Positions 1-64,000 of a stretch of DNA of 64,000 bases are shown piece after piece. Position 1 is the stretch's first letter; each line of letters begins with the position of its first letter. The notes beneath the pieces are model-generated. The model ran no database searches and was not told where the DNA came from. It saw only the letters and a list, made by a program, of their open reading frames with translations. The translations under genes and the position numbers were made by a program. Source of the DNA: Fluviicola taffensis DSM 16823 (lineage in GTDB: Bacteria > Bacteroidota > Bacteroidia > Flavobacteriales_D > Crocinitomicaceae); NCBI RefSeq assembly GCF_000194605.1, contig NC_015321.1:2170001-2234000 (forward strand), written 5' to 3'.

Positions 1-1811
1 ACTTACAATATTTGAAAACCTGGGGGACTACCTGGGAAGAATATGGAGCTCCGAATGCACTTCCAGATTGGAACGCATTGAGAAATTATATCAACACCAA
101 TAATATGGGTGTTGCTGCCAATTTCACGTATGTGGATAGCCAATTGAACTGGGAATCTTTGGTTGACTATTTTGTCATCAACTCCTATATCGTTAGCCAA
201 GACTGGTTGAATTGGAATACTGGCTGGTGGCGTGGAATGGATCCGAACGGCGACAAGAAGAAATGGCGTTATATTCTTTGGGATATGGATGCTTGTTTCG
301 GACATTATATCAACTTTACAAACATTCCTGATCCAAGTGCCAACGCTAATCCATGTCAAGCAGAAAACCTTCCAAATCCAGGAGGACAAGGACACACAAA
401 TATTATTCAGAAATTAATTGATGAAAATCCGGTAGTTGAACAGTATTATATTTCCCGATATATTGATTTGGTAAATACTCATTTCTCGTGTGCGTACATG
501 AATAATTTGCTAGACAGCATGGTCAATCAGATAGCTCCAGAAATGGCTCAACATTGCACTAGATGGGGAGGAACAGTGGCAGGGTGGCAAGCTAACGTTC
601 AGGCAATGCGGAATTTTATCAATTTGCGTTGTACAGCATTAAACCAAGGTTTGGTGGATTGTTATCAAGTTACAGGTCCAAGTGCAATCGTAGTGACGGT
701 TAGTCCTGCACTTTCTGGAGAGGTTAAAGTAAACTCTGTTTGGGCTCCTACTTATCCTTGGAATGCAAACTATTTTGGAGGTATTCAAACCAATTTAATA
801 GCCAAGCCATTAACTGGTTATGTATTCTCTCATTGGGAACACACTGCAAATACGCTTACAGCACCAATAGCTCAAGATACAAATTCGATGGATATTGTTG
901 CTCCAGTAACAATCACGGCAGTTTTCATTGTTGATAATCCGGATATTGATGGAGATGGTTGTTTGAATACTGACGAGGTTATTGCAGGAACAGATCCGAA
1001 TGTGGCTGATACAGATGGAGATGGTGAAAATGATTGTGCCGAAATTGGTTCAAATCCTTCAACACCATTAGATTCAGATGGTGACGGAATCATTGACGCA
1101 TTGGAGCCTAGTACTACAGATACGGATGGTGATGGGGTGAATGACGAATCAGATCCTGCAAATACAGATCCATGTATTCCAAATCCAAATGCAGGTCCAT
1201 GTGATCAAGATGGTGATGGATTGACGAATGCGGAAGAAACCACTGCTGGTACAAATACGACCAATCCTGATACAGATGGGGATGGAATTAATGATGGCGA
1301 TGAGGTTACCAATGGGACAAATCCTTTAGATCCTTGTTCTCCTCCAAATGCTACCCCAGCTTGTAATGTAGATACAGATGGAGATGGAATTTTAGATGGA
1401 AGTGAGGTTGTGTATGGCACCGATCCAAACAATCCAGATACAGATGGAGATGGAATCAATGATGGAGATGAAGTAACAAATGGAACAGATCCGCTAGACT
1501 CTTGTGATCCGAATCCTGTTGGAGAAATGTGTTTCTTAGGATTCCATATGCCAACAGCATTTTCACCGAATAATGATGGTTTAAATGACTTTTTAGCTCC
1601 TCGAATTGGACGCGATGTTGCATCCTTTACTTGGTATGTTTATGACCGTTGGGGGAATAGAATGGTTGTTAGCTCTGATCCAAATTTCAAATGGGATGGA
1701 GTTTTCAATGGAGAGAAATTAAACACAGGCGTTTATGCTTTCCAGGCAAATGTTGTTTTTACGAATGGTAAGAAGGAAACATATTCAGGTAATATCACTG
1801 TAACAAGGTAA
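1..1811 (+). CDS. CotH-like, thrombospondin type 3 repeat, type B T9SS-sorted surface protein (5' truncated)
   Basis: The reading frame is open from the window edge; the first possible start inside it is only a TTG at position 12, so the gene begins upstream. The N-terminal 200 residues resemble the CotH kinase-like family, with a [13 protein letters not shown] stretch near residue 85. Around residues 315-500 there are many DxDGDGxxD units, the calcium-binding pattern of thrombospondin type 3 repeats. The last 85 residues ([17 protein letters not shown], then YDRWGN and GVYAF) are the gliding-motility-type (type B) T9SS sorting domain. The product should be exported across the outer membrane and stay at the surface. 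A PorP/SprF gene begins two bases after the stop, the usual partner arrangement for type B substrates. The native ligand is unknown. Confidence 0.85.
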
Positions 1812-1813
1812 TC

Positions 1814-2857
1814 ATGAAGAGAAGGATATTTACGGCACTTGTAGTTTTGACTGGCTTGTCAGCAAGTGCCCAAGATTTTCATGTAACGCAAATTCTTCAA
1901 GCGCCAAATTTACTCAATCCTGGAGCGGTTGGTGTTTACGATGGTTGGGAAAGAATAGCGATTCAACATCGGAATCAGTGGCTGGCAGGAGGTGCAACTT
2001 ATATGACATCTGGGATTACTGCCGATGCAAATTTTTTCAAAAGTGATCGAAAACCCAAAGCTCATTTAGGAGTTGGACTTCAGTTTTACAACGATATTGC
2101 GGGTAAATCAGGCTATGGAATGCAAAATGGGTCATTAACGGTTTCAGGAATTCTACCCGTGGGAGCAGGAAGCCAATTGTCACTTGGAATTCAAGCAGGA
2201 ATGGGAAATCGAACGGGTGATATGTCTCGGTTGATTTATGATTCCCAATGGAATGGAAATGGGGCTTACGACCCTACAATTGCTAGTGGTGAAACAGGAA
2301 CTCTTAGTTCGTTTGCATACATCGATGCTTCAGCTGGAGTCTTTTACCAATTTGATGGAGGGCAAACAACATTCGCGCGTAATAATGATGTCAAGTTTCA
2401 AATTGGATTTGCTGGATATCATTTGAATGGGCCTATGATGAGATATCGTACAGGTTCCCAAGAGCAATTGGCGCGTAAGTATGTTGGAATGGTTAAATAT
2501 TCGATGGATATTCCCAATTCAAAATTGGCTTTTGATGCGCAATTTGCTCAGTTCATTCAAGGTGGACATTACGAATCTATTTTAGGATTGATTTTAAGAA
2601 GACGTTTTCAAGATGGCGGTAAAATTACAGGATTCAGTCAGGATGCCTTTTTCGGATTGGGTGTTTACACACGTTTAAAAGATGCAATTGCTCCAACAAT
2701 GCAAATTGATTGGAGAGGATTTCATTTTGGAGTTTCTTATGATTTTACTCTTTCTGCTTTGCGTTATGGTTATAAAGGTGGAAGCTTAGAATTTTCTTTG
2801 AGTTACACGAATATGAATAATGCGCTGTTTAAAACCAGAAGAAAAGGATTTAGGTAG
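1814..2857 (+). CDS. PorP/SprF family type IX secretion system membrane protein
   Basis: The 347-residue protein begins with a signal peptide (MKRRIFTALVVLTGLSASAQ) and continues with the family hallmarks HVTQILQAPNLLNPGAVGVYDGW and HRNQW, followed by amphipathic beta strands typical of an outer-membrane barrel. PorP/SprF proteins help the T9SS export or anchor particular substrates; SprF does this for the adhesin SprB. Here the gene starts two bases after the stop of a type B-sorted adhesin, so the two are almost certainly cotranscribed and this protein probably serves that adhesin. Length is normal for the family. No frameshift is seen. Confidence 0.9.
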   Translation: MKRRIFTALVVLTGLSASAQDFHVTQILQAPNLLNPGAVGVYDGWERIAIQHRNQWLAGGATYMTSGITADANFFKSDRKPKAHLGVGLQFYNDIAGKSGYGMQNGSLTVSGILPVGAGSQLSLGIQAGMGNRTGDMSRLIYDSQWNGNGAYDPTIASGETGTLSSFAYIDASAGVFYQFDGGQTTFARNNDVKFQIGFAGYHLNGPMMRYRTGSQEQLARKYVGMVKYSMDIPNSKLAFDAQFAQFIQGGHYESILGLILRRRFQDGGKITGFSQDAFFGLGVYTRLKDAIAPTMQIDWRGFHFGVSYDFTLSALRYGYKGGSLEFSLSYTNMNNALFKTRRKGFR

Positions 2858-2882
2858 CTGGCTTTTCCTATTTTATCCTTTA

Positions 2883-2922
2883 GTGGGATAAGTGCACGAT
2901 TATCCACCATTTACCAAGGTAA
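2883..2922. repeat. Structured repeat, copy 1 (hairpin plus short palindrome)
   Basis: A GTGGGATAA/TTATCCAC imperfect stem is followed by the palindrome TTACCAAGGTAA. A second copy with a perfect nine-base stem lies at 35628-35667. Both copies lie in intergenic DNA upstream of a plus-strand gene (purH here, deoC there). It may also end the PorP/SprF transcript, although it has no clear T tract. Confidence 0.5.
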
Positions 2923-3004
2923 GTAATTTTAATGTGTTTATTTCCTTCTAAAGTGATGGTAATTAATTATCTAAAAACTACAACGATTTTCCATTTAAAA
3001 TCGG

Positions 3005-3012
3005 TACTTTTG
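3005..3012 (+). promoter_or_regulatory. Putative purH promoter -7 element
   Basis: TACTTTTG fits the Bacteroidota -7 consensus TAnnTTTG and lies 36 bases before the purH start. I see no convincing -33 element at the expected distance. Confidence 0.45.
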
Positions 3013-3047
3013 CGCCCTCGAATCAGATTGATTGGAAGGAACAAGTT

Positions 3048-4586
3048 ATGGATATGGAAAACACTAAAAAAATTACAGGGGCCTTAATTTCAGTTTATTA
3101 CAAAGACGGCTTAGAGCCAATTGTACGTAAATTGAACGAAGAAAAGGTAACGATTTATTCTACAGGAGGAACGCAAACGTTCATTGAAGGATTGGGTATT
3201 CCGGTTGTACCAGTTGAATCAATGACATCGTATCCTGAAATTTTTGGTGGACGTGTGAAAACATTACATCCCGCAATTTTTGGCGGGATCTTGCACCGAA
3301 GAAATCTTCAAGCTGATTTAGACCAAGCAAAACAATTCAATATTCCTACAATCGATTTAGTAATTGTAGATTTATATCCGTTCGAAGAAACGGTTGCTTC
3401 TGGAGCAGATCATCAATCCATTATTGAGAAAATCGATATTGGTGGAATTTCATTGATTCGTGCTGCAGCTAAAAACTACAACGATGTGGTTATTATTCCT
3501 TCAGTAAATCAATACGCAGCATTTTTGGAAATTTTAAATGGACAAGGAGCTTCTTCAACAATTGATCAAAGAAAGCAGTTTGCTAAAATGGCATTCATGG
3601 TTTCTTCTCATTACGATACGCACATCTTTAATTATTTCAATGCAGATAATGAAACTCCTGTTTTCAAGCAAAGTATTTTAGAGAGTCAATCACTTCGTTA
3701 TGGAGAAAATCCACATCAAAAAGGGTGGTTTCACGGAGATTTTTCCGCTATGTTTGATCAACTTCATGGAAAAGAGCTTTCGTACAACAACTTGTTAGAC
3801 GTAGATGCAGCAGTGCAATTGATGGCTGAATTTGAGAAAAATGATCCAACTTTTGCAATTTTAAAACACAACAATGCGTGTGGTTTAGCGACTCGTCCTA
3901 CTTTGGCTCAAGCTTATGCAGATGCGTTAGCTGGTGATCCAACTTCTGCTTTTGGAGGAATTTTAATTGCAAATCGCAAAATTGACTTAGCAACGGCTAA
4001 TCAAATCAACGATTTGTTTTGTGAAGTAGTGATTGCACCAGGTTTTGATGCAGATGCGGAAGAGGTTTTGAAAAGCAAGAAGAATCGCATTCTTTTAGTT
4101 CAAAAACAAGTCAAATTGCCAAACCGTCAATTTAGAACCTTATTGAATGGAGTTTTGGAGCAAGAAAAAGATCTATTGTCTGAATCTGCAACGAATTTTG
4201 AGCCTAAAACAAAAACGGTTCCTACTGCTCAGGAAGTAGAAGATTTAATCTTTGCGAATAAATTGGTGAAGCACACAAAGTCGAATACAATCGTTTTCGC
4301 TAAAAACGGGCAGTTAATTGCAAGTGGAACAGGTCAAACCTCCCGCGTAGACGCATTGAAACAAGCCATTGAAAAAGCACGAAATTTCGGGTTCGACTTA
4401 AACGGAGCGGTAATGGCATCTGATGCATTTTTCCCTTTCCCAGATTGCGTTGAAATTGCCCAAAATGCTGGAATTACAGCTGTTGTTCAACCGGGTGGTT
4501 CTATCAAAGATGAATTGTCGATTGATTACTGCAATGCGAACGGGTTGGCGATGGTTTTCACAGGAAATAGACATTTTAAGCATTAA
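3048..4586 (+). CDS. purH: Bifunctional AICAR transformylase/IMP cyclohydrolase
   Basis: PurH catalyses the last two steps of de novo IMP synthesis: formylation of AICAR with 10-formyltetrahydrofolate, then ring closure. The 512-residue length is normal. The N-terminal MGS-like cyclohydrolase domain covers about residues 8-150 (ISVYYKDGLEPIV, TLHPAIFGGIL). The transformylase domain follows with SLRYGENPHQ and the KHNNACG motif at residues 273-279, and the protein ends FTGNRHFKH as the family does. Two ATGs six bases apart (3048 and 3054) are both possible starts. The gene is monocistronic, with a putative promoter 36 bases upstream and a hairpin terminator behind. Confidence 0.97.
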   Translation: MDMENTKKITGALISVYYKDGLEPIVRKLNEEKVTIYSTGGTQTFIEGLGIPVVPVESMTSYPEIFGGRVKTLHPAIFGGILHRRNLQADLDQAKQFNIPTIDLVIVDLYPFEETVASGADHQSIIEKIDIGGISLIRAAAKNYNDVVIIPSVNQYAAFLEILNGQGASSTIDQRKQFAKMAFMVSSHYDTHIFNYFNADNETPVFKQSILESQSLRYGENPHQKGWFHGDFSAMFDQLHGKELSYNNLLDVDAAVQLMAEFEKNDPTFAILKHNNACGLATRPTLAQAYADALAGDPTSAFGGILIANRKIDLATANQINDLFCEVVIAPGFDADAEEVLKSKKNRILLVQKQVKLPNRQFRTLLNGVLEQEKDLLSESATNFEPKTKTVPTAQEVEDLIFANKLVKHTKSNTIVFAKNGQLIASGTGQTSRVDALKQAIEKARNFGFDLNGAVMASDAFFPFPDCVEIAQNAGITAVVQPGGSIKDELSIDYCNANGLAMVFTGNRHFKH

Positions 4587-4603
4587 TTCTAAAAATAGTT
4601 GGA

Positions 4604-4633
4604 AGCTCAGTCGGTAATGACTGGGCTTTTTTG
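4604..4633 (+). terminator. Rho-independent terminator of purH
   Basis: AGCTCAGTC (4604-4612) pairs with GACTGGGCT (4619-4627) with one G-U pair, followed by a run of T. Confidence 0.75.
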
Positions 4634-4772
4634 TTTTATGAGGTTCGCAATTCTTGAGTAAAACCAACACTTTTTGAATGATTTAGCGTAGTTGCTAAAA
4701 CAATTTATTGAATTTCAAAATTCTTTCTGCAAATTGATGAAAGATTTAGACTTTTTTCAATTTATTTAGTCT

Positions 4773-4780
4773 AATTTTGT
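4773..4780 (+). promoter_or_regulatory. Putative mreB promoter -7 element
   Basis: TAATTTTG matches TAnnTTTG, 58 bases before the mreB start and after the purH terminator. No clear -33 element is visible. Confidence 0.45.
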
Positions 4781-4837
4781 AACACTTTCCAAGAATTTAC
4801 GAATAAGGGAAAGAAACGCAAAAAGGAGCGCGCTAGG

Positions 4838-5863
4838 ATGGGATTGTTTAATTTTCTGACACAAGAAATTGCTATTGACTTAGGAACTGCAAACACACTG
4901 ATCATTATGAATGACAAAGTGGTGGTTGATGAACCTTCAATTGTAGCAAAAGATATACAAACGGGTAAAGTTGTGGCCATCGGTAAGAAGGCACAACAGA
5001 TGCACGGAAAAACACACAAATTGATTGAAACAGTTAGACCGTTGAAAGATGGCGTAATTGCAGATTTTCAAAGTGCTGAACAAATGATTCGTGGATTTAT
5101 CAAAATGATTAATCCAGGGAAACGATTATTTAACCCAACACTTCGTATGGTTATCTGTATTCCTTCTGGAATTACAGAGGTTGAGAAACGTGCTGTGCGT
5201 GACTCTGCTGAACATGCGGGAGCAAAAGAAGTTTATTTGATTCACGAGCCGATGGCTGCTGCAATCGGTATTGGTATCGATGTGGAAGAACCAATGGGAA
5301 ATATGATTATCGATATCGGTGGTGGTACTTCTGAAATTGCTGTCATTGCTTTGGGTGGAATAGTTTGTGATAAGTCTATTCGTATTGCGGGTGATGATTT
5401 TACTTCCGATATTGAAGAATACATGCGTCGTCAACACAACATCTTGGTTGGTGAGCGTACTGCAGAGCAAATCAAAATTGAAGTTGGTGCTGCCCTTCCT
5501 GAATTAGACAATCCGCCAGCTGATTATGCAGTTCGTGGTCGCGATTTAATGACAGGGATTCCAAAAGAAATTATCATTACATATTCAGAAGTTGCTCACG
5601 CTTTAGATAAAACCATTTCTAAAATCGAAGAAGCAATTTTAAGTGCTCTTGAACAAACGCCACCAGAACTTTCTGCTGATATCTACAAAACAGGTATTTA
5701 CTTAGCAGGAGGTGGTTCTATGTTGCGTGGTTTGGATCGTCGTATCAATGAGAAAACAAAATTACCTGTCCATATAGCTGAAGATCCATTGAGAGCTGTA
5801 GCACGTGGAACAAGTATCGCATTGAAAAACTTGGATAGATTCCAGTTCTTGATTAAAGACTAA
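4838..5863 (+). CDS. mreB: Rod shape-determining protein MreB
   Basis: MreB is the bacterial actin homologue that forms membrane-bound filaments directing lateral peptidoglycan synthesis. The 341-residue protein has the usual length. It shows the phosphate 1 motif IDLGTANT (residues 13-20), the phosphate 2 motif IDIGGGTSEIAVIALGG, and the adenosine motif LAGGGSMLRGLD near the C-terminus. The N-terminal GLFNFLTQEI is a plausible membrane-binding segment. In many Bacteroidota mreB is followed by mreC; here it is followed by a strong terminator and a convergent gene, so mreC must be elsewhere. Confidence 0.97.
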   Translation: MGLFNFLTQEIAIDLGTANTLIIMNDKVVVDEPSIVAKDIQTGKVVAIGKKAQQMHGKTHKLIETVRPLKDGVIADFQSAEQMIRGFIKMINPGKRLFNPTLRMVICIPSGITEVEKRAVRDSAEHAGAKEVYLIHEPMAAAIGIGIDVEEPMGNMIIDIGGGTSEIAVIALGGIVCDKSIRIAGDDFTSDIEEYMRRQHNILVGERTAEQIKIEVGAALPELDNPPADYAVRGRDLMTGIPKEIIITYSEVAHALDKTISKIEEAILSALEQTPPELSADIYKTGIYLAGGGSMLRGLDRRINEKTKLPVHIAEDPLRAVARGTSIALKNLDRFQFLIKD

Positions 5864-5881
5864 GATAAAAACACATAAAGT

Positions 5882-5922
5882 AAAAGCCCAGATTCCTTAC
5901 ATACAGGATCTGGGCTTTTTTG
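5882..5922. terminator. Bidirectional terminator between mreB and the marC-like gene
   Basis: AAAAGCCCAGAT (from 5882) pairs with ATCTGGGCTTTT (from 5908), giving A and T runs on both sides. The site ends mreB on the plus strand and could also stop the minus-strand unit. Confidence 0.8.
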
Positions 5923-6038
5923 GAATTTTCAATTTTATGAATCACTTAAATCAAATTGGAGCCAAACTGACTGTTTTAAGAGAAAACGGGTTGGGATATC
6001 AATTGATTTTCCCGCAAAATAACTGACAAATAAGCACC

Positions 6039-6737
6039 CTACTGGTTCAGTGTTGAATCCTTTTGCTCACTTGGTGTATTTGGTTTATCCTGTTGAGGAG
6101 CATGTACAATTTCCACCTTTTGAACTTTCTTTTCTGTTTCTATATTCAAAATAATCTTAGCGATATTGGTAGTGAATAGTTTCACTGCAATTGCAAGCAA
6201 AATAATTCCAAACACTTTTTTCATAATGGCAATTCCTCCAGGACCAAGAATGCGCTCGATACGTTTAGTTAAACGCAAAACGGTGTAAACCAATAAGACA
6301 TTTAAAAGAATCGCCAAAACGATATTAATATTTTGAAACTCTGCTCTAAGAGAAACTAACGTTGTCATTGTTCCGGCCCCTGCAATAATAGGGAAAGCCA
6401 ATGGAACAACACTTGCAGTTTTTCCAGAAACAGAATCGCGAAACAAACGGACTCCAAGAATCATTTCTAAACTCATTGCAAATAAGATTAAGGAACCCGC
6501 AACGGCGAATGAACCAACATCAACTCCAAATAATTTCAGGATAGATTCTCCCAAAATGAGAAATCCAATCATGATTCCAAGTGATACAAAACTGGTTCGT
6601 GCTGGATGAATATCTCCGCTTTGTTCTTGAATTTTGATAATTAAAGGAACTGACCCAATGACATCAATAACCGCAAATAGGACCATCGAAGCTTTGAAAA
6701 GTTCGCCAAAGTTAAAAGCAGTGAAATAATTAAGCAT
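6039..6737 (-). CDS. MarC family integral membrane protein
   Basis: The 232-residue protein has about six hydrophobic segments and MarC-family features: a start in a helix (FKASMVLFAVIDVIGSVPLII), a central FAMSLEMILG segment, and VPLAFPIIAGAGTMTTL. MarC proteins are inner-membrane proteins of unsettled function, once wrongly tied to multiple antibiotic resistance. The C-terminal 35 residues are hydrophilic (EKKVQKVEIVHAPQQDKP) and extend past the usual family end. It lies four bases downstream of purN and is probably cotranscribed with it. Confidence 0.8.
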   Translation of the reverse strand: MLNYFTAFNFGELFKASMVLFAVIDVIGSVPLIIKIQEQSGDIHPARTSFVSLGIMIGFLILGESILKLFGVDVGSFAVAGSLILFAMSLEMILGVRLFRDSVSGKTASVVPLAFPIIAGAGTMTTLVSLRAEFQNINIVLAILLNVLLVYTVLRLTKRIERILGPGGIAIMKKVFGIILLAIAVKLFTTNIAKIILNIETEKKVQKVEIVHAPQQDKPNTPSEQKDSTLNQ

Positions 6738-6741
6738 ACAC

Positions 6742-7317
6742 TCAGTTGTTTAAAATCGTTTGTTCCACAATAATAGGAAAATGTTTGTGTTCAAGTAGTT
6801 GAATTTTCTCTGCAAGGTTTTCTGGGGTATCTTTTTCTTCAATTAGTGTGTCAAATTGCGCCAACACTTTTCCTTTGTCAAATTCCTCATCTACTAAATG
6901 AATAGAAATACCGCTTTTAGACTCTTTTGCGTCGATTACAGCTTCATGCACAAACTTTCCATACATTCCTTGTCCGCCAAACTTCGGGAGCAGTGAGGGG
7001 TGAATATTAACAATGCGATTATGATATCCACGAATAATATTTACAGGGATTTTTCGCAAAAATCCAGCTAGAATAATCCAATCAATAGCTCGGTAATCTA
7101 ACTCTTGAAGAACCGTTAATCCGCTTTCAAACTCTTCGTTGGAAAATAGGAGTACTTCTATTCCTAAAGATTTGGCTTTTTCCACAATCGGAGCATTTTC
7201 TCTGTTGCAGAGGAGTGTTTTCACCTCAATTTTGGGGTGATTTTGAAAGAAATGAATCAAATTTATTGCATTTGAGCCATTACCAGATGCGAATAGCGCT
7301 ATGGATTTCTTGTTCAT
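6742..7317 (-). CDS. purN: Phosphoribosylglycinamide formyltransferase 1
   Basis: PurN transfers a formyl group from 10-formyltetrahydrofolate to GAR, the third step of purine synthesis. The 191-residue protein is of usual length. It has the N-terminal substrate loop FASGNGSNA, the catalytic NIHPSLLPKFGG motif with its Asn and His, and the downstream Asp in HLVDEEFDKG. It is divergent from acpP. A perfect -7 element ends only four bases before the ATG, so the mRNA may be leaderless or nearly so. The marC-like gene follows after four bases. Confidence 0.95.
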   Translation of the reverse strand: MNKKSIALFASGNGSNAINLIHFFQNHPKIEVKTLLCNRENAPIVEKAKSLGIEVLLFSNEEFESGLTVLQELDYRAIDWIILAGFLRKIPVNIIRGYHNRIVNIHPSLLPKFGGQGMYGKFVHEAVIDAKESKSGISIHLVDEEFDKGKVLAQFDTLIEEKDTPENLAEKIQLLEHKHFPIIVEQTILNN

Positions 7318-7321
7318 GGCA

Positions 7322-7329
7322 CAAAGTTA
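7322..7329 (-). promoter_or_regulatory. Putative purN promoter -7 element
   Basis: On the minus strand this reads TAACTTTG, an exact TAnnTTTG match, ending four bases before the purN start codon. Transcription should then start at or next to the ATG. Confidence 0.5.
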
Positions 7330-7415
7330 CATAATCCAAATGACACAGCACAGGCGGATTACAAGCTGAAAACAAGATTTTTCAAAGACTTATTATGCAA
7401 TTAAGTCACTTTATA

Positions 7416-7447
7416 TTTTGTTTTTATCGCATTTCCTATTTTCTTTG
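7416..7447 (+). promoter_or_regulatory. Putative acpP promoter
   Basis: TTTTG (7416-7420), 19 bases, then TTTCTTTG (7440-7447) resembles the Bacteroidota promoter TTTG-N19-TAnnTTTG with one mismatch. It lies 30 bases before the acpP start and would serve acpP-fabF-rnc. Confidence 0.5.
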
Positions 7448-7477
7448 CAAGCTGAAAAACCTTATAAAAGAATTGAG

Positions 7478-7714
7478 ATGTCTGATATCAAATCAAGAGT
7501 AATATCTATTATCGTAGATAAGTTAGGAGTTGAAGAGAGCGAAGTAACAAACGAAGCAAGCTTCACAAATGATCTAGGTGCTGATTCACTAGATACTGTA
7601 GAATTGATCATGGAATTCGAGAAAGAATTCAACATCGCTATTCCAGATGATCAAGCTGAGAACATTCAAACAGTTGGTGACGCAGTTTCTTATATCGAGC
7701 AAAACGCTAACTAA
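7478..7714 (+). CDS. acpP: Acyl carrier protein
   Basis: This is the small acidic carrier of fatty-acid intermediates. The product is 78 residues when started at the ATG at 7478, which gives the canonical [17 protein letters not shown] start; the open frame extends 20 codons further upstream, but over the promoter and without family similarity. The phosphopantetheine attachment site is Ser37 in [12 protein letters not shown]. It is followed by fabF (42 bases) and rnc (7 bases), the classic fatty-acid/RNase III cluster. Confidence 0.97.
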
Positions 7715-7756
7715 GAGATCTTAGTTTTCCGAGCATTTAAAACGAATTAAACATTT

Positions 7757-9010
7757 ATGGAGCTAAAGAAGGTTGTTGTAACTGGGTTGGGCGCTATTAC
7801 GCCAATTGGTAATACTGTTGCAGAATTTTGGGATGGATTACTTAATGGGAAGAGTGGTGCAGCTCCAATTCAACAATTCGATGCTTCTAAGTTTAAGACG
7901 CAATTTGCTTGTGAAATTAAAAATTTTAATGTCGAAGATCACATCGACAAAAAAGAAGCACGGAAATTAGATCAATTTTCACAATACGCCATGGTCTCTG
8001 CTACAGAGGCCATGGTTGATTCTAAATTGATGGAATCTAACCCAAATGTAGACCGAATTGGTGTTATTTGGGGTTCTGGAATTGGTGGACTAAAAACCTT
8101 TCAGGATGAGTCTCAAAATTTCTTTGCAGGAGATGGAACTCCAAAGTTCAATCCATTCTTTATCCCTAAAATGATTGCAGATATTGCTGCAGGTCATATT
8201 TCCATTAAATATGGCTTACGTGGACCAAACTACGTAACTGTTTCTGCTTGCGCTTCGGCTACAAATGCAATCATTGACTCGTTCAATTTGATTCGTTTGG
8301 GTAAAGCAGATGCAATTGTTACAGGTGGATCTGAAGCTGCAGTCAATGAAATGGGAATGGGTGGATTTAATGCTTTAAGAGCTTTGTCTACTCGAAATGA
8401 TTCACCAGAAACAGCTTCTCGTCCATTCGATTTAGATCGAGATGGATTTGTGTTGGGTGAAGGTGGTGGTGCACTTATTTTGGAAGAGTACGAACACGCT
8501 ATTAAACGTGGAGCAACTATTTATGCTGAAATACTTGGTGGTGGAATGTCTGGCGATGCTTATCACATGACCGCTCCGCATCCAGATGGAATTGGCGCAC
8601 GAAACACAATGATTGCTGCATTGGAAGATGCAGAGTTGGAACCAACAGCAATTGATTATGTGAATGTTCATGGTACATCTACACCCCTTGGTGATTTGGC
8701 TGAAACAAAAGCAATCATGCAAGTGTTTGGTGAACATGCTTACAAACTAAATATCAGCTCCACAAAGTCAATGACTGGGCATTTATTGGGTGCTGCAGGC
8801 GCTATCGAGGCAATTGCATGTATTCTAGCTGTTCAAAATGATGTTGTTCCCCCAACGATCAATCATTTTACAGATGATCCAGAAATTGATAACAAATTGA
8901 ATTTTACATTTAATAAAGCTCAGCACCGTACTGTGGATGTTGCCTTATCAAACACCTTTGGTTTCGGTGGTCACAACACTTCTGTGATTGTGCGAAAGTA
9001 TAAAGGGTAA
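7757..9010 (+). CDS. fabF: Beta-ketoacyl-ACP synthase II
   Basis: FabF condenses malonyl-ACP with acyl-ACP in the elongation cycle. The 417-residue protein is full length. The active-site nucleophile is Cys165 in VSACASATNAI, and the two catalytic histidines lie in VNVHGTSTPLGD and TGHLLGAAGAIEA. The N-terminus VVVTGLGAITPIGN and the GFGGHN motif near the C-terminus are typical. It sits between acpP and rnc and is surely cotranscribed with them. Confidence 0.97.
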   Translation: MELKKVVVTGLGAITPIGNTVAEFWDGLLNGKSGAAPIQQFDASKFKTQFACEIKNFNVEDHIDKKEARKLDQFSQYAMVSATEAMVDSKLMESNPNVDRIGVIWGSGIGGLKTFQDESQNFFAGDGTPKFNPFFIPKMIADIAAGHISIKYGLRGPNYVTVSACASATNAIIDSFNLIRLGKADAIVTGGSEAAVNEMGMGGFNALRALSTRNDSPETASRPFDLDRDGFVLGEGGGALILEEYEHAIKRGATIYAEILGGGMSGDAYHMTAPHPDGIGARNTMIAALEDAELEPTAIDYVNVHGTSTPLGDLAETKAIMQVFGEHAYKLNISSTKSMTGHLLGAAGAIEAIACILAVQNDVVPPTINHFTDDPEIDNKLNFTFNKAQHRTVDVALSNTFGFGGHNTSVIVRKYKG

Positions 9011-9017
9011 AATCTAG

Positions 9018-9740
9018 GTGAAATTTAGATTACCATTTCTCAAGCAAAAAAGGTCTCCTGAAGACGTTGCATTCATTCGATTTTTTATAAATCGCTTTGG
9101 ATATAGACCAAAGAATATCGAACTGTTTTATCAAGCGGTAACTCATCGTTCCATTGCCTATCATGGACAAAAAGATTTTTCCAACGAGCGTTTGGAATTC
9201 CTCGGAGATGCCATTTTGGATTCCATCATTGCTGAATTCTTGTTTCAACGATTTCCAGAAGAAGACGAGGGGTATTTGACCAAAGTAAAATCAAAAGTCG
9301 TTTCGCGTAAAACACTCTCTGAAATTGGAGAAGAACTCGAATTGCGCTCTATTCTTCGCTACAACAAAGGTCGATCAATTAATTTATCTTCTTTGGAAGG
9401 AAATGCCTTCGAAGCCATCATTGGAGCTATTTATTTGGATAGTTCTTACGAGGAAACCAAGAAAATTATTTACAACCACATCTTCCGCAAGTATGTTGAT
9501 CTGAACAAAATCTTGGAAGAAGAAATTGACTTTAAATCCAAATTGTTTATTTGGAGTCAGAAACGAAGATTGGCTTTGGAATTTGTTGTATTGAGAGAAG
9601 AGAACAATCACGGGACTTGGTTCTACGAGGTTATTGTTCAGGTAAATTCTGTAAACTACGGAAAAGGTAGTGGAAATTCCAAAAAACTAGCTGAGCAAGC
9701 GGCAGCAAAAGAGACCTTGATTTTGATGGGGGAATTGTAA
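9018..9740 (+). CDS. rnc: Ribonuclease III
   Basis: RNase III cleaves double-stranded RNA in rRNA and mRNA processing. The 240-residue protein has the signature NERLEFLGD (residues 56-64) with metal-binding Glu and Asp, a second acidic site in FEAIIGAIYLD, and a C-terminal double-stranded RNA-binding domain from about residue 172 to the end (GKGSGNSKKLAEQAAAKETL). The start is a GTG at 9018, seven bases after the fabF stop, giving MKFRLPFLKQKRSPED. It is the last gene of the acpP-fabF-rnc unit. Confidence 0.95.
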   Translation: MKFRLPFLKQKRSPEDVAFIRFFINRFGYRPKNIELFYQAVTHRSIAYHGQKDFSNERLEFLGDAILDSIIAEFLFQRFPEEDEGYLTKVKSKVVSRKTLSEIGEELELRSILRYNKGRSINLSSLEGNAFEAIIGAIYLDSSYEETKKIIYNHIFRKYVDLNKILEEEIDFKSKLFIWSQKRRLALEFVVLREENNHGTWFYEVIVQVNSVNYGKGSGNSKKLAEQAAAKETLILMGEL

Positions 9741-9833
9741 ACTCTTTTCTCTTTCACAACAAAAAATGTGGTTTCCCGCAATGGCTTTTCGGTATTTATA
9801 CTGATGCTTGGTAATTGAATAAGTTGTAGATTT

Positions 9834-9842
9834 AATCGCAAC
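9834..9842 (+). promoter_or_regulatory. Shared AATCGCAAC element, copy 1
   Basis: This nine-base motif lies 25 bases before the ATG at 9859. It recurs upstream of three lipoprotein genes of the same cluster (14476, 15898, 16609), always 25-53 bases before a start codon. It could be part of a common promoter, operator or leader. Confidence 0.35.
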
Positions 9843-9877
9843 TAATTTATTACTACTCATGAAAACCACAAATTTTA

Positions 9878-9887
9878 CCCCCCCCCC
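9878..9887 (+). repeat. Homopolymeric C10 tract in the signal-peptide coding region (candidate phase-variation tract)
   Basis: Ten consecutive C follow the ATG at 9859 after 19 bases. With ten C the frame from that ATG ends at TAA after 12 codons. With eleven C it would run MKTTNFTPPPIFLKGLLMLG into the downstream gene and complete a normal signal peptide. Slippage here would therefore switch the gene on and off. A sequencing error of one base is the alternative. Confidence 0.7.
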
Positions 9888-9908
9888 ATTTTTTTAAAAG
9901 GCTTACTA

Positions 9909-10910
9909 ATGCTCGGCTTTAGCTGCATTTCTGCACTATCATTTGCTCAATCCAACACACTTCCGACAACTGGAAATGTAGGTATTGGAACAACATCACC
10001 CTCTGAACGACTTACCGTGAATGGGTCAGCACGAATCGATTCTACGCTAACTGTTCGCGATTCGATGATCGTTGACCGAGATGCACACATTAAAAGCGAC
10101 TTACGTGTAGATGGAAAAACCCTCTTGGGAGATGACCTACATGCATCTAAAAACGTCTTCTTAGAAGAAGGCAACTTACAAATCAAATCCTTGGGAGATA
10201 CAAGTCTTCCAGAAGATGGGATCTTAACGATTGATGCTTTGGGCAAAGTAAAAAATGGCGGCGATTTGAAGAGTCTGCTCTATCGTTCTGAACCAGCAAC
10301 GAATTGTGCAACAGATATACACGGTAATCTCCTTGAAACCGCTCCTTTTTGGCAAGCTACAGCCAATCCGCAACGCATGTTTTTGATTAAAACTCCATGT
10401 TCTCCTGATCCACGATTGGGAGTTGGTGTGAGACCAGATGCTAAATTTCATGTGCGGCTAGATCTAAATTCCCAATTACACCCCCTATTGATTGAAAAAA
10501 CCCTAAGCAGTAACCCAAGTGTACTACCCCGAAAATTGATGCAGTTGGACCACACAGGATTGCTGTATGCACGCGAAATAAAAGTGAATCTAGACAACTG
10601 GGCAGATTATGTGTTTGATAAAAATTACTCTTTAATGCCTTTGAACGAACTGCAGCAGTTTATCAACCAAAACAAGCATTTACCCAATGTGCCAAGTGCA
10701 ACCGAAATGACAACTAATGGTTTGAATATAGCTGAAAACAGTAAAATGCTGATGGAAAAGGTGGAAGAATTAACGCTATACGTGCTTCAGATCAATGAGC
10801 GGGTAAAAACTCAAGAAGAATTGGTGAAACAACAGCAAGAAACCATTCGTTTGCAGCAGGAATTGATTTTACAAATTCAACAAGCACAACAGAAACCTGT
10901 AAAACTGTAA
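9909..10910 (+). CDS. Tail-fibre-like secreted protein (start region frame-shifted at a C10 tract)
   Basis: As read, the frame starts at the ATG at 9909 with MLGFSCISALSFAQS, a signal-peptide core and cleavage site with no positive n-region. The missing n-region is encoded from the ATG at 9859, one base out of frame across the C10 tract. The mature protein begins GNVGIGTTSPSERLTVNG, the repeat found in Bacteroidota tail-fibre or S74-like proteins. A strand-rich middle follows, and the C-terminus (LPNVPSATEMTTNGLNIAEN, then a Q/E-rich coiled coil over residues 278-330) resembles the chaperone-of-endosialidase type end. No S74 catalytic residues could be assigned. It lies three bases upstream of the hydrolase gene, so the two form one unit. 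The function is unknown. Confidence 0.7.
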   Translation: MLGFSCISALSFAQSNTLPTTGNVGIGTTSPSERLTVNGSARIDSTLTVRDSMIVDRDAHIKSDLRVDGKTLLGDDLHASKNVFLEEGNLQIKSLGDTSLPEDGILTIDALGKVKNGGDLKSLLYRSEPATNCATDIHGNLLETAPFWQATANPQRMFLIKTPCSPDPRLGVGVRPDAKFHVRLDLNSQLHPLLIEKTLSSNPSVLPRKLMQLDHTGLLYAREIKVNLDNWADYVFDKNYSLMPLNELQQFINQNKHLPNVPSATEMTTNGLNIAENSKMLMEKVEELTLYVLQINERVKTQEELVKQQQETIRLQQELILQIQQAQQKPVKL

Positions 10911-10913
10911 GTT

Positions 10914-13820
10914 ATGAGAAAGTTCTTAGTAGCTTTCCTCTTGCTTGTGGGTTCACAGGCTTGGGGACAAACGGATACCCTTCAATTTACAACAAGAAGG
11001 CAAGTTGCTGATACAGTATTAGGTCTTTTAGATCCAACTATTTACGGTCCAGCTTTGATTGAACGTTCAATGACAGAAGACTCACTTTTGATTAATCAAC
11101 TACAATATAGTGATTATTCAGGTGTATCTCAGGGATGGAGCTGGCTTCAGGCGTATTCTGATATAGCTTTAAGCTATGTTGATTCTACCTATATGTATTC
11201 TGACACAGCATTGTTACATCGTTTGGAGAATTTTCAATTGGACATGCGAGACACCTCCGGATTGGATCAGCTGAAACAACCTTTTGGACTGTTATTGCAT
11301 CAGGTAAGTCGCATTGATACAACTCTACTCAATACTCTTGGAGTGTTCTCAAACGATCAAAGCCAATTGAAATTGAACGAAAGTATTGATGAAAGTACAA
11401 TCTATCAGAAAGTAATGTTGAAAAGTGCAGCAATTTTGGAACTGGATGGTGAACATGGCTACGATCAAGGAACCATTTATTACACAGAAGACTTCATTTC
11501 TACCAGTCCGGATATTACAATTAATTCTATTCATCTGAATATGGGAACTGGTTTTCAGCCCTTTTCAGCAACAGCTAATCAAATCACCTATTCCATTCTG
11601 AAAGATTTTCAACTTGGACAAGCTGCCATCGAATACATGCTCAACGGGGTAAGTATATCCGATACACTTTCTTTTTATGTCTCTACAAGGACATATAAGT
11701 ATAAGAACACCGAAAAATCTGCAAGTCAATGGGATTCACCTGTTCGGTATTTCGGGAATGATTTACAGTATTGTATTTTATATGGTTGTGGGAATGTGAA
11801 TGAGAAAATAAGACGTCCTGTCATTTTTGCTCCGCCTTACAGGCCTATTTCGCAATTTCTTTTATCTTTTAATAAGTATTACGATCAATTTGATTTTAAG
11901 TCATTGCTGACCTCTTTAGCAGAAATGGGATATGATGTCATTTTTGTCAAAGAAACTCCAGGAAATAGAGGTATTAATCATGCTGGGAGTATTTTGGGGG
12001 ATTTCATCAAATTTATTAACGAAAAGAAAAAGGAACACTTTCCAAATGAAGACTGGGAAAATGTGGTCATTGGTTTTAGTGCTGGCGGACAACATTGGCG
12101 CTATGCATTGAAGAAACTGGAAAAAGAGCACATGGAAACTGGAACGCCACATCACCACACACGTCTCTATATTCCTTTTGATTCTCCACATTGGGGAGCA
12201 AATGTACCCATGTTTGCTCAGGCTGTTTATCGAGATATGTATGCATTCAGTATGCCTGCCTTATTTGCATACGAAAGTTTAACGGATGCTGCATCTAAAG
12301 ATATGTTGATGAATCACATTATTGGTAGCAATCTAACAGAAGATAATCATGTATATACGATTACTCCTGCTCCTGCATCTGAAAAGTTGAATATTTCCAA
12401 TCAATTGGATAATTGGTTCAATCATCAATTCACCCCAATGAATGATTTGCGCAAAACTTTTCCAACCTTCACCAGAAATGTCGCTATATCAACTGGAAAT
12501 AATTCTGCCAACTACGATTCACAATATGGGTTATTCCCTGGAATGAAATTATTTTCACAAAACGTTTTTGCCCCTGCTTGGTATGGTGGAAAAGCATTCA
12601 ACAGAAGTATCTACAGTTCACAATCTGGCACAGCAAGACAAGTATTTAAACGAGAAGACTTGTATTTGTTCTTAGGTTTTCCCCTATGGTTTAAACGATT
12701 CTACAAAACAAATAATGCCTATGAGTGGGATTTAGCACAAGGTGGATACAAGGATGAATTTTATGACGAAGGTGCTATGAATTGGAATGCAGCTCCTTTG
12801 TCTGGCATTCCCGTTGGGGCTATCAATATTTTGGTTGCTTCAGCTCAAAACATTCTACTTCCTTTTGGTCCATTATGGGGGACACAGCACTATAAAGGAC
12901 ATATTTCTTTTCTACCAATGGTTTCTGCATTGGGAATAAACCCTTCCATTTGGCAGAATAATAACCTGTATTATAATCTAAAAGATGAAGGATTGATGTT
13001 TAATCAATTTGATATTCAAAACAATCCAGCATCTAATCTATATGGTTATCCAAATTTAGCTCATCCAACCAATCATTTCAACATTACTCCTTTTGAGGCG
13101 GTGTATTGTGATCCGCAAACCTACGAGCACATTAAAATGCAGGCTTCCATAGATGAAAATGATGGAATGGACGATGTTTACCTAGTACATACCCGCAATT
13201 TTATTCTAGATGAAGTAGAAGCAGATGTCGTTTATCTGCAGAATAAAATAATTGGTAAGAACCACCTGCAATGGGATCCAAATTACCGCTACAAAGCTTG
13301 GTACAAAGCATACGATCGTATCATTTTTGGCGCATCGGTGACTCCAAAGACAGATACTGGAGCCTACATCATTGAATCGAGCGGAGAAATAACAGCCTAT
13401 GCCTGTAATGGTATTCATATAACCCCTGGGTTTCATACACAAAGTGGCAGCAGATTCCACGCTTATGAGTATTGTGATGGCTGTTCGCGGCCAAGGGAAG
13501 GAGGAAAAAGCGCAAGCAATACAGAATCTGACCAAGAATCAAACGAACTACAAATTTCGCTCTTGGATAACGACAATAAAGAAGCTAATCTTGCCATCGA
13601 TCTTCAAATCTTCCCAAACCCTGCAACAGAAGGATTTACCGTTTTGTTTCCGCTTGCTGCAGGAAACTATTCCATTTTTGATTCAAACGGTAGAATATTT
13701 AAGCAAGGACCCATTGCCGAAAACAACAAAAAGCTGTACATTGAATTACCCAAAGGGGTCTATTTCCTGAAATGGAACGAAAACGAACAAGTAATCACTA
13801 AAAAAATAATCGTATTATGA
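10914..13820 (+). CDS. T9SS-exported alpha/beta hydrolase (lipase-like), 968 residues
   Basis: A signal peptide (MRKFLVAFLLLVGSQAWGQ) precedes about 280 residues of unassigned sequence. A hydrolase domain follows: RRPVIFAPPYRP with a GYDVIFVKE strand, the nucleophile elbow GFSAGG (residues 387-392, Ser389), and the lipase-like FDSPHWGANVP. Near residue 830 there is an ITPGFHTQSGSRFHAY repeat typical of Bacteroidota secreted proteins. The last 75 residues (LQIFPNPATEGF to KKIIVL) are a type A T9SS sorting domain. The general acid and histidine of the triad cannot be placed by eye. The stop overlaps the start of the first lipoprotein gene (ATGA), which implies translational coupling. A copy of its last 24 codons reappears at 15173. 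The substrate is unknown; lipid or ester is the best guess. Confidence 0.8.
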   Translation: MRKFLVAFLLLVGSQAWGQTDTLQFTTRRQVADTVLGLLDPTIYGPALIERSMTEDSLLINQLQYSDYSGVSQGWSWLQAYSDIALSYVDSTYMYSDTALLHRLENFQLDMRDTSGLDQLKQPFGLLLHQVSRIDTTLLNTLGVFSNDQSQLKLNESIDESTIYQKVMLKSAAILELDGEHGYDQGTIYYTEDFISTSPDITINSIHLNMGTGFQPFSATANQITYSILKDFQLGQAAIEYMLNGVSISDTLSFYVSTRTYKYKNTEKSASQWDSPVRYFGNDLQYCILYGCGNVNEKIRRPVIFAPPYRPISQFLLSFNKYYDQFDFKSLLTSLAEMGYDVIFVKETPGNRGINHAGSILGDFIKFINEKKKEHFPNEDWENVVIGFSAGGQHWRYALKKLEKEHMETGTPHHHTRLYIPFDSPHWGANVPMFAQAVYRDMYAFSMPALFAYESLTDAASKDMLMNHIIGSNLTEDNHVYTITPAPASEKLNISNQLDNWFNHQFTPMNDLRKTFPTFTRNVAISTGNNSANYDSQYGLFPGMKLFSQNVFAPAWYGGKAFNRSIYSSQSGTARQVFKREDLYLFLGFPLWFKRFYKTNNAYEWDLAQGGYKDEFYDEGAMNWNAAPLSGIPVGAINILVASAQNILLPFGPLWGTQHYKGHISFLPMVSALGINPSIWQNNNLYYNLKDEGLMFNQFDIQNNPASNLYGYPNLAHPTNHFNITPFEAVYCDPQTYEHIKMQASIDENDGMDDVYLVHTRNFILDEVEADVVYLQNKIIGKNHLQWDPNYRYKAWYKAYDRIIFGASVTPKTDTGAYIIESSGEITAYACNGIHITPGFHTQSGSRFHAYEYCDGCSRPREGGKSASNTESDQESNELQISLLDNDNKEANLAIDLQIFPNPATEGFTVLFPLAAGNYSIFDSNGRIFKQGPIAENNKKLYIELPKGVYFLKWNENEQVITKKIIVL

Positions 13821-13974
13821 GGGTGTTATTGATTGTATTATTGGGGATTCTGTTCGTTTCATGTGGTAAGAAACGATCCATCCATATTACGGCTACAAAT
13901 GCTGCTACTGGTGAGCGTTATGCAGGATTGCAATATTATATAGTTTCATCTACTACCAGTGGAAACGGTGAAAA
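13744..13974 (+). repeat. Perfect direct repeat, copy A (hydrolase 3' end plus lipoprotein 5' end)
   Basis: About 231 bases here are identical to 15173-15403 at an offset of 1429 bases. The unit covers the last 24 codons of the hydrolase gene and the first 50 or so codons of the lipoprotein gene, and shows that a duplicated block contained the gene junction. Confidence 0.85.
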
Positions 13975-14443
13975 ATACAAAACCGAAAAATCTGGATTTT
14001 TAAACGAGAATGGAGAAGCCACTGAGATTATTCGAGAGAAACAATACCGAACATACGCTGTGCGTGTTGTTGAACCTGAAAGCAGCTGTTACAATAAAGA
14101 AATTACCATGTATTTTGGCGGAGCGAATGACAAAAATGGACATTTTGATTTTGAATTTGCGGAGTGTGCTTATTTGAAATTCAGATATTATAACTCCTCC
14201 TGTCAGGGGGGGGGGGATCATATAGAAGTTACAAGAATTACAAACTTAGCAGGTTATGTGGGATTTTATAATCCAGCTACTTACGATGGTTGCGCGGATT
14301 ACACCATGCCAAACTTTGTTCAAGTTCCAATGGGTAATTGGTATTTCACATGGGATGTAACCAAAAATGGAGTAACAACTTCATATTCTGACACTATCTT
14401 TTTAGCCGCTGGAGAATATAAGTATTACGAATTCAATTATTAG
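13817..14443 (+). CDS. Tandem lipoprotein 1 (with in-frame G11 tract)
   Basis: A lipoprotein of 208 residues: MRVLLIVLLGILFVSC gives a lipobox with the acylated Cys16 followed by GKK. The N-terminal half (to about residue 125) is nearly identical in the four paralogues (ITATNAATGERYAGLQYY, KYKTEKSGFLNENGEA, YAVRVVEPESSCYNKEI) and looks like a beta-sandwich of the Ig or carboxypeptidase-regulatory type. The C-terminal half is divergent but keeps two Cys and a final GEYKYYEFNY. The junction is a G11 tract (CQGGGD). It overlaps the hydrolase stop by four bases, so its product may bind or protect against that enzyme. I recognise no named family. Confidence 0.8.
   Translation: MRVLLIVLLGILFVSCGKKRSIHITATNAATGERYAGLQYYIVSSTTSGNGEKYKTEKSGFLNENGEATEIIREKQYRTYAVRVVEPESSCYNKEITMYFGGANDKNGHFDFEFAECAYLKFRYYNSSCQGGGDHIEVTRITNLAGYVGFYNPATYDGCADYTMPNFVQVPMGNWYFTWDVTKNGVTTSYSDTIFLAAGEYKYYEFNY
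14206..14216 (+). repeat. In-frame G11 tract in lipoprotein 1
   Basis: Eleven G encode part of Gln-Gly-Gly-Gly-Asp. Loss of one G brings a TAG three codons later, and gain of one brings a TAA about 18 codons later, so slippage would remove most of the C-terminal half. Paralogue 3 has the same tract at the same codon. Confidence 0.75.
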
Positions 14444-14475
14444 TTTTCAATAAAGGGTATAACCAATATATGGAA

Positions 14476-14484
14476 AATCGCAAC
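14476..14484 (+). promoter_or_regulatory. Shared AATCGCAAC element, copy 2
   Basis: The motif lies 40 bases before the start of lipoprotein 2. A weak -7-like CAATTTTG follows at about 14497. Confidence 0.35.
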
Positions 14485-14515
14485 TACTATTTCCTCAATT
14501 TTGTAAAAAAATGAA

Positions 14516-15139
14516 ATGAAAAAACTGTTCACATTCATCCTTTTCTTGTTTCTACTTGTTTCATGTGGTAAAAAACGAACTATCGTTATTACCGCAACAA
14601 ACGGTGCTACTGGAGAACGTTATGCAGGACTGCAATACTTTGTTGTTTCCTCTACTACCAGTGGAAATGGAGAAAAGTACAAAACCGAAAAATCTGGGTT
14701 TTTAAACGAGAATGGAGAAGCTTCAGAAATCATTCGAGAGAAGCAATACCGAACATACGCTGTGCGTGTTGTTGAACCTGAAAACAGCTGTTACAACAAA
14801 GAAATTACCATGTATTTTGACGGTGCGAATGACAAAAATGGACATTTTGATTTTGTATTTGCAGAATGTGCTTATTTGAAACAAAATATTGTAAATGTTA
14901 ATTGTGAAAGATCAACAGATATTTTTAATATAAGAGATCGCTTCACTTATTCTGAATGGTCAGGTTGGTCTTATGATATTATGGGATGTTTCTCAAACAC
15001 TGGAGGAGATTATTCTAAAGTTCCTGCAGGGAAAAGATACTTTCAGTGGAGAGCTATTAGGCAGTCTGGCGTTATAGAAGGTTTAGACAGTATCGAATTA
15101 GCTCCCGGAGAGTATGGGACAATATCAATACATTATTAA
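14516..15139 (+). CDS. Tandem lipoprotein 2
   Basis: The 207-residue lipoprotein has its own signal sequence (MKKLFTFILFLFLLVSC, then GKKR), different at DNA level from copies 1 and 3. Residues 25-125 are almost the same as in the paralogues. The C-terminal half (NIVNVNCERSTDIFNIRD to EYGTISIHY) is the most divergent of the set and has no G tract. Conserved points are the Cys of the NC pair, a P-G-x-x-Y-W pattern (PAGKRYFQW), and the GEY near the end. It has its own upstream AATCGCAAC element and lies 72 bases after lipoprotein 1, so it may have its own promoter. Confidence 0.8.
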   Translation: MKKLFTFILFLFLLVSCGKKRTIVITATNGATGERYAGLQYFVVSSTTSGNGEKYKTEKSGFLNENGEASEIIREKQYRTYAVRVVEPENSCYNKEITMYFDGANDKNGHFDFVFAECAYLKQNIVNVNCERSTDIFNIRDRFTYSEWSGWSYDIMGCFSNTGGDYSKVPAGKRYFQWRAIRQSGVIEGLDSIELAPGEYGTISIHY

Positions 15140-15172
15140 AATAAGTTTTACTTAAAAACAATGTGGTTTTTC

Positions 15173-15245
15173 AATTACCCAAAGGGGTCTATTTCCTGAA
15201 ATGGAACGAAAACGAACAAGTAATCACTAAAAAAATAATCGTATT
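15173..15245 (+). pseudogene. Duplicated 3' fragment of the hydrolase gene (sorting-domain tail)
   Basis: The bases are identical to the end of the hydrolase gene and encode LPKGVYFLKWNENEQVITKK followed by the last residues IIVL and a stop. No start or upstream gene body is present. The fragment was carried along when the junction of hydrolase and lipoprotein 1 was copied to make lipoprotein 3, and it keeps the ATGA overlap. Confidence 0.85.
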
Positions 15246-15403
15246 ATGAGGGTGTTATTGATTGTATTATTGGGGATTCTGTTCGTTTCATGTGGTAAGA
15301 AACGATCCATCCATATTACGGCTACAAATGCTGCTACTGGTGAGCGTTATGCAGGATTGCAATATTATATAGTTTCATCTACTACCAGTGGAAACGGTGA
15401 AAA
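15173..15403 (+). repeat. Perfect direct repeat, copy B
   Basis: This is the second copy of the 231-base block at 13744-13974. Beyond it, similarity to lipoprotein 1 continues with scattered changes to the G11 tract at 15635. Confidence 0.85.
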
Positions 15404-15881
15404 GTACAAAACCGAAAAATCTGGATTTTTAAACGAGAATGGAGAAGCTTCGGAAATCATTCGAGAGAAGCAATACAGAACATACGCTGTGCGTGTTGTT
15501 GAACCTGAAAACAGCTGTTACAATAAAGAAATTACCATGTATTTTGACGGGGCGAATGACAAAAATGGGCATTTTGATTTTGAATTTGCGGAGTGTGCTT
15601 ATTTGAAGCTGAATATTAATAATGTGAATTGTCAGGGGGGGGGGGATTATTTTAAACTATATCATTATGGAAGTGATGTAGGATTTTTGAATGTTTCTCA
15701 AGGTAGCCCTATTCGAGAGGGGGGGGGCTGTTATTCATACACAGGGAGCGATTTTTCGGACGTTCCAATGGGGAGACGCTTCTATAAATGGGAAGTAATA
15801 AGAAATGGAATTACGAATATTTATTATGACACACTTTATTTAAGTCCTGGAGAGTATAAGACGTATGATATAAACTACTAA
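15246..15881 (+). CDS. Tandem lipoprotein 3 (with G11 and G9 tracts)
   Basis: The 211-residue lipoprotein has a signal sequence identical to copy 1 (acylated Cys16, then GKKR). The N-terminal half is the conserved domain. The C-terminal half (LNINNVNCQGGGDYFKLY to PGEYKTYDINY) is closest to copy 4. A G11 tract begins at 15635, at the codon homologous to that in copy 1, and a second tract of nine G at 15719 encodes EGGGC. Both are in frame as read. The gene is preceded by a fragment of the hydrolase gene rather than by the AATCGCAAC leader, so it either uses read-through from upstream or is poorly expressed. Confidence 0.8.
   Translation: MRVLLIVLLGILFVSCGKKRSIHITATNAATGERYAGLQYYIVSSTTSGNGEKYKTEKSGFLNENGEASEIIREKQYRTYAVRVVEPENSCYNKEITMYFDGANDKNGHFDFEFAECAYLKLNINNVNCQGGGDYFKLYHYGSDVGFLNVSQGSPIREGGGCYSYTGSDFSDVPMGRRFYKWEVIRNGITNIYYDTLYLSPGEYKTYDINY
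15635..15645 (+). repeat. In-frame G11 tract in lipoprotein 3
   Basis: Eleven G after TGTCA encode Gln-Gly-Gly-Gly-Asp. Gain of one G gives a TAA within four codons, and loss of one gives a TAG within about 12 codons. Confidence 0.75.
15719..15727 (+). repeat. In-frame G9 tract in lipoprotein 3
   Basis: Nine G encode Glu-Gly-Gly-Gly. The homologous place in lipoprotein 4 (16434-16439) has only six G, so length differs between paralogues. Confidence 0.65.
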
Positions 15882-15969
15882 ATAATCAAGTACTGAAAAT
15901 CGCAACAAGTCTTTCAAATCATTGACCTACATTTGATTAAAATTGTACTTATGAGAAACCTGCTATTCA
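15880..15969 (+). repeat. Duplicated leader, copy 1 (upstream of lipoprotein 4)
   Basis: About 90 bases, from TAAATAATCA through ATGAGAAACCTGCTATT, are nearly identical to 16591-16680, with only three or four differences. The unit contains AATCGCAAC (15898-15906), a TTGACC box, TAAAATTG as a weak -7 element, and the first codons of the gene. Confidence 0.8.
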
Positions 15970-16592
15970 TTTTATTTGGAACTCTATTTCTCGTTTCTTG
16001 TGGTAAGAAACGATCCATCCATATTACGGCTACAAATGCTGCTACTGGTGAGCGTTATGCAGGATTGCAATATTATATAGTTTCATCTACTACCAGTGGA
16101 AACGGTGAAAAATACAAAACCGAAAAATCTGGATTTTTAAACGAGAATGGAGAAGCCACTGAGATTATTCGAGAGAAACAATACCGAACATACGCTGTGC
16201 GTGTTGTTGAACCTGAAAACAGCTGTTACAACAAAGAAATCACTCAGTACTTTGATAGCCCTTATGATGTCGACGGTACCTTTACATTTGAGTTTGCGGG
16301 ATGTGCGAATTTGAAATTGAATATCAATAATATAAATTGCCAAGGAGCAAGTGATTATTTTAAACTATATTATATGGGGAGACAAGTAGGAGGACAAGGT
16401 TCAAATATCGTAGGAGCACTTTCCCTTCAAGGAGGGGGGTGTTATTCTTATACTGGAAATGATTTCTCTTCTGTTCCTATGGGAAATATGTATTGGAAAT
16501 GGGAGGTAACAAGAAATAATGTGACCACAACATATTATGACACGATTAATTTCTCAGCAGGAGAATACAAAATATATGATATAAACTACTAA
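15951..16592 (+). CDS. Tandem lipoprotein 4
   Basis: I start the gene at the ATG at 15951, giving a good lipoprotein signal (MRNLLFILFGTLFLVSC); an upstream in-frame TTG at 15933 would add a hydrophobic stub inside the leader repeat. The 213-residue product has the conserved N-terminal domain; its DNA from 15999 to 16218 is identical to 13862-14081 of copy 1. The C-terminal half resembles copy 3 (LNINNINCQGASDYFKLYY, GGGCYSYTGNDF, YDINY) but has GAS in place of the poly-G-coded GGG, so this paralogue lacks the long tract. Confidence 0.8.
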   Translation: MRNLLFILFGTLFLVSCGKKRSIHITATNAATGERYAGLQYYIVSSTTSGNGEKYKTEKSGFLNENGEATEIIREKQYRTYAVRVVEPENSCYNKEITQYFDSPYDVDGTFTFEFAGCANLKLNINNINCQGASDYFKLYYMGRQVGGQGSNIVGALSLQGGGCYSYTGNDFSSVPMGNMYWKWEVTRNNVTTTYYDTINFSAGEYKIYDINY

Positions 16593-16680
16593 ATAATCAC
16601 GTACTGAAAATCGCAACAAACCTTTCAAATCATTGACCTACATTTGATTAAAATTGTACTTATGAGAAACCTGCTATTTA
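16591..16680 (+). repeat. Duplicated leader, copy 2 (upstream of the truncated lipoprotein)
   Basis: This is the second copy of the leader at 15880-15969, including AATCGCAAC at 16609-16617 and the codons for MRNLLF. Confidence 0.8.
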
Positions 16681-16811
16681 CATTATTTGTTGTTTTAATT
16701 GCTTCTTGCAAAAAACTGGATAAGGACAACCCCATTGAGTTCAAAATCAAAGCTCACATTCCTTATAGCGATGAACCCATTTCAGGGGTTAAATACACCA
16801 TCTTCCTATGA
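16662..16811 (+). pseudogene. Truncated fifth lipoprotein (49 residues)
   Basis: The reading frame encodes MRNLLFTLFVVLIASC, then KKLDKDNPIEFKIKAHIP and SGVKYTIFL before TGA. The signal sequence is a proper lipobox. The short mature part aligns with the first beta strands of the paralogues (ITATNAATGERYAGLQYYI against IKAHIPYSDEPISGVKYTI) and then stops. It is most simply a 3'-deleted paralogue. The TGA overlaps the next ATG (ATGA), so it may still act as a translated leader for the next gene. Confidence 0.65.
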
Positions 16812-17497
16812 AGCTACTATTTCTATTATTGACCAGTTCTATGCTCTTTGCTTGTACAATTACAAAGCGGAACTTTAATTCAGGGTATCATATTGAATGG
16901 AGAAAATCTCAACAAATGATTGAAAAAAACGAGAATTATGAAAGTAAAAATTTGAGTATTGAAATTAATCCAACAGAATCTTTATGTAATATTTGTGAAA
17001 CACAAAAAGTAATTGCCAAAAATAATCACCCTACTGATTCAGTACAAATACTTGAATTGTCGCATCAAGAAAATAGGCTAACCGAAAATATATTTCAAAA
17101 TCTCATCTCCAAGACCCAAAAAATTTCAAATCTCCAAAGTTGGGATAAAAAAATCGCGAAAAAACAAGAACCCATTAATCATAAAATTGCCGTTGAACAG
17201 GCTCCAAAAAAAGTAGATAAATTCACTTGGTTTGCTCTTGGATCTTTCATTTTAATGATCCTGACTTTAATGTGGATTTCTATAAATCCTTTTAGTGTAG
17301 TATTCCTCGTTCTTGGGTTACTATTGATCACATTTTCAATAATCTCAATAGTTAGAATCCGAAAAAATCCAATGAGGTATAAATCTAAATGGTTGACTTG
17401 GACTCTTTTTGCATTGGGAACTGTTGTATTTGGAGCATTGTTATTTCTGCTGGTCTATTATCTTCTAATTGTGACTAATAACGTTGATTTGTTTTGA
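16808..17497 (+). CDS. Lipoprotein/membrane protein with three C-terminal helices, unknown function
   Basis: The 229-residue product starts with a lipobox-like signal (MKLLFLLLTSSMLFAC). A hydrophilic segment of about 120 residues has a NICETQ motif. Three hydrophobic helices follow (FTWFALGSFILMILTLMW; SVVFLVLGLLLITFSII; WTLFALGTVVFGALLFLLVYYLL). This plan is common in Flavobacteriales proteins of unknown role. It starts inside the stop codon of the truncated lipoprotein. I do not recognise a named family. It is the last gene of the accessory cluster. Confidence 0.65.
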   Translation: MKLLFLLLTSSMLFACTITKRNFNSGYHIEWRKSQQMIEKNENYESKNLSIEINPTESLCNICETQKVIAKNNHPTDSVQILELSHQENRLTENIFQNLISKTQKISNLQSWDKKIAKKQEPINHKIAVEQAPKKVDKFTWFALGSFILMILTLMWISINPFSVVFLVLGLLLITFSIISIVRIRKNPMRYKSKWLTWTLFALGTVVFGALLFLLVYYLLIVTNNVDLF

Positions 17498-17667
17498 AAT
17501 TAAATATCATAAAATAGTTATTTCTTTCGCTCCGAAAAAAAGCATGAAACACTGTTTGAAAGCTGGCCAACTTTATTACTGAATCATTAAATGATTGTTT
17601 TCAGTATACGCTCCCTATTGCCATTTCCGCTAAAATGTGTACCTTCACGTGAACAAAATTTAAGTGG

Positions 17668-18099
17668 ATGAGCAAACAAAAGCGTCATGTACTTTCTTTA
17701 GAAACAGCAATCGACTTTGAACTAATTGGAATCTGTTCTCACCACAGTGACTACCGATTGGCTTGGGGAATCAATAAAATTTTGGGTTTGGAGCTTACTA
17801 AAAGCGAAGAGCCATTTGTGATTCAATCAAAGAAAGGTTCTATTGTTTCGCAACACAGTTTCCATGTGTTTATCGATGAGGTAGACCACATGGAATGGTA
17901 TTTAATTAAGAATAAATCGGAAGGTAAATTCTTGATTCCTGAAAAAAATCAAATCGATTATTTTTTAATTCTACGGGAAAATATCCTCCATGAATTAGAT
18001 GATTTGCTTGATAAACTTCGTGAATCAAACAGTGTAATGGCAGCCTATATATTTGAAGCAACCGCCATTCCTTCCGCAGAACTAATAATTTTCGAATGA
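17668..18099 (+). CDS. IPExxxVDY family protein
   Basis: The 143-residue protein contains FLIPEKNQIDYFLIL at about residues 88-102, which matches the pattern that names this Bacteroidota family (IPE, three residues, then V/I-DY). The family is found mainly in Flavobacteriia and has no known biochemical role. The stop overlaps the pyk start (ATGA), so the two are translationally coupled, an arrangement that hints at a link with glycolysis without proving it. Confidence 0.8.
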   Translation: MSKQKRHVLSLETAIDFELIGICSHHSDYRLAWGINKILGLELTKSEEPFVIQSKKGSIVSQHSFHVFIDEVDHMEWYLIKNKSEGKFLIPEKNQIDYFLILRENILHELDDLLDKLRESNSVMAAYIFEATAIPSAELIIFE

Positions 18100-19514
18100 A
18101 AAAAACAAAAATTGTAGCAACATTAGGTCCTGCTACCGCAAAAAAAGAAGTTTTAAAACAAATGATATTAGATGGTTTGAACGTGTGTCGTTTGAATTGT
18201 TCGCACGGTTCTCACGAAGATCACAAGAAAAGTATCGATATGATTCGTGAAATCAATAAAGAAACAGGTTTGAATGTTTCGATTTTGGCAGATTTACAAG
18301 GTCCAAAAATTAGAACGTACGAAATGGAGAACAATGGAGTGATGATGGAAGAAGGTTCTATCGTTACCATTGTAACAGAACGCATTACCGGTACAGCCGA
18401 AAGATTTGGGATTAGTTATTCCTTAATGCCGAGAGATGTTTTACCTGGAGAACGCATTCTATTGGATGACGGGAAATTACAAATGGAAATTGTATCCACC
18501 AATGGGGAATCTGAAATCAAAGCGAAAGTCATTCATGGTGGAATTCTTTCCTCTAAAAAAGGAGTAAACCTTCCAAATACCAAAATTTCATTGCCTTCAT
18601 TGACTGAAAAAGACCGCGAAGATTTAGAGTTTGCTCTCAATAATGATGTAGATTGGATTGGATTGTCGTTTGTGCGTTCTGCAAGAGATATTATTGAATT
18701 GAAACATATTATTTCCAATCGTCAGGCAAAAGCTTTGGTTGTTGCTAAAATTGAGAAACCAGAAGCGATTGATGATATTGATGAAATCATTAAAGTAACA
18801 GATGCATTGATGGTTGCACGTGGCGACTTGGGTGTTGAAATTCCTTACCAAAATGTTCCTTTGATTCAGAAAATGTTGATTCGAAAAGGACACCAGCATG
18901 CGAAGCCAGTTATTGTGGCAACTCAAATGATGGAAAGCATGATTACGAATATTACGCCTACTCGCGCAGAGGTAAATGACGTTGCCAATGCGGTTTTGGA
19001 TGGTGCAGATGCAGTGATGCTTTCAGGAGAAACATCCGTTGGTAAATTTCCAAATGAAGTCATTCGAACAATGGTAAACATTGTAGATGAAATGGAGAAA
19101 TTTGATGGGATTTATCACAAGGATCAACTTCCAGATAAGTCTCAGTCGCGTTTTATTTCCGATTCAATTTGTTTTAATGCGTGTCGTTTGGCTCAACGTG
19201 TTGAAGCAGATGCAATCATTACGATGTCTTATTCAGGATATACGTCCTATAAAATTGCTTCTCAGCGACCAAATGCGCCCATTTTCGTCTTCACAGGAAA
19301 CAAACAAATCATTACGCAGTTGAGTTTGGTTTGGGGCGTGCGCGCGTTTTATTACGACAAGAAAGTAAGTACCGATCATACCATCGCAGATATTAAGTAT
19401 TTGTTGGCAAAAGAAGGATTATTGAAACAAGGCGATTTAGTGATTAATATAGCATCAATTCCAATCGAAGAAAATGGAAAATCGAATATGTTGAAGTTGA
19501 GTTATGTGGATTGA
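18096..19514 (+). CDS. pyk: Pyruvate kinase
   Basis: This enzyme makes ATP and pyruvate from phosphoenolpyruvate, the last step of glycolysis. The 472-residue protein begins with the family motif KTKIVATLGPAT and carries LNCSHG, ADLQGPKIRT, the active-site AKIEKPEAID with its catalytic Lys, the metal site MARGDLGVE, and VATQMMESMI. The C-terminal allosteric domain is present. Its start overlaps the stop of the IPExxxVDY gene by four bases. Confidence 0.97.
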   Translation: MKKTKIVATLGPATAKKEVLKQMILDGLNVCRLNCSHGSHEDHKKSIDMIREINKETGLNVSILADLQGPKIRTYEMENNGVMMEEGSIVTIVTERITGTAERFGISYSLMPRDVLPGERILLDDGKLQMEIVSTNGESEIKAKVIHGGILSSKKGVNLPNTKISLPSLTEKDREDLEFALNNDVDWIGLSFVRSARDIIELKHIISNRQAKALVVAKIEKPEAIDDIDEIIKVTDALMVARGDLGVEIPYQNVPLIQKMLIRKGHQHAKPVIVATQMMESMITNITPTRAEVNDVANAVLDGADAVMLSGETSVGKFPNEVIRTMVNIVDEMEKFDGIYHKDQLPDKSQSRFISDSICFNACRLAQRVEADAIITMSYSGYTSYKIASQRPNAPIFVFTGNKQIITQLSLVWGVRAFYYDKKVSTDHTIADIKYLLAKEGLLKQGDLVINIASIPIEENGKSNMLKLSYVD

Positions 19515-19571
19515 CTAGTTAGTTTAAAATCAGTCTTTTATCTAAAAATCTGTTCACATCTTTGTGAACAA

Positions 19572-19613
19572 GTAAATTCTCGAATTCAAAAAATTCTGGA
19601 TTCGAGAATTTAC
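19572..19613. terminator. Long bidirectional hairpin between pyk and the lamin-tail gene
   Basis: A 16-base arm (19572-19587) pairs with 19598-19613 with a single mismatch around an A-rich ten-base loop. It lies between convergent genes and suits termination of both. Confidence 0.7.
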
Positions 19614-19617
19614 ATTC

Positions 19618-22176
19618 TCAATTTAATTTGCCAGCCAAAGTAAACCCAACTCGTTTCGCAAATTGCTTTCCACCATTTGTTGAGAAGGCTTCGATTACAG
19701 CGATGTAAATTCCAACAGGTGCTTTCTGATTGTTTGAGTAGACACCATCCCAACTAAAAGCTCCTTGTTGTGCCAATAATTCACTTGAAAAGAGTGTGTG
19801 AACTTCTCTCCCTTGACTATCGAAAATTTTCAGGGTGGCAGTCATTCCTGATTCAAAGTTGTATTGAAATAGAATCACATCTTGAAAACCATCATTGTCG
19901 GGAGAAAAAATGGGTTCTGTAGTTCCAAAAGTAGAAGATATAGTTCCTGTCATGTATTGAGAGTTGATTTTCCCTGGAGTTCCAAAGCCAATAGCCTCTG
20001 CTGCTGTATGCCAATTGGAAGCACTAGATGAGGCCCCTTCCGGATGAATACGTTCCAATGTTTTATTCTCCGTATCATCAATGAGTGAAAGGTGCCAATC
20101 TTCGGAATAACTTACTTGATCGATAATTAAGTTGTTGTACAAAAGCATTATTGTTGATGAATCATTATTCAAAGCAGGAAGTGAAGTATTGTAAAAAGTT
20201 CCTAAAACGGCTTCTGGGAAAATCGCTTTTTGATAGTTGCTATCTGGAGTTAATACTGCATACGAACCAGGGCGCATGAAATAATTTTGAGTCAGTTGAA
20301 TTGTATCGTCTTTATAGTTTGCAATGAATAAATCTTTTAGATTAATGACCTTGGAAGAGCGATTATAAATTTCCACAAAATCGGAACCACCAGTAGCTGG
20401 ATCAAATAGAATTTCATTGATAATCAAATCGCCAACTTGAGGAACATCTGCTAAAGCAAAAGAACCTGTAACGGTTGTATTATTTAACCAACAATCACTA
20501 ATCGACCCATAAGAAAGTGTATAATATTGGCTGAGTGCTAAATTTTCGTTGAAAGTGATAACTGCTTGGTTGCTGAAAGCGGATTGTACAAAGATGGATT
20601 GTACAGTTAAGTTCGGAGAAGTTGTTAGTGTGGCATTCACTAAACTACTTGAATCCATTCCTTCTGAAAAATGGATTTCTACGTAATTTGGACTCAAAGC
20701 AATCAAACTCGTAATAGATGGAATTTGAGTATCAGGAGTAATCGAATAAACGGAATTTTGCGAGCCAGGAGTTCCACCTGTTCCACTGGTGGAAGCAATC
20801 CAATTGGAAGCATCTGAGCATGGATCATTCGGATTAATTAATTCCAACGTGTAGCCGCCAGCTTTTTTTATTGGGTCTTGGTACCACGAATCAGAATAAG
20901 AGATTTTATCGATGATTACTCCTGAATTATTCTTCAAAACTACATCATCACTTGAATTGTTGTAGCTCGGAAAACTACTTACGCCAGATGAACCTGGGAA
21001 ATCGGTCATGCTAGCTGTTGCGCAAAGGATTTTGTACTGGCCAGGATTAATGAATCCAGAACTAATGGTTCCATCACCACTTTGATCCCCAATTTTCCAA
21101 CCTGTAAGATCAATGAACTTATTGCTTTTATTGTAGATTTCGATGAATTCTAATTCTGGCAAACCAATTACAGGTGATGGGTCTATCATGATTTCTGAGA
21201 TCAATAGATCACCTTTTACTGCTATTTCACCCACTAAATACGTAAAATTTCCAGTAAGATTTGTAGCTACATTTCCAAAAATATCTTCAACGGCAGTAAC
21301 TGTCAATGTGTAGCTTTGACCATTGGTAAGTGGTGTGGAAAGGATTAAATGAATCAATGCTTGATTTGTTCCGTCAATGGAAGCGCTTGAAACCGTCGTT
21401 GATGGATTAAAACTATAATTGCTCGTTTGAAGTAAAGTTGTACCACCAACGGGCTCGTTAAACAGTACATCAACTTGGGTATTTGTTATCGGAGTTGCAT
21501 TGACCAAATTCGGTGCTTGAGTATCCACAATCTCTGCTCCAATGTAAATGTCGTCGTAGAAAAATTTAGTAGCATTTGAAGCAGTGTAGGTTTGAAGTAC
21601 TCCAAAATGAGTTCCAAGGAGAGCAGTTGCATCTGTTCCAGTATATGGAGTTCCAAAATTAGTACCACCAGTTGCATCGACATATAATTCCCAAAGACCA
21701 GCATTGTCTCTGATTACTTTTACCCGAGTTGCAAATGACGCTGCAATTTGTCCATCTGGGGAAGCGCATATCTGGGTAGAAACCCCTGAAACAATTTTGA
21801 AAAGTCGAACAGCATCTGTTGCAGCAGCTTCTCCAAATTGCAAATAGAACCCATCTGGATTGGTAGATAAATCTGCCGAACTGGAAGTCAAATAAACGCG
21901 TCCAAAATTACTGGAACTTGGTGCAAATGTTTGTCGAACCAAAATTTCCCATTGCATATTGTCTAAAGAAGACAAGGAATGTGGAGTAGTTAAATAGGAA
22001 GTAGCTGCAACGGTATTACTTAACTGCAATTCCTGACTTGCATTGACAATGTAGTTTGCAGAAGTACCAGTCCAAACAGGATTTGCAGTAAAATCTCCGT
22101 CTGAAAAGTCATCAACCACCTGATTCCAAGCAATCAGAGGGGAAAGTAGTGTAATTACAATGAAAAGTGTCTTCAT
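19618..22176 (-). CDS. Lamin-tail-domain T9SS-associated secreted protein, 852 residues
   Basis: A signal peptide (MKTLFIVITLLSPLIAWNQ) precedes a lectin-like beta domain (residues 20-210). Ig-like SbsA-type segments then alternate with two lamin-tail domains, marked by GDLLISEIMIDPSP with EFIEIYNKSNKFIDLTGW and by GDLIINEILFDPATGGSDFVEIYNRS. The last 90 residues (FSPDNDGFQDVILFQYNFES, TLKIFDSQGREV, FSWDGVYSNNQKAPVGIYI) are FlgD-like and serve as a C-terminal sorting domain in related proteins. It should be secreted by the T9SS. Lamin-tail domains in bacteria often accompany extracellular nucleases, but I see no nuclease motif here. Confidence 0.8.
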   Translation of the reverse strand: MKTLFIVITLLSPLIAWNQVVDDFSDGDFTANPVWTGTSANYIVNASQELQLSNTVAATSYLTTPHSLSSLDNMQWEILVRQTFAPSSSNFGRVYLTSSSADLSTNPDGFYLQFGEAAATDAVRLFKIVSGVSTQICASPDGQIAASFATRVKVIRDNAGLWELYVDATGGTNFGTPYTGTDATALLGTHFGVLQTYTASNATKFFYDDIYIGAEIVDTQAPNLVNATPITNTQVDVLFNEPVGGTTLLQTSNYSFNPSTTVSSASIDGTNQALIHLILSTPLTNGQSYTLTVTAVEDIFGNVATNLTGNFTYLVGEIAVKGDLLISEIMIDPSPVIGLPELEFIEIYNKSNKFIDLTGWKIGDQSGDGTISSGFINPGQYKILCATASMTDFPGSSGVSSFPSYNNSSDDVVLKNNSGVIIDKISYSDSWYQDPIKKAGGYTLELINPNDPCSDASNWIASTSGTGGTPGSQNSVYSITPDTQIPSITSLIALSPNYVEIHFSEGMDSSSLVNATLTTSPNLTVQSIFVQSAFSNQAVITFNENLALSQYYTLSYGSISDCWLNNTTVTGSFALADVPQVGDLIINEILFDPATGGSDFVEIYNRSSKVINLKDLFIANYKDDTIQLTQNYFMRPGSYAVLTPDSNYQKAIFPEAVLGTFYNTSLPALNNDSSTIMLLYNNLIIDQVSYSEDWHLSLIDDTENKTLERIHPEGASSSASNWHTAAEAIGFGTPGKINSQYMTGTISSTFGTTEPIFSPDNDGFQDVILFQYNFESGMTATLKIFDSQGREVHTLFSSELLAQQGAFSWDGVYSNNQKAPVGIYIAVIEAFSTNGGKQFAKRVGFTLAGKLN

Positions 22177-22260
22177 ATCATTAAGTCGGACTAAATATAC
22201 AAAAGTCCGACTTTCTGAAGAAGTAAATGAATGTGTTTTATTGAAATTCTTTTTGAATCG

Positions 22261-23388
22261 TTATGCTTTTTTCAACGTTCGTTCTGGAATTTGTTGATTA
22301 ATCAATTTTTGAATGGCTTTTAGATAAGCTTTTTCTTCACTTGAACAAAGGGTGTAAGCAATACCACTTGCACCAGCTCTACCAGTTCGTCCAATACGGT
22401 GAACATAGGTTTCTGCTACTTCAGGAATTTCAAAATTAATGACATATTCTAGTAAATCAATATCAATTCCGCGAGAAGCAATGTCTGTTGCAATCAGGAA
22501 ACTAACTGTTCGATTTTTGAATCCTGCCAATGCTCTTTCACGTGCATTTTGAGACTTATCCCCATGAATTGCTTCAGCTTTCAATCCTGACTTCGTTAAT
22601 TCCCGAGCTACACGGTCTGCACCATGTTTTGTTCGAGTAAAAACAATTGCATGGGAGATATTCTCCGTTTTGATCAATTGTTTCAGGAAATTACGTTTAT
22701 CTGCTTTTTCAACATAATAAACAAATTGCTCTACGATTTCTGCTGTTGAAGAAACGGGTGTTACGCGTACATTTACTGGATCAAATAAAATAGTTCCTGC
22801 AAGTTCCATAATCGTTGGAGAAATGGTTGCAGAGAAAAAGATATTTTGTTTATTTTTCGGTAATCGAGGAAGTATTTTTTTTATATCGTGAATAAATCCC
22901 ATATCCAACATACGATCCGCCTCATCTAAAACAAAATGAGTGATTTTCGATAATTGAATATGTCCTTGATTCATCAAATCCAATAAACGTCCTGGTGTGG
23001 CTACTAAAATGTCAATACCAGCGTTTAATTGATTAACTTGTTTATTTTGATTCACTCCACCAAAAATAACCATGGATCTCAATTTGGAGTGTTTTCCATA
23101 GGATTTAAAGCTATCATTAATTTGATTCGCTAATTCTCTTGTTGGTGCAAGTACCAAACAACGGATTGGTCTTTTACCCTTTACTTGACCATCTGGATCT
23201 AAATGTTGTAAAATAGGCAATGCGAAAGCAGCCGTTTTTCCAGTACCAGTTTGGGCACAGCCAAATAAGTCTTTTCCTTGTAATAAACTGGGGATGGATT
23301 GTTCTTGAATAGGTGTAGGAGTAGTGTATTCTAATTCTTTTAGTGCATCCAATAAATGTGGAAGCAAGTTTAATTCATCAAATTGCAT
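22261..23388 (-). CDS. rhlE: DEAD-box RNA helicase, RhlE-like
   Basis: The 375-residue protein is an ATP-dependent RNA helicase of the DEAD family. It shows the Q motif (TTPTPIQEQSIPSLL), Walker A AQTGTGKT, PTRELA, the DEAD box VLDEADRMLDMGF, SAT (FFSATIS), and HRIGRTGRAG. It stops soon after the core with only a short basic tail (INQQIPERTLKKA), so it is the minimal RhlE type without RNA-binding extensions. It is monocistronic. Such helicases aid ribosome assembly and cold growth; the exact orthologue is uncertain. Confidence 0.88.
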   Translation of the reverse strand: MQFDELNLLPHLLDALKELEYTTPTPIQEQSIPSLLQGKDLFGCAQTGTGKTAAFALPILQHLDPDGQVKGKRPIRCLVLAPTRELANQINDSFKSYGKHSKLRSMVIFGGVNQNKQVNQLNAGIDILVATPGRLLDLMNQGHIQLSKITHFVLDEADRMLDMGFIHDIKKILPRLPKNKQNIFFSATISPTIMELAGTILFDPVNVRVTPVSSTAEIVEQFVYYVEKADKRNFLKQLIKTENISHAIVFTRTKHGADRVARELTKSGLKAEAIHGDKSQNARERALAGFKNRTVSFLIATDIASRGIDIDLLEYVINFEIPEVAETYVHRIGRTGRAGASGIAYTLCSSEEKAYLKAIQKLINQQIPERTLKKA

Positions 23389-23708
23389 GAAATTGTTCTG
23401 TAAAATTGTCCGAACTGAATGTCACGTGTGGTGAACTTTTCCTCACTTCAAATCGGCAGAAAATGATTTTTTCCACTGCGAAAGTACGAAAATCAATTGG
23501 TTTCTTTGCTTGCTTGTTAAAACTATAAAATGAAGTAATGATTTTTTGAAAATTTAGTTCAATAGTCTCAGCCAGAATTGATTCAATACGGTTTAGTTAA
23601 ATACCTTTGAACCGAAAGCACACTGAGTGCAGTTGAAGTGAACTTTTTACACTTTTTTATCTCTTTTAAAGTTGGATTTCAGTTATTTTTGTCAAAAATT
23701 TATTGGTT
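23389..23708. other. Divergent intergenic region between the helicase and asd
   Basis: About 320 bases with no gene on either strand. It holds two possible plus-strand promoters for asd (23578-23610 and a TATTTTTG at 23684-23691). On the minus strand TACTTTCG at 23479-23486 is a one-mismatch -7 candidate for the helicase. I see no other structure. Confidence 0.6.
23578..23610 (+). promoter_or_regulatory. Putative asd promoter
   Basis: TTG (23578-23580), 22 bases, then TACCTTTG (23603-23610), an exact -7 match. Transcription would start about 90 bases before asd. A second -7 element (TATTTTTG, 23684-23691) could give a short leader. Confidence 0.5.
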
Positions 23709-24722
23709 ATGAGAGTAGCAGTTGTTGGAGCAACAGGAATGGTTGGAAATGTCATGATGGAGGTGTTGAAAGAACGCTCCTTTCCGATTACAGAATTAAT
23801 TCCCGTAGCATCTGAAAAATCAGTAGGTAAGATGATTGAATTTGGAGGATTAGAATTTCCAGTTGTTGATTTAGCTACTGCTGTTACCATGAAACCAGAT
23901 GTTGCAATTTTTTCTGCTGGTGGCGAAACGTCTTTAGAGTGGGCTCCGCAGTTTGAAGCTGTTGGAACAACTGTAATCGATAACAGTTCGGCGTGGAGAA
24001 TGCATCCCGACAAAAAATTGATTGTTCCTGAAATTAATGGGGATAGTTTGACAGCTGCAGATAAGATTATTGCTAATCCAAATTGCAGCACGATTCAATT
24101 GGTGATGGCTTTGGCTCCTTTGCACAAAGCGTATGGAGTGAAGCGTGTGGTTGTTTCAACATACCAATCTATTACTGGGACAGGTGTAAAAGCTGTTCAG
24201 CAATTAGAGAATGAGCGAGCAGGAATTTCTGGTGAAATGGCTTATAATTACCCAATCGATAAAAATTGTATTCCTCATTGTGATTCATTTTTAGATAATG
24301 GATACACGAAAGAGGAAATGAAATTGACTCAAGAAACGAAGAAAATATTAGATCCTGCAATTTCTGTAACTGCAACAGCAGTGCGTGTTCCAGTTGTTGG
24401 TGGACATTCAGAGGCAGTTAATGTGGAATTCGAGAAGGATTTTGACTTAGCAGACGTACGTAAATTGCTACATGAAACGGAAGGAATTACCTTAAAAGAT
24501 GACCCAACAACGAATTCTTATCCAATGCCTCGTTTTGCAGAATCGAAAGACGATGTATTCGTTGGTCGAATTCGCAGAGATGAAAGTCAGCCAAACACTC
24601 TCAATATGTGGGTAGTAGCCGATAACTTGCGGAAAGGAGCAGCTACAAATGCTATTCAGATTGCTGAGTTGTTAATCAAGAAAGGTATTTTGGTTCCGAT
24701 GACCACAGGAGCGCACAATTAA
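23709..24722 (+). CDS. asd: Aspartate-semialdehyde dehydrogenase
   Basis: Asd reduces aspartyl phosphate to the semialdehyde, feeding lysine/diaminopimelate, threonine and methionine synthesis. I use the ATG at 23709 (MRVAVVGATGMVGNVMMEVL); an upstream in-frame TTG adds only two residues. The 337-residue protein has the NADP-binding GATGMVG, the catalytic Cys126 in NPNCSTIQ, and the substrate-binding His in VGGHSEAVN. It stands apart from other amino-acid genes and is followed after 25 bases by a DUF6089 gene. Confidence 0.97.
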   Translation: MRVAVVGATGMVGNVMMEVLKERSFPITELIPVASEKSVGKMIEFGGLEFPVVDLATAVTMKPDVAIFSAGGETSLEWAPQFEAVGTTVIDNSSAWRMHPDKKLIVPEINGDSLTAADKIIANPNCSTIQLVMALAPLHKAYGVKRVVVSTYQSITGTGVKAVQQLENERAGISGEMAYNYPIDKNCIPHCDSFLDNGYTKEEMKLTQETKKILDPAISVTATAVRVPVVGGHSEAVNVEFEKDFDLADVRKLLHETEGITLKDDPTTNSYPMPRFAESKDDVFVGRIRRDESQPNTLNMWVVADNLRKGAATNAIQIAELLIKKGILVPMTTGAHN

Positions 24723-24747
24723 TTACTCGAGTTAGCGTTATTATAGG

Positions 24748-25578
24748 ATGCAGAAAGGATTTCTGGTTTTAATTATTGGTATTTTGTCTTCTTATTCTTG
24801 GGGACAGAAATCACATCGTCACAATGCGTTGTCACTTTCCGAATTTGGATTCATGGCTGGTGGAAGTTATTACATTGGCGATTTAAATCAAGCGCATTTC
24901 AAGAATACAAATATAGCTGGTCAATTACTTTATCGCTACAATATCAATGCACGTTTGGCTTATCGAGCAAATTTCACTTATGGTAAGATCGAAGGTTATG
25001 ACAGTCAACAAAGAGGTGATTTTTTTCAGAATCGAAATCTTTCTTTTCAATCAGATTTGTTTGAGTTTGGAACAGGAATAGAGGTGACTTATTTTCCATT
25101 CGAAATCGGAAATAAAAAATACAAGGGAACGGCTTATTTATTAGCTGAATTGTCATTGACACGGATTAATCCGAAAGCAGATTATAATGGAGGTTTAGTT
25201 GAATTGCAACCACTCGGAACGGAAGGGCAAGGAACTGAATTAGCAGATCGAAAAAAGTATTCTCGGATTCAACTGGGAGTACCGATGGCAGTTGGCGTAC
25301 GCCTTTCACTTTCTCAAAATATTGCTTTAAACATAGAATATGGAATTCGTTTTCTATTCACCGATTATTTGGATGACGTTGGTGGTTATCGCTATGCCGA
25401 TCCATTGCTTTTAGCAGCTTCTAACGGTCCTACATCTGCCGCATTAGGCAATAGAAGTTTGGATGCTAATCGCTTTGCACAAAGAGGAAATAGAGCTACG
25501 AGAGATTGGTATACCTTTTTCGGAATTGGATTGATGTTTCGATTGGGAGGAAAAGGAAGTTGCCCTCAGCCAAGATAG
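24748..25578 (+). CDS. DUF6089 family outer-membrane-type protein
   Basis: The 276-residue protein has a signal peptide (MQKGFLVLIIGILSSYSWGQ), then SLSEFGFMAGGSYYIGDLNQ, the start typical of DUF6089 proteins of Bacteroidota. Alternating strands ending in WYTFFGIGLMFRLGG suggest a small beta barrel or outer-membrane-associated beta protein. In related genomes these genes often sit near undecaprenyl pyrophosphate synthase and bamA; here the neighbour is asd, 25 bases upstream. The function is unknown. Confidence 0.75.
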   Translation: MQKGFLVLIIGILSSYSWGQKSHRHNALSLSEFGFMAGGSYYIGDLNQAHFKNTNIAGQLLYRYNINARLAYRANFTYGKIEGYDSQQRGDFFQNRNLSFQSDLFEFGTGIEVTYFPFEIGNKKYKGTAYLLAELSLTRINPKADYNGGLVELQPLGTEGQGTELADRKKYSRIQLGVPMAVGVRLSLSQNIALNIEYGIRFLFTDYLDDVGGYRYADPLLLAASNGPTSAALGNRSLDANRFAQRGNRATRDWYTFFGIGLMFRLGGKGSCPQPR

Positions 25579-25749
25579 GAAAACCTTTCACAGTATTACC
25601 TTCCGATATTCTGTATCTTGAAAATTCAAGGTCTCTTTTAAGGTTTGAATTGATTACTGAATGCCCGAATGCCCGCGAAGTATAAAGGTATAAAGTACAA
25701 TTCTGCTGCTTTAAACGCTCAGATTTAATTTGTAATTAGGTATTCGCAA

Positions 25750-26334
25750 TTACGAATGAGCATAATAAGGCGAAATCATGATATAAACAATGACACCTGT
25801 TGCAGCAACGTAAAACCAAATTGGCCACGTAAATTTCGTCAGCTTTCGGTGTTTATCGTATTTTCCTTCCCAAGCGTATAAGTAGGAGAAAAGTACCAAA
25901 GGAACTACTGCAACACTTAAAATAATGTGCGAAATTAAGATGAGGTAATATGTTATTTTGCTTGCAGCTGAAATACTCGCTAATTCAAACATTTCCAACT
26001 CACCATTTCCATTCGAATCTCCATAAAGTGTGGGGTCTGAGGTCATGTGATAAGCAATATAACACACCAAGAATAAGGCTGAAAGAACCATACAAATCTT
26101 GATGATTCCTTCATGAAGACTGATTTTCTTTTTCTTAATTGCGACTAAAGCTAAAATCAAAAGAATCGCAGTGATTCCATTGATACAAGCGTAGATTGCG
26201 GGTAAGAAGGATAAATCAACTCCTCCAATTTTAATTTTAAACAATGCAGCAACTGCAAGTGGAATGATGATTGAAAGCGCAATAATCAGCTTGCGAATTC
26301 CATGTTTAGTGCTTTGTGTTGATTCCATACTCAA
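25750..26334 (-). CDS. DUF420 domain membrane protein of the oxidase operon
   Basis: The 194-residue protein has five hydrophobic helices (LIIALSIIIPLAVAALF; LPAIYACINGITAILLILALV; IKICMVLSALFLVCYIAY; ITYYLILISHIILSVAVVPLV; WPIWFYVAATGVIVYIM) and conserved His residues (LHEG, AYHMT, SHIILS), as in the DUF420/CtaM group. CtaM-like proteins take part in cytochrome oxidase maturation. It is the last gene of the operon and overlaps the end of the SCO gene by about 29 bases. Confidence 0.85.
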   Translation of the reverse strand: MSMESTQSTKHGIRKLIIALSIIIPLAVAALFKIKIGGVDLSFLPAIYACINGITAILLILALVAIKKKKISLHEGIIKICMVLSALFLVCYIAYHMTSDPTLYGDSNGNGELEMFELASISAASKITYYLILISHIILSVAVVPLVLFSYLYAWEGKYDKHRKLTKFTWPIWFYVAATGVIVYIMISPYYAHS

Positions 26335-26974
26335 TATCTAATAATTTGCGTAAATCGTTGTTTAATTGATCTACATCTTTGGTTTGTGTTCCTCTATAAA
26401 TCCCTCTAACGTATCCTTCTCTGTCTACTAGAACCATTCCATCACTATGTGCAAATCCCCCAGCAGCCATTGGATCTTTATCTGCATGAACCATGAAGTG
26501 CATCACGCCCAAACGATGGGTTTTAGCTTCATTTCCAGTAAAAAAATACCAGTTTTTAGTTTGGATTCCGTTGTTCTTGATGTAAGCTCTCAGCACCGAT
26601 GGTTGATCTGTATTTGGGTCAATACTAAATGACATGAATTGAACCTCTGAAACCAAATCTTGGGTCAAAATATTCAAGCGTTTCATTTGTGAAATCATGG
26701 GTGGGCAAATACTTGGACAACTTGTAAAGAAAAAGTTGGCAATCCAAACTTTACCCTTCATCGATTTTGAAGTAATTACTAGGGAATCTTGATTGAGGTA
26801 AGAAAAATCTGGAATTTTGGGATAGATAGTATCAACAGCTTGAACACCATCTGTTTCAGAAAACTCAATGTCGTAGTTCCCAAAATAAGGAAGTGCTTGA
26901 AGTTTCGTTTGTTTTTCTGTTTTACAGCTAACTAGTAGGATTAGGATGAATGCAAGACCAATAATCTGTTTCAT
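26306..26974 (-). CDS. SCO1/SenC copper chaperone lipoprotein
   Basis: SCO proteins deliver copper to the CuA site of cytochrome c oxidase subunit II and act as thiol reductants. The 222-residue product starts with a lipobox (MKQIIGLAFILILLVSC). It has the copper/thiol motif CPSICPP (CxxxC) in a thioredoxin fold and the conserved copper-binding His in FAHSDGMVLVD. All three ligands are present, so it looks functional. It overlaps the upstream SCO-like gene by four bases and the downstream DUF420 gene. Confidence 0.92.
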   Translation of the reverse strand: MKQIIGLAFILILLVSCKTEKQTKLQALPYFGNYDIEFSETDGVQAVDTIYPKIPDFSYLNQDSLVITSKSMKGKVWIANFFFTSCPSICPPMISQMKRLNILTQDLVSEVQFMSFSIDPNTDQPSVLRAYIKNNGIQTKNWYFFTGNEAKTHRLGVMHFMVHADKDPMAAGGFAHSDGMVLVDREGYVRGIYRGTQTKDVDQLNNDLRKLLDIEYGINTKH

Positions 26975-27663
26975 TTCTCCTTTGATTTCTTCAATTTATA
27001 TGCTTTGATATCGTATTCTTTTTCCAACAAGGCCATGTGATCGCGCATGGTACGAATGGTGCCTTCCGTTTTACCAGGTAAGACCATTCTTAGATGATTC
27101 TTTTTATCCGATAAAAGCATCAATTCTTGAAAACCATTGCCACCAAAATATTTTTTATCTTCTTGAAGCAAAGATTGTCCATTGTGCTTCATGTTGAAGA
27201 TTGATTTTGCATCTCCAGCAAGAATAATCCAAATAGATGGATCAAATCCTTCAACACGGTCCTTCAACATGAATTGAACATCTTTTATGCGTTGATCTGG
27301 ATTTCCGTTTCCATCTGTTAAAATGGATACCAACTTCACATGGTGTAATTTCTTTTTGTTTTCGCGAAGAGTTTGATAAATCAACTGATCTAAATGCCAA
27401 ATGGTAATTCCACAAGAATCTGGACAAGAAGGTTGGATTGTTGTATAAAGTACAATTTCATTGTCGAATGATTTATTGGTATAAACCTTTCCATTCGCAT
27501 CTTTCAATGAATATGTTGGAATTACACCATAGTCATCCAACTGTTTGAATTTGTGTTCACAACCACGAGTGGAAATGAATATTAAAATAAGAGCCGGTCC
27601 GAATAGAAGCAGTAATGGAAATACTGCTCTTAACGAACCGGCCTTAGTATTTGACTTAGCCAT
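26971..27663 (-). CDS. Second SCO-like thioredoxin-fold protein, membrane anchored
   Basis: The 230-residue protein has one N-terminal helix (AVFPLLLLFGPALILIFIS) and a periplasmic thioredoxin-like domain with CPDSC, the CxxxC spacing of SCO proteins. The region where SCO proteins carry the third copper ligand reads GNGFQELMLLSDKKN with no His at the expected place. It may therefore act as a thiol-disulfide partner rather than a copper carrier. Its stop overlaps the start of the canonical SCO gene by four bases. Confidence 0.75.
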   Translation of the reverse strand: MAKSNTKAGSLRAVFPLLLLFGPALILIFISTRGCEHKFKQLDDYGVIPTYSLKDANGKVYTNKSFDNEIVLYTTIQPSCPDSCGITIWHLDQLIYQTLRENKKKLHHVKLVSILTDGNGNPDQRIKDVQFMLKDRVEGFDPSIWIILAGDAKSIFNMKHNGQSLLQEDKKYFGGNGFQELMLLSDKKNHLRMVLPGKTEGTIRTMRDHMALLEKEYDIKAYKLKKSKEK

Positions 27664-27687
27664 TGGCTACAATAAATTATTTTTATA

Positions 27688-28056
27688 CTATCCTCCGTAT
27701 GTTTCCCAAGCTGCGTGAACAGCATTTGCCTCAGTTAAAGCAATGAAAATAAGGTAGGAAATAAAGATGAAATATGGAATTAAAATACAATATTTCAACA
27801 CTTTTCGTTCGTCACCTAAGTGCATGAATACAAGTACAATGTAACCTGCTTTCAACAACGTTAATCCGATGAAAAGCAATTTTACAATCCACCACATGGA
27901 ATTATCTTGGTGAACTAAAGCTCCAACAGCAACTTCAAATGCAGTAATTACTGTTAAAATAGCAGTTACTAACCAAATCTTACGACGAATCTTTTTACCA
28001 GCTTCTTCGCTATGGTGAGCATCTAATGAGTATTCAATAATATCGTCTCTTTCCAT
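27688..28056 (-). CDS. Cytochrome c oxidase subunit IV family protein
   Basis: The 122-residue protein has three hydrophobic helices (IWLVTAILTVITAFEVAVGAL; WWIVKLLFIGLTLLKAGYIVLVFMHL; CILIPYFIFISYLIFIALTEA) and the FMHLGDE motif of the prokaryotic subunit IV (caa3/CyoD-like) family. The N-terminal 25 residues are acidic and His-bearing. Subunit IV helps stabilise the complex. It lies 19 bases after the subunit III gene. Confidence 0.85.
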   Translation of the reverse strand: MERDDIIEYSLDAHHSEEAGKKIRRKIWLVTAILTVITAFEVAVGALVHQDNSMWWIVKLLFIGLTLLKAGYIVLVFMHLGDERKVLKYCILIPYFIFISYLIFIALTEANAVHAAWETYGG

Positions 28057-28075
28057 GATATATCGTTCTAAAAAA

Positions 28076-29128
28076 TTAAACTAAGTAGAAGAATGTAAAT
28101 ACAAACACCCAAACTAAATCGACAAAGTGCCAGTACAATCCTGTTTTTTCAACCATCTCGTAGTGTCCACGTTTGTGGTAAGTACCACGAGAAACACCTA
28201 AGAAGATTAAGATATTGATCATAACTCCAGAGAATACGTGGAATCCGTGAAATCCAGTAATAAAGAAGAAGAACTGACCATATTGAGAAGGACCATATTC
28301 GTTGCTTGTTAAATCAGCACCATAAATAATAGCTCCTTTTTTTCCAGAGTTAACAGATTCCCAATATTTCACTTCCGCATCTTTTCCTTTAACAACCGTA
28401 ACTTTTGCTAAAGAATGCTCATTTCCATCTGTTTTGATGATTAATTTCATCTCGTGGTCATGTTGTTTTTTCCAAGTTGCAACAGAACCATCGTGAAGGG
28501 TGATTTTTCCGTCTTTTACATCTCCATTCATAACCGCTGTGCGGAAATGGTGGAATAATTCGTCAGGAGTTTCTTTAATCACATCACCTACTTTGTGGTG
28601 TTTTCCAGCTTGAACAACAGTAAAGCTTTCTAAATCTCCGAAGTGCCCTTTTACAATTGCACGAGATCCAGTGTGCTCACCAGACATAATTTCAACGCTT
28701 CCAAAATGAGAACCGTGAATAAAGTGAGACCATTCCCAAGCTTGAGAACCCAAGAAGAAGAAACCACCAATGATTGTAGCAATCATCCATTTCATCACCC
28801 CTTTTTTGTCCATTCTATGACCAGCTTCAACTGCTAAAACCATCGTTACAGATGATACAATCAAGATGAACGTCATTAATGCGACATAAATTAATGGATA
28901 ACCATGACCTAAGAAAGGCAAGGAGTCAAAAGTCTCTTCACCAATCGGCCAAGCGCTCTGAGTGGTGTGGCGCGTATAACCATAAGCAACTAACAATCCT
29001 CCGAATGTCAATGCATCAGATACCAAGAAAAACCACATCATAAGCTTCCCGTAACTTACGTTAAACGGAGAAACTTTCCCGTTCCAAGCGGTAGAAGCGT
29101 CGACATGTGTTGTAGCGTGTCCAGCCAT
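28076..29128 (-). CDS. Cytochrome c oxidase subunit III with hydrophilic insert
   Basis: The 350-residue protein is subunit III of a haem-copper oxidase, an inner-membrane component. The N-terminal helices include MMWFFLVSDALTFGGLLVAYGY, and the C-terminal ones TGFHGFHVFSGVMINILIFLG and GLYWHFVDLVWVFVFTFFYLV; both HGFHV and WHFVDLVW are subunit III signatures. Between helices III and IV (about residues 130-255) lies a hydrophilic, His- and Lys-rich insert absent from the classic 260-residue subunit. A subunit III paralogue with a different insert lies just upstream. Confidence 0.9.
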   Translation of the reverse strand: MAGHATTHVDASTAWNGKVSPFNVSYGKLMMWFFLVSDALTFGGLLVAYGYTRHTTQSAWPIGEETFDSLPFLGHGYPLIYVALMTFILIVSSVTMVLAVEAGHRMDKKGVMKWMIATIIGGFFFLGSQAWEWSHFIHGSHFGSVEIMSGEHTGSRAIVKGHFGDLESFTVVQAGKHHKVGDVIKETPDELFHHFRTAVMNGDVKDGKITLHDGSVATWKKQHDHEMKLIIKTDGNEHSLAKVTVVKGKDAEVKYWESVNSGKKGAIIYGADLTSNEYGPSQYGQFFFFITGFHGFHVFSGVMINILIFLGVSRGTYHKRGHYEMVEKTGLYWHFVDLVWVFVFTFFYLV

Positions 29129-29149
29129 TTTATAATTTTTTGTGCAAGT

Positions 29150-30205
29150 TTAATGAATAAAAAGCAAAAAAAGCAACAAATAGATCCATAAAACACCTAA
29201 AAAATGCCAGAAAATAGCAAGGGTGCGTACTGGGAGGAAATTATCTGCTACCAATGATCCTGAAAATGAGCGAATTGAAGCTCGGAGCATAAATATCAAA
29301 GTAACTAAAATGTGTAGTAAGTGTAAGAAAGTTAGAATATATAGATAGGAAGTTGCTGTATCCGAAGATGAATCCATTTTTAATTGTAAAGGAGCATTTA
29401 ATGGAATGTTATTGTAATAGAGTGTACGATCTTTGTAGTCCAGCTCCTTGTTTTTATAATATATTTTAAAATCCTTACCATATTTTCCCTTGTGAAAAAA
29501 ATCACCACGGCCATCTCGAATATGCCAAGAAAACTCTTCTAAACGGATTAAATCTACAGGTGATAATTGAATGGTATCTTGAATAAAAAGCTTTCCAGCT
29601 TTATAGCTTACTGGTTGGTGTTTGTATAGTATGGTATACTTCCCATAATTTGTAATTTTAGATTCTTTTTCTCTTGAAATCGCTTCAAATTGTTTGGCAA
29701 ATAAACCAATATCTTTCTTTTGCGAATCTGAAACTAGTTTTCCTTTTAGAAAGTAATCATTTCCATCAACCTCCATATAGTTCCCATCTACCTGCAATTC
29801 GTAGTAATCTCCGTAACGACCATCAGAAACAGTGATTTTAGAAGTTAAAAAAGCACCGTTTTCATTGAGTTCACGATACCCCTTCAACTGAAAGTAAGCA
29901 AAACCAACCCCGAGAATGAACGTTAATGGAACAATTGTTTTAAGAATATTTGGTTTTCCCTTTTGTGCGAGTTTGATTCCAATAGCAAGAACAATACTGC
30001 TAAGAATGATTAGTGCAGTAGAAATATAGAATGCAGGCGGGAAGTTATACTTTACCCAAAAAGTATCACCAGCGCTTACAATGTAACCAGAAGATAAGCC
30101 TGCAAATAACATCATGATACTGAAAATCCCCACGTAAATGAGATTTTTACGCATCTTCTCCCGAACTTCTGGGGTTAATTCTTGATTGTAATCGTTTTGT
30201 GACAT
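29150..30205 (-). CDS. Subunit III-like haem-copper oxidase protein (paralogue with insert)
   Basis: This 351-residue protein has helices typical of subunit III (FSIMMLFAGLSSGYIVSAG; AFYISTALIILSSIVLAIG; LYILTFLHLLHILVTLIFML; LAIFWHFLGVLWIYLLLFLLFIH), including the WHFLGVLWIYL version of the C-terminal signature. About 150 hydrophilic residues are inserted after helix III (near residues 110-265), rich in Tyr and Lys and unlike the insert of the next gene. Tandem subunit III genes are common in Bacteroidota oxidase operons; the split of work between them is not known. It lies 25 bases after ctaB. Confidence 0.85.
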   Translation of the reverse strand: MSQNDYNQELTPEVREKMRKNLIYVGIFSIMMLFAGLSSGYIVSAGDTFWVKYNFPPAFYISTALIILSSIVLAIGIKLAQKGKPNILKTIVPLTFILGVGFAYFQLKGYRELNENGAFLTSKITVSDGRYGDYYELQVDGNYMEVDGNDYFLKGKLVSDSQKKDIGLFAKQFEAISREKESKITNYGKYTILYKHQPVSYKAGKLFIQDTIQLSPVDLIRLEEFSWHIRDGRGDFFHKGKYGKDFKIYYKNKELDYKDRTLYYNNIPLNAPLQLKMDSSSDTATSYLYILTFLHLLHILVTLIFMLRASIRSFSGSLVADNFLPVRTLAIFWHFLGVLWIYLLLFLLFIH

Positions 30206-30230
30206 ATTTTAATTAAAAAAGGGTTCCGTG

Positions 30231-31118
30231 TTATAACAAGGCAGCTTTAATTGCTGGAAGATTTCTATCGAATACATATAAAAATTGAACAATTGGCAAC
30301 CAAATGAAAGATGCAAACATTAGTTTTCGTGCATCAGCAACAGTAAGGCTTAAGAACAATTTATAGGATTGTAGGAAGAACAAAATCGAACAAGCACCAG
30401 CAATTGCAAGGGTTATGCTTGAAGTCCAATTCATTAACCAAGGCAATAACGAAAAGGGAATAAGTGCCAACGAATAAATCATTATTTGAAATGCAGATCC
30501 TTTTGTTCGTCCATCTTTAGAGGGCAATAAGGAAAAACCACCTTGTTTATAATCATCGTGAGAAACCCACGCAATGGCCCAAAAGTGTGGAAATTGCCAG
30601 ATAAATTGTACAAAGAATAATACTCCTGCTACCAAACCTAATTCTCCAGATTCTGTTCCTGCAACCACACCAATCATGGGGGGAATTGCTCCTGGAAATG
30701 CTCCAACAAAAACAGCCCATGTAGAAATACGTTTCATGGGTGTGTAAATAAAAACGTATGACACGAATGCGGTTAAACCAAGAAGCATGGATGCTAAGTT
30801 TAACTCATGCAACATCCAAAGGCCAGGCAATAAACAAGCAGCGATAACAATCAAACCTTCGTTCACAGTCATTTCTCCCATTGGAAGTGGTCTTTTTCCA
30901 GTGCGTTTCATGAGTATATCTAATTCTCGTTCCCAAATTTGATTGGAACCATTAGAAGCAGCAGTAACCAGCAACCCGCCAATCAATAAATAGGTGATTT
31001 CCAGACCATCATGACCTCCCACAAACAAATAACCAGAAAGTGCTGAGAGAATTACAAGTGATGCGAGCCTGAATTTGGTGAAATTCATGTACATCTTCAC
31101 TTTTTTGCCGATACCCAT
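30231..31118 (-). CDS. ctaB: Protohaem IX farnesyltransferase (haem O synthase)
   Basis: CtaB/CyoE adds a farnesyl chain to haem B, giving haem O for the oxidase. The 295-residue membrane protein has the UbiA-type prenyltransferase motif NQIWERELDILMKRTGKRPLP (the first Asp-rich motif) and about eight helices. It is the first gene of a seven-gene minus-strand operon of oxidase accessory genes. Subunits I and II are not in the window. A TACATTTG element upstream is the likely promoter. Confidence 0.95.
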   Translation of the reverse strand: MGIGKKVKMYMNFTKFRLASLVILSALSGYLFVGGHDGLEITYLLIGGLLVTAASNGSNQIWERELDILMKRTGKRPLPMGEMTVNEGLIVIAACLLPGLWMLHELNLASMLLGLTAFVSYVFIYTPMKRISTWAVFVGAFPGAIPPMIGVVAGTESGELGLVAGVLFFVQFIWQFPHFWAIAWVSHDDYKQGGFSLLPSKDGRTKGSAFQIMIYSLALIPFSLLPWLMNWTSSITLAIAGACSILFFLQSYKLFLSLTVADARKLMFASFIWLPIVQFLYVFDRNLPAIKAALL

Positions 31119-31142
31119 AATTACTCTTTATTAAGACAGCGA

Positions 31143-31150
31143 CAAATGTA
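31143..31150 (-). promoter_or_regulatory. Putative promoter -7 element of the oxidase operon
   Basis: On the minus strand this reads TACATTTG, an exact TAnnTTTG match, 24 bases before the ctaB start. No clear -33 element is visible. Confidence 0.5.
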
Positions 31151-31317
31151 CGCATCGAAGTTGGAAATTGCACCTACCTCAATTCAAAATTTCAAAAGCG
31201 CTTAAAAATTTGTGTATTTGTCAGGGTAGATATGTTCACTTATTCTTAAAAATACACCAAATGTTACTTCATTCCCACCTATTGTTAATTTGCCTATTCC
31301 TGATTTAACTTTAAAGA

Positions 31318-31427
31318 TATCTTTGTATTGTATCAGGTTAAAAGAGATTCTTTCTTGAATTCTCTCAAAATCGGGTCATAGGTGTGTTAGTTTGAGGGAG
31401 GAAGTGGTAAGCCTCCCTCTTTTTTTG
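31318..31427 (+). ncRNA. Candidate small RNA with own promoter and terminator
   Basis: TATCTTTG (31318-31325) is an exact -7 element with TTTG at 31289 about 25 bases upstream. The next 90 bases hold an imperfect hairpin (GAGATTC against GAATTCTC, about 31344-31365) and end in a strong intrinsic terminator. No open frame of note lies between. I cannot assign an RNA family. The boundaries are inferred from these signals only. Confidence 0.45.
31394..31426 (+). terminator. Strong plus-strand terminator without an upstream protein gene
   Basis: GAGGGAGG (31394-31401) pairs perfectly with CCTCCCTC (31412-31419) around a ten-base loop, followed by eight T. No plus-strand protein gene lies within the preceding 5 kb, since the upstream genes are all on the minus strand. 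Confidence 0.8.
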
Positions 31428-31681
31428 CACTAATTTTTCATTTTGAAAACTTTAATTTCATATTGAGAATCATTCAAGCATCTTTCCTAACGCATTCCTT
31501 CCTTCAACTTTAATATATTTCTTTATTTGTTAAGGAATTAGCGTTCATTTGAATGTGCAATAGAGATTTTGGCATATTGTTCGCTTTTACTTCGTACGGA
31601 TTTGTTTCGATTGACAATGATATTGGTTGAAACAAATTGGAAATAGGATTTAAGTGAGGGTGATTTGTGGGGTAAAAAGAA

Positions 31682-31706
31682 GAGAGGCTTAGGTCTCTCT
31701 TTTTTG
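31682..31706. terminator. Terminator hairpin downstream of the Wzi-like gene
   Basis: AGAGAGGCTTAGGTCTCTCT folds into a short hairpin flanked by T on the plus side and, read on the minus strand, by TTCTTTTT. It most simply ends the minus-strand operon coming from 33188, and it could also end a plus-strand transcript. Confidence 0.55.
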
Positions 31707-33188
31707 TTATCTGATTTTCCGTTCGTTGAATAAGTTGCTTCGCATCCCGACACAGATAAGTGGATTAGCACTAGAACCCATTTCTCCCCAAGAATATTGA
31801 AAGCCACTTTGGAGATACAATTCTAATTGTATTTTATTTAAAGTAGTTGAGGCATTTGCTTGCACAGAAACAGTCCTTTGGGTAATGCCTTGACCAATTG
31901 TATTCCCATATTCTTTTGGATGAGAAGTATAACTTTTATAAATATCCCCACCATAACTAATCGCCGAATTATCGTATCCCTTTAAATAGAAGGAAGAGAA
32001 AAGAGTCAATTGGAAATTTTTGAATGGAATTTGCGCCGTTGCTAGAAGTTCAGCAAAATTACTTCCTAAATAATGTCCCAAGGGTAATCCTAATGACCCA
32101 TTGTTTTGCCCAGATGAAATGTGTGAGAAAGTATAAGGTCTTACTAAATTCCCTTCCAATAAATACGACCACTTTTTGAATTGACCTTTAATTCCTAGTT
32201 GCAAACCGTATTTATTCGCCCACCATTTTGAGCGGTTTTTAATTTCTTTTAATACAAATTCATCCAATGGGACTTGGATATAGACACAATGCTTTTTTGA
32301 CCCAAAATAATAAGAAGTTTGTAAGGCGAGGAGGACATTATCTGTAGAGCCTAAACTGTATTCCTGAGGGCGAAAGAATACAAATGGATTTAAATATTCG
32401 ACTTCATACCCACGCTTGTATGTGCTATCTCTAGATTGAAAAATCACCGATTCCATAATCATTACATTGAAGTTGGATCCGATATTCATACTTAGATAAT
32501 GTGTGGTATTGTATTTCCAATCGCGTGTTTTTGTAGTTAAATTATTATCATGCAAGAATTGATAAATAAGTCCATATTCTAAATTTAAAAAGTTTACTCG
32601 AAACTGAACAAATGGATTTGGAGCTACTTGGTCTCCTTGAATTAAAGAACGGTATCCTTCCCCAAAAAACTGATTGTCTATTCCAGCACTCACATGTAGG
32701 TATTTATTGGGTGTGTACCCCAGTCGAGTTCGAATATCTGTGAACCAGAATGAGGCACGATCCTGAAGTGGAGAAAAAGCGACATGAGTTTGGGTATAAT
32801 CTTCTCGCAAACTCCACCCGGATGTAAGAATGGTCCGATTATACCATTTTCCCCACGTTTTTTCGAAGTTAAACCCAATAGCTGCTCGATAACTAATAAC
32901 GGTATCGTATTGAAAATAGCTATCTGTTGCTGGAAGAATAGCAAAGCTTCTGTTTCGAGTTCCTTTTGGACTAAAATGAGTATTAAATATACTTGTGTCT
33001 CCATCGAAAATGAGTGTGTCAGTTTTCGAATCAACTCTCGTTGGGGTATATCGTATTAGAGGTTGAATTGAATGATGAATGCTTTTATTATCTGGTTTTA
33101 GATTGAAATGACGAATCCGATCAATACCTCCTTGAGAATACCCCAAGACAGCCATAAATAAAAATGCTATGAGAAGTTTGATTTGCAT
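31707..33188 (-). CDS. Wzi/RemB-like outer-membrane beta-barrel protein (paralogue A)
   Basis: The 493-residue protein has a signal peptide (MQIKLLIAFLFMAVLGYSQ) and a series of beta strands. The segment DNQFFGEGYRSLIQGDQVAP resembles the conserved region of capsule-assembly Wzi-family and gliding protein RemB-like barrels, as does the matching segment of the upstream gene (NNPLFIGSGYRSVLYSDNS). The two genes are thus ancient paralogues; the start here touches the stop of the upstream gene. It probably sits in the outer membrane and may bind polysaccharide. The assignment rests on motif resemblance only. Confidence 0.6.
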   Translation of the reverse strand: MQIKLLIAFLFMAVLGYSQGGIDRIRHFNLKPDNKSIHHSIQPLIRYTPTRVDSKTDTLIFDGDTSIFNTHFSPKGTRNRSFAILPATDSYFQYDTVISYRAAIGFNFEKTWGKWYNRTILTSGWSLREDYTQTHVAFSPLQDRASFWFTDIRTRLGYTPNKYLHVSAGIDNQFFGEGYRSLIQGDQVAPNPFVQFRVNFLNLEYGLIYQFLHDNNLTTKTRDWKYNTTHYLSMNIGSNFNVMIMESVIFQSRDSTYKRGYEVEYLNPFVFFRPQEYSLGSTDNVLLALQTSYYFGSKKHCVYIQVPLDEFVLKEIKNRSKWWANKYGLQLGIKGQFKKWSYLLEGNLVRPYTFSHISSGQNNGSLGLPLGHYLGSNFAELLATAQIPFKNFQLTLFSSFYLKGYDNSAISYGGDIYKSYTSHPKEYGNTIGQGITQRTVSVQANASTTLNKIQLELYLQSGFQYSWGEMGSSANPLICVGMRSNLFNERKIR

Positions 33189-34729
33189 CAGAAGTCGAAA
33201 TAATGATTATTAAGAGCAGTTCGTATTCCCACATTGATCCAATAAGATTGACCATCTTGAACAGGATTTTTGAGCATTCGCAAACGAGCTGATCCGAAGA
33301 TTTCCAATCCATAACTGTGATTGAAACTGTACCCGATCTCAACATTTTCAATCAATACTTGCTGATTAACTCCGGAATTTACTTCGTAAACAGGAAGTAA
33401 TTGTCGGTAATTACTAGATTGAGCTAAGTAATAATTGGTAGAAGAACTTACGAAGAGATGATTCCATTCTCCTCTTAGTCGAAATACAATTTCATCCACA
33501 CTTGCTCCCATTGGATGCCCAATTGGAAGATTGAAATTGGTGTAATTAATTCTTGGATTAGGCGATTTATAGGCGTTTGAAGAGGTATGATTGTATTCAA
33601 TATGAACCAAATAATTGTGTGATTTGAATGGCCAATAACGAACCCCAATTTGTGCCACATCACTTGATTTTGTGTAAGGATTTCGACCATATTGCCCGTA
33701 TAAGAGCACTTTCCATACTCTCCAATTCAAGTCCAATCCTAAGTAGGAGTAGCTTTTTTCATTGATTCCTTCTTGAAGTGTTGCTGCTCCTGGAAGTGGA
33801 ATGTAGAATGCTCCTTCAACGGCTTGTTTCTGAATGGAATCCCCTCTTGTCCAGATTCCTCCTTCAATCAGTCCAATTCGCAGATGCTTTGTAGGCTGAT
33901 AATAAATGGAACCAAGACTAAATGCTTTTCTTTCGTACAATGCTTCCCCGTTTGTAGCATAAGGAATTCGAAGCATGTTCAATCCTTGCATGCGAATCAA
34001 TTGAAAATTCCACTTTTTTCCGATTGAATAATTGATTCTAAAATTCATCGTTGGTAGAGAATTGTCAGAATAAAGAACCGACCGGTAACCACTACCAATA
34101 AATAAGGGGTTATTTCCTCCTGATACGGAAAGATTTTTAAAAATTTGCCATTGAACCATTCCAGTTGCATACGCATAATCGAAACCAGTTGCTTTAAATG
34201 GTTTTGTACGAGCGCCTCCAGGAATAACAGCATTTATCTGAGAATAACTGGAATCAGCACTGTTTGGATAAAATTCACCTCGGTTGATTACATACTGCTC
34301 TGCATAATAAGGCAAAATCGTTTGATTTTCATAAAACGAACCAGAAAAAAAGACTTTATTTTTGATACTTCCCTCCAAGCGAACTCCACGTACATTTAAA
34401 AACTGACGCATGCTTGTATCACCACGCTCTCTTCCAATTTGCATATCTAAAATAGGACTAATCCACAAAGCTCCATCTTCTCGAACTACCTGAATGAGTT
34501 CTCTTTGATAGATGTAATGGCCAATTGTGGCATACCGCAATTTTTGTTCTTTAGCCGTGTTATAATAATTGACCACATGATTAGCAATTGGAAAAACTGG
34601 AGCAAAAGAAGAATCTGTAAAAAAAGCAACGTCTCTGAAATAAGATTCAATGGGTAAAACACGGTATTGTTGTCCAAAAACGCTGGAAGTAAGTAGGATT
34701 GAAAAAAATAGTTTTAGAAGTAGCTTCAT
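33188..34729 (-). CDS. Wzi/RemB-like outer-membrane beta-barrel protein (paralogue B)
   Basis: The 513-residue protein has a signal peptide (MKLLLKLFFSILLTSSVFGQ) and many amphipathic strands, with GNNPLFIGSGYRSVLYSDNS and an F-R-I-N-Y strand after it, as in Wzi-like barrels. It is followed at one-base overlap by a diverged paralogue and preceded by cysQ with a four-base overlap, giving a three-gene minus-strand unit. Why a PAP phosphatase should be coupled to two barrels is unclear. It may take part in capsule, matrix or gliding functions. Confidence 0.6.
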   Translation of the reverse strand: MKLLLKLFFSILLTSSVFGQQYRVLPIESYFRDVAFFTDSSFAPVFPIANHVVNYYNTAKEQKLRYATIGHYIYQRELIQVVREDGALWISPILDMQIGRERGDTSMRQFLNVRGVRLEGSIKNKVFFSGSFYENQTILPYYAEQYVINRGEFYPNSADSSYSQINAVIPGGARTKPFKATGFDYAYATGMVQWQIFKNLSVSGGNNPLFIGSGYRSVLYSDNSLPTMNFRINYSIGKKWNFQLIRMQGLNMLRIPYATNGEALYERKAFSLGSIYYQPTKHLRIGLIEGGIWTRGDSIQKQAVEGAFYIPLPGAATLQEGINEKSYSYLGLDLNWRVWKVLLYGQYGRNPYTKSSDVAQIGVRYWPFKSHNYLVHIEYNHTSSNAYKSPNPRINYTNFNLPIGHPMGASVDEIVFRLRGEWNHLFVSSSTNYYLAQSSNYRQLLPVYEVNSGVNQQVLIENVEIGYSFNHSYGLEIFGSARLRMLKNPVQDGQSYWINVGIRTALNNHYFDF

Positions 34730-35544
34730 TTTTTCAATCGATCAATAACAGCTTTCGTTTTTACCACGAAAAATGGATTCAATAAATTTTCTTTGTTGTA
34801 GGTCAAAGGTAGATCTGTTTCTACATGATTCACACTTCCGCCTAATGATTCGATAATTGCTTGTCCAGCAGCGATATCCCACTCCATGGTTGGCGCGAAT
34901 CGAGGATAAACATCAGCTGTTCCCAATGCTAAATCAAAAAATTTTAATGCACTTCCCTTTTGAATAAATTCAATTTCACCAAAAGTATCCCGCATCTTTT
35001 GATTGAATGATTCCTCATTTTTTGAATGATGGGATCTGCTTCCAGCAATTTGAAGAGGATTGTTTACGGTATCTTTTGCTTGAATTGGAATCCATGTTTC
35101 TTGTTGATTCACTTCGTTGAATGAAATACATGTAGCCGAGATGCCTTTTCCACCAAAAAGAATTTTCTTTTTCACGGGTGAAGCAATGACGCCAAAAATA
35201 GATTGGTTTTTATGAACGAGTGCAATACAAACAACAAATTCACCATTTTTACGAATGAATTCTTTTGTTCCATCCAAAGGATCTACAATCCATACAGTAT
35301 CCCACTTTTTTCGTGTTTCAAAAGGCTCATTTTTTATTTCTTCCATTATTACAGGAAGTTTGGTTTGTTCCAATGCTTTTTGAATAAGTGCATTTGATTC
35401 TAAATCGGCCTTTGTAACTGGACTTCCATCCAATTTTCGAGTTAAGTCGAAATCTGTTTCATATACTTTCATGATTGCTTCTGAAGCATCAACACATGCT
35501 TGGAGAACAATTGGAATAAAAGATTGAATATCTGGAAGATTCAT
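34726..35544 (-). CDS. cysQ: 3'(2'),5'-bisphosphate nucleotidase
   Basis: CysQ removes the 3'-phosphate from PAP or PAPS, recycling by-products of sulfate activation. It belongs to the lithium-sensitive inositol monophosphatase superfamily, with the metal-binding motifs WIVDPLDGTKEFIRKNGEF and, near the C-terminus, MEWDIAAGQAIIESLGG. I start at MNLPDIQSF (272 residues). The open frame runs 33 codons further to 35643, but that extension is unlike the family and covers the hairpin repeat. The stop overlaps the next barrel gene by four bases. Confidence 0.92.
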   Translation of the reverse strand: MNLPDIQSFIPIVLQACVDASEAIMKVYETDFDLTRKLDGSPVTKADLESNALIQKALEQTKLPVIMEEIKNEPFETRKKWDTVWIVDPLDGTKEFIRKNGEFVVCIALVHKNQSIFGVIASPVKKKILFGGKGISATCISFNEVNQQETWIPIQAKDTVNNPLQIAGSRSHHSKNEESFNQKMRDTFGEIEFIQKGSALKFFDLALGTADVYPRFAPTMEWDIAAGQAIIESLGGSVNHVETDLPLTYNKENLLNPFFVVKTKAVIDRLKK

Positions 35545-35627
35545 AGGATAAAAGTAAGGAGAAAAGAGGAATGTTGAGAAAAATTGCAGGGAAATTGAAT
35601 GATAATTGATTTGAAAGTGATGCAAAA

Positions 35628-35667
35628 GTGGATAAGCGTGCACTTATCCACCATTTACCAGGGTAAA
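35628..35667. repeat. Structured repeat, copy 2 (hairpin plus short palindrome)
   Basis: GTGGATAAG and CTTATCCAC form a perfect nine-base stem with a six-base loop, followed by the palindrome TTTACCAGGGTAAA. The first copy is at 2883-2922. It lies between the divergent genes cysQ and deoC. Confidence 0.6.
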
Positions 35668-35735
35668 TAAATTGACTAATTCCTTTTAGTACCATTTCTT
35701 ACCTAAAATTTAAACGTTAGTTAATTTCCTATCTG

Positions 35736-35743
35736 TATCTTTG
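35736..35743 (+). promoter_or_regulatory. Putative deoC promoter -7 element
   Basis: TATCTTTG is an exact TAnnTTTG match, 22 bases before the deoC start. No convincing -33 element is visible. Confidence 0.5.
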
Positions 35744-35764
35744 GGTAAATCACATTCATAATAG

Positions 35765-36685
35765 ATGAATAGAAATAAATTAGTAAAAAACATTCCCGAC
35801 TTCAAACTTTCGCCCACTGTGGATAAAGTAGGAGTGGAGGAGCGTGTGGCCCGGTTTCAAACCAGAAGCATTAAGAACGAATCAAAAGTTCAGGGCTTGA
35901 AAATGGTGTTGAATATGATTGATTTAACAACTCTAGAAGGAAAAGACACTCCTGGAAAAGTACGTCAATTGTGTTATAAAGCACAGCATTTACATGATTT
36001 GCAAGATGGATTACCAACTGTAGCTGCAATTTGCGTTTATCCAACAATGGTTGCCGAAGCAAAAAAAGCATTGGGAAATTCGGGAGTTAAAGTGGCTTCC
36101 GTTTCTACAGCATTTCCCAGCGGACAATCTACGATGGAAATTAAATTACTCGACACGAAATTTGCAGTAGAAAATGGGGCTGATGAAATTGACATGGTGA
36201 TTTCTCGTGGAAAATTTTTGGCAGGAGATTACAATTTTGTTTTCGATGAAATAGCAGCAATTAAGGAAGCTTGTGGAAAGGCACGATTGAAAGTGATTTT
36301 TGAAACTGGAGAGTTGGCTTCTTTAGATCAAGTGCGAAGAGCGAGTGATATTGCGATGTATGCAGGAGCAGATTTTATCAAAACATCAACAGGTAAAATA
36401 CAACCTGCCGCAACGATGCAAGTAACCTATACGATGCTTTGTGCAATCAAGGATTTTTATAGAAAAACTGGAGTAAAAGTAGGAATGAAACCAGCAGGTG
36501 GAATTTCTTCTTCGAAACTAGCATTGCACAATTTGGTCATGGTGAAAGAAACGTTGGGAAGCGAATGGTTGACCAATGACTGGTTCCGATTTGGGGCAAG
36601 CTCATTGGCAAATGATGTCTTGATGCAATTAGTAAAACAAGAAACAGGGCATTATCAAAGTGCTGATTATTTTTCGATAGATTAA
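35765..36685 (+). CDS. deoC: Deoxyribose-phosphate aldolase
   Basis: DeoC cleaves 2-deoxyribose 5-phosphate to glyceraldehyde 3-phosphate and acetaldehyde. The 306-residue protein is of the longer type also found in animals, with an N-terminal extension of about 60 residues. The barrel carries GADEIDMVISRG, KVIFETGEL, the Schiff-base Lys in GADFIKTSTGK, and GMKPAGGISSSK. Two aldehyde dehydrogenase-type genes follow, which suits oxidation of the acetaldehyde produced. Confidence 0.95.
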   Translation: MNRNKLVKNIPDFKLSPTVDKVGVEERVARFQTRSIKNESKVQGLKMVLNMIDLTTLEGKDTPGKVRQLCYKAQHLHDLQDGLPTVAAICVYPTMVAEAKKALGNSGVKVASVSTAFPSGQSTMEIKLLDTKFAVENGADEIDMVISRGKFLAGDYNFVFDEIAAIKEACGKARLKVIFETGELASLDQVRRASDIAMYAGADFIKTSTGKIQPAATMQVTYTMLCAIKDFYRKTGVKVGMKPAGGISSSKLALHNLVMVKETLGSEWLTNDWFRFGASSLANDVLMQLVKQETGHYQSADYFSID

Positions 36686-36705
36686 TTTTGTTTCCACCTT
36701 TATGC

Positions 36706-36760
36706 TTGCGCTGAAGCTACAGCGTAGGAGCAGAGGGGGAGCGAGGGGTATGGCCAAATG
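36706..36760 (+). repeat. Dispersed repeat, copy 1, upstream of the aldehyde dehydrogenase
   Basis: The core CGCTGAAGCTACAGCG (36709-36724) can form a five-base stem and is followed by AGGAGCAGAGG. The unit matches 46376-46425 closely. Its distal part (36735-36754) also matches 38341-38360 in 18 of 20 bases. Confidence 0.6.
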
Positions 36761-36767
36761 ATATAAA

Positions 36768-38270
36768 ATGACAAAAAAAAATAAGAAAACCGAAATAGAA
36801 GAGCAGTCAAAAAATGATTTCGATTTCAATGGCGTATGGGATTACAGCCCAAGCCCAGAAAGTACAAGTCACATAAAACTGAAAGAGCGATACAATTTAT
36901 ACATCGATGGGGAATTCGTTGCTCCAAGTTCTGGTAAATACTTTCAAACGACGAATCCGTCAACGGAAAAAGTGTTGGCAGAGGTAGCTTATGGAAATGA
37001 TGCAGATATTGATAAAGCAGTAAAATCCGCTCGTTTGGCTTACGAAAACGTTTGGTCGAAGCTGTCTGCAAAGGAACGTGGGAAATACATTTATCGTATT
37101 GCTCGATTAATGCAGGAAAAAGCACGCGAATTGGCGGTTGTTGAAACATTGGATGCAGGAAAAACCATTCGTGAGTCGCGCGATGTAGATGTTCCTTTAG
37201 CGTGTAATCATTTTTTCTACTATGCAGGTTGGGCCGATAAATTGGAGTATGCTTTTCCAAATCGGAAAGTGAGTGCATTGGGTGTTGTGGGGCAAATCAT
37301 TCCTTGGAATTTTCCGCTTTTAATGGCTGCATGGAAAATTGCACCTGCTTTAGCGGCTGGAAATACAGTAGTACTGAAACCTGCAGAAACAACCCCGTTA
37401 ACTGCTATGCTTTTGGCAGAAATTATTCATGAAAGTGGTTTGCCGGCAGGTGTAGTAAATATTGTGACGGGTTATGGAGATACTGGAGCAGCATTGGTGA
37501 ATCATACGGATGTCAATAAAATTGCTTTTACAGGCTCAACGAATGTTGGAAAAATTATCCAGAAAGCAGTTGCCGGAACAGGAAAGAAATTAACGTTGGA
37601 ATTGGGTGGAAAATCAGCAAATATTGTGTTGGAAGATGCACCGATTGATCAAGCTGTAGAAGGAATTGTAAACGGAATTTTCTTTAATCAAGGACATGTG
37701 TGTTGTGCTGGTTCGCGTTTATTTGTTCAAGAATCAGTGGCAGAAGAAGTGATTCAAAAATTGAAAGACAGATTGGACACTTTGTATGTTGGAGATCCGT
37801 TGGATAAGAACACTGATATAGGAGCAATCAACTCGAAAGAGCAATTGGAAACGATTCAGAAATATATCAAAATTGGAAAAGACGAAGGAGCAAGCATGTA
37901 TGAAAGTTCGTGTGCACTTCCGAAAAAAGGATATTTTGTTCGACCTACTTTATTTACAGATGTAGCACAATCGAGTAGAATTTCCCAAGAAGAAATTTTT
38001 GGACCTGTTCTCACGATTCAAACTTTCAGAACAATTGATGAGGTGATTCAAAAAGCAAATAATTCTCCTTACGGATTAGCAGCTGGAGTTTGGACAGATA
38101 AAGGATCGAGAATCTTCAATCTAACATCCAAATTGCGAGCAGGAGTAATTTGGGCAAATACCTACAATAAATTCGACCCAACTTCACCTTTTGGAGGTTA
38201 CAAAGAGAGCGGATTTGGGCGAGAAGGAGGATTGCAAGGATTGGGAGCTTATTTGAAAATGGAAAAATAA
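36768..38270 (+). CDS. Aldehyde dehydrogenase (complete)
   Basis: The 500-residue NAD(P)-dependent enzyme oxidises aldehydes to acids. It has the cofactor strand QIIPWNFPLLMAAWKIAPALAAGNTVVLKPAE, FTGSTNVGK, the catalytic Glu in LELGGKSANIV, and the nucleophile Cys312 in NQGHVCCAGSR; EEIFGPVL and SPFGGYKESGFGREGG follow. The start at 36768 gives a Lys-rich, hydrophilic N-terminus of about 45 residues before the domain. It follows deoC by 82 bases and precedes an incomplete paralogue. Together they resemble the two halves of an ALDH16-type enzyme. Confidence 0.93.
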   Translation: MTKKNKKTEIEEQSKNDFDFNGVWDYSPSPESTSHIKLKERYNLYIDGEFVAPSSGKYFQTTNPSTEKVLAEVAYGNDADIDKAVKSARLAYENVWSKLSAKERGKYIYRIARLMQEKARELAVVETLDAGKTIRESRDVDVPLACNHFFYYAGWADKLEYAFPNRKVSALGVVGQIIPWNFPLLMAAWKIAPALAAGNTVVLKPAETTPLTAMLLAEIIHESGLPAGVVNIVTGYGDTGAALVNHTDVNKIAFTGSTNVGKIIQKAVAGTGKKLTLELGGKSANIVLEDAPIDQAVEGIVNGIFFNQGHVCCAGSRLFVQESVAEEVIQKLKDRLDTLYVGDPLDKNTDIGAINSKEQLETIQKYIKIGKDEGASMYESSCALPKKGYFVRPTLFTDVAQSSRISQEEIFGPVLTIQTFRTIDEVIQKANNSPYGLAAGVWTDKGSRIFNLTSKLRAGVIWANTYNKFDPTSPFGGYKESGFGREGGLQGLGAYLKMEK

Positions 38271-38280
38271 GTATAGAATT

Positions 38281-38360
38281 CTGCCACCCTCCTCAGTCCT
38301 CCCTCAAGGGAGGAGGCAGATTGAAACTTCCCCCTTTGAAGGGGGAGCGAGGGAGATGGC
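38281..38360. repeat. Palindromic intergenic repeat
   Basis: Two inverted repeats lie in tandem: TCCTCCCTC-AA-GGGAGGA and CTTCCCCCTTT-GAAGGGGGAG. The second ends in GGGGGAGCGAGGG, shared with 36735-36748. Similar BIME-like elements are common between genes in Bacteroidota. It lies between the two aldehyde dehydrogenase genes. Confidence 0.65.
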
Positions 38361-38419
38361 TTGAAAGTGATACTATTAATCCATTTAATAAATGATAATT
38401 ATAACATTGATAATTTCAA

Positions 38420-39301
38420 ATGGAACGATTGGAAATACTAAAAACATATAAAATCTTCATCGGCGGACAATTCCCGAGAACGGAATCAGGAAGATATTAC
38501 ACACCATTGGATAAGAAAGGTCAGCCTTTGGCGAATATATGTTTGTCGTCCCGAAAAGACTTTAGAAATGCAGTAGTTTCTGCACGAAAAGGATTAGGTT
38601 CGTGGTCCGAAAAAACGGCTTTCAATCGCGGACAAATCTTGTACCGAATTGCTGAAATGCTGGAAGGTCGTAAGGGGCAATTTGTAGAAGAATTGATAAA
38701 GCAAGGAAGTACGGAAGCAAAAGCCAAACAAGAAGTAGAATTGGCCATTGATCGCTGTGTGTATTATGCAGGTTGGTGTGATAAGTATCAGCAGGTTTTC
38801 TCTTCGGTGAATCCGGTTGCGAGCAGTCATTTCAATTTCTCGGCTTTGGAACCAATGGGAGTTGTGGGAATTATTGCCCCACAAACAAACGGATTGATTG
38901 GTCTCGTTTCGACGATTTTGCCTGTAATTGCTGGTGGAAATACCTGTATTGTTTTGGCTTCAGAGAATTTGCCTTTATGTGCAATTACTTTCGCGGAAGT
39001 TTTAGCAACATCTGATTTAACAGGTGGTGCTGTCAATATTCTCACAGGAACAGAAAAAGAGTTGGTAGAACAATTTCACAGTCACATGGATGTGAATGCG
39101 GTTGTTTATGCAGGCGGTAACAAAGAACAGGCACTAGCTATTGAAGCTGGCGCTGATTGTAATGTGAAGCGCGTGTTTGTTTACGAAAATGACTTCACCA
39201 AAGCAACGGATGAGAATCCGTATTACATTACCGATCTACAGGAATTAAAAACGACCTGGCATCCGATCGAGAATGTGGGTGGAGCAACGAGTACGTATTA
39301 G
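38420..39301 (+). CDS. Aldehyde dehydrogenase-like protein lacking the catalytic domain
   Basis: The 293-residue product matches the first 280 or so residues of aldehyde dehydrogenases (IFIGGQFPRTESGRYYTP, EPMGVVGIIAPQTNGLIGL, VIAGGNTCIVLASE, GGAVNILTGTEKEL) but ends before the place of the nucleophile Cys. The LELGGK motif with the catalytic Glu is also absent. The stop looks natural, and no remnant of the missing part follows. The second domain of ALDH16 enzymes is likewise non-catalytic, so this may be a structural partner of the complete enzyme upstream. A degenerate pseudogene is less likely, as the frame is clean. Confidence 0.8.
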   Translation: MERLEILKTYKIFIGGQFPRTESGRYYTPLDKKGQPLANICLSSRKDFRNAVVSARKGLGSWSEKTAFNRGQILYRIAEMLEGRKGQFVEELIKQGSTEAKAKQEVELAIDRCVYYAGWCDKYQQVFSSVNPVASSHFNFSALEPMGVVGIIAPQTNGLIGLVSTILPVIAGGNTCIVLASENLPLCAITFAEVLATSDLTGGAVNILTGTEKELVEQFHSHMDVNAVVYAGGNKEQALAIEAGADCNVKRVFVYENDFTKATDENPYYITDLQELKTTWHPIENVGGATSTY

Positions 39302-39314
39302 TAAATCTTAATAA

Positions 39315-39740
39315 ATGTACATTACGCCTCAAATACTAGATGGAATAATGGGTTTCAATACTATTTGGGTGTTCATTCATTTGATTTATTTTGGCGTTTA
39401 TTACAGTAAATACAGCAGTTTGTTCCATAAATTTATCCGTTTAAACACCTTCGAAAAACACCATCTTTACGAAAAGGAATTTTTAGATTTGCTGAGAGAT
39501 AAAAATTGGAAAAAAATCCAAAAACTAAGAGCAAAATCTTATTACCCTGTGATTTGTCTCACATTCTTCCATTTAATAACCTTCTATTTTTATTGGAAAC
39601 GGGAAATTTTTGAGTTATATTATTTAAGTGTAATTTACATAGCCATTGGGTCTTTCATATTTGTTTTTTTGGCAAATGTTACACAAGGTTCTAGGGTCCT
39701 TCGAGGTGGATTTGGTTCAAGATCATCTGGAGGAATCTGA
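39315..39740 (+). CDS. Small membrane protein, unknown function
   Basis: The 141-residue product has an N-terminal helix (IWVFIHLIYFGVYYS), a basic cytoplasmic loop (DKNWKKIQKLRAKSYY), a second helix (VICLTFFHLITFYFYW), a third (YLSVIYIAIGSFIFVFLA), and a Gly/Ser/Arg-rich tail. It starts 13 bases after the incomplete aldehyde dehydrogenase and may be cotranscribed with it. I do not recognise a family. Confidence 0.55.
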   Translation: MYITPQILDGIMGFNTIWVFIHLIYFGVYYSKYSSLFHKFIRLNTFEKHHLYEKEFLDLLRDKNWKKIQKLRAKSYYPVICLTFFHLITFYFYWKREIFELYYLSVIYIAIGSFIFVFLANVTQGSRVLRGGFGSRSSGGI

Positions 39741-39976
39741 CTTTAAAACCAAATTAATTATTGAAAATTTCTAACTGTTTGATTCCATCTTTTCAAGATT
39801 AGAAACGTCATTTTTTGCCATTTCGACCTCCAGTTTTTCATTTTGAAAAATTTTCACATTTTTTTTCATTTTGAATAAATCGCTTTAATCTCTTGCAGTA
39901 TAAGTATTTGAACTGTTTTCTTCATTCATGGCACATCCATTGCCTGTGGTTAATCGAACCATAAAAATAAGAAATC

Positions 39977-40558
39977 ATGGAAAAGATGAAATTAAGAAAC
40001 TTGTTTGCGATCGGGACGATGGTAGCAGGATTATTAGCATCAACACCTTCTTTTGCCGGAAACACGGAAGGTTCAATTGAAGGAAATCGATTCTTACATC
40101 GAAAAGAGTACAAAGACATGAAAGCAACAATGTCGCGTATTGAAAAAGACCGTGATCGTATTGCATTTCACAAAGCTGAATACAAGAAAAATAAAGAAGC
40201 AGGCTTGGTCATTGAGTCACACATGAGTAAAAAAGAAATCCGAAAAGCGAAAGCTGATTTAAAAAGAGATAAAAAGTATTTACGCATTGATAAGTGTGAT
40301 TTACAATCCGATCAAGCAGTAGCAGTTCGTCAATCAAATAGTGATAGAAGAGCAGCAAAGAAAGAATTGCAGGTAGCGGAAAAAGAATTGCGTAAAGATA
40401 CTCGTCAAGGAAACACTGCAGATTTGAAAGCAGATCAGGCTTTGGTACAGAAATTAACGCTTAAAAAAGAGTTGAAAGAAAAACAATCTGAGGCATTGAA
40501 AGATGATGTATATGCATTTTTTATCTACCTAGATGATGAGATTAGTGAAGTTGTTTAA
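39977..40558 (+). CDS. Secreted Lys-rich coiled-coil protein, unknown function
   Basis: The 193-residue product has a signal peptide (MEKMKLRNLFAIGTMVAGLLASTPSFA), and the mature part is highly charged and helical (MSKKEIRKAKADLKRDKKYLRI; RRAAKKELQVAEKELRKD), consistent with a long coiled coil. It is monocistronic, with a strong terminator 26 bases behind. Similar periplasmic charged proteins occur in Flavobacteriales without known function. Confidence 0.6.
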   Translation: MEKMKLRNLFAIGTMVAGLLASTPSFAGNTEGSIEGNRFLHRKEYKDMKATMSRIEKDRDRIAFHKAEYKKNKEAGLVIESHMSKKEIRKAKADLKRDKKYLRIDKCDLQSDQAVAVRQSNSDRRAAKKELQVAEKELRKDTRQGNTADLKADQALVQKLTLKKELKEKQSEALKDDVYAFFIYLDDEISEVV

Positions 40559-40583
40559 TTCGTAGCAGATTAAACACATAAAT

Positions 40584-40614
40584 GGGGCTGTAGGATAGGG
40601 ACAGCCCCTTTTTT
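40584..40614 (+). terminator. Rho-independent terminator
   Basis: GGGGCTGT (40584-40591) pairs perfectly with ACAGCCCC (40601-40608), followed by six T. Confidence 0.85.
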
Positions 40615-40666
40615 ATTATCTAAAATCCATTGAACGGTCAAGCAAAAATCTTCCAGGATATACTGA

Positions 40667-42754
40667 TCATCGGACAAGTACAACATGCCCCTGATGCTGG
40701 GCTGAAGCAATTCCATTAACACTCGTGGTAATTAACCAGGTATATATTCCAGGTTCTGCATCCGTCCCATGAAATGTTCCGTCCCATCCTTCCTTAGTTG
40801 AAGGTTGTTTCCAAACCTCTTCTCCCCAACGGTTATAAATCGCAAAATGGGTAACGCATCCAAAGAAATCAACAGCATTAAAGGAATCATTTATTCCGTC
40901 ACTTTCGGGTGTAAATGCATTGGGTACAAAAAACAATTCTTGTGGCAGGTAAGATATTGTCTGTGAAATGGTATCAGCACAACCATTCGTATCTGTAACA
41001 ACCAACGTGATTTCGGATGAAAGTAATTGAGATGGAATCAAACTGAATTCGGAGAAGGACGACAGGTGATTGTGTGCATTCAACCACAACCAGCTATTTA
41101 TCTCACCCATGGAATGATCTGTAAGTGTCACAGGTTGGTTGGGATCAGCAAGAGCCGGTGTGAAACTGAAACGTGCAACCGGCTTTGGGAAAACGGTTAT
41201 TTCAGCTACGACGCTATCCCAAAGCAAGCAATTCGATGAGCTGGTTGCAGAAAGCAGGATGGAATAAGTTCCCGCAGTATTATAGGTGAAGTTCCCATCA
41301 GGAGTATGGAGAAAACTCCCGTTTCCAAAATCCCAGTGCCATTCGCTTATATTGCCTGTTGCGTCTGCATCCAGCGAAACAGTAAGCGGAGCACAACCTG
41401 AAATTTCCGTAACCGAACCGGATATTGATGTAGTATCCATAATTACAGACAGTGTATCTCTTCTCTCCGTGCAGCTCCCAACCTGATAAGAGACCCAATA
41501 GATGCCTGATTGTTGAGTGGTTAGCGTGGGATTTGTACTTCCGTCCGACCACAGGAAAGTTGCGTTTCCTGCAGGAACCTGAGGATTTAATTCCATTGCT
41601 GAACCGGCACACAGAACGGTATCTGGTCCAAGATCGGGCGTGTCAGGGTTCTGGGTAACAGGATTGTAATGCCAGGGAAGACCATTTATAGTAATCGGGC
41701 CGAATGAAACTGCATTTTGAACAAATCCACATCCGGTTCCTGCTATTTCCGGGTTGTTAATAGCTCCGATAAAATTGGCTCCGGCTGGAAATACGTTATA
41801 GTTGACATAAATTTTGTCGTTCGGCGCAATTTGTAACTGTCCGGCTTCTCCCGGAACGGAGAGATCTCCAATTTCGGTTCGGCTTGCAGCAATATTAGCT
41901 GCTGTCATGTCGTATTGGAAAAGTTTACCAATGCTAAATTCACCAACATACAATTTATTCCCGGATCTGGAGAACTCCAGGCCATAGGACATGTTACCTG
42001 CATTTGTGTGTAAATTGGAGGATCCTGTAGCTATTCCCGTTGCGGGATCAAATGTAATCAGATCGATTGCACCCTCCATAAATGGTCTGGTCATAGCAAT
42101 CAAAGTTCCTGTCCCATTTGGTTTCATGATACCGACTGTTGCATTGGAAACTACAGTATATCCCAAATTTGTGGTAACGGGAGTAGGACTAATTCCGGCA
42201 GAGCTAACATGAAAAGCCATAAACACACTGTTGGGAGAGTTTCCGTGTGTAATAATCCAGGTATCGGTGCAATTGGCATGAGGAACTGCGGTTAGCCATT
42301 CTCCACCTGATGCAGAAAGAGAAATGTTTTTAAGAGAAGTTACATCACCATTCCCATTATCTAATGACAGGTCTACTTCCGAATAAGTGAGTCCGTTGGA
42401 AGGATCTGAAAACATAGCATCCGTTGCAACTACGTAGTATTTACCGGGATTCCCTGGACGAGGAATGGCAATGCACTGGGCACTGATGTTACCAAGAAGT
42501 CCAGATCCGTTGGGCATTGGAGAGTTATTTTTGTTCCAAATCACATTGCCGTTGGTATAGAATAATACATTGCCGTTGTTGTCGCTCACAGAGGCGCATG
42601 CTTCTTGAGTATTTAACATACTCCCCGAAAAGGGCACAGGATTTCCTGTGGTGAAATTTAATCCTACACCATCGCCAAAATGCCAGTTCATGTGCGCGTT
42701 CTGCCCGAAGGCTGCAGAAGTAACTCCGAGGAGGAGAAAAAGGAGAATCTTCAT
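40667..42754 (-). CDS. PKD-domain type B T9SS-sorted protein, 695 residues
   Basis: A signal peptide (MKILLFLLLGVTSAAFGQ) precedes an N-terminal propeller-like region with NGNVLFYTNGNVIWNKNN and PGNPGKYYVVATDA, common in Bacteroidota surface proteins. Around residues 440-530 lies a PKD domain (PLTVSLDADATGNISEWHWDFGNG). The last 85 residues (VPNAFTPESDGINDSFNA, YNRWGEEVWK, GIYTWLITT) are a type B sorting domain. The DNA looks clearly richer in G+C than its neighbours and carries many antisense open frames, which suggests recent acquisition or different codon use. No PorP/SprF gene adjoins it. Confidence 0.85.
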   Translation of the reverse strand: MKILLFLLLGVTSAAFGQNAHMNWHFGDGVGLNFTTGNPVPFSGSMLNTQEACASVSDNNGNVLFYTNGNVIWNKNNSPMPNGSGLLGNISAQCIAIPRPGNPGKYYVVATDAMFSDPSNGLTYSEVDLSLDNGNGDVTSLKNISLSASGGEWLTAVPHANCTDTWIITHGNSPNSVFMAFHVSSAGISPTPVTTNLGYTVVSNATVGIMKPNGTGTLIAMTRPFMEGAIDLITFDPATGIATGSSNLHTNAGNMSYGLEFSRSGNKLYVGEFSIGKLFQYDMTAANIAASRTEIGDLSVPGEAGQLQIAPNDKIYVNYNVFPAGANFIGAINNPEIAGTGCGFVQNAVSFGPITINGLPWHYNPVTQNPDTPDLGPDTVLCAGSAMELNPQVPAGNATFLWSDGSTNPTLTTQQSGIYWVSYQVGSCTERRDTLSVIMDTTSISGSVTEISGCAPLTVSLDADATGNISEWHWDFGNGSFLHTPDGNFTYNTAGTYSILLSATSSSNCLLWDSVVAEITVFPKPVARFSFTPALADPNQPVTLTDHSMGEINSWLWLNAHNHLSSFSEFSLIPSQLLSSEITLVVTDTNGCADTISQTISYLPQELFFVPNAFTPESDGINDSFNAVDFFGCVTHFAIYNRWGEEVWKQPSTKEGWDGTFHGTDAEPGIYTWLITTSVNGIASAQHQGHVVLVR

Positions 42755-42956
42755 AAATCTAATATATACAGTCAGATGTATGACGAAAAGGGATTTCTGA
42801 CCGTTGCCTGGGATATTATACCATTGATTGTACTGTCTGGCAGGGTATTTTAAGGGTTACTAATCCTGTTTAAACGGAATTAGTCGAAAACTATGTTTTT
42901 ATATTACTCTCAGAATCTGATTATTTAAACGCTAAAAGGAAACATGCTCAGGATCT

Positions 42957-43517
42957 TCATTTCACTCGCTTCAAAGTAAACGGCTCCACGTGAATAATGT
43001 CACTTTTATAATAGCTGTCAATCTTTTTATCATCAATCTTAACCGTATAAGAATCAGTAATTTCACCTGTTTCTTCATCTAAATCAGATGTTGTGGTAAC
43101 TTCTGAGAAAAATGGTCTCAATTGGTCGGCAGTAACACCTTCTTTTGCATTCATGGAATGAAACTCAAAATCTTTGTCCTTTTTCACTACTTTGAAAACA
43201 TTTAAAACAGGAGATCTTCCCATACATAAATAATATTGTTTCCCTAATTTATTGATGGAAATAGAATCATTGATTTTCATGTGCGAATCGCCCTCACCAC
43301 TGTTCATAATCAATTCATCAGATTTAATTTCTATAGTGGTTTTCATTTCTGCTCCTTCCATCATTCCTTGAAAACTTTCAGGATAAATTAATTCGTAAGA
43401 ACCAATCATCGATTTAGGAAATGCCTTTTCCGGTTTTCCAGGTGCATTTGTTGAAGTAACAATGGTGCAAGAATTTAGAAGCAAAATTATTCCAGCAATG
43501 TATGAAGCTATTTTCAT
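42957..43517 (-). CDS. Lipoprotein of unknown function
   Basis: The 186-residue product starts with a lipobox (MKIASYIAGIILLLNSC). The mature part (IGSYELIYPESFQGMMEG, EIKSDELIMNSGEGDSHMKI) has the look of a small beta protein of the lipocalin-like type common in Bacteroidota. No family could be assigned. It lies downstream of gcvH on the same strand, but a terminator separates them. Confidence 0.55.
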   Translation of the reverse strand: MKIASYIAGIILLLNSCTIVTSTNAPGKPEKAFPKSMIGSYELIYPESFQGMMEGAEMKTTIEIKSDELIMNSGEGDSHMKINDSISINKLGKQYYLCMGRSPVLNVFKVVKKDKDFEFHSMNAKEGVTADQLRPFFSEVTTTSDLDEETGEITDSYTVKIDDKKIDSYYKSDIIHVEPFTLKRVK

Positions 43518-43567
43518 GTGATTTTTTTTGAAAGGTAACGATTTTTAATTCTGTAGTGGAGTGACCA

Positions 43568-43602
43568 TAAAAAAAGCCCTGACATTTACCGTCAGAGCTT
43601 TC
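43568..43602 (-). terminator. Terminator of gcvH
   Basis: On the minus strand AAGCTCTGAC and GTCAGGGCTT pair around a seven-base loop and are followed by a T run. It lies just after the gcvH stop. Confidence 0.8.
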
Positions 43603-43622
43603 ATATAAATGGGTATTCTAAA

Positions 43623-44000
43623 TTATCCTACTAAAGCTTGATATCCAGCAGCATCTAACAAACCGTCAACTTCACTTGGATTACTCAATTTTACTTTAAT
43701 CATCCATCCGTCTCCATAAGGATCTTTGTTTACTGCCTCCGGATTTGCTTCCAAACCTTCGTTAAATTCAATGATTTCTCCTGAAATTGGCATAAACAAA
43801 TCAGAAACAGTTTTAACCGCTTCAACAGAACCAAATACTTCTTCCTGATCCATTGTTTCACCTACTGTTTCAATTTCAACATAAACAATGTCACCTAATT
43901 CACCTTGAGCGAAATCAGTAATACCGATTGTTGCAATATCACCTTCAACACTAATCCACTCGTGGTCTTTTGTGTATTTTAAATTTGCTGGAATATTCAT
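43623..44000 (-). CDS. gcvH: Glycine cleavage system H protein
   Basis: GcvH carries the aminomethyl group on its lipoyl arm between the P, T and L proteins. The 125-residue protein is of usual length. The lipoylated residue is Lys63 in [15 protein letters not shown]. It begins [19 protein letters not shown], typical of the family. It is a single gene; the P and T proteins are not in the window. Confidence 0.96.
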
Positions 44001-44032
44001 CTTGTTTTTCGTTTAAAGTCTTTTTCTCGGTG

Positions 44033-44040
44033 CAAATGTA
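44033..44040 (-). promoter_or_regulatory. Putative gcvH promoter -7 element
   Basis: On the minus strand this reads TACATTTG, an exact TAnnTTTG match, 32 bases before the gcvH start. Confidence 0.5.
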
Positions 44041-44050
44041 ATTTATTTCA

Positions 44051-44135
44051 ATTAAGAATGCAGAATTCAGAATGAAGAGGTGAAAAAAATCTTGGAATAT
44101 CTTCTCTGGATTCTTCATTCAGAATTCTTAATTTT
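44051..44135. repeat. Inverted repeat in the gcvH-prfB intergenic region
   Basis: AATTAAGAATGCAGAATTCA near 44051 is an inverted match of the CAGAATTCTTAATT stretch ending at about 44135, with an imperfect GAATGAAGA/TCTTCATTC part. The element fills most of the gap and could fold into a long hairpin. Confidence 0.5.
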
Positions 44136-44140
44136 GGAAC

Positions 44141-45223
44141 ATGGTAAACAGTGACCAACTCAAAGAAATTAATCAACGCATTGATGCGATTGCAAGCTAT
44201 TTAAAAATTCCTGAAAAGGAAATGCAATTGCGTGAAAGCGAATTGAAAACACAAGACCCTAATTTTTGGGATGATCCCAAAAAGGCCGAAGCAGAAATGA
44301 AAGACATTCGTGGACTGAAGTTTTGGATAGAATCGTATACACGTTTAAAATCTCAATCGGATGATTTGGAAGTGTTGATTGAGTTTGTGAAAGAAGGTGC
44401 CGCAGAAGAGTCTGAATGTGACGAGGCGTACCAATCGATGCTTACTACGATTGAAGAAGTGGAGTTGAAAAACATGCTTTCTGGAGAAGAAGATGCATTG
44501 AGTGCAGTTATTCAAATTACTGCCGGTGCTGGTGGTACGGAAGCGTGTGATTGGGCTGGAATGCTGATGCGCATGTATATTATGTGGGCTGAAAAAAGCG
44601 GTTACAAAGTAAAAGAGCTCAATTTTCAAGAAGGTGATGTGGCTGGAATTAAAACGGTAACACTTGAAATCGAAGGAGAATTTGCTTTTGGTTACTTGAA
44701 AGGAGAAAATGGTATTCATCGTTTGGTACGTGTGAGTCCTTATAATTCACAAGGAAAACGAATGACTTCTTTTGCATCAGTATACGTTTACCCTTCTGTA
44801 GATGATACAATTGAAATTTATGTCAATCCTGCTGATATTACCTTTGAAACCTTTCGTTCGGGTGGTGCTGGTGGACAAAACGTAAATAAGGTTGAAACAG
44901 CAGTTCGCTTACGACATGCAGCTTCAGGAATTATCATTGAAAACTCGGAATCTCGATCACAACTTGCCAATAAGGAAAAAGCCATGCAGTTATTGCGTTC
45001 TCAATTATACGAAATAGAGCTACGTAAGCGCGCTGAATCCAGAGATCAAATTGAAGCAGGAAAGAAAAAAATTGAGTGGGGCTCTCAAATTAGAAGTTAC
45101 GTTTTGGATGACCGTCGTGTGAAAGATCACCGAACAGATTATTCTGTAAACGACCCAGATAAAGTTTTAGATGGTGATTTGCTGCCTTTCTTGAAATCTT
45201 TCTTGATGATGTATGGCAGTTAA
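44141..45223 (+). CDS. prfB: Peptide chain release factor 2
   Basis: RF2 ends translation at UGA and UAA. The 360-residue protein has the peptidyl-tRNA hydrolysis motif GGQ at residues 244-246 (SGGAGGQNVNKVETAVRLRH). The stop-recognition tripeptide reads SPY (residues 199-201, HRLVRVSPYNSQGKR) where E. coli has SPF, a conservative change. The frame is uninterrupted: there is no in-frame UGA and no CUUUGA-type frameshift site near codon 25, so autoregulation by frameshifting is absent. The start at 44141 follows an inverted repeat. Confidence 0.95.
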   Translation: MVNSDQLKEINQRIDAIASYLKIPEKEMQLRESELKTQDPNFWDDPKKAEAEMKDIRGLKFWIESYTRLKSQSDDLEVLIEFVKEGAAEESECDEAYQSMLTTIEEVELKNMLSGEEDALSAVIQITAGAGGTEACDWAGMLMRMYIMWAEKSGYKVKELNFQEGDVAGIKTVTLEIEGEFAFGYLKGENGIHRLVRVSPYNSQGKRMTSFASVYVYPSVDDTIEIYVNPADITFETFRSGGAGGQNVNKVETAVRLRHAASGIIIENSESRSQLANKEKAMQLLRSQLYEIELRKRAESRDQIEAGKKKIEWGSQIRSYVLDDRRVKDHRTDYSVNDPDKVLDGDLLPFLKSFLMMYGS

Positions 45224-45229
45224 TAGACT

Positions 45230-45325
45230 TTAGGACTAAAGGATTTTAAGATGTCAGGACTTGAATTTTTCTCTTCCTGCAAATTGAAGTCATAATATCC
45301 TGAAGTCCTAAAATCTTAATATCTC
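45230..45325. repeat. Inverted repeat in the prfB-arsC intergenic region
   Basis: GGATTTTAAGATGTCAGGACT (near 45240) is matched in inverted orientation by AGTCCTAAAATCTTAATATC (near 45303). The element fills the gap between prfB and the arsC-like gene. Confidence 0.45.
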
Positions 45326-45328
45326 TAA

Positions 45329-45673
45329 ATGAAAACAATCATATACCACAATCCACGTTGCTCTAAAAGTAGAGAAGCGCTTTGCATGCTTGAAGAAGAG
45401 GGTGCTGATATTCACATTATTGAATATTTAAAGGAAACTCCGAACGAGGAAGAACTAGCTGATTTAATCAAGATGCTTGGAATTAAGCCTTTCGACCTGA
45501 TTCGAAAAAGCGAGGATTTGTATAAATTGAAATACAAAGACAAGAAAAAATCGCCCAAAGAATGGATTAAAGTGATGGTCAAAAATCCAGTTTTGATTGA
45601 ACGACCAATTGTTGTCAAAGAAAATCAAGCAATAATAGGCAGACCTCCAATTTTGGTAAAAGATTTACTGTAA
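45329..45673 (+). CDS. arsC: ArsC/Spx family thioredoxin-fold protein (arsenate reductase-like)
   Basis: The 114-residue protein starts KTIIYHNPRCSKSREAL with the nucleophile Cys11, the glutaredoxin-linked ArsC pattern. It continues with IIEYLKETPNEEELADLI and ends with ERPIVVKENQAIIGRPP, where the Arg residues of the family bind oxyanion. It is likely an arsenate reductase or a relative. No arsenic transporter or ArsR regulator is nearby, so the substrate in vivo is uncertain. Confidence 0.85.
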   Translation: MKTIIYHNPRCSKSREALCMLEEEGADIHIIEYLKETPNEEELADLIKMLGIKPFDLIRKSEDLYKLKYKDKKKSPKEWIKVMVKNPVLIERPIVVKENQAIIGRPPILVKDLL

Positions 45674-45788
45674 TTCATTGAATCTGAAACCTCAAAAGTT
45701 TCTTTTTAATAGACAATAAGTTTTCAGTTATCCATCAAATTTCTTTTCATTGATTTTTGTATCTTTAAAAGAATAAAATGACGGAGGT

Positions 45789-46106
45789 ATGATTAGAGAT
45801 TACGAAACAGTGAGTGAAGCTGTTAACGACTTAAAGAAGCGCGGATATACAGCAGATTTATCCATGGAAGCCGATAAAGAATGCTTAGTTTGTAAATCTA
45901 CCGCAATCCAATTGTCTCCAGAAGATTTTAGCATTGATGAGGTATATCGGTTTGAAGGGATCACAGATCCTGGTGATGAAATGATTGTTTATGCGATCTC
46001 TTCGTCTTCCAATGAAATCAAGGGAATTGTTGTGAATGCATTTGGAATGTATTCAAGTTATCGCGCATCGAAACTGGTCGAACATTTGTCCAAACATCAT
46101 TCATAG
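45789..46106 (+). CDS. Small conserved protein of unknown function
   Basis: The 105-residue product (MIRDYETVSEAVNDLKKRGY, LSPEDFSIDEVYRFEG, DEMIVYAISS) resembles a compact alpha/beta protein found widely in Bacteroidota and sometimes labelled a phosphoribosylpyrophosphate synthetase. It is far too short for that enzyme and lacks its motifs, so that label should not be used. It stands alone between arsC and the arginine decarboxylase. Confidence 0.65.
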   Translation: MIRDYETVSEAVNDLKKRGYTADLSMEADKECLVCKSTAIQLSPEDFSIDEVYRFEGITDPGDEMIVYAISSSSNEIKGIVVNAFGMYSSYRASKLVEHLSKHHS

Positions 46107-46422
46107 ATTCGAATGCAATAGTTGCAGGCTTAGCTTTCATTGTTCATACTATCTATCTAAGTGAACCACGTAAAATCTCGAAAATTTTTGTTCTAAAAAG
46201 TGTGAGGCCAAAAGGATTTATACAGTAATAGAACTCCTTGATAATTAATTGGATACCAAAAGCGTTGTAATTTTTGATTTTTTACCTGTCACATCCCAAT
46301 CTTTCCTCTAAATTTGCACTAAATTATTCAAGAAATAATTTAGTTGATTTTAGAACTTTTAAGAAAGATTTCCGTAACGCTAAAGCTTCAGCGAAGGCGC
46401 AGAGGAGTGCAACGTGTAGCCA
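46107..46422. other. Intergenic region upstream of the arginine decarboxylase
   Basis: About 316 bases with no credible gene. It holds an exact -7 element at 46309-46316, which gives a leader of about 100 bases, and the dispersed repeat at 46376-46425. I see no other signal. Confidence 0.6.
46309..46316 (+). promoter_or_regulatory. Putative speA promoter -7 element
   Basis: TAAATTTG is an exact TAnnTTTG match, followed by a leader of about 100 bases that contains the dispersed repeat. Confidence 0.45.
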
Positions 46423-46425
46423 ATG
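46376..46425 (+). repeat. Dispersed repeat, copy 2, abutting the speA start codon
   Basis: CGCTAAAGCTTCAGCG (46378-46393), then AAGGCGCAGAGG and GCCAATGA, matches 36706-36760. The ATG of the arginine decarboxylase (46423) lies in the last bases of the repeat. Confidence 0.6.
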
Positions 46426-47820
46426 AGAACTAAGTACATTGACCTTATCGAACAAACATTTGATTTCCCTCAAGATGAATTTCATTTGAGAGAAGATCGT
46501 TTGATGTTTCATGGAATTGATTTGATGCGATTAATTGAAGAGTATGGTACTCCATTGAAGTTCAATTACTTACCTCAAATTACACATAACATTCAACGAG
46601 CCAAAGGTTGGTTCCGAGAGGCAATGAATAACTTGGGTTACTCTGGAAATTACTATTATTCTTATTGCACGAAGAGTTCACATTTCTCCTTTGTTTTGGA
46701 TGAGGTTTTGAAGAATGATGTTCACATTGAAACTTCTTCTGCATTTGATATTGATATCGTAAAGAATATTCTAAATGCAGGAAAGCTCAAAGAAGGAAGC
46801 TACGTTATTTGCAACGGATTTAAGCCTCCCAAGTACATTCAGAATATTGCAGATTTAATTGAGGATAAACGCTTAAATATTATTCCAGTTGTGGATAATA
46901 CAGCTGAAATACACGATTTAATTGCTGCAACGGGCGAAAATGAATTGAAAATCGGAATTCGAATAGCTTCGGAAGAAGAACCGAAATTTGAGTTTTACAC
47001 TTCTCGTTTAGGGATTCGTTACCGCGAAATTGTTCCGTTTTACAAGGCATTTATTCAAGATAATCCGCGCGTTCAAATCAAAATGCTTCACTTTTTCATC
47101 AATACAGGAATCAACGATACTTCATATTACTGGAATGAGTTGACAAAGTGTTTGAGAATCTATTCCGATTTGAAGAAAGTTTGTCCAACACTGGATTCTT
47201 TGAATATTGGTGGTGGATTTCCTATCAAAAAATCTCTCGCATTTGAGTTCGATTATGCATATATGGTACGCGAAATTTTGATGCAGGTGAAACGTGTTTG
47301 TTCAGATAACGATATTCCAGAACCCAATATTTATACCGAATTCGGATCATTTACAGTTGGTGAAAGTGGAGGTGCTATTTTTAATGTACTACATCAGAAA
47401 CAACAAAATGACCGTGAAAAGTGGAATATGATTGATAGTTCGTTCATGACGAATCTTCCAGATACATGGGCAATCAACCAACGCTTTATCATGCTGGCAA
47501 TTAACCGTTGGAATGATGATTACGAACGCGTCTTGTTAGGTGGATTGACCTGTGATTCTGATGATTACTACAATTCGGAGCAACATTCCAATGCCATTTA
47601 CCTTCCAAAGTTTGATAAAAACAAACCTTTGTATATTGGGTATTTTAATACGGGAGCTTATCAAGAAACAATTGGTGGATTCGGTGGGCTCAAGCATTGC
47701 TTAATTCCCGAACCAAAACACGTGCTTATTCAGCGCGATGAACATGGAAAGATAGTCACAGAACTATTTTCAGAAGAACAAACGGCTGAAGATTTTATGC
47801 GAATATTAGGTTATCGTTAA
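46423..47820 (+). CDS. speA: Biosynthetic-type arginine decarboxylase (fold III PLP enzyme)
   Basis: The 465-residue protein belongs to the alanine-racemase-fold decarboxylases. The PLP-binding Lys is in YYYSYCTKSSHF near residue 86. HFFINTGINDTSYYW, LNIGGGFPIKKS, EFGSFTVGESGG and LLGGLTCDSDD (with the substrate-binding Cys-Asp) follow. This short form is the usual Bacteroidota enzyme annotated as arginine decarboxylase; it should make agmatine for polyamine synthesis. Diaminopimelate decarboxylase is a less likely reading. The start codon lies at the edge of a dispersed repeat. Confidence 0.85.
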   Translation: MRTKYIDLIEQTFDFPQDEFHLREDRLMFHGIDLMRLIEEYGTPLKFNYLPQITHNIQRAKGWFREAMNNLGYSGNYYYSYCTKSSHFSFVLDEVLKNDVHIETSSAFDIDIVKNILNAGKLKEGSYVICNGFKPPKYIQNIADLIEDKRLNIIPVVDNTAEIHDLIAATGENELKIGIRIASEEEPKFEFYTSRLGIRYREIVPFYKAFIQDNPRVQIKMLHFFINTGINDTSYYWNELTKCLRIYSDLKKVCPTLDSLNIGGGFPIKKSLAFEFDYAYMVREILMQVKRVCSDNDIPEPNIYTEFGSFTVGESGGAIFNVLHQKQQNDREKWNMIDSSFMTNLPDTWAINQRFIMLAINRWNDDYERVLLGGLTCDSDDYYNSEQHSNAIYLPKFDKNKPLYIGYFNTGAYQETIGGFGGLKHCLIPEPKHVLIQRDEHGKIVTELFSEEQTAEDFMRILGYR

Positions 47821-48008
47821 ATAGCCAACTAAATCGAATTAGTGTTTTTTCTGCTAGGTTTTTAGTTGAAATTGTTGTAATTTTCTAAAATTCTGAGGCT
47901 TGGAGTTAAATATTTCAAAATCAATTGTTTTCTCAATAGTTGAAATGCTAAAAGAACTTAAAAGAATAATTAATTCAATTTTAACAGGAGTTTACTAAAA
48001 GTTTAGAG

Positions 48009-48016
48009 TATTTTTG
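48009..48016 (+). promoter_or_regulatory. Putative promoter -7 element
   Basis: TATTTTTG is an exact TAnnTTTG match, 50 bases before the gene at 48066. Confidence 0.5.
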
Positions 48017-48065
48017 CACTCTCTTTTGAGAAACGTAAACAAAATATAACAAATTTAAGGGAAGA

Positions 48066-48443
48066 ATGACAACACATATTCAGACCATTTACACCGAAGA
48101 CAAAACACCGTTTGCCGATACAGTTAACTCATGGTTAGAAGGGTTAGGCTTTCATGTTTTGCCATTTCAGGAGAATGATGAATTGACTGAAAAAATTGAT
48201 GCTGTCGTTATCTTTCACGATAATCACAATTTTGACAAACGAACTGCTGAATTGCGCGATTTGTTTGAAATTCATCAAGCACCAATTCACAAGATTGATT
48301 TGAGTGGTACGATGAATGTTGCATTATCTCATTTGTCGTTGTTTTTCGACCGTACAAAATGTAAAGACGTTTTATTCATCGGAAGCGAAGGAATCAAAGA
48401 TCATCCAAAAATGGACTTCTTTAAGGAGAAGTGGAATCTTTAA
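48066..48443 (+). CDS. Conserved protein of unknown function
   Basis: The 125-residue product (HIQTIYTEDKTPFADTVNSW, IDAVVIFHDNHNFDKRTAEL, KDVLFIGSEG) looks like a small cytoplasmic alpha/beta domain with a Rossmann-like order of strands. No catalytic motif is clear. It has its own promoter and is flanked by an AT-rich inverted repeat at its 3' side. I do not recognise the family. Confidence 0.55.
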   Translation: MTTHIQTIYTEDKTPFADTVNSWLEGLGFHVLPFQENDELTEKIDAVVIFHDNHNFDKRTAELRDLFEIHQAPIHKIDLSGTMNVALSHLSLFFDRTKCKDVLFIGSEGIKDHPKMDFFKEKWNL

Positions 48444-48525
48444 TTAATTATCAATTCCATAATTAATCAATTGTCAAGTAAGCACTTCTTGATAATTATC
48501 CCATTCATAATTGATAATTACTTCA
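48443..48525. repeat. AT-rich inverted repeat between convergent genes
   Basis: TAATTATCAATTCCATAATTA (starting about 48446) and TAATTGATAATTA (ending near 48522) are complementary over about a dozen bases. The element could form a long hairpin between convergent genes and may act as a terminator. Confidence 0.45.
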
Positions 48526-48880
48526 CGTAGTCTTGTTTCAACACTAAAACATATTGATTTCCTTCTATTTTCGAATACCCTTGTTCGTAACAGAAAAAAT
48601 AGGTGTTCCCTTTTTGCGTTTGATACGTGTTGGTGTAATAGTGAAAGTTAAAACCTTCTTCCGCCAATGTAATGGCATCAACGGTCCGTTTTCCTGAGGG
48701 ATTTAAAGCTGCTAAGATTCGCCGATTTTTTCGTAATATGTTATTGATTCGACGCACGTACTTTGTTGCATCTTCGTTCAAACGGTTATTAAATGTATTT
48801 CTACAATAATCGGAGCAAAATTTCTGATCCTTTCGGCCACTTAGTTTTTGTCCGCATTCTAGGCATTTTCTCTCTAACAT
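48518..48880 (-). CDS. Zinc-ribbon protein of unknown function
   Basis: The 120-residue protein begins with CLECGQKLSGRKDQKFCSDYC, four Cys in two CxxC-type pairs fit for one zinc ion. A basic helical region (NNILRKNRRILAAL) and a strand-rich C-terminus (HYYTNTYQTQKGNTYFFCYE) follow. Such proteins are frequent in Flavobacteriales, and nucleic-acid binding is plausible but unproven. Convergent with the gene at 48066. Confidence 0.65.
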   Translation of the reverse strand: MLERKCLECGQKLSGRKDQKFCSDYCRNTFNNRLNEDATKYVRRINNILRKNRRILAALNPSGKRTVDAITLAEEGFNFHYYTNTYQTQKGNTYFFCYEQGYSKIEGNQYVLVLKQDYVK

Positions 48881-49008
48881 TCTATTTAATCATTTCTTCA
48901 ATTGAAGTAGAAAAATAGTCGATTTATACAAAAGGGGTGCAATAATCTCAAAAATTATTGATTATTAATTCTTTATGAGATATGTTTGTCTACAAAACAC
49001 TCCTGATT

Positions 49009-50778
49009 ATGAATAAAATTTACTTTTTGCTGTTTTCGATTTGTCCTTTTCTATCCTTTGGTCAAACAAAAGAAATTACATTTTCTGAACTCACCGTTGG
49101 AAGTGGAATGTATTTTGGGGCGGTGATGACGACAACAGATATTACGGTTACCGTTCAAGGACCATCCGATCGTTTTTTAGCCTTTGGATTCGGAACGGGT
49201 ATGGCAACTGGAAACGATGCGATTATTTGGTCAACTTTGGGCTCTGGCGCTGCACCGCTTCAATTACGAGATCACCGAATGATTGGACAAGGAAATGAAC
49301 CTACTGTTGATTCACAGCAAGATTGGACTGTTGTTTCCAATACGATTTCCGGGGGAAACAGAACGATTGTAGCGACAAGAGCGTTGAATACAGGAGATGC
49401 GAATGATGTAGCATTTACTTTTGCGTCAACCACCCAAAATTTGTTCTGGGCCAAGGGAGCCAGTGCTTCGAATCAATTGGTTTACCATGGTGCAGGTAAT
49501 CGTGCAAGTGGAATTGTTCGCAATTGGATTGTTCCAGATGTTACTCCACCAACAATTTCAAATACAATACCAGCGGATAATGCAATTGGCGCAAGTATCA
49601 CAACAAACTTGACGATCAATTTTTCAGAGAATATTTCATGGGGAACAGGATCATTAACACTTTATGATGGAAATGACAATGTAATTCAAACTGTTTCCAG
49701 TGGAAACCCGAATGTGACCATTACAGGGACGAATTTTTCCTATAATCCACCAAGCAATTTAATTCTGAATACGTCTTATTACATTAAAATTGATGCAACC
49801 GCATTTAAAGATGCAGCAAATAACTTTTTTGCGGGAATTGCAGATAATGTTACATGGAGCTTCAATACGAATGATTTGGTTGCACCATTGGTAGTTGCTC
49901 CATTTTCACCAGCAGATGATGCTGTAAATGTACCAAGTAATGGTGTTTGCAGTATTTCATTCAATGAAAATGTGCAAATTTCTTCAACAGGTGTCATTGA
50001 GATTTTTACATCAGCAGGAACTTTGTTGGAGTCATTCAATTCAGGATCAGCTCAACTTAGTGTAACAGGTTCTACAGTCAACTTTTCCACTACGAATCCA
50101 TTAGGAGAAAATACCGCTTACTATATTCATATTACACCAGGATTCATTCAAGATTTGGCAGGAAATAATTTTGCTGGAATCACAACGAATACGTTTTGGA
50201 ACTTTGCTGTGGGAGATTTCTCCACGCCCACAATTGCAGGTTTGAATCCTTTGGATAATAGTATCGGTGTCCTACTAACGACAAATCCAGCAATTACATT
50301 TAATGAACCAGTTGCTCTCAGTACAGGAAGTTTCTTTTTAGTAAATGAACTTGCCGGAACTTCAGAAGAATTTAGTAATTCAAATGGAAACACAGTAATT
50401 AGCGGAAATACTGTAACACTTAATCCAGCGCTTGATCTTGAATCGACGACTAATTATCACATTTTAATTGATAATAATGCACTGATGGATTTAGCAGGAA
50501 ATCCCTTTGCTGGAATTTCAGATACCACTGATTGGTCCTTTAGATCAACATCCGAATTGGGCTTACAAGAATTATCGATGAATGAGTATTCTTGGAATGG
50601 AAAAGAATTGATTATTCAATTGGATTATTCAGCAGGTCAGATAATTGATGCAAGTGGAAAGTTGGTTCGAAAAATTGATTCACAAAAAACCGTATTGGAC
50701 AATCTTCCAATTGGAATTTACACCGTAAGAATTCACCAGAATAATGTACCATCATTCTTTAGGATATATATGGAATAA
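49009..50778 (+). CDS. DOMON/SbsA Ig-like repeat secreted protein, T9SS type
   Basis: I start at MNKIYFLLFSICPFLSFGQ, a good signal peptide; an in-frame ATG nine codons upstream is possible. The first 180 residues (DRFLAFGFGTGMATGNDAIIW, QDWTVVSNTISGGNRTIVATR) fit a DOMON domain. Three SbsA-type Ig-like repeats follow, each starting PxI...P.D.A/S...V/A and ending with a WSF or WNF strand. The C-terminus (ASGKLVRKIDSQKTVLDNLPIGIYTVRI) is a short type A T9SS sorting domain. The next gene may start within its last codons. Confidence 0.75.
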   Translation: MNKIYFLLFSICPFLSFGQTKEITFSELTVGSGMYFGAVMTTTDITVTVQGPSDRFLAFGFGTGMATGNDAIIWSTLGSGAAPLQLRDHRMIGQGNEPTVDSQQDWTVVSNTISGGNRTIVATRALNTGDANDVAFTFASTTQNLFWAKGASASNQLVYHGAGNRASGIVRNWIVPDVTPPTISNTIPADNAIGASITTNLTINFSENISWGTGSLTLYDGNDNVIQTVSSGNPNVTITGTNFSYNPPSNLILNTSYYIKIDATAFKDAANNFFAGIADNVTWSFNTNDLVAPLVVAPFSPADDAVNVPSNGVCSISFNENVQISSTGVIEIFTSAGTLLESFNSGSAQLSVTGSTVNFSTTNPLGENTAYYIHITPGFIQDLAGNNFAGITTNTFWNFAVGDFSTPTIAGLNPLDNSIGVLLTTNPAITFNEPVALSTGSFFLVNELAGTSEEFSNSNGNTVISGNTVTLNPALDLESTTNYHILIDNNALMDLAGNPFAGISDTTDWSFRSTSELGLQELSMNEYSWNGKELIIQLDYSAGQIIDASGKLVRKIDSQKTVLDNLPIGIYTVRIHQNNVPSFFRIYME

Positions 50779-51286
50779 GACACGACTTTTTCTTATGTGT
50801 TCAATATTTGCGGGATTTTCAGCTCATTCTCAAGATGTTTTTGAATCGGCACGAACAGGAAATATCAAGCAGTTAAAAAAACTGATTTCGTTAAATAAAG
50901 ACACTATTTTGAAAGTGAATCAAATGGGTTTTGATCCTTTGATGATTGCTTGTTATCGTGGTCAAACAAAGTGTGCAGTATTTTTGATCCAACATGGAGC
51001 AGATGTTAATCGCCCTTCAGCTGAAGGGAGTGCTTTACAAGCGGCATGTTATCAAAATAATACAGATCTCGCAAGGTTGTTGATTTCGAAAGGAGCGCAA
51101 TTGAATACTCAAGGTCCAGATGGCAATACAGCGTTGATGTATGCCGTTTTGAATCAAAATCTGAAATTGGTGGATTTGCTTAAGAAAGGAGGTGCAGATT
51201 TGAAGTTGACAAACAAGGATGGACAAACAGCCCATTCACTTGCAATGACCTTGAGTAATTCCAAAATTCAAAAGCTAGTTCAATGA
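50744..51286 (+). CDS. Exported ankyrin-repeat protein
   Basis: The 180-residue product has a signal peptide ending FAGFSAHSQ and then four to five ankyrin repeats (ARTGNIKQLKKLISL; GFDPLMIACYRGQTKCAVFLIQHGADVN; GSALQAACYQNNTDLARLLISKGAQLN; GNTALMYAVLNQNLKLVDLLKKGGADL). It should bind a protein partner in the periplasm. The start at 50744 overlaps the previous gene by 35 bases; a later ATG at 50795 gives a signal peptide with no basic n-region. The partner is unknown. Confidence 0.8.
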   Translation: MYHHSLGYIWNKTRLFLMCSIFAGFSAHSQDVFESARTGNIKQLKKLISLNKDTILKVNQMGFDPLMIACYRGQTKCAVFLIQHGADVNRPSAEGSALQAACYQNNTDLARLLISKGAQLNTQGPDGNTALMYAVLNQNLKLVDLLKKGGADLKLTNKDGQTAHSLAMTLSNSKIQKLVQ

Positions 51287-51398
51287 CCTAATTAGAGTCG
51301 TTGGAAGCCACGATTAACAACTTACTTAACATAAATTAACAGCAATTGCAAAGCCTTAAGAACATTCTTTCACATATTTGCGACCTTAGGCTAAAACA

Positions 51399-52415
51399 AT
51401 GATAGACAACCCTCATTTATCTCCTTCGGAACAGCTGCAAGTGATTGCTAGCGAAATTAAAACCGAAGGATTGAAATATGATTTATTGCGAAAAGAAATC
51501 GGTAAAGTAATTGTTGGACAAGAGAACATGGTTCGAAGTTTACTTATTGCCTTACTTGCTGATGGACACGTTTTGCTAGAAGGAGTTCCAGGATTGGCAA
51601 AAACATTAGCTATTCGAACACTTTCAAGTGCTGTTTCAGGTGACTTTTCGCGCATACAATTCACTCCCGATTTACTTCCTGCCGATGTGACGGGAACCTT
51701 GATTTATCAGCAAAAATCGGAGCAATTCGCCGTGAAAAAAGGCCCGATATTCGCCAATTTTGTCTTGGCCGATGAGATAAATCGTGCCCCAGCGAAGGTA
51801 CAAGCAGCATTATTGGAAGCCATGCAAGAAAGGCAAGTAACGATTGGTGATTCAACATATCCATTGCCAAGGCCATTTTTAGTGCTAGCAACACAAAATC
51901 CGATTGAACAAGAAGGAACGTATCCTTTGCCAGAAGCGCAAGTAGATCGTTTCATGCTAAAAGTATTTATGGGCTATCCTTCCAAGTCGGAAGAGCAATT
52001 GATTTTGCGCTCCAATGTAAGACCTGAAGGGTTGGAGAAGATTTCTCACGTCATGAATCCAGAGGATTTAATAAAAGGAAAGCACTTAACACGTTCGATT
52101 TATTTGGACGAGAAAGTAGAACGATACATCGTTGACATTGTGGATGCGACGAGAAATCCAGCTAATGCTGGAATTTCCGAGATTTCGAAGTATTTACTCT
52201 ATGGAGCTTCTCCGAGAGCATCCATCAATTTGGCTTTAGCCGCTAAGGCAAATGCATTTCTAGAACAACGTGCATTCGTTATTCCAGATGATGTGAGAAC
52301 TGTTGCCATGGATGTTCTTCGCCATAGAATTGGCTTAAATTACGAAGCTGAAGCTGATGGAGTTAAACCTGAGCAAATCATCGAACGTTTATTGCAGCGT
52401 GTAGAAGTTCCATAA
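51399..52415 (+). CDS. moxR: MoxR-family AAA+ ATPase
   Basis: The 338-residue ATPase has Walker A GVPGLAKT, Walker B VLADEINRAP, ATQNPIEQEGTYPLPEAQVDRF (sensor 1 and the Arg finger region), and a C-terminal lid domain. MoxR proteins act as chaperones or metal-insertase ATPases together with von Willebrand A proteins. It is the first gene of the seven-gene Bat operon, seven bases before the DUF58 gene. Confidence 0.92.
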   Translation: MIDNPHLSPSEQLQVIASEIKTEGLKYDLLRKEIGKVIVGQENMVRSLLIALLADGHVLLEGVPGLAKTLAIRTLSSAVSGDFSRIQFTPDLLPADVTGTLIYQQKSEQFAVKKGPIFANFVLADEINRAPAKVQAALLEAMQERQVTIGDSTYPLPRPFLVLATQNPIEQEGTYPLPEAQVDRFMLKVFMGYPSKSEEQLILRSNVRPEGLEKISHVMNPEDLIKGKHLTRSIYLDEKVERYIVDIVDATRNPANAGISEISKYLLYGASPRASINLALAAKANAFLEQRAFVIPDDVRTVAMDVLRHRIGLNYEAEADGVKPEQIIERLLQRVEVP

Positions 52416-52421
52416 ATTATC

Positions 52422-53291
52422 ATGGATAAAGAAGCTTTACTGAAACGCATTCGTACCATCGAACTTCAAACTCGTGGGATGACCGAACAAGTATTCGCTG
52501 GACAATATCAGTCTGCGTTTAAAGGTCGTGGTATGTCTTTTAGTGAAGTCAGATCTTATCAGTTTGGGGATGATGTCCGAACTATTGATTGGAATGTAAC
52601 TGCTCGTTTTCGTGAACCTTATATCAAGATTTTTGAAGAAGAGCGCGAATTGACGGTTTTGCTCATTATTGATGTTTCAGGATCGATGTATTTTGGTCAA
52701 GGAAAAGATTCGAAGATTTCATTGGCCGTTGAACTTGCAGCAACATTGGCTTTTTCAGCAGCTAAAAAGAACGATAAAGTAGGAGCAATCCTCATTTCAG
52801 ATGAAGTAGAATATTATGTTCCACCAAAAAAAGGATTTGGTCATGTTCATTTTTTGCTTCGAAAATTGATTAATCTGAACCCAAAATCAACAGGTACAAG
52901 TCTTGACATGGGTTTGAGATATGCTCGAAATATTTTCAAACAACGAAGTATTTGTTTTGTAATTAGTGACTTTTCACAATCAGAAATCTCCAAAGAAGGA
53001 TTTGCAAATACTGCCCGCAAACACGATTTGGTGGCACTTGGAGTAAGTGATCCAGGAGAAGGAAAACTTCCCGATGTAGGTTTTGTACGTTGGGTAAATG
53101 CCGAAACGAAGGCTACCAATTGGATTGATAGTTCTTCTGTGAATGTTCGAAAAGAATATGAGAACAACTTCCAACTTCGAAAAGAAAAAACAGAAATCTT
53201 TTTCCAGCAATTGGGAATTGATGCTGCATTTTTTGAGGTTGGTGATCATGTTTATTTGCCTTTACTCCAATTATTCAAACGCCGCAAATGA
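52422..53291 (+). CDS. DUF58 domain protein of the Bat operon
   Basis: The 289-residue protein has the DUF58 core with SFSEVRSYQFGDDVRTIDWNVTARFREPYIKIFEEERELTV (starting about residue 40) and a degenerate VWA domain with DVSGSMYFG as metal-site motif. DUF58 proteins are the constant partners of MoxR. The protein is soluble or peripheral. Its stop overlaps the next start by four bases. Confidence 0.92.
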   Translation: MDKEALLKRIRTIELQTRGMTEQVFAGQYQSAFKGRGMSFSEVRSYQFGDDVRTIDWNVTARFREPYIKIFEEERELTVLLIIDVSGSMYFGQGKDSKISLAVELAATLAFSAAKKNDKVGAILISDEVEYYVPPKKGFGHVHFLLRKLINLNPKSTGTSLDMGLRYARNIFKQRSICFVISDFSQSEISKEGFANTARKHDLVALGVSDPGEGKLPDVGFVRWVNAETKATNWIDSSSVNVRKEYENNFQLRKEKTEIFFQQLGIDAAFFEVGDHVYLPLLQLFKRRK

Positions 53292-54202
53292 GGATTTGCT
53301 TATCCATATTGACAATTTGCTGTTTCGGAATGGTTGGCGCGCAAACCAAACATGTTTTTTGGGAGCATGATTCTGTACGTGTTGGGGATAAAGCTAAATT
53401 GACCATTTTGGTTAAATACAAGCCAAGTAAGTTTGATTACAATCCAATTTCAGGAGTGTTTATTTGTGATGTCATTCATAAAGGTGAAACGCTTTGGAAA
53501 CCAGGAGGTGAACTAGAAATCACTTCTTTCAAAGACACCACATATACCCAAAAAGGAGTTTCTTATTGGAAAGGCGTTTATGAACTAACAGCTTGGGATT
53601 CTGCAAAATACCGCCTGCCTGATTTATGGATGACCTGGAAGGATTCCACATTTTCTTTTAGAGCACCGTCTTTACATGTTGGATTCGTGAAGAAAAAAGT
53701 AAAAGAAGGTATTGATGAAATTGTGATTGAACCAGAAACCGATTCTTGGAGATTTTTGAAAGATTATTGGTGGTTGATTCTGATTGTTCTTGTGGGAATC
53801 ACTTTGGCCATTTTATGGAATCGACGTCGAAAAATTCAAAAAACAGAAGAGTTGAGTTTGAGAGATCGAACGCTGTTAGCTATTAAACAGTTGAAAAAGA
53901 AGGAAGAATGGCTTCATGGGAAAACCAAATCTCACTATGTTTCTTTTTCTTCTATTTTGAAGATGTATTTGAGCTCTAGATTTGAATTGAACCTAATGGA
54001 ACGCACTACACAAGAAACAATTGCTTTACTGAGGTTGAAACAATTGGATTTTGTAATGGTAAAACGCATTGAAATTCTCTTGAAAGAATCAGATATGGTA
54101 AAGTTTGCGAAGACCGAGTTGGATGACATCCACATTCGATCTAGTTTGATGCGCCTAGAAGAAATAATCACCGAATTAAGTCCACTAGAAATTCCAGAAT
54201 GA
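53288..54202 (+). CDS. Bat-operon membrane protein with N-terminal beta domain
   Basis: The 304-residue product has a signal peptide (MRICLSILTICCFGMVGA), a periplasmic beta domain of about 130 residues (VFWEHDSVRVGDKAKLTILVKYKP, the same plan as BatD Ig-like repeats), one helix (WWLILIVLVGITLAILW), and a basic, helical cytoplasmic part. It is the protein that usually lies between the DUF58 gene and batA in Bacteroidota. It overlaps both neighbours by four bases. Its function is unproven. Confidence 0.8.
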   Translation: MRICLSILTICCFGMVGAQTKHVFWEHDSVRVGDKAKLTILVKYKPSKFDYNPISGVFICDVIHKGETLWKPGGELEITSFKDTTYTQKGVSYWKGVYELTAWDSAKYRLPDLWMTWKDSTFSFRAPSLHVGFVKKKVKEGIDEIVIEPETDSWRFLKDYWWLILIVLVGITLAILWNRRRKIQKTEELSLRDRTLLAIKQLKKKEEWLHGKTKSHYVSFSSILKMYLSSRFELNLMERTTQETIALLRLKQLDFVMVKRIEILLKESDMVKFAKTELDDIHIRSSLMRLEEIITELSPLEIPE

Positions 54203-55224
54203 GTCGCTATTTCAACATCTTTTTTTGGGAATATGATTTCTACAAACCACAGCTATTGTGGCTCTTATTGGTGATTCCAGTTTTGTTGTTTTTTTGGGAG
54301 TTTTTGCAAAAAAATCGTACTGGTCAATTAAAATATGCGAATTCGGAAAAAGAACAACTGGCTTATTCCGTAAAATGGGTTCGTTACATTCGCTGGGGAA
54401 TTACGTCGTTTTATGCGTTCTCAATGGCTTGTCTTGTTTTTGTTTTTGCTGAACCCTACAATAATTCAATCGATCCGCCTAAGATTGATTACAAAAATGG
54501 AATTGATATTATTTTGTCGATTGATGCTTCGGGTTCCATGTTGGCACAAGATTTTGATCCAAATAGATTAGAGGTTGCTAAGCGAGTTGCAAAGAAATTT
54601 GTGGATTCAAGAAAAGGCGATCGGGTTGGTTTGGTTGTTTATGAAGGAGAGGCCTACACCGCTTGTCCAGCAACCTTGGATTATAAATTATTGAAGGAAC
54701 AAATTTCAGCCATTGAGCCAGGTCATTTAGAACCCGGAACTGCAATTGGAAGTGGTTTGGGGGTTGCGGTAACCCGACTTAGAAGTGATAGCTTGATTTC
54801 CAAAGTGATTATTCTTTTAACAGATGGAAGTAGCAATACAGGTCCAGAACCCTTGGAAGTTGCTGAACTTGCCAAAGCAAAGAAATGTAGAGTTTATACG
54901 ATTGGAGTAGGAGCAGATGGAATGGCTCCAACTCCTGTAAATACTCCATTTGGAGTCGTTTATCAAAATTTACCAGTAGAAATTGACGAAGGAGTTTTGA
55001 AAGAGATTGCTTCAGCTACAAATGGCAAGTATTTTAGAGCACAAGACGAAAAATCACTCGAAAAGATTTACGCAGAAATAGACAAATTGGAAAAACGTAA
55101 AATGGAAGATCAGCATTTAGCTGCTGAACCGCCGCTTACCTTGTTTCCGTTCTTTATTTGGAGTATGATATTCTCTTTAATCGCTTGGGGAGTTCAACGA
55201 TTGAAATTCAAATTGGATGACTAA
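54199..55224 (+). CDS. batA: BatA, von Willebrand factor A membrane protein
   Basis: The 341-residue protein has two N-terminal helices, a VWA domain with the metal site DASGSM (residues about 112-117) and ILLTDGSSNTGPEP, and a C-terminal helix (FFIWSMIFSLIAWGVQ). In Bacteroidota BatA is part of an inner-membrane complex first linked to aerotolerance. It overlaps batB by eight bases. Confidence 0.92.
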   Translation: MSRYFNIFFWEYDFYKPQLLWLLLVIPVLLFFWEFLQKNRTGQLKYANSEKEQLAYSVKWVRYIRWGITSFYAFSMACLVFVFAEPYNNSIDPPKIDYKNGIDIILSIDASGSMLAQDFDPNRLEVAKRVAKKFVDSRKGDRVGLVVYEGEAYTACPATLDYKLLKEQISAIEPGHLEPGTAIGSGLGVAVTRLRSDSLISKVIILLTDGSSNTGPEPLEVAELAKAKKCRVYTIGVGADGMAPTPVNTPFGVVYQNLPVEIDEGVLKEIASATNGKYFRAQDEKSLEKIYAEIDKLEKRKMEDQHLAAEPPLTLFPFFIWSMIFSLIAWGVQRLKFKLDD

Positions 55225-56344
55225 AAAAACAACGACATATCAGCGTTTGATGAGCTTATTGCTTATTTCTGAAGGTGGTTGGTGGCTTTTGGTGTTGATG
55301 GCGTATCTTTTTATTCCATTTAATAGCTGGAATGTAAAGTTACTTTTCCCCGAAATGCTTTCACTTTGGATGCTCATTCCTGTTTTCGCAGGTTTGTCTT
55401 GGATTCATTGGAATTGGAAGGCGAAAATTTATGAGAACTATTCGGGTTATGGAAATACACGAATGCTTTGGGTAACTTTTGAGCCCTTAAAGGCCTTTTT
55501 GCATTATTTTTTGCTTCGTTCAACCTATTTCTTTATCATTTTGGCGATGGCTCAGCCTGTTGCTGGAAGCCGAAAAGTAAATGGCTCCAAACGGGTGTTG
55601 GATTTGGTTATTTGTTTAGATATTTCAAATTCCATGAACACCCAAGACATGGGAGGAAATGATGTGAGTCGATTAACAGCTGCAAAACAAGCAATTGGGG
55701 AATTACTAAATCAATTGAAAGGTGAGCGAATTGCAGTGGTCATTTTTGCAAACGATGCGTATACTCAGCTTCCTTTAACAATGGATTATGGCGCTGCAAA
55801 ATTGTTTATTCCAGATATTGAAACATCCATGATTTCAGATCAAGGAACCAATGTTGGAAGAGCTTTGGAAATCGCACAAGAGCAATTTAAAGACACCGAA
55901 TCTGGAAAAGCGATATTAGTGATTACCGATGGCGAAGATCATGAAGCTCTTTGGAAAGAACAAATTGCAGAATTGAAAAAGAAAAATGTAGAATTGACCT
56001 ATTTGGGATTAGGTTCTAGTAAAGGTGGCTTGATTCCAAATAATCCGTACGATATCTCTGAAGGTTATAAAAGAGAAAGTGGACAGGCTGTTGTCTCAAG
56101 AATCGACAAAAGTGGTTTAGAAAGAATGGCAAGTGAATCAGGAAGTATCTTGGTTACATCGGATTCGCCCTTTCCGAATATTTATGATATTGCTACAAAT
56201 TATAAAAACACCAAAAACAAACAGGTGATGAAAGTGGAATTTAATGTAGATAAAAACTATTTTTACGTCCCTACAATTTTGGCACTTCTATGCATGATAT
56301 GCTACTTCTTTTTACCAATTCTAATACGCTCAAATAAGTCATGA
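55217..56344 (+). CDS. batB: BatB, von Willebrand factor A membrane protein
   Basis: The 375-residue protein has helices at the N-terminus and between residues 95 and 115, a VWA domain (DISNSMNTQDMGGNDVSRL, VITDGEDHEAL), and a C-terminal helix (FYVPTILALLCMICYFFLPIL). The metal-site motif DxSxS is intact. It lies in the canonical place after batA and before batC and overlaps both. Confidence 0.92.
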   Translation: MTKKTTTYQRLMSLLLISEGGWWLLVLMAYLFIPFNSWNVKLLFPEMLSLWMLIPVFAGLSWIHWNWKAKIYENYSGYGNTRMLWVTFEPLKAFLHYFLLRSTYFFIILAMAQPVAGSRKVNGSKRVLDLVICLDISNSMNTQDMGGNDVSRLTAAKQAIGELLNQLKGERIAVVIFANDAYTQLPLTMDYGAAKLFIPDIETSMISDQGTNVGRALEIAQEQFKDTESGKAILVITDGEDHEALWKEQIAELKKKNVELTYLGLGSSKGGLIPNNPYDISEGYKRESGQAVVSRIDKSGLERMASESGSILVTSDSPFPNIYDIATNYKNTKNKQVMKVEFNVDKNYFYVPTILALLCMICYFFLPILIRSNKS

Positions 56345-57048
56345 AATCAGCTTTGCTACTTCTTTTGTGCACTTTGTGTTTCAACTTGTTTGGTCAAGAC
56401 TGGAAAGAGACTGTTAACCAAGCTCGGCGGCTCTACAAAAAAGGAGATTACAAAGAAGCGTTAAAGTATTATAAAAGAGCTGAACAGTTAGCCCCAAATG
56501 ATGTAGATTTGTCACAGGAGATAGGTCAAACAGCTTATAAAGCAAATGATTTTAAAACTGCTTCAGAACATTTTGAGCACTTAGCAAAGACTGCTAAAAC
56601 GAAACAAAAAGAGATTCAGGCTAAAACAAATTTGGGAGAATCTCGTATGAAGCAGCAAGATTATCAAGGTGCAATTGATACATACAAAGATGTACTAAGG
56701 TTGGATCAGGATAATGAAAAAGCCAGACAGCGACTGATGGAAGCAAAACGTTTGTTGGAGCAACAAAAGAAACAACAGGACAAAAAAGACAAAGAGAATA
56801 AAAATCAAAATAAAGACAATCAAGATCAGGATCAGCAAAATAAAAGCGATCAGGATAAAAAAGAACAACAAAATAAAAAGCAACAAGATCAACAGTCTCA
56901 AGGAAATAAGAGCGAAAAACAAAAGTTAGAAGACAAAGAAACGGAGCGAAAACTAGATGAGTTTAGCAAACAAGAACAACATACAAAGAAAAGATTGGAT
57001 GGTTCAAAAGGGACAACAGGTGGAAGCAAAGCACGTAAAGACTGGTAG
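56341..57048 (+). CDS. batC: BatC, tetratricopeptide repeat protein
   Basis: The 235-residue product has a signal peptide (MKSALLLLLCTLCFNLFGQ) and three TPR units (ARRLYKKGDYKEALKYYKRAEQL; AYKANDFKTASEHFEHLAK; MKQQDYQGAIDTYKDVLRL). From about residue 138 it has a low-complexity stretch of Lys, Gln, Asp and Asn. BatC may scaffold the VWA proteins in the periplasm. The low-complexity tail overlaps the start of batD in another frame. Confidence 0.88.
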   Translation: MKSALLLLLCTLCFNLFGQDWKETVNQARRLYKKGDYKEALKYYKRAEQLAPNDVDLSQEIGQTAYKANDFKTASEHFEHLAKTAKTKQKEIQAKTNLGESRMKQQDYQGAIDTYKDVLRLDQDNEKARQRLMEAKRLLEQQKKQQDKKDKENKNQNKDNQDQDQQNKSDQDKKEQQNKKQQDQQSQGNKSEKQKLEDKETERKLDEFSKQEQHTKKRLDGSKGTTGGSKARKDW

Positions 57049-58771
57049 TCAATGGCAGTTTTTAGTTGTATTGTTCACATTAGTGAGCCAGATTTCCCTT
57101 GCCCAAAAAACGATTGTCGCTCTTACTTCCGATAAAAAAGAAATCGGTAAAGATGAGCACCTTACTTTTACCATTACTTCGAATGTAGAAGGATCTATGA
57201 AAATCGACTATCCAGTTGAGTTCGAAGTTGATTTAGGAGTTATGCATGGAATGGAACAGAAGATGGATCCAAGTGGAAAAATCAAAACCTACTATTACAT
57301 GCAGCAATCTGGGGCATTTAAAAAAGAAGGAACCTATTCATTTTACGCTTACACCACTTATCGGAATAAAACATATCGCTCAAATAAGATTACAATTAAG
57401 GTCAATGAGGCTTCTGAGGAAGATAAGATTAATTCCAATGATCCCGTTTTTGGTGTAATTCAATGTAAAAAATTATGTGTTTATGAAGGAGAGCCCATTT
57501 TGCTGAAGGCGAAAGTGTTTTCTTACATGAACATCGAATACTTGGAAGGATATTCCGATTTTAAAGCAGATGTTTCCATGGAGGAGCACACTTTTCCAAA
57601 CAGCCGGGTTGAAGTAGAACAGACTCGAATTAATGGAAAAGATGCCTTAATGTTTGAATACGGAAAGCAACTTTTAATTCCAATTTCCACTGGAAAATGT
57701 CATGTCAAACCTTTTGAAATGGCTTTGCGCTGCCACGGATCAATTTTCTCCAAGACTATTCGTATCCGTTCTTCTGGGCTTGTAATTAATATAAAACCAC
57801 TTCCTGCAAATGCCCCAACTGATTTTATTGGTGCCGTTGGGGAATACCGATTCTCACAAAAGAATCCAACCAAAGAAGTGAAAGAAGGAGAAGTTTTCAC
57901 CTTGGAATTAGTTGTTTCAGGGGTAGGAAATATACACAATTCCAATGCTCCAAAATTAAAATTACCTAAAGGCTGTTCGATTTATGGAGATCCTGAAAAA
58001 TTGGATGATATTGACTTTACAGAAAATGGCTCCGAGGGAATGATTACCTATCGATTCAATATACAAGTATTGAATGACCATGATTTGAATTTTCAAGCGC
58101 CTTCGATTAGTTATTTTGATCCCGAAAAGGAAAAATACATCACTATTAGAGGAAATCCCTTTAAAGTTGAGGTTGTCCCAGATAAAACATTCAATGCTGT
58201 TATTGTTACAAACCCAACTGATGGAACACATACTGATGTGACGGATTTGAAAAATGGTACCGTAAGAACAAAAGTGACGAAATCTGAATCAAGTTCAATC
58301 AATACAAGATTGATACTTGGAATCGTTGCGCCAACAAGTTTATTAGGAGCCTTATTTGTTTTTCTGATGATTCGAAAACGCAAGAAAAAAGATTTAGCAG
58401 TTATAGAGGCGAATGATTCCATTGAATTACCAAAAGGACCTGTTTTCTTGGCTGAATCAAAAGAACCTGTTGTTGCAGAAGCAATAGATTATTGGACAGA
58501 GGCAGAAAAGCATATAGAGGATCCAAGTGTGTTTGCAATTCTTTTACCAAAAGCAATCATTCAACGTATTGAGAAATGTGAAAAATGCAATTTTCAATCC
58601 CGTGAAAAAGCATTTGATCGTTTGCTGGATACTCACCCAGAAATTGCTAAAAGTTTAAGAGAGATTATCGATCTTTGTGATCAGTATCGATACGGATTCG
58701 GTGGTGGACACTTGGAAACGAAGGAAATATTCGCTCATACAGAAAAATTATTCAGTCAATTACCATCATAA
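56999..58771 (+). CDS. batD: BatD (oxygen tolerance protein)
   Basis: The protein has a signal peptide (FLVVLFTLVSQISLAQ), several Ig-like beta repeats over residues 40-430 (TIVALTSDKKEIGKDEHLTFTI; GVIQCKKLCVYEGEPILLKAKVF; GAVGEYRFSQKNPTKEVKEGEVFTLELVV), one helix (LILGIVAPTSLLGALFVFLMI), and a helical cytoplasmic tail. The open frame reaches back to 56957, but the ATG at 56999 or the GTG at 57020 fit better; each overlaps batC. It is the last gene of the operon. Confidence 0.88.
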   Translation: MVQKGQQVEAKHVKTGSQWQFLVVLFTLVSQISLAQKTIVALTSDKKEIGKDEHLTFTITSNVEGSMKIDYPVEFEVDLGVMHGMEQKMDPSGKIKTYYYMQQSGAFKKEGTYSFYAYTTYRNKTYRSNKITIKVNEASEEDKINSNDPVFGVIQCKKLCVYEGEPILLKAKVFSYMNIEYLEGYSDFKADVSMEEHTFPNSRVEVEQTRINGKDALMFEYGKQLLIPISTGKCHVKPFEMALRCHGSIFSKTIRIRSSGLVINIKPLPANAPTDFIGAVGEYRFSQKNPTKEVKEGEVFTLELVVSGVGNIHNSNAPKLKLPKGCSIYGDPEKLDDIDFTENGSEGMITYRFNIQVLNDHDLNFQAPSISYFDPEKEKYITIRGNPFKVEVVPDKTFNAVIVTNPTDGTHTDVTDLKNGTVRTKVTKSESSSINTRLILGIVAPTSLLGALFVFLMIRKRKKKDLAVIEANDSIELPKGPVFLAESKEPVVAEAIDYWTEAEKHIEDPSVFAILLPKAIIQRIEKCEKCNFQSREKAFDRLLDTHPEIAKSLREIIDLCDQYRYGFGGGHLETKEIFAHTEKLFSQLPS

Positions 58772-58860
58772 AGGCTGTTTTTAGTAGAATTTTGTTCTAA
58801 AAAATGGTGACTTTTGATTTTTTTACTACTTTTATCCCACAAAACACAAATTAGTACATC

Positions 58861-59028
58861 ATGAGCGTTTTCGGAATAGTATTGTTTCTTTTAATTGGAG
58901 GTATGGCATTTTGGATGTTATTATTCTTAATGGGATTTGTTCTTCCTTTTTGGATTTCTTTGGGAATCAGTCAACAAATGCGCCCAAAACGTGTGTTTGA
59001 AAAAGAAGATGATTCAGAAGCTAAGTAA
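58861..59028 (+). CDS. Small membrane protein, 55 residues
   Basis: A short frame of 56 codons begins with MSVFGIVLFLLIGGMAFWML, continues through a second hydrophobic stretch with an inner LPFWISLGISQQM, and ends with a charged tail (RVFEKEDDSEAK). It could form one long helix or a helical hairpin. TACTTTTA, close to the -7 consensus, lies about 30 bases upstream, and a strong terminator follows 25 bases after the stop, so it is probably its own transcript. No family is recognised. Confidence 0.6.
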   Translation: MSVFGIVLFLLIGGMAFWMLLFLMGFVLPFWISLGISQQMRPKRVFEKEDDSEAK

Positions 59029-59053
59029 TTAGCGCTAAACTATATTAGTAAAA

Positions 59054-59081
59054 ACCTAGACATTTTGTCTGGGTTTTTTTG
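59054..59081 (+). terminator. Terminator of the small membrane protein gene
   Basis: ACCTAGAC (59054-59061) pairs with GTCTGGGT (59067-59074), with one G-U pair, followed by seven T. Confidence 0.8.
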
Positions 59082-59143
59082 TGCCTCAAAAATCCAAAAA
59101 ATCACTTGTTTCGTATGTAAATCATAACCTTAAAAGAACAAGT

Positions 59144-59746
59144 ATGAAAAAGTCAATTTTATCGATTACAATTGCTGCTTCAATGACAGCATTTGGAGTA
59201 TCAAGTTGTGGAGGAAGCGAAGAAAAAATGAACGAAGAAACCAAAACGGAAGAATCTGCTGAAATGCCTGCCGAAGAGCCTGCTGAAGAAGAATCTTTTG
59301 TCTTAGTTGGTGGAGCGAAAATGGTTCCTTCGAAAGACATCGTTGACAATGCTGCTGGTTCTGCAGATCACACGACGCTAGTTGCGGCAGTAAAAGCTGC
59401 TGGGTTAGTTGAAACATTAAAAGGAGAAGGTCCGTTTACAGTGTTTGCACCAACAAATGAAGCATTCAACAAATTGCCAAAAGGGACAGTTGAAAGCTTA
59501 TTAAAAGCTGAAAACAAAGGGAAATTAACTTCGGTATTAACGTACCATGTTGTTGCTGGATCTTTAAAAGCAGGTGACTTGAAAGCAGGTCAAACATTGA
59601 AAACCGTTCAAGGTGAAAACTTAATGGTAACAGAAAAGGATGGGAAATGGTATGTGAATGGTGCTCAAATCACGATTGCAGATGTTGTTTCATCAAATGG
59701 TGTCACGCATGTAATTGATGCGGTTGTACTACCTAAAAAAATGTAA
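59144..59746 (+). CDS. Fasciclin-domain lipoprotein
   Basis: I start at the ATG at 59144 ([22 protein letters not shown]), a lipoprotein signal; the open frame extends 21 codons further, but over the preceding terminator. After the acylated Cys comes an acidic spacer ([20 protein letters not shown]), then one fasciclin domain over about residues 70-200 ([63 protein letters not shown]). Such domains mediate adhesion. It is monocistronic, and a terminator follows. Confidence 0.93.
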
Positions 59747-59776
59747 TTGAAATCCTAGAATATAACTTTTGCGTGA

Positions 59777-59808
59777 AAACCGATTTGTCTTTGGCAGATC
59801 GGTTTTTT
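59777..59808 (+). terminator. Terminator of the fasciclin gene
   Basis: AAACCGATTTGTC (59777-59789) pairs with GGCAGATCGGTTT (59793-59805) with two G-U type pairs, followed by T. Confidence 0.8.
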
Positions 59809-59976
59809 TGTTTATAAGTGAAGCACAATCACTAAAAATGATGAATTTCTGTAAGTTTAGTTAGAAAATCAGGTGTTTCCTAGAGTATTTTAAAATACTA
59901 ATTTCTCCCTAGTTACTCAGTTTTCAAAAGCGTAGCTTTTTCTTATCTTTAGCAAACTTACTACTCGTTAAATACT

Positions 59977-62052
59977 ATGAAAGGAATTCTTTTGTTCGTT
60001 GCATCACTCACATTGTCTAGTGGTTTTGCACAATCCTTGCTTCATTGTGGAAGTGATGAAATGGAAAGCAAATTGTTTCAGGAACATCCTGAATACCAAC
60101 AAGCTTTTTTACGGTCCAAGAAAAAATTGGAATCGTTTACCAAACAATTTCAGGAAAATCCCACAAAATCTGGAGCCACTTACATTATTCCAGTGGTATT
60201 TCATATCATTCACAACAATGGGACTGAAAACATCGATGATTCACAAATTTTTGATGCCGTCAAGCAAGTAAATTTGCAATACCGAAAATTGAATCCAGAT
60301 ACAAATCAAATCGTTGCTGCTTTTCAATCGATTGCTGCTGATGCTCAAATCGAAATTCGCTTGGCACAAATTGACCCTGATGGAAATTGCACTTCCGGAA
60401 TTACCCGAACAGTTTCTTCTTTGACTTATCCTGGCGATCATCAAGTGAAAAGTTTGATTCATTGGCCTCCTGAAAAATACCTGAATATTTATGTGTGTCT
60501 CGATGCTGCTGGCTTAGCTGGGCATGCATTGATGCCTGCAGCTGCAGATACAATTCCTCAATGGGATGGAATTGTTATGCGTCATGATTATGTAGGAACT
60601 ATTGGCACCTCGGATTATTTCAGAAGAACGGTTCTTTCTCATGAAATAGGCCATTACTTGAATCTATACCACATTTGGGGCGGAAATAACGTTCCTAATT
60701 TTTATTACTTACCTGTTGGAAGTGCAGGTAACTGCGCTTATGATGATGAGGTGATGGACACACCGAATACAATTGGTTGGTCTTCCTGCAACTTAAATGC
60801 AAATTCCTGTAGTACCTTAGATAATGTTCAGAATTACATGGATTATGCGTATTGTGCATTGATGTTTACAGAAGGACAAAAGGTACGTATGCACGCAGCA
60901 TTGAATTCCCCCGTAGCTCAAAGAAATAATTTGTGGTCGACTACAAATCTGGCCGCAACAGGAACTAATGATTTAGTGAATCAATTGTGTGAGGTGAAAT
61001 TCGAATCAAGTAAACAAATAGTTTGTCAGGGAGAAACAGTTTTGTTTAATGACGTTTCGTCTCATGGAGTAACAAGCCGAATTTGGAGTTTTGAATCTGG
61101 AACTGTGGCTGGTTCTTCTTCCAATGATACAGCATTTGTCCTATTTAATCAAGTTGGTAGCTTTGATGTTGTTTTGAAAGTTAGCAATGGAGTAGACACC
61201 TTAGAACGTGTATTCACTGATTATATAAAAGTAATTCCAGCCCAAGGTTTTGCTCACGGAATAACTGAAGGATTTGAAGATGATTTAACGACATTTTCAG
61301 ATAAGTGGAATGTGATAGATGTCGGTCAGGCAAGCAATTGGGAAATAACTAACACAGGCTTCCAAAGTAATCAATGTGCTAAGATCAATAATTTTGACGG
61401 AGGTTCAAACATGGGGTATGAGTTCTTCTCTGATCCAATGGATCTATCTGGATTTACCAGTTTAGCTGTTGCTTTTGATTGGGCTTTTGCACAACGAACA
61501 GTAAATAATGCGGATTTGCTTCAGATTTTCCTCTCAAATGATTGTGGTGTTACATGGCAGGTCAAAAAAACGTATTCGGGTTTAAACTCTCTGAAATCCG
61601 TTAATCAGTTATGGACTTTACCATTTACTCCTGCTTCATTGAGTGAGTGGGCTAGTGATACAGCAATCATTAATAATGCTGCCAACTTCACAAATCACAC
61701 TCAATTGAAATTTCGTTTTGAATCGAAAGGAGGAAATAATTTCTTTTTGGATAACATTCGAATTGGCAAATTAAATGAATTGGGACTACACGAAGTGGGC
61801 TCTGAAAACATGCTGGAGGTTTATCCAAATCCAGTTGAAAAAGCAGGATTTGCAACGGTAAAATGGAATGAACAATTGTCTCCAAATGCAATTGAATTGG
61901 TAGATGCGCAAGGAAGGGTTGTCTACGAAACGAGCGATGTTGGAGAATCTAATTCCAATCAAATTCCTTTGAAAGAATTAGATTCCGGGTATTATTTTGT
62001 GAGGGTAAATGGAATCCAAGGCATTCATTCAGTACCTTTGATATTGAAATAA
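59977..62052 (+). CDS. Secreted M43-type metalloprotease with type A T9SS sorting domain
   Basis: The 691-residue product has a signal peptide (MKGILLFVASLTLSSGFAQ) and a short propeptide. The catalytic domain has the zinc motif HEIGHYLNLYH (residues 222-232, His222, Glu223, His226 and His232) and, downstream, the Met-turn (LMFTEGQKVRM), the pappalysin (M43) pattern. A PKD-like domain (CQGETVLFNDVSSHGVTSRIWSFESG) and a jelly-roll-like domain follow. The last 80 residues (LEVYPNPVEKAGFATVKW to VPLILK) are a type A sorting domain. It should be exported and either released or bound to the surface. Confidence 0.92.
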   Translation: MKGILLFVASLTLSSGFAQSLLHCGSDEMESKLFQEHPEYQQAFLRSKKKLESFTKQFQENPTKSGATYIIPVVFHIIHNNGTENIDDSQIFDAVKQVNLQYRKLNPDTNQIVAAFQSIAADAQIEIRLAQIDPDGNCTSGITRTVSSLTYPGDHQVKSLIHWPPEKYLNIYVCLDAAGLAGHALMPAAADTIPQWDGIVMRHDYVGTIGTSDYFRRTVLSHEIGHYLNLYHIWGGNNVPNFYYLPVGSAGNCAYDDEVMDTPNTIGWSSCNLNANSCSTLDNVQNYMDYAYCALMFTEGQKVRMHAALNSPVAQRNNLWSTTNLAATGTNDLVNQLCEVKFESSKQIVCQGETVLFNDVSSHGVTSRIWSFESGTVAGSSSNDTAFVLFNQVGSFDVVLKVSNGVDTLERVFTDYIKVIPAQGFAHGITEGFEDDLTTFSDKWNVIDVGQASNWEITNTGFQSNQCAKINNFDGGSNMGYEFFSDPMDLSGFTSLAVAFDWAFAQRTVNNADLLQIFLSNDCGVTWQVKKTYSGLNSLKSVNQLWTLPFTPASLSEWASDTAIINNAANFTNHTQLKFRFESKGGNNFFLDNIRIGKLNELGLHEVGSENMLEVYPNPVEKAGFATVKWNEQLSPNAIELVDAQGRVVYETSDVGESNSNQIPLKELDSGYYFVRVNGIQGIHSVPLILK

Positions 62053-62131
62053 GTTAAAGGAATAATTGAGTTGTCAGAGCAGTTTTCACTAATATTTTTC
62101 TCTTACACAGTGGATTGTTGAAAAACTTTAT

Positions 62132-62139
62132 TATCTTTG
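62132..62139 (+). promoter_or_regulatory. Putative rplU promoter -7 element
   Basis: TATCTTTG is an exact TAnnTTTG match, 32 bases before the rplU start. Confidence 0.5.
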
Positions 62140-62170
62140 CCCTCCAAATTAAAATTTAAAAAATACTGTT

Positions 62171-62482
62171 ATGTACGCAATTGTAGAAATAGCAGGGCAG
62201 CAATTTAAAGTGCAAAAAGACCAAAAAATCTTTGTACACCGTTTAGACGCTGAGGCAGGATCAAAAATCGAATTTGATCGTGTTTTATTGGTAGACAATG
62301 GTGGGAAAGTTAGTATTGGCGCCCCAGCTATAGCAGGAGCCTTGGTTACTGCTCAAGTAAATGATCACGTTAAAGGTGATACGGTTATCATTTTCCGCAA
62401 AAAACGCAGAAAAGGATATGTGAAAAGAAACGGACACCGTCAATCTTTTACACAAATTACAATTACAGGTATTAAAGGGTAA
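62171..62482 (+). CDS. rplU: 50S ribosomal protein L21
   Basis: The 103-residue protein begins [20 protein letters not shown] and ends with [19 protein letters not shown], the RNA-binding signature of L21. It binds 23S rRNA in the large subunit. It is followed after 45 bases by rpmA, the usual pair. Confidence 0.98.
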
Positions 62483-62527
62483 TTCATTCAGTTCATCAGC
62501 TGATGAACGGATAAAAAATTAGAAAAG

Positions 62528-62797
62528 ATGGCACATAAAAAAGGAGTCGGTAGTTCCAAAAACGGTCGCGAATCACATAGCAAACGTCTAGGAGTGAAAA
62601 TTTTTGGTGGACAAGCTGCAATCGCTGGGAACATTATCGTTCGTCAACGCGGAACTGCGCACCACCCAGGAGTTAATGTTGGAATTGGAAAAGACCACAC
62701 ATTATACGCAATGACTGACGGAACAGTTGAGTTCCGTAAGAAAAGAGATAATCGTTCGTTTGTATCGGTAGTTCCATTTGAAACTACGGAAGCTTAA
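62528..62797 (+). CDS. rpmA: 50S ribosomal protein L27
   Basis: The 89-residue protein begins [24 protein letters not shown] and contains [26 protein letters not shown], the L27 signature. The N-terminal arm is of the short type without a cleavable extension. It is the second gene of the rplU-rpmA operon, and a strong terminator follows. Confidence 0.98.
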
Positions 62798-62820
62798 TCG
62801 AATAAAATACATTTTTGATA

Positions 62821-62856
62821 AAGGCGAATTCCGATAGTTTCGGAATTCGCCTTTTT
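62821..62856 (+). terminator. Terminator of rplU-rpmA
   Basis: AAGGCGAATTCCGA (62821-62834) pairs with TCGGAATTCGCCTT (62840-62853), followed by T. Confidence 0.85.
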
Positions 62857-62909
62857 ACGTTTTAATTTACCATCCCGATAACTATTGGGGCCATAAATTC
62901 AACTTGTTT

Positions 62910-64000
62910 ATGTTAGAAATGACCAAAATCCGCGCTGAACGTGATGAAATTATCACTGCTTTGAAAAAGCGCAACATCGATGTTACGGAAACAATTGATG
63001 CAATTATTGAAAAAGATCAACAATGGCGCGCTGCGAAAACGTCCATGGAATCTATTGCTTCTGAATTGAATAAGATAGCAAAGGAAATAGGTGAATTCTT
63101 TAAAACTGGTAAAACTGCAGAAGCTGAAGCGGCAAAAGCAAAAACTGCAGATTTAAAGCAAGATGAGCAGCAGTTGAAAACACAGGTAGATACGCTTGAA
63201 AATGACATCACGCAGTTACTTTATCAAATTCCAAACGTTCCGAACACTTTGGTTGTTGCTGGAAAAAATGAAGAAGATAACGAAACAATTGAAGTAGTTG
63301 GCGAGCCAGCAGTATTGCACAACAAGGCAGTTCCTCATTGGGAATTAACTAAGAAGTTTGATTTGATTGATTTCGAATTAGGAGTTAAAATTACAGGTGC
63401 AGGTTTCCCTGTTTACAGAGGGAAAGGTGCAAAATTGCAACGCGCATTGATTCAGTTTTTCTTGGACGAAGCAGAGAAAGCAGGTTACGAAGAATTCATC
63501 GTTCCTCACGTTGTGAATGAAGCAAGTGCTTATGGTACAGGTCAACTTCCAGATAAAGAAGGTCAGATGTATTACATGCCTGTTGATGAATTGTATATGA
63601 TCCCAACATCAGAAGTTCCATTAACAAATGTGTACCGCGATGTAGTGCTTCCTGATGAGAATTTCTCTATTAAAATGACGAGTTATACTCCTTGTTTCCG
63701 ACGTGAAGCAGGAAGTTATGGAGCACATGTTCGTGGATTGAATCGATTGCATCAATTTGATAAGGTGGAAATAGTTCGAATTGAGCATCCAAAAAATACA
63801 GATCGTGCGTTAACAGAAATGGTGAATCATGTGAAAGGATTATTGGAGAAATTAGGCTTGCATTATCGTATTTTGCGCTTGTGTGGTGGAGATACGGGCT
63901 TTGCATCTGCAATGACGTATGATTTTGAAGTGTTTTCTGCTGCACAAGAAAAATGGTTGGAAGTGAGTTCTTGCTCTCGTTTTGACACATTTCAAGCAAA
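62910..64000 (+). CDS. serS: Seryl-tRNA synthetase (3' truncated by the window)
   Basis: SerRS charges tRNA-Ser. The frame runs from the ATG at 62910 (MLEMTKIRAERDEI) to the window end without a stop, giving 363 residues of a usual 420 or so. The N-terminal 110 residues are the long coiled-coil arm that binds the tRNA extra arm. The class II core has the substrate-binding TSEVPLTN and the motif 2 loop CFRREAGSYGAHVRGLNRLHQFDK. The remaining part, including motif 3, lies outside the window. Confidence 0.95.
   Translation, partial: MLEMTKIRAERDEIITALKKRNIDVTETIDAIIEKDQQWRAAKTSMESIASELNKIAKEIGEFFKTGKTAEAEAAKAKTADLKQDEQQLKTQVDTLENDITQLLYQIPNVPNTLVVAGKNEEDNETIEVVGEPAVLHNKAVPHWELTKKFDLIDFELGVKITGAGFPVYRGKGAKLQRALIQFFLDEAEKAGYEEFIVPHVVNEASAYGTGQLPDKEGQMYYMPVDELYMIPTSEVPLTNVYRDVVLPDENFSIKMTSYTPCFRREAGSYGAHVRGLNRLHQFDKVEIVRIEHPKNTDRALTEMVNHVKGLLEKLGLHYRILRLCGGDTGFASAMTYDFEVFSAAQEKWLEVSSCSRFDTFQA

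Follow-up and report, generated by a model that had tools for sequence, protein, structure and literature searches.

Poly-G and poly-C tracts are typical of the contingency loci of pathogens, in which frame-setting homopolymers in envelope genes occur together with recombining paralogues, while lipase effectors of the type VI secretion system (T6SS), the Tle/Tli families, have lipoproteins as immunity proteins. Effector genes followed by strings of immunity paralogues are described for the type VII secretion system (T7SS) of Staphylococcus aureus, namely TspA/TsaI and EsaD/EsaG; the first 75 residues of the tandem TsaI proteins are conserved and their C-terminus is variable, 3' fragments of tspA lie within the array, and the esaG paralogues recombine (PMC9484751). 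For Vibrio cholerae, displacement of T6SS effectors is reported to leave orphan immunity genes in arrays, which arise mostly because immunity genes of differing types are taken up, and not by duplication (PMC5361080). TANFOR toxins of Bacteroidota have a proposed link to the type IX secretion system (T9SS) and an immunity gene downstream of the toxin (PMC7073777). A role of the T9SS in interbacterial killing was put forward as speculation (PMC7073777, section 9), and our literature search found no demonstrated case of T9SS killing between bacteria.

In the 64-kb window from Fluviicola taffensis (the whole stretch of DNA analysed here), a fibre-like gene, a hydrolase gene and a tandem array of lipoprotein genes lie together (Table 1). 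As in TspA/TsaI and EsaD/EsaG, an effector-like gene precedes strings of paralogues; as in TspA/TsaI, these paralogues have a conserved and a variable part and 3' pieces of the effector-like gene lie among them, and as with esaG they recombine. The S. aureus systems, however, belong to the T7SS of a Gram-positive bacterium and have no fibre gene, TsaI spans the membrane several times and is not a lipoprotein, and homopolymer switching, proposed here, is not mentioned for either system in the consulted sections of PMC9484751. The V. cholerae arrays share effector displacement and orphan genes with our locus but belong to T6SS clusters, and TANFOR toxins differ in that the hydrolase described here has a T9SS tag of its own and is followed by lipoprotein arrays (PMC5361080; PMC7073777). 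No TANFOR family was among the Pfam and NCBIfam matches of the window proteins, the libraries not having been checked for a TANFOR model. With the Tle/Tli families the locus shares a lipase-type effector adjoining lipoproteins, a likeness of layout, and the effector here carries a T9SS tag; with the contingency loci it shares tracts and recombining paralogues, joined here to a T9SS effector-immunity-like cassette. We read the locus as a phase-variable, recombining and exchangeable T9SS effector-immunity cassette, a reading to which we give an even chance. The sequence-only reading, which had proposed a slippage-controlled and recombining hydrolase/lipoprotein locus, could not see this effector/immunity-array signature.

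Table 1. Features of the locus and its flanks (positions in the window).
Feature	Position	Strand	Remarks
rnc (ribonuclease III)	9018..9740	+	left flank of the island; name read from translation alone
Accessory island	9741..17616		interval missing from cassette-free sites of congeners
Fibre leader	9859..9908	+	conserved ATG, signal-peptide start; frame differs from that of body as sequenced
C10 tract	9878-9887	+	between start codon and fibre body
Fibre-like protein body	9909..10910	+	GNVGIGTT start, coiled-coil-like end
622-nt identical stretch	9999..10620	+	matches fibre gene at G000 2.098 Mb
Secreted serine alpha/beta-hydrolase-like protein, 968 aa (lipase/esterase-like)	10914..13820	+	S389, D423, H739 conserved
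T9SS C-terminal sorting domain (Por_Secre_tail)	13608..13814	+	E 3.4e-11; TIGR04183 E 1.5e-12
Lipoprotein 1 (mature CGKKRSIHITATNA)	13817..14443	+	overlaps hydrolase stop
G11 tract	14206-14216	+	C-domain start of lipoprotein 1 (CQGGGD), in frame
Lipoprotein 2	14516..15139	+	no tract
Displaced hydrolase 3' end	15172..15246	+	residues 944-968, 96% identical; same overlap joins it to lipoprotein 3
Lipoprotein 3	15246..15881	+	
G11 tract	15635-15645	+	lipoprotein 3, same codons as lipoprotein 1 tract, in frame
G9 tract	15719-15727	+	lipoprotein 3 (REGGGC), in frame
Repeated leader	15883..15978	+	upstream of lipoprotein 4
Lipoprotein 4	15951..16592	+	longest G run 6
Repeated leader, second copy	16594..16689	+	
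Truncated lipoprotein of another type (CKKLDKDNPIEF)	16662..16811	+	98 nt match G129 at 90% identity
CTITKR-type lipoprotein/membrane protein	16808..17497	+	
pyk (pyruvate kinase)	18096..19514	+	right flank; name read from translation alone

The island has a length of 7.9 kb, with homology to nine cassette-free sites stopping at 9719-9749 and restarting at 17617-17674. All 14 genomes of the genus possess rnc, 12 of them on the same contig as pyk, and among the 13 other congeners the site between the two genes was without fibre and hydrolase in nine and carried other cassette versions in three. The CTITKR-type protein, which in G104 occupies the site with neither fibre nor hydrolase, is perhaps an older resident. 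A truncated copy had been noted before; the truncated gene exists, but it was not cut from the neighbouring paralogues and, being of the CKKLDKDNPIEF type found at the site in G129 and G010, is apparently the remnant of a different cassette. Four complete loci of the cassette layout are present in the genome, together with a fifth whose lipoprotein gene is broken.

The hydrolase gene begins 3 nt past the fibre gene and overlaps lipoprotein 1 by 4 nt, and in the proposed cassette one coupled operon would express both the fibre-like protein and the hydrolase. The T9SS tag scores above the cut-off, marking the hydrolase as T9SS cargo with a type A sorting domain; it would leave the cell by this route and attack a lipid or ester of competitor cells. 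S389 and H739 are invariant in 22 proteins (motif GxSxG or GxSxx) and align with the distant homologues, which points to a GxSxG-like nucleophile and a conserved histidine. Matches to the families DUF676 (28.6 bits, cut-off 20.3) and PGAP1 (24.5 bits, cut-off 24.3) were obtained with distant homologues, L147 and L145, and not with the window hydrolase itself. In a comparison with solved structures, the sorting domain was the sole match of the hydrolases, L147 had none, and two other effector families showed a weak sorting-domain match with the remaining rows at chance level. Polymorphic toxins have a swapped C-terminal tip (abstract of PMC3482391), whereas here whole effectors vary behind the fibre gene: differences between the hydrolase classes extend over most of the protein, the C-terminus is the sorting domain, and no constant N-terminal part followed by diverse C-terminal toxin domains was seen. 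A role in anti-phage defence was also considered and rejected, six proteins having given no PADLOC match.

The gene order recurs as a real unit in many relatives, which we take to be of the Crocinitomicaceae type. A lipoprotein gene starts at most 50 nt from the hydrolase end in 24 of the 26 hydrolase ORFs (25 distinct genes). Of the two exceptions, L053 has a differing start call and L068 has its hydrolase split into two ORFs. Ten of 13 further in-family loci have a lipoprotein directly downstream, while L170 has two upstream, L160 has none and L161 lies at a contig end. L160 and the five of 14 distant hydrolases without an adjoining lipoprotein speak against the cassette. The hydrolase might instead be a nutritional or surface-remodelling lipase whose lipoprotein partners hold the enzyme or its products, with phages or predators acting on the exposed parts as the source of variability. 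At least 230 potential T9SS effectors have been ascribed to F. taffensis (PMC10202324), most of which need not be weapons, and acidic leaders of the surface type occur on lipoproteins beside several distant hydrolases (L145, L146, L148, L149 and L153; absent at L155 and L156). Such a lipase would not be expected to go along with lipoproteins that have no adjoining hydrolase (L043, L046, L047, L055, L056 and L058, away from contig ends), with displaced 3' ends of hydrolase genes within arrays or next to them (in the window, L050, L051, L052, L053 and L057), with different cassettes at one site or with two further effector families of the same layout, and we consider this explanation unlikely.

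For the array, the proposed cassette would make the tandem lipoproteins envelope-held inhibitors, cognate and non-cognate, and the array would grow when an incoming hydrolase-lipoprotein unit displaces the resident one, whose 3' end and lipoproteins stay behind. The near-identical paralogues, duplicated gene fragment and repeated leaders noticed earlier were all found again: copies 1 and 3 share 231 identical nucleotides, copies 1 and 4 share 220, and downstream of lipoprotein 2 the final 25 hydrolase codons are found a second time. The lipoproteins consist of a conserved and a variable part, the identity within arrays being 0.64 for the N-domain versus 0.36 for the C-domain (154 pairs), and C-domains may be swapped between array members via recombination in the near-identical N-domains. 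That the locus recombines is strongly supported by this array-wide homogenisation of the N-domains, by a 622-nt identity between fibre genes and by the different cassettes at one site.

Hydrolase distances correlated with those of the N-domain of the first lipoprotein (Mantel r = 0.90, P 1e-4, 22 pairs), a correlation that could partly come from linkage alone, and with those of its C-domain (r = 0.47, P 1e-4, 22 pairs). Within classes, the C-domain of the first lipoprotein does not follow the hydrolase (r = 0.20, P 0.12, n = 9; r = -0.20, P 0.94, n = 8), contrary to a simple specificity model and therefore counting against the cassette. C-domain types, defined by at least 60% identity, were common to different arrays in 104 of 1461 pairs within one N class and in 0 of 2945 pairs across classes, the N classes being set by our own motif rules. 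Sliding windows gave a weak peak near residues 660-740 of the window hydrolase in both classes (r 0.31 and 0.34, uncorrected for the number of windows), too weak for a hydrolase region dictating the C-domain of the first lipoprotein.

Judged against the export signals described in PMC5080379, only one of 95 lipoproteins has two acidic residues at positions +2 to +6 after the cysteine, so that the array members do not look like surface-exposed lipoproteins of Bacteroidota; SusD-like_3, sought in the genome as a calibrator of the surface signal, was not found. This also weighs against the cassette, as a periplasmic inhibitor would have to face a toxin arriving from outside. It weighs, too, against antigenic variation, by which surface lipoproteins would shuffle or switch their C-domains to evade phages or grazers, with the hydrolase being incidental. 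Conserved and variable halves, recombination within arrays and tracts would fit such evasion, but 94 of the 95 lipoproteins lack the published surface signal, the N-domain is tied to the hydrolase and the hydrolase almost never occurs without lipoproteins, which makes this explanation distinctly unlikely.

All four tracts had been described as lying inside coding sequence or at its start. For C10 this needs correction: the tract sits downstream of a conserved ATG (9859) and upstream of the start listed for the ORF (9909), and as sequenced the genome therefore has the leader in another frame than the body. The ATG-K leader is common to four other fibre genes of the genome and in frame in three of them. 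After C10, the frame of the body is open for 340 codons, while the remaining two run into stops after 2 and 10 codons; a second fibre paralogue, at 118 kb, has a C8 run with its leader likewise out of frame, and both bodies are open over their whole length. Lying about 81 kb apart, two fibre genes share the 622 identical nucleotides with diverging flanks, which we read as recent gene conversion. In the effector-immunity cassette, the C run would determine in which frame the first gene is read and probably thereby, through polarity, the expression of the coupled hydrolase. Programmed slippage in transcription or translation, yielding a fixed fraction of in-frame fibre without DNA switching, would likewise keep a body open behind an out-of-frame leader, but tract lengths vary among paralogues and species as predicted for DNA slippage, and we regard it as highly improbable. 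Similarity of the fibre to PHROG families is weak (E 0.003 to 0.008) and its operon is shared with T9SS cargo; we therefore rejected an identity as phage tail fibre.

The four tracts are placed as read before, and the window has no further G or C run of at least 7. Their clustering in one locus also stood: the whole 4.63-Mb genome has six runs of at least 9, four of them at the locus, which makes up 0.17% of the genome. Among the 11 runs of at least 8, five lie in loci of the cassette system (0.76% of the genome). The other two runs of at least 9 (644202 and 2912269) are located just before lipoprotein genes, with no cassette adjoining, outside the system.

Such tracts may be passive, that is, chance runs of GGG or CCC codons or base-call errors with a broken fibre gene, which would be compatible with the effector-immunity reading. 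Under a first-order model of the window, 3.9 runs of at least 9 are expected in the genome against the 6 observed, no clear excess; the body is in the same wrong frame after both C tracts, as with systematic undercalling, and the majority of the fetched relatives are without any run of at least 7. In the locus, however, 0.006 runs of at least 9 are expected and four observed, and in the genome 0.16 runs of at least 11 are expected and two observed. Long homopolymers within coding sequence or at its start are thus in local excess, with P = 1e-10 for at least four of six runs at the locus assuming independence, although the two G11 runs are paralogous and hence not independent. GGG accounts for only 12% of the glycine codons (11 window genes), yet at two sites three GGG codons follow one another, and at the third two do. 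In four species the G tract occupies the same codons, with 7, 9 or 11 G and one G7 copy out of frame, and both fibre bodies are open throughout. We consider passive tracts possible but doubtful.

A change in tract length would bring the gene out of frame: with the frames read as sequenced beyond each tract, the alternative ones run into stops after 2 and 17 codons (G11 at 14206), 2 and 11 codons (G11 at 15635) and 19 and 22 codons (G9 at 15719). In the cassette, the G runs would thereby decide whether a lipoprotein carries its C-domain. A second lipoprotein family has tracts of G10, G10 and G11. At homologous sites, tract lengths and frames vary among species, and lengths vary also among paralogues. 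Genus-wide, eight of 17 long runs lie in genes of the cassette kind (20 in total, three at G030 contig ends set aside). The slippage control claimed earlier agrees with the local enrichment, the frame positions and the differences between species; it is supported, not proven, and makes the locus, seen in one strain of the species, a candidate. The tract states could be assembly errors in spite of sequencing at 351x Illumina coverage, as given in the genome report (PMC3236050).

The locus represents a concrete candidate for a T9SS weapon in a cultured and sequenced type strain. The most far-reaching version, which we put forward tentatively and with more doubt than belief, is a fibre-accompanied T9SS lipase weapon with DNA stutter controlling both the attack operon and the immunity array, giving rise to subpopulations, and with cassettes exchanged between species at fixed sites; it would be the first T9SS effector-immunity array and the first with phase-variable immunity. 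If true, one clone would give rise to subpopulations differing in their attack and immunity state, and phase-variable immunity would join the means by which microbes protect themselves.

In the window the cassette opens with the fibre-like gene; 3 nt further on comes the hydrolase, which lipoprotein 1 overlaps by 4 nt. Lipoproteins 2 to 4 follow, and the row closes with a CTITKR-type gene preceded by a truncated lipoprotein of a different type (see table). Profile searches gave the hydrolase a T9SS sorting-domain match above cut-off and no hydrolase-family match, while its homologues from other families pass the DUF676 and PGAP1 cut-offs. All 22 in-family proteins compared share Ser389 (in a GxSxG-like motif), Asp423 and His739 without exception, and these residues also align with the distant homologues; because of these residues and the DUF676 and PGAP1 matches, we call the window protein a putative lipase/esterase-like serine hydrolase. 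Hydrolase residues of about 660–740 form a weak, non-significant local-similarity peak with the C-domain of the first lipoprotein in both hydrolase classes and are a possible specificity region. The CTITKR-type membrane lipoprotein also lies beside arrays in loci L045, L064, L068 and L069, and occurs without a cassette in the congener G104.

Coordinates of the features discussed (window positions unless a genome or a fetched locus is named; G000, own genome)
Feature	Position	Remark
Conserved ATG-K start of fibre leader	9859	
C10 tract	9878–9887	fibre leader
Fibre-like gene, body	9909–10910	possible internal start at 9909
Hydrolase	10914–13820	968 aa
Possible specificity region	12891–13133	hydrolase
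Lipoproteins 1–4	13817–16592	
G11 tract	14206–14216	lipoprotein 1
G11 tract	15635–15645	lipoprotein 3
G9 tract	15719–15727	lipoprotein 3
Truncated lipoprotein	16662–16811	
CTITKR-type gene	16808–17497	
Second fibre locus	G000 ~118.2–123.3 kb	L076 3223–8313
Further effector locus	G000 ~2.126–2.133 Mb	L077 2956–10003
Run upstream of lipoprotein gene	G000 644202–644210	L079; MNKINLLFF..SCSSSEKK
Run upstream of lipoprotein gene	G000 2912269–2912277	L095; MKHFNLSSV..SCKKDKTQ
Tandem lipoproteins, distant locus	L145 1237–4576	
C48 run	L117 1–48	G030 contig 73

Profile searches of 200 genomes of the family matched the lipoprotein in 38, the hydrolase in 32 and the fibre in 72, a count on which the widely shared C-terminal part of the fibre bears. 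The hydrolase loci do not form a random sample: they were chosen via search hits, of which a few weak or broken ones (e.g., G044) were left out; the first loci fetched hold 26 hydrolase ORFs, representing 25 distinct genes, as L039 and L060 are one contig. The sequence-only reading had proposed a search for the same gene order in relatives, and there it does recur: a fibre gene lies at most 900 nt upstream of 25 of the 26 ORFs, the exception (L050) being a truncated hydrolase, and a lipoprotein starts within 50 nt of 24, the exceptions being L053 (gap of −109 by the ORF start call) and L068 (split hydrolase). Among 13 further in-family loci, the lipoprotein directly follows the hydrolase in 10 and the fibre gene precedes it in nine; of the three without a directly following lipoprotein, L170, whose hydrolase is a long, distant protein, has two lipoproteins upstream, L160 has none and L161 lies at a contig end.

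Other T9SS-tagged effectors with the cassette layout, among which two families are prominent, reveal no similarity to the hydrolase beyond the sorting domain. In 13 of these, selected via fibre hits, the fibre gene lies within 6 nt in 10 and a lipoprotein within 50 nt in 10. Another effector family with this layout is found in the own genome itself, where locus L077 carries a fibre gene, a 782-aa T9SS cargo whose only recognised domain is the sorting domain, and tandem, alternating 140- and 158-aa lipoproteins. In locus L076 a second fibre gene contains a C8 tract and has its leader out of frame; downstream of it lie a protein of 232 aa, a T9SS cargo of 823 aa and a lipoprotein gene broken by a frameshift that is located away from any tract. 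Outside the family, a lipoprotein adjoins the hydrolase, up- or downstream, at nine of 14 distant loci (that of L148 identified by eye), with up to five in tandem, and the fibre profile matched none of the 14. Upstream of the distant hydrolases of L145, L146, L148, L149 and L153, the lipoproteins have acidic, surface-type leaders; the five tandem ones of L145 are DUF6252-like below cut-off.

The cassette occupies an accessory site between rnc and pyk. In G070, G080, G088, G046, G118, G059, G112 and G124 this gap is too short for a cassette, in G104 it holds the CTITKR gene alone, in G030 it is interrupted by contig ends, and G096, G010 and G129 (the last spread over two contigs) carry other cassette versions. 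The truncated window gene matches a G129 lipoprotein at this site with 90% identity over 98 nt, which suggests that a cassette of the G129-lipoprotein type was displaced here by the present one. At two more chromosomal sites, with flanks named by eye as thioesterase/glycosyltransferase-like (L041, L048, L064, L046) and nuo-like (L062, L067, L069, L043), different cassettes or orphan lipoproteins are found depending on the species.

Exchange is also visible at the nucleotide level: the window fibre gene shares 622 identical nt, with divergent flanks around the match, with a copy at 2.098 Mb, the window lipoprotein copies share identical stretches of up to 231 nt, and the arrays of the window, L050, L051, L052, L053 and L057 contain or adjoin displaced hydrolase 3' ends. 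For 96 lipoproteins of 185–262 residues (L039 removed as a duplicate), with each fetched stretch taken as one array, so that L051 pools three neighbouring cassettes, N-part identity was 0.64 and C-part identity 0.36 within arrays (154 pairs), against 0.27 and 0.29 between arrays (4406 pairs). The nearest N part lay in the same array in 57 of 88 cases, the nearest C part in 20 of 88. C types (at least 60% identity) common to different arrays occurred in 104 of 1461 pairs within an N class versus none of 2945 across classes. Over 22 pairs, hydrolase distance correlated with both parts of the first lipoprotein (Mantel r = 0.90 for the N part and 0.47 for the C part, both P = 1e-4). Within class A (r = 0.70, P = 0.0025) and within class B (r = 0.61, P = 0.002) the N part still tracks the hydrolase; the C part does so in neither. 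Part of the N-part correlation could come from linkage alone.

The four G/C runs of the sequence-only reading lie where it had placed them and are the only ones of at least 7 within the window. The own genome is a single contig of 4,633,577 bases, and the F. taffensis RW262T sequence is described as completed from 351x Illumina and 23x 454 data (genome report, in part; PMC3236050). The own genome holds six runs of at least 9, four of them in the window locus; a first-order model expects 3.9 genome-wide, 0.006 in the locus, and 0.16 of at least 11 genome-wide, the two G11 runs being paralogous and therefore not independent. The excess is mainly local. Five of the 11 runs of at least 8 fall inside five loci of the fibre/hydrolase/lipoprotein system (0.76% of the genome), and genes for exported proteins hold or directly follow all six runs of at least 9. 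The two outside the window, about 57 and 50 nt upstream of the probable initiation codons of a lipoprotein gene each, are possible promoter or leader switches. Counting the own genome, the genus is represented by 14 genomes, which together hold 20 runs of at least 9; with three at contig ends of G030 set aside (one a C48, likely an artefact), eight of the remaining 17 lie in genes of the cassette kind (window four, G129 two, G096 one and G118 one, the last in a lipoprotein without an adjoining effector). The C48 opens its contig before a lipoprotein C-domain and probably reflects either an assembly error or a contig that broke off at a long tract.

The fibre leader is in frame with the body in three other own-genome genes (L040, L041, L077) and out of frame in the window gene (C10) and its 118-kb paralogue (C8), both bodies still being open. 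Read as sequenced, neither of these two would be expressed without use of an internal start, and the possible one in the window gives only a poor signal peptide; one in three tract lengths would put leader and body in one frame. The G11, G11 and G9 tracts of the window lipoproteins are in frame, and both alternative frames run into a stop codon 2 to 22 codons further on. The homologous codons form an in-frame G9 in the metagenome-assembled genome UBA5869 (L039/L060), an in-frame G7 in G036 and a G7 in two copies of G030, one of them in frame and the other shifted out of frame at its tract. In a second lipoprotein family (EPTKWEKIAGHYKV; L120, L121 and L122, from three species) the shared RIGGGD codons hold tracts of G10, G11 and G10; the G11 copy is out of frame and comes from a draft genome in which N bases lie close by.

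In one literature library (titles and abstract starts), no paper was found that deals with tandem lipoprotein immunity to a T9SS effector or with tract switching in effector/immunity genes of this sort; the nearest one concerns TANFOR toxins and speculates in its section 9 on T9SS in competition (PMC7073777), and a term search of the first 300,000 characters of PMC3482391 gave no Por secretion, type IX or Fluviicola. The parts are of known kinds, and their combination is undescribed in the literature searched. Three points count against reading the lipoproteins as immunity proteins: the surface-export signal, in the forms given in the part of PMC5080379 consulted, is absent from 94 of 95 lipoproteins, while the toxin that they would have to meet would arrive from outside; the C part of the first lipoprotein has no link to the hydrolase inside a class; and some hydrolases have no lipoprotein (L160 and five of the 14 distant loci). 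In favour stands the likeness to the TspA/TsaI pattern, as set out in passages of PMC9484751: here too, effectors almost never occur without partner genes and partners persist without effectors, with displaced effector 3' ends, half-conserved tandem partners and exchange at fixed sites. Excerpts on the immunity arrays of V. cholerae (PMC5361080) give the same pattern in part. Because the loci match these published patterns, we infer that the hydrolase may serve as an antibacterial effector and the lipoproteins as immunity proteins.
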